Positions 1 to 24,822 of a DNA stretch of 24,822 nucleotides are shown in pieces. Numbering within the stretch: position 1 is the stretch's first letter; every line of letters starts with the position of its first letter. Origin of the DNA: a virus. Made by a program: the position numbers and the translations under genes. Below the pieces are notes generated by a model. The model saw only the letters and a list, made by a program, of their open reading frames with translations. It was not told the DNA's origin and made no database searches. The DNA is taken from positions 1-24,822 of the IMG/VR virus record IMGVR_UViG_3300027491_000015, one strand, 5' to 3'.

Positions 1-685
1 TCAAGGTAATGTCCACCAGCACCGGCAGCACCTCGGTCTCCAGCTTGAAGATGGATTCCACCTCGTCACTGCGCATGAGCGCTTTAAGGTGATGCCACAG
101 CTTCAAGGTTAGGGCTGCGTCCTGTTCAGCGTAGTCGCCCACATGCATAGCGGGCAGCTTCCACAATTCCTTTTTAGGGTGCACGCCGAAGTCGGATGCC
201 GATTCCTTCAATCCCTGTTCGCTCTTGATCTCCTTGAGGTAGTCAAAGCCCAGGCTGTTAAGCGCGTAGCTGAAGCGGTTCTCGTCCAGCACAGGCGCCG
301 CCAGCATGGTGTCGTAGATTGTGCCGTTTACCGTGAAGCCGGTGGCTCTGAGCCAGCCGAGGTCGTAGGCGGCGTTGTGCATGATTTTGTCAGCCGGCGT
401 CGCAAGGACATCGGCCACCCATCGCTCCACAATCCGACGATCAAGGTTGCCGCCGCCGCCATGAGCAACAGGGTAATAGCCTGCCCATCCGTCAACGGCA
501 ATAGCATATCCAACAATGTAGCCGTCATTACGAGGCCAGCCTGGGCCCAGGGATTCCATGTTGGGGTCGCAGGTTTCGAGGTCAATTGCAATCTCCTTGG
601 CTTCACTGAGGTTGGGGAATGACTGAGGAGGGAGCCACTCAGAGATTCTAGGAAACATCGACAGAGTCTTGTTATCTCGCTTCAT
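1..685 (-). CDS. DNA polymerase, family A (N-terminal part, cut by window edge)
   Basis: The visible 228 residues are the 3'-5' proofreading exonuclease (DnaQ-like) domain of a phage replicative polymerase of the PolA type. All three exonuclease motifs are present. Exo I is AIDLET with D35 and E37, exo II is MHNAAYD with D108, and exo III is YAEQD with Y185 and D189. The polymerase palm and fingers domains lie beyond the left edge, so they are assumed from the family. The ATG overlaps the stop of the helicase gene as ATGA, so the two are probably translationally coupled. An RNase D-like standalone exonuclease is the alternative. The replication neighbours and the sequence continuing past the third motif favour a polymerase. 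The reading frame is open to the edge. Confidence 0.85.
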   Translation of the reverse strand, partial: MKRDNKTLSMFPRISEWLPPQSFPNLSEAKEIAIDLETCDPNMESLGPGWPRNDGYIVGYAIAVDGWAGYYPVAHGGGGNLDRRIVERWVADVLATPADKIMHNAAYDLGWLRATGFTVNGTIYDTMLAAPVLDENRFSYALNSLGFDYLKEIKSEQGLKESASDFGVHPKKELWKLPAMHVGDYAEQDAALTLKLWHHLKALMRSDEVESIFKLETEVLPVLVDITL

Positions 686-2181
686 AGTCTGAAGCCTTTC
701 TGCTCATTCTTGGGTAGGACAACATGCAGTGTTTGCTTGGCGCGGGTGATGCCCACGTACAGCAGACGGTTGATGTCGTCGGAGTTCTTGTCGTAGTCCT
801 TGGCAAACTTGGTGGACAGGTCCGTGAGCAGCAGTACGTTGTCCGCCTCCCCGCCCTTGGCGCCGTGGATGGTGGACAGTTTGATGGGCACGTGGCCCGT
901 GAGCCGTGTGTTGCGGCGCAGGAGCGAGATGAGGTAGTCACGACGCTCTTCGCTGATCTTGGTCAGTGCCTTGTGCCAGATTTCTGTGGAAAGAAGTCCG
1001 TGCTTTTCTTTCAGCAGGTCGAGCGTATAGCTGATGGTTGTGTCGGCCGTGCGCAGCATCTTGTGGCCGTGCTTGATGAAGCTGCTGTCCAGGTACTTGT
1101 AGATGTGCTTGACGACCGGGTATGGCACATCACCGCCCTTGCGCAGCTTCTCCCAGCCCAGGACGGCCATCAACACGGCTTCGCTGACGCTGCGCTGTCC
1201 GTGACGCTCGAACAGCAGGCCTTGGCTTTTGATCCAGTCGTGCATGTCGGTGAGCATGTAATTGGTGCTGGCCAGGATGAGCCAGTTGCCGTGCGTGATG
1301 TCGACCTGCTGGAAGTCGTTGTAGTAGTTGATGCTGCCCGTCTCTTCGCGCGCCTTCCAGACCTTGGGCTGGCGGTGCTTGATGCGGGTGACTATGCGGT
1401 TGGCTAGGGCGTGGATTTTGGCGGGGACTCGGTAGGATTGCTCAAGGACTTTGACATCACCCGTAAACCCCAGGAAGCTGCCGACGTCTGCTCCGGCCCA
1501 GGTGTAGACAGCCTGGTCGTCGTCGCCTGCCAAAAAGCAGCGCTGGGCTCGCAACGCGAGTTGCTCGACCAGCCTCCATTGCAAACGTGAGAGGTCCTGT
1601 GCCTCGTCAATGATCAGCACCTCCAGGTTGGGCAGGCGCCCGGGGTCCATCAGCACTTGCTCAAGCAGGTCCGTGAAGTCCAGCAGGCTGCGGCTGGTCT
1701 TGTAGTGTCGGTATGCACGCTCGACGTATTCGAAGTGAAACCACTCGATCTCCATCTGCGACTGGTTGTAGTGGGTACGCAGGTCCAGGCCCTTGATCCG
1801 TGCAATGTTGATCTCGTTAAGGATCGGGTTGTCGGCCTTCACTGCAAACTCTTCCTCGCCGTTCTCAACAGCCAGCTCGATGCCGGCCTCCAGGGCGAAC
1901 TCTTTGTAGTGCTCGGGGGACATCATGTCTTTGGTGCTGATGCCAAGGCACCGGTAGGCCAGGCTGTGTAGCGTTCTGAACCAGGGGAAGTCCGTCTCGG
2001 GTTTGAGGTGCGGGAACTTCTGAATGGCCCGGTCGCGCGCTTCGGTGGCCGCCTTCTTGGTGAAGGCGAAGTAGCCGATCTTGGTAGGGTGGACCTGCTT
2101 TTCCAGCTCGATCTCAACGACACCCAACAGGAATGTCGTCTTGCCCGAGCCAGGAGGTCCGAAGACTTTTGTAATATTCAC
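682..2181 (-). CDS. UvrD/Rep-family superfamily 1 DNA helicase
   Basis: This 499-residue ATP-dependent helicase probably unwinds duplex DNA at the phage fork or during recombination. The motifs appear in order: Walker A GPPGSGKTT (residues 8-16), a motif Ia region near TKKAA, Walker B IIDEAQD (about 190-196), motif III AGDDDQAVY (218-226), motif IV QSYR (about 248-251), motif V STIHGAKGGE (about 436-445) and motif VI VGITRAK (about 476-482). It is shorter than bacterial UvrD (about 720 aa), as is common in phages. The start chosen is a GTG that overlaps the upstream TGA as GTGA and has GGAGAG seven bases before it. ATGs at 2196 and 2211 would add 5 or 10 residues but have poorer ribosome-binding sites. 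It sits between the primase and polymerase genes. Confidence 0.92.
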   Translation of the reverse strand: MNITKVFGPPGSGKTTFLLGVVEIELEKQVHPTKIGYFAFTKKAATEARDRAIQKFPHLKPETDFPWFRTLHSLAYRCLGISTKDMMSPEHYKEFALEAGIELAVENGEEEFAVKADNPILNEINIARIKGLDLRTHYNQSQMEIEWFHFEYVERAYRHYKTSRSLLDFTDLLEQVLMDPGRLPNLEVLIIDEAQDLSRLQWRLVEQLALRAQRCFLAGDDDQAVYTWAGADVGSFLGFTGDVKVLEQSYRVPAKIHALANRIVTRIKHRQPKVWKAREETGSINYYNDFQQVDITHGNWLILASTNYMLTDMHDWIKSQGLLFERHGQRSVSEAVLMAVLGWEKLRKGGDVPYPVVKHIYKYLDSSFIKHGHKMLRTADTTISYTLDLLKEKHGLLSTEIWHKALTKISEERRDYLISLLRRNTRLTGHVPIKLSTIHGAKGGEADNVLLLTDLSTKFAKDYDKNSDDINRLLYVGITRAKQTLHVVLPKNEQKGFRL

Positions 2182-2420
2182 TCTTCTGCTCTCCATTCGT
2201 CCTGGGTCCATACCAGCACAGGCGTGCCGTCCCCCACATAGGCGCCTTCGATGTTGAACTCGATGAACTCGCGCGCTTGCTCGGCAGTCATGCCATCGCG
2301 CTTTATCAGGTTCTCGCGAATCTTTTCAGCGTCGTACACCAAAATGTCGCAGAGGCCATTGTTTCGCCAGACCATCGCAGGGCCAATGATTGCGTTGTCG
2401 TGATCGTCAATTTTTAACAT
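2178..2420 (-). CDS. Small acidic protein of unknown function
   Basis: An 80-residue protein that I do not recognise. It is acidic and looks globular, with a central helix-like segment (DAEKIRENLIKRDGMTAEQA) and a hydrophobic C-terminal part (GTPVLVWTQDEW). There is no signal peptide, membrane segment or cysteine pair. Its ATG shares one base with the stop of the primase gene (TGATG) and its TGA overlaps the helicase start, so it is inserted seamlessly into the replication operon. GAGGAG lies nine bases before the ATG. Coupled expression with the primase and helicase suggests a replication accessory role, but this is inferred from position only. Confidence 0.7.
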   Translation of the reverse strand: MLKIDDHDNAIIGPAMVWRNNGLCDILVYDAEKIRENLIKRDGMTAEQAREFIEFNIEGAYVGDGTPVLVWTQDEWRAEE

Positions 2421-3952
2421 CAGAAGGGACTCCTCTGGGTGCGTTGTTCTGGGGTGTCGAAAGGTGCGTCTTGGCGGCTGAACCGGGGGATGCGCCAGCA
2501 GCGTGCCGCTCGGTTCTTCAAGAAGAGGCTTATGGGTTCTCCGCCCAAGTCACGAATGCGCTGGGCCATCTTGGGGGCGGTCATGCCCTTGAAGTTGTTG
2601 CGTGCCAGGTGCGCTTCCAGGTCCTTCATGCGGAAGTAAGTCTTGGCCTCGTCCTCATCCGTCCAGGGGCGGCCCATGAGGATTTCGTCACGGTCCATTG
2701 CTTGCTGCAGGTGCGTGCAAAACTCTTCGAGCAGATCGTTGAAACGGCCGGTGATGCTGGTGTCTTCGCTGGCTTCGGTGATTTGCTCTGTCTCTACCAT
2801 TTCCTTGAGCAGCGCATTGAGCAATTGCTCCCAGTCTTGCTTGCGCAATGTGGGCGGCAGCAGATTGAGCTTCTCAACACAGGCCTTTTGGAATGCAGCC
2901 TGGGCAAAGAGGCTCTCAGTATCAAGCTCGATGCGTTTGCCGTTGATGTCGAGGAACCACAGCGGCGGTTCGCTGTTGTACTTGGACAGTGACGACATCT
3001 GCGGCGCATCTGGCCCGTGGGCCCCGATCCCGTGTTTGCGGGTCCTGCACAGCCCGCTGTTGCAAAAGCTGTTGAGCGGCGCGTCCTTGCACTTGTAGCG
3101 GTAGTCTTTCTTGTGCAGCTGCTTGATGATGATTTGCAGCTCGTTGTTAGGCAGTGGCGGGGCCACGTACTTGAAGTTGTGCTCGGACAGTGCGTTGTCC
3201 CAGTTCACCGGGTGCACCTTCTTGAGGTAGATGCCGATGTTAAAGAGAGCATTGTTCCGTGTGCCTTCTGGCACGCCTTGGGAGCACAGGGCTTGCAGAC
3301 AGGGTGGGCCGTCCTTGATTGGATGGTCTGGCTGCTTGGGCTCCTCTGGAAACTTGAGCTCTGTGGGCTGCACCCACTGGTCGTACAGGCCATAGAACTC
3401 TTCCAGCGTTGCTGCCGTGCCATCGTCCTTGATGGCATAGCGCATTGTCTGGTCACCACCGAAGTACGGCAGATTGAGGAAGTTGCCCGTGTCGCCACGG
3501 TCAACCAGGATTTCAGCTTGCTTGGGAAATATCTCTCGGCCGGCTTCGCCCAGGAGGGCTGCACCGGCCTTGAGAAACCGCTGCATTTCAGCGGCGGGGA
3601 TGGGTTCTTTGACAAACAGGAAGACGTGCGCGCCACCTGACTTGCTGCGACACACGACCATTGGCAGCTCAAGGCTGCGCACTTTCTTTATGAGGCCCGT
3701 GTGGTCCAGTGGATACTGGTCAATGTCAATACAGCCCCAGATGCAGGTGTTATCCGCCCGGATCGGGATAATTCCCAGACTCGGCTCAGCACCTTCCAGG
3801 TGTTTGACCCACAGGTCGTCAGTCGGTGGCTTGCGCACCACGACGGCCTTACCTGCCTGCTTTCCGTCCCCTCGTGAGGATTCGATTTTGTATGTTCCAT
3901 AGGCGATGTCCAGGCCGGAAAAGATCGCTTTGAACCTGGTGATGTCGGTCAT
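2420..3952 (-). CDS. Archaeo-eukaryotic-type (AEP) DNA primase, TOTE-like
   Basis: A 510-residue primase that would make the primers for the phage polymerase. The N-terminal half has the AEP signature: CIDID with D76 and D78 (metal binding), SKSGGAH with H109, then EIFPKQ (140-145) and GNFLNLPYF (156-164). These resemble the primase domain found in TOTE conflict systems. A second domain follows (about 216-310) with GPPCLQ, EGTRNNALFNIG and cysteines C218, C223, C288, C297 and C302, resembling a primase C-terminal domain. Four of these cysteines could bind a metal or Fe-S cluster. The last 190 residues are not recognised. The start is an ATG with a weak AAGAAGAA site. The gene is followed by a small ORF, the helicase and the polymerase. 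No DnaG- or T7-like primase is visible in the window. Confidence 0.82.
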   Translation of the reverse strand: MTDITRFKAIFSGLDIAYGTYKIESSRGDGKQAGKAVVVRKPPTDDLWVKHLEGAEPSLGIIPIRADNTCIWGCIDIDQYPLDHTGLIKKVRSLELPMVVCRSKSGGAHVFLFVKEPIPAAEMQRFLKAGAALLGEAGREIFPKQAEILVDRGDTGNFLNLPYFGGDQTMRYAIKDDGTAATLEEFYGLYDQWVQPTELKFPEEPKQPDHPIKDGPPCLQALCSQGVPEGTRNNALFNIGIYLKKVHPVNWDNALSEHNFKYVAPPLPNNELQIIIKQLHKKDYRYKCKDAPLNSFCNSGLCRTRKHGIGAHGPDAPQMSSLSKYNSEPPLWFLDINGKRIELDTESLFAQAAFQKACVEKLNLLPPTLRKQDWEQLLNALLKEMVETEQITEASEDTSITGRFNDLLEEFCTHLQQAMDRDEILMGRPWTDEDEAKTYFRMKDLEAHLARNNFKGMTAPKMAQRIRDLGGEPISLFLKNRAARCWRIPRFSRQDAPFDTPEQRTQRSPF

Positions 3953-4072
3953 TTCTTCTTTCTAATGAAGGTGGGGCCTACTCATGCAAGACGGGGCGCC
4001 CGTGTATCGCCTCCCAGGAGCTACCTGGAGTGACTCAACTATCAGTTCGCCTCGCACTTTCGGCCCCGAAAA
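3953..4072. other. 120-bp intergenic gap with short inverted repeats
   Basis: This gap separates the primase start from the stop of the upstream gene. It contains an inverted repeat TTTCGG-CC-CCGAAA (4058-4071) immediately after the upstream stop, and an imperfect one around CCAGG-AGCTA-CCTGG (about 4013-4029). Neither is followed by a T-run on the transcribed strand, so they are not convincing intrinsic terminators. I found no good promoter for the primase here. Confidence 0.35.
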
Positions 4073-4846
4073 TCAGAAGGGAGCGGGTCCGTTGCCGGGA
4101 GCACCAGCCTCGCTTTCGTGTTTTACTTTGACATCACCCGCACCGACCGACTGTGCAAATGACTTGGCAGCGATATAGATGTCCGCACTAGAGACGTCAC
4201 CAATGCGCTGAATCTCCCAACCAAACCACTTGCCCTTGTCGTTGGACTCGGCCACAGTGGTCAGGCTGTACATCTGGCTGAACATCGGAGGGGTGAACAG
4301 GCCGTTCTTACCCGTCATCTTGACGCTTTGCATCATGCTGTTCCACTTGCGGCTCTTCTTGAGCTGCGTGGACTTCATGGTAATCAGCGCCGGCTCGGGA
4401 ACACCGTCTGCATTGACCAACATCACGTAGTAATTCGCGGTGTTCTCAATGTAGTTGCCGTTGTCCAGGTAATCCTTGTTGTCGCCAGGCTCTTTGTGAG
4501 TCTGCGACAGGATGTCGCTGGTTGCCGGGTAGATGTGCACGGGTGCACCGCTGCCCTGGCCGCGAGGGGCCCATTCGATGTATTGACGCACGTAGGCGCA
4601 CGGGACGACCGTGACGCCCTTCTTGCCGTCGTAGAGCTCACCCGTCACCGAGTTGAGGATCATGCCCGGCAGTGCGCCGTCCACTTCCCCTACCTCAGGG
4701 CTGGTGCTGGTCAGCAGGCGCAGGAAAGGCAGTGCGTAGTCCTCCTGCGTCATGCCGTCAAAGCCGGCGTTAGCGTCCTGTTCCAGGTCGCTCATGATTG
4801 CCAATGCAGAGTTGGTCTTCTGTTCTGCGATCTCGTTCTTAGCCAT
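4073..4846 (-). CDS. Candidate single-stranded DNA-binding protein
   Basis: A 257-residue protein in the replication operon. It has no enzymatic motif that I recognise. The middle is rich in aromatic and beta-type segments (VTVVPCAYVRQYIEW, NYYVMLVNADG, KGKWFGWEI). After these comes a disordered tail with a short acidic patch (KHESEAG) ending in a terminal phenylalanine, PAPF. Bacterial SSB and T7 gp2.5 proteins also end in a flexible tail with terminal phenylalanine, though theirs are more acidic. Position next to primase, helicase and polymerase also fits an SSB. The ATG is preceded by AAGGAAA. The assignment is inference; a recombination mediator or an unrelated early protein remains possible. 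Confidence 0.5.
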   Translation of the reverse strand: MAKNEIAEQKTNSALAIMSDLEQDANAGFDGMTQEDYALPFLRLLTSTSPEVGEVDGALPGMILNSVTGELYDGKKGVTVVPCAYVRQYIEWAPRGQGSGAPVHIYPATSDILSQTHKEPGDNKDYLDNGNYIENTANYYVMLVNADGVPEPALITMKSTQLKKSRKWNSMMQSVKMTGKNGLFTPPMFSQMYSLTTVAESNDKGKWFGWEIQRIGDVSSADIYIAAKSFAQSVGAGDVKVKHESEAGAPGNGPAPF

Positions 4847-4862
4847 TTTTCAGTTTCCTTGA

Positions 4863-5417
4863 TTACTTGGTTTTGATGATTGCTTTTTGGCCAATGAATA
4901 CGCCAAATAGCTCGGTATCGACGGTTTGACCCTTTTCGATACGCTCTTTCACCCAGGCCTTGAGGGTCTGGGGCTCGATCTTCTCGGTTTGCTCGGCAGG
5001 GTAGCCTTGCTGGCCCAGAAGCTGGAGGAGGCGTGAGCACAATTCGTCCTCGTTACGGCCGAATCGCACGCTCACGGTGTTTTTGATGATGTCGTCAAAG
5101 CCGTTGTCGCGTAGCCATTGGTACGCTTCCGCCTGACGGGCCTTTGGAATGCTCGCTCCGTAGAACGGCTTGATGTCAATGCTGCTGCCATCTTCCATGA
5201 CGAACTTCTTCATCCCTGATTCGGCCATGGCCTCGGGGATGGTCTGCTCGGTGAGCTTGCGGTACTGGTCAGATTTCTCTGCCACAGTGCGCTCCAGGTC
5301 TTCCAGCTCTTTTTCCAAGAGCTTGGCACGCTTGGCAAGGCCCGCGATGCCTGAAACCTGGTCATCGGACACCTTGAGGGCGCCCGCGTCATCTTCAAAT
5401 AAAGTCGTAAGAGTCAT
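4863..5417 (-). CDS. Early protein with N-terminal coiled coil, unknown function
   Basis: A 184-residue protein. Residues about 25-55 (LAKRAKLLEKELEDLERTVA) are a strong coiled-coil candidate. Next comes a beta-type segment (KKFVMEDGSSIDIKPFYGAS) and a helical C-terminal half. I do not know its function; similar proteins occur in phage replication regions, and the coiled coil suggests that it oligomerises. The chosen ATG has AGGAG at ideal distance within AGAAAGGAGAAAT. An in-frame start 54 bases upstream lacks a comparable site and would extend the overlap with the preceding gene. The gene overlaps the preceding gene by 23 bases and ends 16 bases before the SSB candidate. Confidence 0.72.
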   Translation of the reverse strand: MTLTTLFEDDAGALKVSDDQVSGIAGLAKRAKLLEKELEDLERTVAEKSDQYRKLTEQTIPEAMAESGMKKFVMEDGSSIDIKPFYGASIPKARQAEAYQWLRDNGFDDIIKNTVSVRFGRNEDELCSRLLQLLGQQGYPAEQTEKIEPQTLKAWVKERIEKGQTVDTELFGVFIGQKAIIKTK

Positions 5418-5739
5418 CGATTTCTCCTTTCTTGAAAAGATCAACCTCCAGGGGGATGTAGCGTCTCTCACGCTTGTCCCACTTGAGGCACTTGAAGCGG
5501 CCGTTGTTTTTCGCGGCTGCTACTGCACAGGTAATACCTATTGCAGAGGGGTCACCAATGAGAAGCAAGAAGTCCTCATCGGTAAATTTTTCCAGCTTGC
5601 GCTGGATTCGGCGTACCGTAGGTACAACTGAGAAAGCGATTTGGGCATTGGGCGGCAGAATGGTTTCAATCTGGCCGTAGTCCAGGGCGCTTGCAATGTT
5701 GTGCTGGGTAGTCTCCGAGACGACGTAGACTTTAGGCAC
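5395..5739 (-). CDS. First early leftward gene, unknown function
   Basis: A 114-residue protein starting with GTG, eight bases after AGGAG in the sequence AGAAAGGAGAAAT. That same 13-mer precedes the next gene. It has a short hydrophobic core (EDFLLLIGDPSAIGITCAVAAA), probably a buried strand-helix unit and not a membrane span, since it carries charged neighbours and a GDPSA turn. I do not recognise a family. It is the promoter-proximal gene of the leftward replication block, just downstream of the predicted divergent promoter. This suggests early expression and a possible regulatory or host-interaction role. Confidence 0.7.
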   Translation of the reverse strand: MPKVYVVSETTQHNIASALDYGQIETILPPNAQIAFSVVPTVRRIQRKLEKFTDEDFLLLIGDPSAIGITCAVAAAKNNGRFKCLKWDKRERRYIPLEVDLFKKGEIDDSYDFI

Positions 5740-5770
5740 GTGAATTTCTCCTTTCTGAATTCGAGCGACC

Positions 5771-5780
5771 AGTGTACACT
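5771..5780. promoter_or_regulatory. Perfect 10-bp palindrome AGTGTACACT, possible operator
   Basis: The palindrome sits in the only divergent intergenic region of the window. It contains TACACT on both strands, so the predicted leftward -10 overlaps a possible rightward -10 (5775-5780). The rightward -35 (TTTCTG, 5752-5757, spacing 17) is weak. A dimeric regulator bound here could control both directions, but no repressor gene is visible in the window. Confidence 0.4.
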
Positions 5781-5800
5781 ATCTTTTCAGGGCATTGCAA
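5771..5800 (-). promoter_or_regulatory. Predicted sigma70-type leftward early promoter
   Basis: On the minus strand, TTGCAA (5795-5800) and TACACT (5771-5776) are separated by 18 bases, matching a -35/-10 pair at four of six positions each. The expected RNA start would lie about 25 bases before the GTG of the first leftward gene, leaving room for its strong ribosome-binding site. Activity is predicted, not shown. Confidence 0.5.
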
Positions 5801-5824
5801 CCCCCTGCAAGAAAGAGAGAACAC

Positions 5825-7276
5825 ATGGATCAATTCCTATCGACCTACCCCTTCAAGAACAAGCCTTTCCTTCACCAGCAGGCTTACCTTCAGCGCTTCT
5901 GGGAAGACCCAGTAGCAGCGCTCTTTGCCGATATGGGCACAGGCAAGAGCTTCATGCTGATCAACAACGCGGCCATGCTCTACGACAAGGGCAAGATCAA
6001 TGGGCTGCTGATCGTAGCGCCCAAGGGGGTGTATCGTAACTGGTACGACACCGAAATCCCTAAGCATTTACCCGAGCATATCGTCTACCGCATGGCCATC
6101 TGGTCCGCCAGCCCACGCAAAGCCGAGCAGCGGGCGATGGACGAGCTGTTCACCGTCACAGAGGACCTCAAAATCCTGGTGATGAACATCGAGGCCTTTA
6201 GCACTGCCAAGGGCACTGCGTACGCCAAGCGTTTCCTGCTGGTGCACAACGCGATGATGGCTATCGACGAGAGCACCACCATCAAGACGCCCACGTCCAC
6301 CCGCAGCAAAAACACCGAGAAGGTGGGCCGTGGTGCGCGGTTCAGGCGGATCATGACGGGCTCCCCGGTCACGAAGAGCCCGATGGACCTATACCAGCAG
6401 TGCGCTTTCCTCTCAGATGGCTGTCTGAACACCAGCAGCTACTACGTTTTCCAGGCGCGTTACGCTGTGACAGTGGAGCGCCAGCTCAACACCCACAGCT
6501 TCAAGCAGATCGTTGGATATAGGCGCCTGGACGAGCTCAAGGAAAAGCTCGACCGCTTCGCGTTTCGCGTGAAGAAGGAGGAGTGCCTGGACCTGCCCGA
6601 CAAGCTCTACGTCAAGCGCGAGGTGGACCTCACTGACGAGCAAACCAAGGCGTACAACGAGATGAAGACGCTGGCCCTGGCGCAGATTCAAGGCGGCCTG
6701 GTAAGCACGGTCAACGCCCTCACGCAAATCATGCGCATGCACCAGATCGTCTGTGGCCACGTGAAGATGGACGACGGCACTGTCATGGAGCTGCCTAACA
6801 ACCGCATCAAAGAGTTGCTCAATGTGATCGAGGAGACGGATGGCAAGATCATCATCTGGGCCAACTACCGGCACGACATCGAAGCGATCAAGCTCGCCCT
6901 GTCAAAAGAATACGGCATGAATGCAATTGGCACGTATTACGGAGACACTGATGGCGATGAGCGCAAGCGGGTGCTGGAGGAGTTTCAGAAGCCTGACAGC
7001 GAGATGCGCTTTTTTGTCGGAAACCCCAGCACGGGAGGTTACGGCCTGACGCTCACAGCGGCGGCCACAATGGTCTACTACAGCAACAGCTTTGACCTGG
7101 AAAAGCGGCTGCAGTCCGAGGACCGTGCACACCGCATCGGCCAGACAAAGAACGTCACCTACATCGACCTAATTGCGCCTGGCACGGTGGACGAAAAGAT
7201 CGTCAAGGCGCTGCGCGACAAGATTGACATTGCAACCCAAGTTCTTGGAGAGGACCTCAAACAATGGCTCATCTGA
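5825..7276 (+). CDS. SNF2-type superfamily 2 helicase/translocase
   Basis: A 483-residue DNA-dependent ATPase. Residues 37-42 (MGTGKS) are Walker A, LLIVAPKGVYRNW (61-73) is motif Ia, AIDEST (146-151) is the DEAH-like motif II, and MTGSPVTKSP is motif III. Motif V is around STGGYGLTLT, and motif VI is QSEDRAHRIGQ (430-440), which is diagnostic of the SNF2/RapA group. No extra DNA-binding domain is evident, so it is near the minimal two-lobe core. The start is the ATG after AAGAAAGAGAG; a TTG 30 bases upstream is a weaker option. Its stop overlaps the nuclease gene by 13 bases. It probably translocates on duplex DNA, feeding the nuclease or remodelling recombination intermediates. Confidence 0.92.
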   Translation: MDQFLSTYPFKNKPFLHQQAYLQRFWEDPVAALFADMGTGKSFMLINNAAMLYDKGKINGLLIVAPKGVYRNWYDTEIPKHLPEHIVYRMAIWSASPRKAEQRAMDELFTVTEDLKILVMNIEAFSTAKGTAYAKRFLLVHNAMMAIDESTTIKTPTSTRSKNTEKVGRGARFRRIMTGSPVTKSPMDLYQQCAFLSDGCLNTSSYYVFQARYAVTVERQLNTHSFKQIVGYRRLDELKEKLDRFAFRVKKEECLDLPDKLYVKREVDLTDEQTKAYNEMKTLALAQIQGGLVSTVNALTQIMRMHQIVCGHVKMDDGTVMELPNNRIKELLNVIEETDGKIIIWANYRHDIEAIKLALSKEYGMNAIGTYYGDTDGDERKRVLEEFQKPDSEMRFFVGNPSTGGYGLTLTAAATMVYYSNSFDLEKRLQSEDRAHRIGQTKNVTYIDLIAPGTVDEKIVKALRDKIDIATQVLGEDLKQWLI

Positions 7277-7953
7277 TCCCCTGGTCGTACCAATTCGGGT
7301 ACAAAAAACTTGAAAGAGTAGACACGTCGTCAGGACGTGTCTACAAAACCGAGGATTCTGTACATGTCCCGTCGGTGACAACCATCCTGGACAAGACCAA
7401 GGACAAGGACTTTCTGAACTCCTGGGTGGCGCGCGTCGGGCAGGCAGAGGCGGATCGGATCAAGAACCAGGCGGCCTACATTGGCACGAACATGCATGCA
7501 ACGCTGGAATGCATCTTGACAGGCGAGCCAATGAAGTTTGGTACGGACTGGCAGGCCATGAAAGGACACAAAATGGCCTTTACCCTGGCCGATGCGTACT
7601 TCAGGCAGCTCACCGTGATCTACGGCTCAGAGGTGAGCCTGTCTTACAAGGACCGCTACGCCGGCACGACTGACCTGGTGGCAGAGTACCGTGGGCGCCT
7701 GGCAATTGTCGACTTCAAGCAGTCAATCCGGGCCAAAAAACACGAGTACATCACCGATTATTTCCACCAATTGGCGGCCTATGCGATTGCCCACGACGAG
7801 ATGTACGGGACGAACATCGACTATGCCGCAGTGCTGATCTCCGTACAGGACGGCACGACCCAGGAGTTCACCACCACCGGCCGAGAATTTCAGGGATTCA
7901 AGGACCAGTGGATGGAGCGGGTTGAGACTTACTCCAAGTTGCGCAGCTTGTAG
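7264..7953 (+). CDS. PD-(D/E)XK nuclease (RecB/Cas4/lambda-exonuclease-like)
   Basis: A 229-residue metal-dependent nuclease. The motifs are GTNMH with H78, GTTD with D137, IVDFK with D150 and K152, and HQLAAYA with Q169. Together they form the H-D-DxK-Q pattern of the RecB/Cas4 and phage exonuclease group. There are no Fe-S cysteines, so it is closer to recombination exonucleases (including the MGME1 type) than to Cas4. The ATG lies inside the end of the helicase gene, preceded by GGAGAGG, so the two proteins are probably made together and may act as a helicase-nuclease pair in end resection, recombination or host DNA breakdown. The catalytic residues look intact. Substrate polarity cannot be read from sequence. 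Confidence 0.88.
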   Translation: MAHLIPWSYQFGYKKLERVDTSSGRVYKTEDSVHVPSVTTILDKTKDKDFLNSWVARVGQAEADRIKNQAAYIGTNMHATLECILTGEPMKFGTDWQAMKGHKMAFTLADAYFRQLTVIYGSEVSLSYKDRYAGTTDLVAEYRGRLAIVDFKQSIRAKKHEYITDYFHQLAAYAIAHDEMYGTNIDYAAVLISVQDGTTQEFTTTGREFQGFKDQWMERVETYSKLRSL

Positions 7954-7968
7954 ATCGTGCGCAGGAGT
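7931..7968. terminator. Possible stem-loop at convergent gene junction
   Basis: ACTCC and TGCGCA on the left pair with TGCGCA and GGAGT on the right, with a 4-base bulge and a 12-base loop that holds the nuclease stop codon. On the plus strand it is followed by a pyrimidine-rich TTCTTCCTTCTTGATTT. It lies where rightward and leftward transcription meet, so it may stop rightward RNA synthesis. It lacks a classic T-run, so it is a weak call. Confidence 0.35.
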
Positions 7969-7982
7969 TCTTCCTTCTTGAT

Positions 7983-10900
7983 TTACCCTTGTGCTGGTTG
8001 TGCGGGCTGCTGCCCCTGTTGGGATGCCATAGCCCCGATTGAATCAAACGGGAACAGTTGCTGGAACATGGCCCGTGAGTCGCTGGTCGGTGCACCACCA
8101 CCAGACTGCGGAGCAGCGCTTGACTGCTTGCCCATGCCTGGCACACCGCGCGTGTTTGGTGCAGGAGGCAACATGCGAAGTTGGCGCGCTGCTTGCCCCT
8201 GAGGAGTCACGGCAGGTTGAGGACTCTGCTGCAGCTGCTGTGGACGGGGCTCTTCAGGCGAGACATAGTTTAGAGCGGGCGTTACAGCGCTTCGGCCCAC
8301 GGCAAAACCCATTTCCCCGAGCTTGTCCAAAAGCCGGTTGTAAATGCTGACCTGCTGCTTGGAGGTCTTGCCCTTCTCCAGGAGCAGAGCCATCATCTCG
8401 GGGTCCTTGGACGCTTTCTCCAGAACTTGGCGCACGCTTGCATTGGGCAGCGCGTCGAAGATTTGACGCACAGCTTTGGAGCCCGCAGACATGGCAATCA
8501 GGTTGTTGGAACCCCCGGCCGCCTGGCCAATGGTCGAGCCCACGCTACGAAGTGCCAAGTCCGTCACGGCATCTGCCCCCTGGATGAGATTCTCCATGGG
8601 GATGCCGTTCTTCAAGGCCGTTTCAACACGGACCATCGGATCAATCAGACGCTTCAAGTTCTGCATCTCACTGGCCGTCATGGCCCCGCTGGAGCGCAGT
8701 AGATTGACAATGGACGGCTGGTTTCTTGCCAGGGGCTCAAACAGGGCGCTGTTGTAGGCCGAGATGCTGAATCGGTCTGCCATGCCACCGGCCTTGGTGT
8801 AGGCATAGTCCAACACAGCAGACTTCAGTCCGTTGACGGCATCCGGGCCACTGGCCTGGGCCAGTTGAACAATCCGAGTGAGGTTCTTGACGGGGAAGTT
8901 GCTGTTCAATACGTCGCCAATCACCTGCGTGGGGTTCTCTGACGACAGAACCTTTGCAAATGCGGTCTGATCACGGATGGTGTTTGCCATCACGTTGTTT
9001 TCTTTCCGGACTTGCAACAACAGGTTCTGAGCGTGCGTGGCATCGCGCAAGTCACCCATGATCCCGAGTTTTTCCAGCATCGGAGAAAACTGCTGTGCGA
9101 ACCGCGTCAGTTTGGCCGTGTTGAGCTTTTGAACGTAGGCCCCTTTTGCCTGGTCGTAAGTCGTCTCAATCGCCTCGCCGGCCAGCAGTCTCAACACCCG
9201 GTTCTGCGCGTCCTGAATGGAGGCAACCTTGTCGTTTGCCATCTCAGCCATGGGCTTGAGGTACTTCGCGTAGGTGCTGTTCTTGCCATACTTGGCGACA
9301 GCATCGTCGTACTGCGTACGCATGAACTTGACGGCATCTTCGACCTGCTCCATGCGCTGGATGGTGACGTCGGCATTGTTGCCAAACGCACGCATGACCA
9401 GAATCTCTGCCGGGACGCGCTCAGCACCTGCCTTGGTCATGTCGCCAGTCTCGGAGGCGGTCTTGGCAAACGTGCGAGTAAACACGTCGTTCAATGACTT
9501 TGAGAACGAGCGAGCAGCATCAAAAAGCGGGTTCTTGACCGAGCTCAGGTCAGACAACATGCCCTCGGCGATGCGAGAGTAAAACTCTGCATTGTTGATG
9601 TCACCTTTGCCCGCAGCTTCGCGCGCCATCTTCAGCAGTTCCGAACGGTAATTCACCAGTTCGTTGATCGGCACGTCCTTGCCTTTTGGCATGAATGAGG
9701 CTGGAATAGCCCCAGTGTCAACAAACTCCTGGGTATTGCGCCCGGCCTTGTATCTTTGAACAGTAGCCTGGTCGACGCCAAAGGCATCCATGATCTTACG
9801 GACAGCGCTTGGCACTGCCTCGTCATACAGCGCCTCACCCACATTGGCGGCGCGATCCATGAAAGTTTGGATGGTCGAAGAAGGCCTCAAAGACGGAGTT
9901 ACCAGGCGAGTTTCGTCCACAGTCCTTCTAACCGGAACATTACGGAAACGATCCCAACCTACGTCAATAACACTGCGAACGGTTTTGGACGTAGGCTTTG
10001 TCAATTCATTGATTGCGGCCGTCCACAGCTCGCTTTCAATGGTCCGCGCTTCGCGAAGCGCCATCTCTGTGTCGGCTTTCACGATGCTGCCGATCTGGCG
10101 GCGCGCGTCGGGCGTGTCCTTGGTGATGCGCGCAATCTTGGCGGCTGCATCGGCATCCGCCTTGGCCAGTCGTCCATCCAGCACCGCTTGGAACTTGTTC
10201 TCGCGTAGTTGTGCGGCAATACGAAGGGACTCCGGGTTGCCGATGCGCTGCAGATTTTCGATCAGCAACTCATACGCATCCATTGCCGCAGTGCCCTGTC
10301 TGCCGATTTGACCACCAAACTCGGCGCTGCTCTTGCCAAGGGAGGTTTCCAGGTCCATCAACGTCTGACTGCCCGACTTCTGGGCGGACGACGGAAGCAC
10401 GCCAGGCGGCAGTTGTGCGCGCAGCGCCGCAATCAGGGCGGCAGGGTCTTCCTTGTTCTTTTCCAGGACGTTGGCCAGGATATCAGCGGCCCTGGTCTCC
10501 GAACGAGAGGCGTTCCCTGCAATGGCGCCCTTTGCCGCCTGAAGTCCCTGAAAAGCCAGGTCAACCCCAGACAACAAAAGACGCGATGGAGTGAATATGC
10601 CGGCAGCCAGTTCCGCACCCAGGCGTGCTCCAGTGTTTCCAGGGAGGTATGACTCAGCGCCCCCACCGGCTACGCCCATAGAACCTGCGGTGATGCCCTC
10701 AGTTGCCATGAAAGTGGCCGGGTTACGTCGGGCAGCCTCTCCGTAAGCAGAAAGGAACCGTGAGACGCGGTTCCCGGTCATCACAGGCAGGCCGAAGGCT
10801 GCCGGTGCGCTGGCGATGGACGAACCAAAGGTCTTACCGCCTTCGCGGTAAGGCACCAGGTCTTCACGCGGTACGGCGGGGAACCAGCGATCCAGTTCCT

Positions 10901-11282
10901 GTCCAAACAGGTATCCCGCACCGGCACCGAAGGCCGTAGTTGCCAAAGGAATCGCAGCGGCAAACAACGGGCTTATGACCGGGGCCGCAGCAGCGGCCAT
11001 AGGCATGCCCAAACGCAGCCCAGCGACGGCGCCTGCAACAACAGGCGTGTCTCGCGCTGCGCCTTGAACTGCGCCAGTTCCAACTTCCTTGACGCGTTCC
11101 ATTGCCGAGGGACGAGCGTCCTCCAGGAAGTCAGGCGCAGGAATAGTTGGTTGCTCCTTGAAAGGCTCTGTCACAATCTTGGGTAATGGCACACCCATTA
11201 CAGTTTGTCCGCCCTCAAAACGGGTCGGAACATCCTCCAAGAAGGAAGATGTGTCAACAGGTTTGGTGTTATCTTCTGCCAT
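7983..11282 (-). CDS. Large internal-virion/ejection-type structural protein
   Basis: A 1099-residue protein, the largest in the window and the last gene of the leftward virion block. The N-terminus is disordered and carries two FLED motifs (residues 14-17 and 52-55). An Ala/Gly-rich hydrophobic segment follows (about 79-127), which could insert in a membrane. Most of the rest is a long helical, Ala/Lys/Glu-rich domain, and the last 80 residues are Pro/Gln/Ser-rich. This layout suits an internal core or ejection protein such as those released by podoviruses during DNA entry. No lytic transglycosylase or peptidase motif was seen. GAGGG lies eight bases before the ATG. A tape-measure role is a less likely alternative. 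Confidence 0.6.
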   Translation of the reverse strand: MAEDNTKPVDTSSFLEDVPTRFEGGQTVMGVPLPKIVTEPFKEQPTIPAPDFLEDARPSAMERVKEVGTGAVQGAARDTPVVAGAVAGLRLGMPMAAAAAPVISPLFAAAIPLATTAFGAGAGYLFGQELDRWFPAVPREDLVPYREGGKTFGSSIASAPAAFGLPVMTGNRVSRFLSAYGEAARRNPATFMATEGITAGSMGVAGGGAESYLPGNTGARLGAELAAGIFTPSRLLLSGVDLAFQGLQAAKGAIAGNASRSETRAADILANVLEKNKEDPAALIAALRAQLPPGVLPSSAQKSGSQTLMDLETSLGKSSAEFGGQIGRQGTAAMDAYELLIENLQRIGNPESLRIAAQLRENKFQAVLDGRLAKADADAAAKIARITKDTPDARRQIGSIVKADTEMALREARTIESELWTAAINELTKPTSKTVRSVIDVGWDRFRNVPVRRTVDETRLVTPSLRPSSTIQTFMDRAANVGEALYDEAVPSAVRKIMDAFGVDQATVQRYKAGRNTQEFVDTGAIPASFMPKGKDVPINELVNYRSELLKMAREAAGKGDINNAEFYSRIAEGMLSDLSSVKNPLFDAARSFSKSLNDVFTRTFAKTASETGDMTKAGAERVPAEILVMRAFGNNADVTIQRMEQVEDAVKFMRTQYDDAVAKYGKNSTYAKYLKPMAEMANDKVASIQDAQNRVLRLLAGEAIETTYDQAKGAYVQKLNTAKLTRFAQQFSPMLEKLGIMGDLRDATHAQNLLLQVRKENNVMANTIRDQTAFAKVLSSENPTQVIGDVLNSNFPVKNLTRIVQLAQASGPDAVNGLKSAVLDYAYTKAGGMADRFSISAYNSALFEPLARNQPSIVNLLRSSGAMTASEMQNLKRLIDPMVRVETALKNGIPMENLIQGADAVTDLALRSVGSTIGQAAGGSNNLIAMSAGSKAVRQIFDALPNASVRQVLEKASKDPEMMALLLEKGKTSKQQVSIYNRLLDKLGEMGFAVGRSAVTPALNYVSPEEPRPQQLQQSPQPAVTPQGQAARQLRMLPPAPNTRGVPGMGKQSSAAPQSGGGAPTSDSRAMFQQLFPFDSIGAMASQQGQQPAQPAQG

Positions 11283-11293
11283 TATTTAAACCC

Positions 11294-13363
11294 TCACTGC
11301 TGCGGCGCTTTCACCCGTTTCAGCTGATTTCCCTGCCAGAGTATTTCAGTGCCTGCCGCGTACCTGCGAGCTTCGGCTTCAGTGTACACAGCAGGTGGCA
11401 ATCCAAGCTCAGCGTAAATCTTACGGTAGTTCATTGCACGCTGTCGAGCCTCGGTACGCTGATCAGCAGTCAACTTCGGCCGCCCCTGGGTGCCATCAGA
11501 CAGTGCCTGCTGGTCCATTTCCTTGATGCCCTCTAGCAGCGACGTGCCAAGTGCAATCAAGCGCGTACCGTAGACGTCCGGATCGGTGAAGACGGAAGGC
11601 TTGATGTTGATTACGCCCGCAAGGCGCTCCTGCTCCTTCACGCTGCCTGCGGTGCTCTTTAACAGAGCCTCAATCAGGCGCTCGGCCTTGAGTTCGGCGT
11701 TCTGACGAGCCAGCGTGAGCTCTGCCATCGGATCACCAAGACCGGGGATTTTGGAGAATGTTGCAAGGCCCGCTGCCACGGGACCCGCAACATTAAAGCG
11801 GTCCTTCCACAACGATGTGTCAGCAGTAGCGGGGGCCCGACCCTGTTGAGGAACCACGGCGCCACCTTCTGCCGGTGCAGCACCAGGGGCACCAGGGGCA
11901 CCAGGGGCAGAACTTGTCGTACCCGCCGTCGGGGCACTTTCCACGCGAACAGCAGAACCACTGGGGGCCAAGGACGGCGTTGGCGCCACGGTGAATCCGC
12001 CCTTCTTACGGGCTGCTTCAGCGTCATTCACAAAGGCCGGAAGCGTGGGGACAATCTGCACGGTGTACGGCATCTTGCTGTCCGGATCAATCCGAGTCTC
12101 GGTGCGGGGCGTCCTGAGCTTTGTGATGGCCGACGAGATTAGATTGGTCTCAACGTCATTGGTTTTGCCATCGGCATAACGAGACATCATGTTGGGCATG
12201 TTGACGATATTCCACTCCCAATCGCCTTTGCCAAAGATCGACGAGCCAAGGCCCTTGATCTTCTCGGCCTGCATGCGAGCATCAGCCTTCAGAACTTCCT
12301 TGAAGAGGTCAGTTTTGCGCTTGAGCAGCTCAGTATTCTGAGCCACAACCTGGTCAATATCCTTCTCACCCTGTTGGAGTGCCAACGCCTTGATCTGGCG
12401 GTCAATTTTGTCCATCGACTCAATGTGGCGACCCATTGCAGTGGGGAGTGTCTTGACGGCCCCGGCAAGACGGGATGCAAAGCCGCCACGCAGGCGTCTT
12501 CCGCCCTCATCGGTGTTGGCTGCAAATCCAAACGCACGCTGACCCAACTCAAACAGCATCTGAGCCTCTGCCATGCCCTTGTCCGCTCCCATGAGCTTTT
12601 GGTACTCAGGAAGACGGCTTTGCACCCTGGATTCAAGGGTGGGGACGGCGGTAGGTTGCTGCGAGATCAGACTTGAGACGTTCGCTTTTGCTGCATTAAC
12701 CAGTTCTGGCGAATACGCCAGCAAAGGACCCTCTGAAGCGGTTTGATCTGTGGCAGGGGTCACGCCGCTTTCATCGGACCCTACCTGAAAATGTTGGACG
12801 TACCCGCCACGGGCCATGGCCACGGGGGGTTGATCAGACGGAGGCATCCCACCAGGAGCAGCACCAGGAGCGCCGCCGCCCATGCCAGCCATCAATGAGG
12901 CAATGCCGCCATCTGCGGGAGGCGGGGGAGCGCCACCGCCTCCAGGCATGGGAGGCATGCCTGGGGGAGGAGCACCGGGTGCAGCACCAGGGGCGCCGCC
13001 AGGGGCAGCACCCATCATCGGGGGCTGTGGTCCTTGGGCCATGGGCTGTGATTGGGGCAGCGCGCCAATGCCGCCACCGCCTTGCTGTGCAAGGATCGGC
13101 TGCAACATCGCCAGCACTTGCTCAGGCGTCTCGGTTGCGGCCTTGTATCCAACGAGGTCAGCCAGTTCGTCGCGACGAGCGTCGAGAGAACGCATGTCGC
13201 CCCGCAAGTTGTTCATGAGGATTTCAGGCGAATTGGGACGACGTTCCATCATGGTTTCTTCGTCATCGTCGCCCTCATCGTCGCCCTCATCGGCCATGGA
13301 ATCCATGAATCCTTGCATGATCCCGATGTTTTCGACGTCGTCGTCCATTATCTTATTTTTCAT
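11294..13363 (-). CDS. Virion protein with acidic N-terminus and Pro/Gly-rich linkers
   Basis: A 689-residue protein, probably structural. The N-terminus has an acidic stretch (DEGDDEGDDDEE, about 25-36). A helical segment is followed by a long Pro/Gly/Met/Ala-rich linker (about 94-178), then the motif MARGGYVQHF (183-192). Next comes a helical domain with several charged coiled-coil-like stretches, a second APGAPGAPGAAP linker, and a helical C-terminal domain. No enzyme motif was seen. The start is the ATG at 13363, with GAGG five bases upstream; a GTG two codons earlier is too close to this site. I infer an internal or tail-associated virion protein from its position and from the MARGG-type motif, which recurs in the neighbouring large protein. 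Confidence 0.6.
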   Translation of the reverse strand: MKNKIMDDDVENIGIMQGFMDSMADEGDDEGDDDEETMMERRPNSPEILMNNLRGDMRSLDARRDELADLVGYKAATETPEQVLAMLQPILAQQGGGGIGALPQSQPMAQGPQPPMMGAAPGGAPGAAPGAPPPGMPPMPGGGGAPPPPADGGIASLMAGMGGGAPGAAPGGMPPSDQPPVAMARGGYVQHFQVGSDESGVTPATDQTASEGPLLAYSPELVNAAKANVSSLISQQPTAVPTLESRVQSRLPEYQKLMGADKGMAEAQMLFELGQRAFGFAANTDEGGRRLRGGFASRLAGAVKTLPTAMGRHIESMDKIDRQIKALALQQGEKDIDQVVAQNTELLKRKTDLFKEVLKADARMQAEKIKGLGSSIFGKGDWEWNIVNMPNMMSRYADGKTNDVETNLISSAITKLRTPRTETRIDPDSKMPYTVQIVPTLPAFVNDAEAARKKGGFTVAPTPSLAPSGSAVRVESAPTAGTTSSAPGAPGAPGAAPAEGGAVVPQQGRAPATADTSLWKDRFNVAGPVAAGLATFSKIPGLGDPMAELTLARQNAELKAERLIEALLKSTAGSVKEQERLAGVINIKPSVFTDPDVYGTRLIALGTSLLEGIKEMDQQALSDGTQGRPKLTADQRTEARQRAMNYRKIYAELGLPPAVYTEAEARRYAAGTEILWQGNQLKRVKAPQQ
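11881..11907. repeat. Three 9-bp tandem repeats (CACCAGGGG)
   Basis: Three perfect copies on the plus strand encode the Ala-Pro-Gly repeats of the second linker of the overlapping virion protein. This is an in-frame low-complexity repeat that could change length without frameshift. Confidence 0.8.
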
Positions 13364-13372
13364 AGCCACCTC

Positions 13373-14470
13373 TTAGAAAAGGCCCGTACGACCTGTCGAC
13401 CCGCCCATTTTTTGCATGGGGCTATTTTGCTGCATGTTCTGCTGCTGCATTGGTTGCTGCATGTTCTGCTGCTGCATTGGTTGCTGCATGTTCTGCTGCT
13501 GCATTGGTTGCTGCATGTTCTGCTGCTGCATTGGTTGCTGCATGTTCTGCTGCTGCATCGGTTGAGCTTGTTGCGGAGCTTGCTGCTGCATGGGGCCGGC
13601 CATGGGCCGGGAATACGGGTTGAACGGCTGGGCCTGTTGCATCGGTTGCTGTTGCATGGGAGCCATTCCAAGGCCAGACTGACCATACTGAGCCTGTTGT
13701 TGCATCGGCTGCATTGGCTGATTCTTCATTGCCATGTCCTGCATCTGACTCTGCAAAGCCTTCATTTGTTCATACTGAGGAGCTTGTTGCTGATACTGGT
13801 CTAATTGTTGAGTTAAAGCGTTAGCCTGCTGCTGCAACTGGGGGCTCCAGGGGTTTTGTTGAAATTGCTGCTGCATTGCCTGCAACTGCGAGTACAGAGG
13901 GGAACCCTGAACGTAGTCCTGCATTTGCTGGCCCAATGCCTGGCTTTGGCTTTGAAGGCCTTGAAACTCGGGGCTTGTCATCCATGCGGGAGGCTGGGGC
14001 TGGGGCCCCATAGCCGGCAAGCCCAGTTGATTCATCATGCCTGGGGGTATGCCACCAGGAACAGGGCCCGTCATGGGGCCTGCTTGGCCCAATTGACCTT
14101 GAGGGCCCAATGGACCTTGAGGGCCCAATTGACCTTGAGGGCCCCCACTTAGTGCTGCTTGCTGCGCAAGCATCTGCTGCATAGATGCTGCACCAAGAGT
14201 GCCGAGGCCGCCAGGCATGCCCTGAGGGCCACCGAGTTGACCTTGAGGGCCGCCAGGCGTAGGCCCAATGCCGAGTTGACCCATTTTCTGGGCCATTAAG
14301 GCTTGTTGAAGGGCGCTAGGAGAAGGGTTTGCCTGTGTGGGAGGCGGCAGGTTGCGCAAATACGGATTGGCCATCGCGGGCGCCTGTGGCCGCTGCAGCG
14401 GAGCAGGCGCCCGAGGGGGAGGCGGCATCGGGGCCGGACGATTTTTATTGAACTTGCTGACGAGTGCCAT
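13373..14470 (-). CDS. Met/Gln/Pro-rich repeat protein of the virion block
   Basis: A 365-residue protein with almost no ordinary globular composition. The N-terminus is Pro-rich and basic. Residues about 75-140 hold Gly-Pro-Gln units (GPQGQLGPQGPL), superficially collagen-like. The middle is Gln-rich and probably helical, with phage-type segments such as MTSPEFQGLQSQ. The C-terminus carries five copies of the 9-residue unit MQQQNMQQP and ends GRTGLF. The neighbouring 579-aa protein also ends in GLF. The ATG has AAGGGA upstream and the gene is only nine bases from its downstream neighbour. I infer a flexible virion or scaffold-like protein from context; no enzymatic role is suggested. Confidence 0.6.
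   Translation of the reverse strand: MALVSKFNKNRPAPMPPPPRAPAPLQRPQAPAMANPYLRNLPPPTQANPSPSALQQALMAQKMGQLGIGPTPGGPQGQLGGPQGMPGGLGTLGAASMQQMLAQQAALSGGPQGQLGPQGPLGPQGQLGQAGPMTGPVPGGIPPGMMNQLGLPAMGPQPQPPAWMTSPEFQGLQSQSQALGQQMQDYVQGSPLYSQLQAMQQQFQQNPWSPQLQQQANALTQQLDQYQQQAPQYEQMKALQSQMQDMAMKNQPMQPMQQQAQYGQSGLGMAPMQQQPMQQAQPFNPYSRPMAGPMQQQAPQQAQPMQQQNMQQPMQQQNMQQPMQQQNMQQPMQQQNMQQPMQQQNMQQNSPMQKMGGSTGRTGLF
13427..13561. repeat. Five 27-bp tandem repeats (minisatellite) inside a gene
   Basis: Copies start at 13427, 13454, 13481, 13508 and 13535. The first four are identical and the fifth differs by a single T-to-C change near its end. Each copy encodes nine residues, so copy-number changes keep the frame. 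Near-identity suggests recent amplification by slippage or recombination. Confidence 0.95.
14086..14139. repeat. Three 18-bp tandem repeats encoding GPQGxL units
   Basis: The plus-strand unit is GGCCCAATTGACCTTGAG. Copies 1 and 3 are identical, and copy 2 has one A-to-G-type difference that changes Gln to Pro. A degenerate relative lies near 14221-14260. The repeat encodes the Gly-Pro-Gln segment of the overlapping protein. Confidence 0.85.
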
Positions 14471-14484
14471 GATCTAGTGTCCCT

Positions 14485-16224
14485 TCAGAATAATCCGGCT
14501 TTTTTGGCACCTGCGGCCGTTGATACGGCCCCAAGACCCACGCCCACTGCCTGTTGGAATGGGCTTGCTGATGGCTGGCTGGACGCCGCCGTGGACATTT
14601 GCGAGGACGGTGCGCCCTTGTAGATGTCGGACAAGAATCCTGCCTGCTGATACGGCGCATACACCTTTTGCAACTCGTTTGCGCGCTGTGCGTCCAGGGT
14701 CTGCTGGTTGAACGCCTGTTGCGACTGGCCGACGTTGTACAGGAAGTTGATGTCGCCCTGCTGCAAAGCCTGAGCCGTCTGGCCCAAAGCCCCTTGCTGC
14801 ACGCCCAGCTGTCCCAATTGACCACCAAGTTGGCCAAGGCCCTGCGCAGTTGCCTGCCCAATACCAAACTGCTGCCCCGCCAACTGACCAATGCCCTGAC
14901 CCAGTTGCTGATACTGCTGCCCTTGCTGGCCGTAAATGCCAGCGGCAGTTTGCGCAGCCTGGTTGCGAGCCTGCGACTGTTGCAGCATCAGGTTGGCAAT
15001 GTTTTGGTTGATGGCAGCCTCTTGGCCAGCCAATGCACCGCCTTGCGATGCCAAATTGCCATACTGTTGAGCCGCTTGCAGATATTGACCTGCTGCGCCC
15101 TGCCCCAACTGAGCCTGTTGTACGCCAAGCTGGCCAAGACCTTGGCCAGCCCCTACCTGGTTTTGCGCCAGGTTGCCATACAGGCCCGCTGCACCTTGAC
15201 CCAACTGAGCCTGTTGCGTTGCTTGTTGGCCGACGTTCTGGCCAGCTTGCATTTGTCGCTGCTGCTGCTGTTCAAAGGTGGCCATTGAATTGGCCTGAGC
15301 CTGGCTGTAGCCTTGCGCAAGAAGGTTGGCAATTGTGTTGGCTTTTTGATCCATCACATTACGGGCCATCTCAGCACGTTGAACACCCTCGCGTTCACCG
15401 CCAAAGGCGCCCGCTTTAACTGCTTGCGCAGCCTGACCTTGAGCAGCAATGTCCGCCTGTCGGTTAATCTGCTTCATCGTCTCGTCAATCACTTGTTGAC
15501 GATACGGGTTCATAAAGTCTTGAACCGAGGCAGGGTTGTATTGCTGCGATGCGTTAAGCATCAGCCCCTGCGAGCCACCATAATTGGCGGCACCCGACCC
15601 AAGCGCGAGTTGCTGTGCTTGAGTCAGCCCCCCGATGCCTTGAGCAATCGCTGCGGTTGCAGGCTGCAAGTTAGCCTGGCTCGACTGGGCGGCCATGTTT
15701 TGGGCCGTGGCCAGTGATCCGAGGCCCGTGGCCAGGTCTTGACGCGCCGCGCCAAACTGACCCGTGGTGTCAGATGCTGCCGCACGTCGTGCTGCCTCAT
15801 CCGCATACCCAAGACCTTGATTGATTTGGCCAATTCCGGATGTAATGTTTGCTGCCGCACCGCCAGCTTGCCCCATTGCCTTTTGAGCATCAGTAAACTG
15901 TTTTCGAGTGTCTGCCCCGCGCAGGATATCGGCAGCCTCACCCGTGGTGTCATACGCACTGCCCAATGCCTGATTGGCGGCGGTCATGTAGGGCGTAAAA
16001 GCCCCAATGCCCTGCGTTTCAGTTGCCTTAATTGCGGCCAATTGGGCAGGTGAAAACCCGGCCACCTGGTAGGTGGGAAGCTGCTGAGCTAGTGTCGTGG
16101 TGGGCTTGCCCGCTGCATCTACGTTGTAGGCAAGGTTTTGCGCCTGCTGAAGCAGTTTTAGCTTATAGGCTTCGATCTCCGGGGCTTCCCGGACTATCTG
16201 TTGGGTGACTGTTTCTTCTGCCAT
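14485..16224 (-). CDS. Gln/Ala/Gly-rich internal virion protein (AGAFGGER family)
   Basis: A 579-residue protein. Its centre has NPYRQQVIDETMKQINRQAD followed by AGAFGGEREG, a combination I associate with conserved virion proteins of many environmental tailed phages whose role is unknown. Both flanks are Gln/Ala/Gly-rich and predicted helical, with imperfect repeats such as VQQAQLGQGAAG. It has no membrane segment or cysteine pattern. Its C-terminus (AKKAGLF) ends in the same GLF as the next gene's product. The ATG follows AAGGGG, and the gaps to both neighbours are only about ten bases. Likely a helical internal or tail-channel component. The family link is from memory, not from a search. 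Confidence 0.62.
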   Translation of the reverse strand: MAEETVTQQIVREAPEIEAYKLKLLQQAQNLAYNVDAAGKPTTTLAQQLPTYQVAGFSPAQLAAIKATETQGIGAFTPYMTAANQALGSAYDTTGEAADILRGADTRKQFTDAQKAMGQAGGAAANITSGIGQINQGLGYADEAARRAAASDTTGQFGAARQDLATGLGSLATAQNMAAQSSQANLQPATAAIAQGIGGLTQAQQLALGSGAANYGGSQGLMLNASQQYNPASVQDFMNPYRQQVIDETMKQINRQADIAAQGQAAQAVKAGAFGGEREGVQRAEMARNVMDQKANTIANLLAQGYSQAQANSMATFEQQQQRQMQAGQNVGQQATQQAQLGQGAAGLYGNLAQNQVGAGQGLGQLGVQQAQLGQGAAGQYLQAAQQYGNLASQGGALAGQEAAINQNIANLMLQQSQARNQAAQTAAGIYGQQGQQYQQLGQGIGQLAGQQFGIGQATAQGLGQLGGQLGQLGVQQGALGQTAQALQQGDINFLYNVGQSQQAFNQQTLDAQRANELQKVYAPYQQAGFLSDIYKGAPSSQMSTAASSQPSASPFQQAVGVGLGAVSTAAGAKKAGLF

Positions 16225-16234
16225 TTCCTACCCC

Positions 16235-18415
16235 TTAAACTGGGCCGCCTTCGAGCTTTTTCATGAGCTTGTACATGCGCGCCGCACCTTTGCGACGACT
16301 TCCACCACCAGCGTTGCGAACTGCCCTGGCTGTGAAGACAAACTCCCCGTCGGACAGCATTGCAGGAATGTCATCAGAGGTCCCGGTGCCAGGGCCGCTG
16401 ATAGGACCGTTTCGACGAGGAAAATTCGTCGGCTCAGGAATGCCACCTTTAGCCAGTTGTTGAGGACGCCCATCCGGCCCATAAATCAGGGGGACACCGT
16501 ACAAACCGGCTATGTTGTAGGGCTGTGCAATGCCTGCAGGGCTGCTTGTGATTCCGCCAGGCCTAATCATTCCCGGACTTCCAATCGGAATGGTGGCATA
16601 AGACGGAGTCTCAACAATCGGGCTTCTAGGGCCTGAAGGAGGCGTGTATCGATCAAGTCCGCCAGCAAACTGGTCAGGGTTATCTCTTAGGTAATCCGAA
16701 CCGGTGTAGTTTCGGTTGTAAAGAGGATTCTGGTTTGGTTGCTCTGCCTCAAACCCGCCAAGGGCGGCCGTCGCTGCCACCCCAGTGGCTGCCAACGGGC
16801 CGTACTTGGTGAACATGCCTGCACCAGGCCCCACGCCAGGGCGACTTGGCGAGAGGTACTCACTATACAGGTCCTTGGCCCCGGTAACCATCTTGTCGAT
16901 GAAACCAGGCGATGAAGCAGGAGTTGCGGCGCCCCGTGGCAGCAGGCTATAGTTGGTGGTTCCGCTGGTTCCGCCCGCTGCGCTGGAAAGATCAGCCGCC
17001 CCCAAAGAGCCCGGAAGTCGAACACCAAGGCCGGGTTCGCCGCTGGAGCCGGCCGGCGCAAGGCCGTAGTTGGTTGCGGTCCCGGTCCCACCTGCCGCCG
17101 TGGAAAAGTCGGCTGGGCTGTAACTGGTCCGGAAAGCATTTGCTCCGTCGAACCGACCGGTGAGTCCGGTCTCCCCGGAAAACCGATTGGGGTTAAGACC
17201 TTGGCCGGTCAACAGGTCCTGTGCCGTGCCAGTTGGGCCAACGGCTCCTGTTGCGCTGATGGGACCAGGTGCAGTTGCATCCCCACTACTTGCAAACCTG
17301 CCTGTAGCATCTGCAGGAGTGCCTTCTGCGCTGCCTGCTTGGCCTCCCTCACCAGGGCTCAGGCCTTTTAATGCCCCTGCTGTAACGCCAGATGTCAGGC
17401 CCATCTTCAAGGCGTCTGCCGTGCTCATGCCGCCCAACTTGCCAATGCCAGCGCCAATTAAGCCCGTGGCAAGGCCCGTGTTCAACGCGCCGCCTGCCGC
17501 GCCTGGCAGGTACTGGCCAAGAGAGGCAACAGGGCTTGCGCCCATGATCGTGCCGCCGCCGCCAACATAGCCCAGCGCGCCAGAGATCAAGGCATCCTTC
17601 ATGGAACCGCCGGCCAAAAGGGTCGTTCCTGCGCCAGCCAGGCCTGCTGCGGTGCCCATGGAAAGGCCCACGCCTGCTGGTCCGAGGACCGTGGCCAGTG
17701 CGATGGTGCCCAAGATGCGCCCAACAGGGCTTTTGAGCACGTCTTTGACGACGTTCACAACACCTTTGACCACGCCCTTAACAGCGTCCACAATGCCGCC
17801 AAGAGGACCACCCTTAAACTCAGGTAGGCCAGTAGCGGGGTTGATCGTGCCCGAGCCACCATGGCGCTTGAGCATCGCAGCTTCTTCAGGCGTGATGTGG
17901 GCCAGGATAGAGTCGCCACCCCGACCTTTTGCAGCCAGATAGGACGCCACGTCGGCCAGGCCGCCAGAGGCCATGCCCACGGGCTGCAGCCCTTCGACGA
18001 TAGGGGACATGTCCATGGGCTCTTGAGCACCAGCGCCCTGCATCTGCCGCATCTCTTGTAACACCGCGAGCATTGCGCCAATGAACTCAGGATCGTATTC
18101 TTCAGGCATGTCCCCTTCGTCCAGGGCACCCCCTTCAATCATTTTTTGGACCAGGTTTTTGTAGTCACCAGGATGTTGGCTGACGTATTCAAAAACCTGG
18201 ATCAGAAGGTCAAGCTGCTCGGGCGTAAGTTGAAGGTCGCCGATGTTTTGGCGAAGGGCCTCCTTTAGCGCTGCTTGCTCGCCAGGGTTGACCATGCCAA
18301 GCGCAGTTTGCGCGGCGTCATACGAATCAGCACTTGTAACGGCCGGTCGTTGTTGGGCCTCTTCGCCCTGCATGCCCATGCCGCCGGGCATAGACATGAT
18401 TCCTTCATTTGCCAT
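16235..18415 (-). CDS. Gly-rich virion protein with hydrophobic segment and MASGG/GTSDDIPAML motifs
   Basis: A 726-residue protein, first in the middle virion block. The N-terminal 130 residues are helical. Residues 148-200 contain MASGGLADVASYL, then HITPEEAAMLKRHGGSG and INPATGLPEF, a combination seen in many phage structural proteins. Residues about 205-350 are a Gly/Ala/Val-rich stretch (DAVKGVVKGVVNVVKDVLKS, then a run able to insert in membranes). A Thr/Gly/Ser-rich region with an internal duplication follows. The last 57 residues contain GPGTGTSDDIPAMLSDGEF and a basic tail, also known from phage tail or internal proteins. Probably a membrane-active ejection protein. Its AAAGGA ribosome-binding site is predicted to be in a hairpin, downstream of a predicted promoter. 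Confidence 0.62.
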   Translation of the reverse strand: MANEGIMSMPGGMGMQGEEAQQRPAVTSADSYDAAQTALGMVNPGEQAALKEALRQNIGDLQLTPEQLDLLIQVFEYVSQHPGDYKNLVQKMIEGGALDEGDMPEEYDPEFIGAMLAVLQEMRQMQGAGAQEPMDMSPIVEGLQPVGMASGGLADVASYLAAKGRGGDSILAHITPEEAAMLKRHGGSGTINPATGLPEFKGGPLGGIVDAVKGVVKGVVNVVKDVLKSPVGRILGTIALATVLGPAGVGLSMGTAAGLAGAGTTLLAGGSMKDALISGALGYVGGGGTIMGASPVASLGQYLPGAAGGALNTGLATGLIGAGIGKLGGMSTADALKMGLTSGVTAGALKGLSPGEGGQAGSAEGTPADATGRFASSGDATAPGPISATGAVGPTGTAQDLLTGQGLNPNRFSGETGLTGRFDGANAFRTSYSPADFSTAAGGTGTATNYGLAPAGSSGEPGLGVRLPGSLGAADLSSAAGGTSGTTNYSLLPRGAATPASSPGFIDKMVTGAKDLYSEYLSPSRPGVGPGAGMFTKYGPLAATGVAATAALGGFEAEQPNQNPLYNRNYTGSDYLRDNPDQFAGGLDRYTPPSGPRSPIVETPSYATIPIGSPGMIRPGGITSSPAGIAQPYNIAGLYGVPLIYGPDGRPQQLAKGGIPEPTNFPRRNGPISGPGTGTSDDIPAMLSDGEFVFTARAVRNAGGGSRRKGAARMYKLMKKLEGGPV
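16905..17125. repeat. Diverged internal duplication in the 726-aa virion protein
   Basis: DFSTAAGGTGTATNYGL and DLSSAAGGTSGTTNYSL are two related units, each followed by a Gly/Ser/Pro stretch. They indicate an old in-frame duplication within the Thr/Gly-rich region. Limits are approximate. Confidence 0.55.
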
Positions 18416-18419
18416 GATG

Positions 18420-18471
18420 GTCCTTTCCGATTTGTGCCAAAGGCCTCAAGGGCCGCGCGCCGGGAAAGGAC
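18420..18471 (-). promoter_or_regulatory. Inverted repeat covering the ribosome-binding site of the 726-aa protein gene
   Basis: GTCCTTTCC (18420-18428) and GGAAAGGAC (18463-18471) form a perfect 9-bp stem around a 34-base loop, which itself holds a small GGCC/GGCC hairpin. In the leftward RNA the arm GGAAAGGAC contains the AAAGGA ribosome-binding site five bases before the ATG. Folding would therefore hide the site and reduce translation initiation. Confidence 0.5.
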
Positions 18472-18486
18472 GCGATGTTGGCTGCA

Positions 18487-18516
18487 ATTATCCGATAAAA
18501 ATTCAAGTTTTGTCCA
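18487..18516 (-). promoter_or_regulatory. Predicted sigma70-type leftward promoter for the virion block
   Basis: On the minus strand, TGGACA (5 of 6 to consensus, 18511-18516) and GATAAT (5 of 6, 18487-18492) are separated by 18 bases. They lie in the longest gap of the right half, right after the stop of the upstream small gene. The RNA would start near 18480, giving a leader of about 65 bases. It is a prediction from consensus match. Confidence 0.55.
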
Positions 18517-18520
18517 CTCA

Positions 18521-18847
18521 TTACGCCCTATCAATCTCAAGATAGGACAGATAAAAGTGCACCCCTGCAATGCTTGAGGTGACCGTAAGCACGTCTGCGG
18601 TCTCCAGAACGCATGGGATACCGTTAAAAACGTCAAAAGTGGTGTTAACGGTCAACGACCTGTCTTTTTGCAAATAGTAGGTGGTTCCCGTGCCAGTATG
18701 GGTGACCGTGATGGCCGCCACGCCAGTGCCGGTGTTGGTGACGCGCAGGGACCGCACAATGCCCACATTGGCCTCTGGAACGGTGTACAAGGCCGTTGGC
18801 GTTGCTGCTGCAGGGATCACATACTTGCGAAAATACTTATTTGCCAT
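18521..18847 (-). CDS. Small beta-rich virion protein, unknown
   Basis: A 108-residue protein made mostly of short alternating hydrophobic segments with Thr/Gly/Val (VRSLRVTNTGTGVAAITVTH, YYLQKDRSLTV, ADVLTVTSS). This is typical of a small beta-sandwich found on phage capsids or fibres. It has no cysteine pattern or membrane span. It lies six bases after the fibre-like gene and is probably co-expressed with it, so it could be a decoration protein, a fibre accessory or a small head-fibre subunit. The ATG follows GAGG at short distance. The specific role is not determinable from the sequence. Confidence 0.62.
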   Translation of the reverse strand: MANKYFRKYVIPAAATPTALYTVPEANVGIVRSLRVTNTGTGVAAITVTHTGTGTTYYLQKDRSLTVNTTFDVFNGIPCVLETADVLTVTSSIAGVHFYLSYLEIDRA

Positions 18848-18854
18848 CTGTGCC

Positions 18855-20264
18855 TCACTGCGTTAGGTCGTAAAAGGACAAAGAGCCAACCGCATCGCCC
18901 GTTGTTGCTCCCGAGATCGCCCGAATTGCAACCGTGTAGATGTCGCTCGTTCCAGAAATCGTTGCGCCCAACTGCAAATCCCAGTTGTATCCAGTTGCCG
19001 CAGCCAGCCCCGGCGTACCTCCAGAAGCAGATGCTGTGGTGTAGTCGGTTTGGACAATCGAGCCACCTGTGGTTGCAGTTGCCGCAACGTCAAACTCGAC
19101 ATTGGAATCCGTAGGCACTGCCGACCATGACGCTCCCGTCAAGGTGGGGTTTTTGATCAGAGCTATCTCGTAGTTTTGACTGGTTGTCGGCAAAACTTGC
19201 ACCCGATTTGGAAGCACTACTGCCCCCGTGCGGCCTGACGCAAGCCGGATGGAAACAACCGGCAGAAATGTCGTGCCGATGGTTGTAAGGACTGTGGTGC
19301 GCCGCGCCACATGGTCAACGGATGTCTGTTCAAACCCACCCTCCGACACGACGGAGCAACAAATCTGCGTCATCGAAGCTGCAACAGCAGCAGTTGTGGT
19401 CGTGATCTCATAGCGCACTGGCAAGATGGCGGTTGTCATGTAGACCGTGGTGCCATACTCGTTTGCAGTGTCAAAGGTATGGCAGACAATGTACTGGCCA
19501 TCAATGATGAAGCCGCAGCGAACAGTGCCAACGCCCAGCCATTCAAAGTCCATCCACAGAATCTGCGGATGCGCTAAGTCCAACGTGATACCGCTGGCCC
19601 CCGTGCCATCCAGCTTGTCACCATTCCACGAAGACTGGGCCACGGCCCTGGAGTCGTCTACAGAGCCTCCGGTGTAAGAACGCAACACAAAAGAATTGGT
19701 GGATGCCGTGCGTTGGAAGAAAACGCCGTTCTGCGTGTTGAAGTAGCCGACCTTCTGGTTCAAGTTGGCCGATGTTCCGTTGTCCATGAGGAACGTCGCA
19801 AGCACCAACAGGCCTTTGCCAGGTTGATACGGGAACGAGCGGAACGTCTGACGGACCACGGACCCCACACCACCAGCAGTAACAGCCAGGGTGTTACTTG
19901 CCTGGTTGGTGTTGAATGTCAGGGAGCCAGTTCCTGATGTCGAAGTGTCAAACTGGTTGTCAGAGGCGTACCTGTTTTGGCTGTCAAACAGGGTGTAAGG
20001 CTCGCTGACGCGCAAACGTCCAAACGCATCTGTGTTTGTACCGCCAATTGAGATTGGAACGGGCAGTCCGGTGGTGTCCATAAATCCTCCGCCATCTCCA
20101 TACCACGCGTATGCTGAGTCTTTGTCCTCGGTGACTGCTGGAGAATATGTGTTGTTGAGTTGAAAGATAACCTGTTCGAGCGAGCGAACCAGCTGGTTGA
20201 ACTGCGCAGGATCGTAGCTACCAGTGCTTGCGTTGGGCAGTCGGACGTTGTTGATCTTACTCAT
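18855..20264 (-). CDS. Fibre/spike-like structural protein with DAFGRLRV motif
   Basis: A 469-residue protein. The first 45 residues (YDPAQFNQLVRSLEQVIFQL) look like a helical attachment region. Then TNTDAFGRLRVSEPYTLFDS (about 76-95) is a motif I recall in structural proteins of aquatic phages and some giant viruses. The rest is Thr/Ser/Gly/Val-rich and beta-type, consistent with a jelly-roll or fibre fold. No peptidase, lyase or chaperone motif was seen. The ATG overlaps the stop of the gp10-like gene as ATGA with no strong ribosome-binding site, so translation is probably coupled. A receptor-binding or virion-surface role is inferred. Confidence 0.62.
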   Translation of the reverse strand: MSKINNVRLPNASTGSYDPAQFNQLVRSLEQVIFQLNNTYSPAVTEDKDSAYAWYGDGGGFMDTTGLPVPISIGGTNTDAFGRLRVSEPYTLFDSQNRYASDNQFDTSTSGTGSLTFNTNQASNTLAVTAGGVGSVVRQTFRSFPYQPGKGLLVLATFLMDNGTSANLNQKVGYFNTQNGVFFQRTASTNSFVLRSYTGGSVDDSRAVAQSSWNGDKLDGTGASGITLDLAHPQILWMDFEWLGVGTVRCGFIIDGQYIVCHTFDTANEYGTTVYMTTAILPVRYEITTTTAAVAASMTQICCSVVSEGGFEQTSVDHVARRTTVLTTIGTTFLPVVSIRLASGRTGAVVLPNRVQVLPTTSQNYEIALIKNPTLTGASWSAVPTDSNVEFDVAATATTGGSIVQTDYTTASASGGTPGLAAATGYNWDLQLGATISGTSDIYTVAIRAISGATTGDAVGSLSFYDLTQ

Positions 20265-22111
20265 CGACCGCCGTCCGGTTGGATGTCAACACGCATGGTT
20301 CCGAATCGCCAAAAACTATCCAGGTCAGAGCTCTCAATACGCAATTGAATCTGTCGCCCGCGAGCGCGCGTGCTTACAAATTGCGTAGTAGGAGTGATAA
20401 CGTAGGGGTCTAGCGAGCTCGGAGTTGCCGAAGCCTGGGGATACGCTCTTAGCCGCAAGTGCACTGTAAGGTTCCCCGACTGTTGCTTAAAGTCGGGTAT
20501 GAACTTCTGCATAAGCAGCATCTGATCCCCGTCGCCAATGTCAAAATACCCCGAATACACGTATGCATCAATCGGGTCACCATCAGCGTTAACTCCGGTT
20601 TCTTGACTGTAAGGGATGCTTCGCCCCGCCGTCAGTCCGTAAATTGTACTGATCGTCGCTGCCTCAGACAGCGGATCGTATTTAATCCCTATGGGGCTGC
20701 CAAAGCTGCCGGTATCCGCCCATGCCGTACGCGCCATCGTACCAACTGACCAGACGTTTTCAAGGTAGTTGTAGGTCACATAGCGGTTGACGTAGTCGCT
20801 GCTTAATGTGGCATAAAACCAGGTAATCTCATTAAACTGGGTGTTGATTGCCGCGCACACAGAAGGACCTTGAGCAAAGTTCAGGTCTTCAAATACATAG
20901 TCTTGCACGGTGCACGGTATCTTTTTTACCGAGCCGTCAAACACAAAAAAGGCGTCCTTGCTCATCCAATATGCCACACCATTGACGTCAACCGCTGAGT
21001 GCGGCCCAATGGCTCCACAGTTGGCTCCCAACTGCTGAAAACCGAAGGTGTACGGTGGCCCCAGGTATTGCTGGCTGTGCAGCGACTTGTCTGTCCATAT
21101 CAGAATCTGACCACGAGAGCGAACGGCCGTAACAATCTCATTGCCGTCCGTGAGCCGTTGTCCGCCGGCCGTGTTGGTGGCGCTGGCTACAAACTGATTG
21201 ATGTTTTCCTGACTGGAAAAGCGCACATACATGGGGTCCTGGGTCGCCGGATTGCCAAGCGTGGACTCTGTACCAAAACACACCAGATGTCTATCAGGGG
21301 TGGATACAAGCGCGAACCTACTCTTGGTCGGTGCGCCCGAAATCGCTGTCGCCCTTACTGTAAGCCCAGAACTAGGACTCCACTCATAAATTCCCCCATT
21401 GACCTGCTGCAAAATCAAATTTTGGCCGTAGGTGTCGAACTGCCATAGTTGAGCAAGCAATTTTACTGTTGCAGAAGATGGCCGTGGGGTTCCCCACGTG
21501 CTTAACCCCCAGGTGCCCGTACCCCAACCAAAGTCAGCAAAACTCTTGTCGGAACCAACTTGAATTTGATAGGTCGCTGTTGCCGTTCCAGCCGCTACTG
21601 CGGTAGAAATTGCTTGGGTTGGGGAAATGATTGTGTAGGCGTCAACACTGAGTACTTTTTGAATTTCAAACTCATTGGTAAGACTGGCATTTGGAATGCC
21701 GCCAGGATCGCCTGTAACGCTGCTAAACGTAACAAAATCCCCCTCAACTGCGCCATGCGCTACGTCATTTACGGTCACAGTCGTGAGACCACTTACCGTG
21801 TCAAATGTTGCGGCTCCACTTGCCCGAATAGGTGTGATATCGGCCCATTGACCACCATAAAAAACATAGACCTTACGTGTTGTTCCAACTGCAGCGTAAG
21901 GCAGCCCTCCAAGGCTGTTCCAAGTAAAAACTCCGGAGGCCATACCGACAAGATTGACTGGGCTAGACTCAAACGGAGTCCATCCGCCTACCTTCTCAGG
22001 CAGGCCGTATCGAAAGCGCACATAGTCGCTGTCCACCCAGCCGCCTTCCGCGCCGTATTCGGTGTTTTGCTTGTCGACACCCGGTTTAAGAAACAGTCGC
22101 AACAGTGGCAT
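20261..22111 (-). CDS. P22 gp10-like packaged-DNA stabilization / tail hub protein (tentative)
   Basis: A 616-residue protein. The N-terminal KPGVDKQNTEYGAEGGWVDS and VRFRYGLPEKVGGW match my memory of a tail or stabilization protein family in environmental podoviruses. The body has repeated short beta units with Trp and Gly (GTWGLSTWGTP, WSKDAFFVFDGS, GQNLILQQVNGGIYEW), consistent with a beta-propeller. The end (GRQIQLRIESSD, MRVDIQPDGG) resembles the layout of P22 gp10 and T7 tail tubular protein B. I chose the ATG with AAGGG five bases upstream, two bases after the small-gene stop. Upstream in-frame starts would cover that small gene. It would sit between portal and tail needle or fibre. 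Confidence 0.58.
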   Translation of the reverse strand: MPLLRLFLKPGVDKQNTEYGAEGGWVDSDYVRFRYGLPEKVGGWTPFESSPVNLVGMASGVFTWNSLGGLPYAAVGTTRKVYVFYGGQWADITPIRASGAATFDTVSGLTTVTVNDVAHGAVEGDFVTFSSVTGDPGGIPNASLTNEFEIQKVLSVDAYTIISPTQAISTAVAAGTATATYQIQVGSDKSFADFGWGTGTWGLSTWGTPRPSSATVKLLAQLWQFDTYGQNLILQQVNGGIYEWSPSSGLTVRATAISGAPTKSRFALVSTPDRHLVCFGTESTLGNPATQDPMYVRFSSQENINQFVASATNTAGGQRLTDGNEIVTAVRSRGQILIWTDKSLHSQQYLGPPYTFGFQQLGANCGAIGPHSAVDVNGVAYWMSKDAFFVFDGSVKKIPCTVQDYVFEDLNFAQGPSVCAAINTQFNEITWFYATLSSDYVNRYVTYNYLENVWSVGTMARTAWADTGSFGSPIGIKYDPLSEAATISTIYGLTAGRSIPYSQETGVNADGDPIDAYVYSGYFDIGDGDQMLLMQKFIPDFKQQSGNLTVHLRLRAYPQASATPSSLDPYVITPTTQFVSTRARGRQIQLRIESSDLDSFWRFGTMRVDIQPDGGR

Positions 22112-22112
22112 A

Positions 22113-22271
22113 TCAACCCTTTGCAGCGCGCATGTTGTCGATAAGGTTGGGGTATGGACGGCCGGCTTTCTTGGCCGCACTCTTGGCGGCGGCCTTTTTT
22201 GCAGGGGTCAATGCCTTGGGCTTGCCCAAACTTTTGGGTCGTTTTTTGTCCCAAATAGGTGTGTTTTTCAT
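22113..22271 (-). CDS. 52-aa lysine/alanine-rich small protein
   Basis: A small gene between the lysozyme and the gp10-like gene. The product is strongly basic: MKNTPIWDKKRPKSLGKPKA, a run of Lys/Ala (KKAAAKSAAKKAG), then RPYPNLIDNMRAA. The ATG overlaps the lysozyme stop as ATGA and has AGGAGA upstream. The stop is one base before the next ATG. This exact fit between two genes, with good ribosome-binding sites on both sides, supports real coding. I recall similar RPYPNLxDN mini-proteins in environmental phages. A nucleic-acid-binding or virion-packed role is suggested by charge only. Confidence 0.72.
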   Translation of the reverse strand: MKNTPIWDKKRPKSLGKPKALTPAKKAAAKSAAKKAGRPYPNLIDNMRAAKG

Positions 22272-22759
22272 GGGTTCTCCTGTGCCAAAAACAGCGCTCG
22301 TTCGCCCCTTCGGCGACGATCCAGCCCTGGCAGTACTTTACCTCCAGCCTTGTTCCACAGCAAGAGCGATTCAGCAGCTTCCTGCCATTCCTGCCGCTGG
22401 ATTTTCATCCGGACCGTGGACCGCTGGAAATTTCCCAGCCCTACATTGAAGCTGAAAGAGACGCAAGCGTCGAATTTGTTTTGACGACCAGCAAGATTAG
22501 GAGCAAGTCGCAGTACACCGAGCTCAAAGCTCGCAAGGTCTTTTGCCAGAATTGCATCCACTTCCTCCATTGTCAGCGTTCTGTCCCAGCCGGCGGGGAT
22601 CGGCAAATTTTTCCGCTCCTGCATCGGCACTTTAATGTGGCTTTGGTCAATCACATGCCCCACCCCTACCGTCCACAGCAATGCCGGGCACCGGTAGGGC
22701 CTGACCCGCACGCCCTCGTCGTGCTTGATCATCTGAATGGCACGGTCAGAGGTCTTCAT
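22268..22759 (-). CDS. Endolysin, T4-type lysozyme (GH24)
   Basis: A 163-residue muramidase that cleaves the glycan strands of peptidoglycan at lysis. The triad spacing E-8-C-5-T is present as E15, C24 and T30 in HDEGVRVRPY, followed by RCPALLWTVGVGH. It thus uses Cys where T4 lysozyme has Asp, as in P1 Lyz. A substrate-lobe segment FDACVSFSFNVGLGNF follows. The N-terminus has no signal peptide or signal-anchor segment, so export should need the holin encoded just upstream. The ATG overlaps the holin stop as ATGA; an in-frame ATG 72 bases upstream would overlap the holin extensively and is rejected. Length fits the family. Confidence 0.92.
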   Translation of the reverse strand: MKTSDRAIQMIKHDEGVRVRPYRCPALLWTVGVGHVIDQSHIKVPMQERKNLPIPAGWDRTLTMEEVDAILAKDLASFELGVLRLAPNLAGRQNKFDACVSFSFNVGLGNFQRSTVRMKIQRQEWQEAAESLLLWNKAGGKVLPGLDRRRRGERALFLAQENP

Positions 22760-23271
22760 TTCCCAAACGCCCGCCCGCCAAAATGGAAGGCAATGATGCT
22801 GGCAAATAACGCCTGGGTCTCGTTGTCCCACAACTGCTCCGCCAGGGTGGTGAAGTCAATATTGGTCCGAATGCCATGCCATACCAGGGCGCAGTCAATG
22901 CCCACCAACAGAAAAAAGAAACCATAAGTAATAACCGGGCGCACGCTTGCCCGCAGGTTCTTCATCCACTGACTGGTGCCCTCGTTGAGGGACATATCAT
23001 GGGCATAGATGGCCTGCATTTCGGCTTGCTGGGCTTGGACCAGCGTCTGTTGGACCTGCATTTCGGCATTGGCCTGCACCTGGTCCAGCCGGATTTCCTC
23101 TACTCGGGCCTGGGCCGCGTAGCCCTTTTCAAGCATCTGTAGCTCGCGTTCGGTCTGCAACCGCGCCAGGTCAAGCTCATGGCGCTTGTCGGATTTGTCC
23201 TGGAAAAAGTCCAACAACTTGGGCAGACCGCCCATGAGGAAGGAGATGAGTGTGGATAGTAGTGTTAGCAT
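22756..23271 (-). CDS. Holin-like membrane protein (GTA-type 3TM holin family, tentative)
   Basis: A 171-residue protein. It has a hydrophobic N-terminal helix (MLTLLSTLISFLMGGLPKLL). A charged coiled coil follows (about residues 25-85, with many Gln/Glu/Arg). Then come RASVRPVITYGFFFLLVG, which starts the main transmembrane segment, and a C-terminal hydrophobic ALFASIIAFHFGGRAFGK. The order of N-terminal helix, coiled coil, arginine-proline, membrane segment and Gly-Arg end resembles the 3TM holins of gene-transfer agents. It directly precedes and overlaps the lysozyme gene, the usual holin position. It should time membrane permeabilisation so that the lysozyme reaches the cell wall. The TAATG junction couples it to the gene before. 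Confidence 0.78.
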   Translation of the reverse strand: MLTLLSTLISFLMGGLPKLLDFFQDKSDKRHELDLARLQTERELQMLEKGYAAQARVEEIRLDQVQANAEMQVQQTLVQAQQAEMQAIYAHDMSLNEGTSQWMKNLRASVRPVITYGFFFLLVGIDCALVWHGIRTNIDFTTLAEQLWDNETQALFASIIAFHFGGRAFGK

Positions 23272-23882
23272 TAGTAACTCTTTTTGGTTAACATTGATGA
23301 GGCGATAAGCAGCATGGACTGGGCATCCTCTACGCTCTCAGGTCGATCTTTGTACCCGACGGTAATTTGACCGATGAAACGTGTTGCGTCCGGTGGTATA
23401 GAGATTCGACAGCCGTAGGTGACACCAACCTCGACGTACCACAGGCCAATTTCGCTTTGTGGCTTGTGGTAATCACCGCATGGCGTCTCTCCTGCCATGA
23501 GTTTGACAACGTCTGCGTTATTGTTGGGATTTTGGGTAAAGAGGCCGACATCGATGCCCTCCATGCGCTTGTCGCGCCCTTCCTTCGTATACGCCCGATA
23601 CAAGACCCGGGTGCCAAATAACGGGTTGACCTTGAAGATGGCCACAGTCTGTGCGCCACCGTACTTGAAGAGGATTGCCGCTGCGTCGTCCGCCCGGGCC
23701 TCGTTGATGCTGGGTAGCTTCTGGCTTTCCTTGTAGGCCCCAACCAGCAGCTCTTGGTTGCTGTAAACAAACCAAGCGCAGAACCCAAACACGAACATGA
23801 GGAGCAAGGCAATTAGCTTGAAAGGGCTATCCACATACGACAGTATGCGGTCTAGTACCCCCAACGCCTTGTCCTCACTCAT
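23271..23882 (-). CDS. Single-pass membrane protein upstream of holin, unknown
   Basis: A 203-residue protein with a short cytoplasmic N-terminus, a transmembrane helix (FKLIALLLMFVFGFCAWFVY, about residues 22-41) and a soluble domain of about 150 residues that should be periplasmic (N-in topology by charge is plausible, not proven). The soluble part has two cysteines (in GETPCGDYH and VTYGCRISI) that could form a disulphide. I know no family. It is not a typical spanin, as it has no coiled coil or nested lipoprotein gene. The ATG overlaps the upstream TGA as ATGA, with AAGGG nearby. A longer start 27 bases upstream is less likely. Its place before the holin suggests a lysis-control or superinfection role. 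Confidence 0.62.
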   Translation of the reverse strand: MSEDKALGVLDRILSYVDSPFKLIALLLMFVFGFCAWFVYSNQELLVGAYKESQKLPSINEARADDAAAILFKYGGAQTVAIFKVNPLFGTRVLYRAYTKEGRDKRMEGIDVGLFTQNPNNNADVVKLMAGETPCGDYHKPQSEIGLWYVEVGVTYGCRISIPPDATRFIGQITVGYKDRPESVEDAQSMLLIASSMLTKKSY

Positions 23883-24427
23883 TTCCACAGCCCTTTCGAT
23901 ATACCCCACTGGACCAGCCAGTACATTGCTAAACCAAACACTGCTACGACTGCCACTGAAAGCTGGATGTCTTGCATCATCTCTTTGCGCTCCCTAACCT
24001 TGGATGCATCAATTATCTTTTGCTTGACCGCCTCGGCCTCCTCCTTAGCAATTTGTCTCCGCATCTCCTCTCTGGTCTTGACCATGTCGTGCCAAATTGC
24101 ACCTTGCCCAGACCAGACGAGCACTTCATACAGCTCGTATTCTTGCTTCTCAAGCTCCCGTCGCTTCATAACAACGTCCATCGCCTCGGCAGTGAGCTCC
24201 GCATCCGTTTTCTTGGGCTTGACACCATTGGCCTTGTCCCACAACGCCTCGCGCTTTTCCCTCTCCTTGACTACCTCGGCCTTCTCAAGTACTGCCTTTT
24301 TGTCGAAGTAGTCCGCAATTGTCTTGGTTATCTCATTGGCATCTTTGCCTAGCTTGATAACCTCTTTGATCGTTGCAACGGCGGCTTTTGCGCCTGCAAA
24401 CGCAACGCCAATTGTGATTGGGTCCAT
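23879..24427 (-). CDS. Coiled-coil protein with C-terminal membrane anchor, unknown
   Basis: A 182-residue protein. It begins MDPITIGVAFAGAKAAVATI, an Ala-rich helix. A long charged region (about 40-150) follows, rich in Lys/Glu and probably coiled-coil, with VLVWSGQGAIWHDMVKTREE in the middle. A hydrophobic helix VAVVAVFGLAMYWLVQW lies near the C-terminus and a short GLWK end. I recall similar proteins in marine and freshwater phages without known function. A C-terminal anchor with a cytoplasmic coiled coil is the likely form. The ribosome-binding site is weak. It overlaps the next gene by four bases and lies 9 bases after the zinc-ribbon gene. It may be virion-associated or act with the holin. 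Confidence 0.62.
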   Translation of the reverse strand: MDPITIGVAFAGAKAAVATIKEVIKLGKDANEITKTIADYFDKKAVLEKAEVVKEREKREALWDKANGVKPKKTDAELTAEAMDVVMKRRELEKQEYELYEVLVWSGQGAIWHDMVKTREEMRRQIAKEEAEAVKQKIIDASKVRERKEMMQDIQLSVAVVAVFGLAMYWLVQWGISKGLWK

Positions 24428-24436
24428 ATCATGCCA

Positions 24437-24652
24437 TTACCCCATCGTAAACCCGCCGGCGGCAGGCACCGTAGTGGTGTGAATAGCCACATTCTGCAGC
24501 GGTTCTGACAAATCCTGGCCGCAGTCATTGCACTTTAAAACTGCCAGTTCTTGCTCATCAACATCCCTGTTGCATGCCGGGCAAAAAATCTCCACCGTAT
24601 GGCGCGGAACCGTTGACCCATCAATTTCAACCGCTTCGTATGTCTTAATCAT
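24437..24652 (-). CDS. Small zinc-ribbon-like protein
   Basis: A 71-residue protein with two CxxC knuckles, FCPACNRDV and KCNDCGQDL, 14 residues apart (between the second and third cysteine). This is the usual spacing of a small zinc ribbon. The rest is short, acidic to neutral, with a Gly-rich C-terminus (AAGGFTMG). The ATG follows AAGGGG eight bases upstream. It lies between a probable structural gene and a membrane-protein gene. It may be a virion or regulatory protein; many phage zinc-ribbon proteins are uncharacterised. The zinc site is inferred from spacing only. Confidence 0.66.
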   Translation of the reverse strand: MIKTYEAVEIDGSTVPRHTVEIFCPACNRDVDEQELAVLKCNDCGQDLSEPLQNVAIHTTTVPAAGGFTMG

Positions 24653-24665
24653 TTTTCAAGCCCCT

Positions 24666-24822
24666 TTACATCAACAGCAAGAACCTGCCGCCGCCGCCAC
24701 CACTCGCAAAGCCAATCCATCCCGTGTTATTGCCCCCGTCGACGTTACCAGCCCCGGTTGCATCCCACGTTGCCCCACCGGTAGCATATGAATCTGTAAT
24801 GCTGAGGTATGTTGGCGAGATT
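24666..24822 (-). CDS. C-terminal end of a Gly-rich structural protein (cut by window edge)
   Basis: Only the last 52 codons are present, with an open frame to the right edge and a TAA stop. The visible part is rich in Gly, Thr, Asn and Ser (ITDSYATGGATWDATG, GNVDGGNNTGWIGF) and ends GGGGGRFLLLM. That pattern is typical of fibre, decoration or other beta-rich virion proteins. It is the most upstream gene of the right block visible and lies 13 bases before the zinc-ribbon gene. Too little is present to name it. Confidence 0.5.
   Translation of the reverse strand, partial: ISPTYLSITDSYATGGATWDATGAGNVDGGNNTGWIGFASGGGGGRFLLLM

Follow-up and report, generated by a model that had tools for sequence, protein, structure and literature searches.

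The question raised by this locus is whether a perfect palindrome, lying in a short gap between divergent genes, serves as two overlapping promoters or as the binding site of a regulator. The window, i.e. the whole stretch of DNA that was analyzed, is a 24.8-kb virus record (24,822 nucleotides) with a G+C content of 57%. The gap at 5740-5824 (85 bp) was the single divergent gap found in it, and rightward reading was limited to 5825-7953. A leftward replication operon lies on one side of the gap, and a rightward SNF2-type helicase and PD-(D/E)XK nuclease on the other, as follows:

5395-5739, minus strand: first leftward gene, 114 aa, Pam3 gp32-like (PF23992), GTG start
5748-5756, minus strand: AGAAAGGAG, ribosome-binding site of the leftward gene
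5810-5815, plus strand: AGAAAG, ribosome-binding context of the helicase gene
5825-7276, plus strand: first rightward gene, SNF2-type helicase, 483 aa, ATG start
7264-7953, plus strand: second rightward gene, PD-(D/E)XK nuclease

The leftward block comprises Pam3 gp32-, gp33- and gp34-like proteins, a primase, a small unknown protein and a UvrD-type helicase, and its last frame, which carries a DNA polymerase A-type 3'-5' exonuclease domain, continues past the window edge. After the rightward helicase and nuclease, leftward genes resume, including a tape-measure-like one. The first-pass annotation had called the gap the only divergent one in the window, which stood: four other plus-strand ORFs (143-622, 13052-13804, 14599-15288 and 22259-22927) were considered as rightward genes and rejected, as each covers a leftward frame and none matches a Pfam family. 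At two of the four places it is the opposing frame that has a Pfam match, an exonuclease domain (2-685) and a lysozyme (22268-22831).

The nearest annotated record was the lake phage DSL-LC04, in which the arrangement and the 10-mer AGTGTACACT are identical to those of the window, and which is predicted to be virulent in passages of PMC10611076. Its helicase start is annotated at record position 35080 (L001 13822), and the protein match to the window helicase starts at 34993 with a GTG; the true start probably lies 29 codons upstream of the annotated one, and with the GTG at 34993 the gap would be 83 bp. DSL-LC04 has 85 annotated features, and of the 80 gene starts that were checked, 13 have AGAAAG in the 25 nt before them, compared with an expectation of 0.8; several cases of this recurrent ribosome-binding context lie within the replication block. 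At 2178-2420 (minus strand), the window encodes a protein of 79-80 aa at the place of the DSL-LC04 "sigma-G factor" annotation; no Pfam match was found for it and its only PHROG is of unknown function, and the annotation appears unsupported. The lysozyme at 22268-22831 (minus strand) is a phage lysozyme (PF00959), and DSL-LC04 has a peptidase M15A-like protein near the same place, so that a swap of the lysis enzyme between relatives is possible.

The self-complementary stretch with TACACT on both strands, reported by the first-pass annotation, was located at ten positions in the gap, with the following elements:

5771-5780, both strands: palindrome AGTGTACACT, two sigma70-type -10 hexamers (TACACT) whose overlap is a common TA
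5775-5780, plus strand: rightward -10 TACACT; T5775, A5776 and T5780 with 0 parsimony changes in 102 gaps
5771-5776, minus strand: leftward -10 TACACT; A5771 different only in L187 and L188

The 10-mer equals its own reverse complement and occurs exactly once in the window. Allowing two mismatches or fewer gave 3 sites there, compared with 6.4 expected by chance, and the 10-mer is therefore not a dispersed repeat. A gap of 85 bp would contain some perfect 10-nt palindrome by chance with an estimated probability of about 7% (76/1024). The palindrome is nevertheless above chance because it is kept in relatives, the exact form in 63 of 102 related gaps and another palindrome, AGTATATACT, in 6 more. 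Among 14 related records, the exact 10-mer occurred once each in 10, the remaining 4 carried the one-mismatch form AGTGTAGACT, and the site sat in the gap in all 14 (hand arithmetic from contig coordinates).

The relatives were collected by IMG/VR scans with the helicase proteins and the 114-aa protein, from which the best 80 of 223, the best 80 of 204, the best 80 of 343 and the best 80 of 151 were kept; a further IMG/VR scan found 43 relatives, 42 of which were obtained. The 373 records gave 360 with usable upstream DNA (the window and named phage records included) and these gave 161 distinct gaps; many loci were the same contigs from several scans, and counts refer to distinct gap sequences. 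Fifty-seven of the 161 gaps, best matched by the 023Pt query, were set apart, and the 52 of them with at least 70% identity to the 023Pt_psg01 helicase formed the pelagiphage-type set, which is defined by match and not by host; the other 5 were left out. The remaining 104 gaps, minus two far relatives without the arrangement (L088 and L212), made up the 102 gaps of the DSL-LC04-type group. From these, 61 representatives were chosen at helicase-tree distances above 0.06, and parsimony changes were counted on the helicase tree, four helicase rows of which were short. The expectation that relatives conserve the palindrome held for the DSL-LC04-type group (63 of 102 exact) and failed for the more distant pelagiphage-type relatives (0 of 52).

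Across the 102 distinct gaps among the loci kept, the parsimony changes at the ten core positions were 2, 4, 4, 2, 0, 0, 8, 3, 4 and 0, and those in the 23 flanking columns (offsets -14 to -1 and 10 to 18) were 9-32 each. Strong conservation was not special to the palindrome, because the ribosome-binding site of the left gene (offsets -25 to -15) was equally conserved, with 0-6 changes. The informative part is the pattern of change inside the palindrome, rather than conservation alone. The nearly invariant letters A1, T5, A6 and T10 are T-7, A-11 and T-12 of the -10 hexamer in each direction, so that these key positions of both strands fall in one common element, AnnnTAnnnT, which was present in 100 of the 102 gaps while the other positions varied. 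The overlapping leftward and rightward -10 elements of the first-pass annotation are well supported by this retention. The two exceptions, L187 and L188, have a shorter 8-nt palindrome, AGTATACT; with this core the predicted starts would be about 21 bp apart, and the plus strand forms no stem-loop. The variant AGTATATACT is nearer to TATAAT both ways and still palindromic; its 6 gaps all come from closely related loci, and the two-sided change may thus be a single event. TACACT itself matches TATAAT at only 4 of 6 positions, and 4 or 5 matches were kept in 101 of 102 gaps rightward and in 99 of 102 leftward, the lower ones being L368, L331, L187 and L188.

The same data bear on the idea, raised in the first-pass annotation, that a dimeric factor switches both genes, the palindrome being the operator of a phage or host regulator and its likeness to -10 elements secondary. 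A perfect dyad in 69 of the 102 gaps, altered in both arms in the 6 with AGTATATACT, would agree with an operator; its occurrence once per genome would be in line with a dedicated regulator, and a DSL-LC04 protein is annotated as a helix-turn-helix regulator. However, selection for the dyad itself was not found, as 33 of the 102 gaps have no exact dyad, and 31 of these 33 still fit TAnnnT on both strands, e.g. AGTGTAGACT (11 gaps), AGTGTACAAT (7) and ACTGTACACT (4). In a dimer operator, symmetry and specific letters should be retained, while the retention observed is that expected of a double -10 element, the invariant positions coinciding with those of the -10 element. A repeated operator was also rejected, since the 14 related records had 5 extra one-mismatch sites (in 3 records) against 14 for a reversed-pattern control. 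In addition, the pelagiphage-type relatives use another paired-promoter layout, the 10-mer being found in 0 of 52 gaps and any palindrome of the form AnnnTAnnnT in 3 of 52. The switch by a dimeric factor was not upheld, and we consider an operator improbable. A bidirectional promoter is favored over it because 31 of the 33 non-palindromic gaps keep the double -10 pattern, which suggests that the palindrome is kept since both directions need it.

The -35 elements, which help a bidirectional promoter but are not required by it, and the transcription starts that would accompany the two -10 hexamers were placed as follows:

5795-5800, minus strand: leftward -35 TTGCAA with an 18-bp spacer, within the loop of a stem-loop; CAA (plus strand) 16-19 bp away in all 61 representatives
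5752-5758, plus strand: weak rightward -35-like TTTCTGA, overlapping the ribosome-binding site of the left gene on the other strand
5787, plus strand: predicted rightward transcription start, 7 nt after the -10, from geometry by a rule given in passages of PMC12825309
5764, minus strand: predicted leftward transcription start, from geometry, 23 bp from the rightward one

For the 61 representatives at spacers of 16-18, the leftward -35 had a mean of 3.67 of 6 matches to TTGACA compared with 2.36 after shuffling, a value reached by 0 of 100 shuffled set means. The best leftward hexamer 16-18 bp away was TTGCAA in 28 and TTGACA in 6 of the 61, and TTGACA in 12 when 19 bp was allowed. The spacer to CAA was 16, 17, 18 and 19 bp in 7, 19, 29 and 6 of the 61 respectively, a count favored by picking the CAA nearest to the expected place. 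In the rightward direction the mean was 3.00 of 6 compared with 2.45 after shuffling, reached by 0 of 100 set means at spacers of 16-18 and by 1 of 100 at 16-19; this excess can be explained at least partly by the near-invariant CTTTCT, which doubles as the ribosome-binding site of the left gene. These comparisons suggest a complete promoter in the leftward direction and one with a weak -35 in the rightward direction. A scan of 5000-7000 on both strands for consensus promoters and terminators found none (1.1 promoters expected in shuffles). In the DSL-LC04 record, the gap upstream of the cement protein gene (3524-3654, L373) has a promoter-like TTGCAA-16-TATGCT on the minus strand, the -35 letters of which are identical to the TTGCAA of the leftward promoter.

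Since the -35 is clear in the leftward direction alone, it was considered whether only the leftward promoter is real, with the rightward half of the -10 kept for some other reason and the helicase transcribed from elsewhere, e.g. from inside the left gene. This is very improbable in our judgment: T-12, A-11 and T-7 of the rightward hexamer showed zero changes across the 102 gaps, the 5' arm of the stem-loop lies at a near-fixed distance from the rightward -10, and mapped promoters commonly have a poorly conserved -35 according to passages of PMC10268837. Promoters inside the left gene were covered by the consensus scan of 5000-7000.

Just past the predicted rightward start, an inverted repeat was present:

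5788-5807, plus strand: stem-loop CAGGG-N10-CCCTG at the predicted 5' end of the rightward transcript; arm-swap test 0/5000

The loop holds CAA, which belongs to the leftward -35 on the other strand. The arm-swap test was adopted since differences in loop length misalign the arms in an alignment, and it covered 60 of the 61 representatives (L331 is without AGAAAG). The phages' own arms gave a mean of -5.86 kcal/mol compared with -4.53 (sd 0.19) when arms were swapped between phages, with 0 of 5000 permutations reaching it; without the common CAGGG arm, the remaining 39 representatives gave -5.64 compared with -4.04 kcal/mol, again 0 of 5000. By these tests the base pairing was conserved through changes in both arms, the arm sequences being diverse yet complementary (CAGGG, CTTGG, AAGGG, CAGGT, CAGGC, TCGGT and ACGAGG). 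Perfect stems of at least 5 bp with the 5' arm at offset 16-21 were found in 53% of the 102 gaps compared with 7% of base-shuffled ones, and 29 of the 102 had no perfect stem of at least 4 bp near the predicted start. The 5' arm of the best stem began 17-18 nt from the palindrome start in 45 of the 61, i.e. 1-2 nt past the predicted start, a count favored by picking the best-scoring stem; the window's own best stem starts at offset 14, as it was lengthened across a mismatch, with CAGGG itself starting at 17.

Folded alone, the predicted 5' end of the window was no better than its shuffles (z 0.16). The mean folding z over the 61 representatives was modest, -1.14 on the plus and -1.26 on the minus strand, and the plus strand of L187, L188 and L371 folds into nothing. 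A search of 5600-5960 against Rfam gave a single match with an E value of 0.27, far under the gathering score. The excess in the arm-swap test was similar on both strands, and the non-Watson-Crick cells (2 G-T and 5 A-C) did not favor RNA of the plus strand. Both features would agree with an element at 5788-5807 that acts as DNA, either bound by a protein or structured as a single strand, instead of an mRNA hairpin. We hold such a DNA site to be rather unlikely, as the arms vary widely while staying complementary, unlike a sequence-specific operator, and their position coincides with the predicted 5' end of the transcript. The stem-loop is probably a 5'-terminal hairpin of the rightward mRNA, with a putative protective role.

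Considering both the -10 pattern and the elements around it, the gap is likely to be a bidirectional promoter of the host sigma70 type with a shared -10. Its two -10 hexamers would overlap head to head with TA common to both, and host RNA polymerase would bind in either orientation, never in both together. Leftward initiation at 5764, helped by the conserved TTG of the -35 (5795-5800), would produce the replication operon transcript, and rightward initiation at 5787, with its poor -35, the mRNA of the SNF2-type helicase and nuclease. This mRNA would start with the short stem-loop, in the loop of which the leftward -35 lies on the opposite strand, so that in the DSL-LC04-type group both -10 elements, one -35 and the hairpin would be nested in about 37 bp. 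The analysis shows the sequence and its conservation, a pattern of change like that of a -10 element on each strand, the leftward -35 with its spacing, and covariation in the stem; transcription from these sites, their mutual exclusion and the action of the stem-loop as RNA are what we infer from the sequence. The distant relative HTVC027P encodes no RNA polymerase and is said to depend on the host enzyme in passages of PMC12753301, which fits a sigma70-type promoter.

In the pelagiphage-type gaps a second geometry was revealed. TTGAC facing TGTCAA was present in 47 of the 52, with exactly 25 bp between them in 45 of the 47. Among these 45, TATATA lay 17 bp from the rightward TTGACA in 40, and the leftward TATATA was less regular, at 16 bp in 18. 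In HTVC027P, TTGACT-17-TATATA was recognized by eye in the rightward direction. The loci concerned are L084 and L087 (023Pt_psg01) and the pelagiphage-type ones among L213-L292, where 45 of the 52 distinct gaps upstream of the helicase have this rigid, putative inverted double promoter. The main text of the HTVC027P transcriptome paper, in the passages available, gives temporal classes and has no mention of promoter, helicase, gp87, gp86, gp01, gp02 or gp03 (PMC12753301), and promoters are not mentioned in the passages of the pelagiphage genome paper (PMC9599517). The 023Pt_psg01 type resembles the window in the identical divergent gene pair and in overlapping promoters that would exclude each other, and differs from it in its inverted TTGAC boxes 25 bp apart, its separate -10 elements and the lack of AGTGTACACT. 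Overlapping opposed promoters are thus predicted at this gene pair in both groups, with different layouts. A tentative extension, which we regard as possible though somewhat short of an even chance, is that one phage lineage evolved at least two geometries of overlapping promoters, the overlap itself being selected and polymerase competition fixing the ratio of the replication operon to the helicase-nuclease operon.

5'-terminal stem-loops are said to stabilise the ompA and papA mRNAs of E. coli. The phage stem-loop is similar to these hairpins in that a short stem is predicted no more than about 2 nt from the mRNA 5' end and upstream of the ribosome-binding site. It differs from them in its short stems (perfect over 4-7 bp) and in a loop that carries the -35 of the opposite promoter, and its stabilizing effect is putative.

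Bidirectional promoters have been recognized through start-site mapping and are described as widespread. In the bacterial ones studied by Warman, Grainger and co-workers, according to passages of PMC12825309, a -10 element is common to both directions, 18 bp is the most frequent spacing of the starts, 10 and 23 bp being frequent too, and the promoter cannot hold two opposing polymerases at the same time. The same passages report little competition at basal activity for five tested promoters, and competition that can arise once one direction is activated; given this, the polymerase competition raised in the first-pass annotation, which would follow from the overlap, is possible at the phage site and may matter only with one strong direction. 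The class is defined by divergent starts 7-25 bp apart, and the phage geometry predicts 23 bp. The phage site agrees with the bacterial promoters in its -10 shared by both strands, its predicted 23-bp start distance and its place between divergent genes. The phage hexamers share TA (T-12/A-11), whereas the known promoters have reciprocal -7/-11 with 18 bp as the commonest distance. Unlike them, the phage site is kept in a whole group of phages and has a covarying stem-loop overlapping it, and its starts are predicted only. No phage promoter of such layout was found among the open-licence papers listed, as judged by titles and abstract starts. The locus bears on whether the symmetry of bidirectional promoters is selected or an accident of the -10 sequence: in the 102 related gaps, the letters kept are the -10 key positions of both strands and not the dyad as such. 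It offers a compact natural system for testing promoter competition as a design feature. Judged by sequence, the site is consistent with a known class of promoter, the nested stem-loop being its unusual feature.
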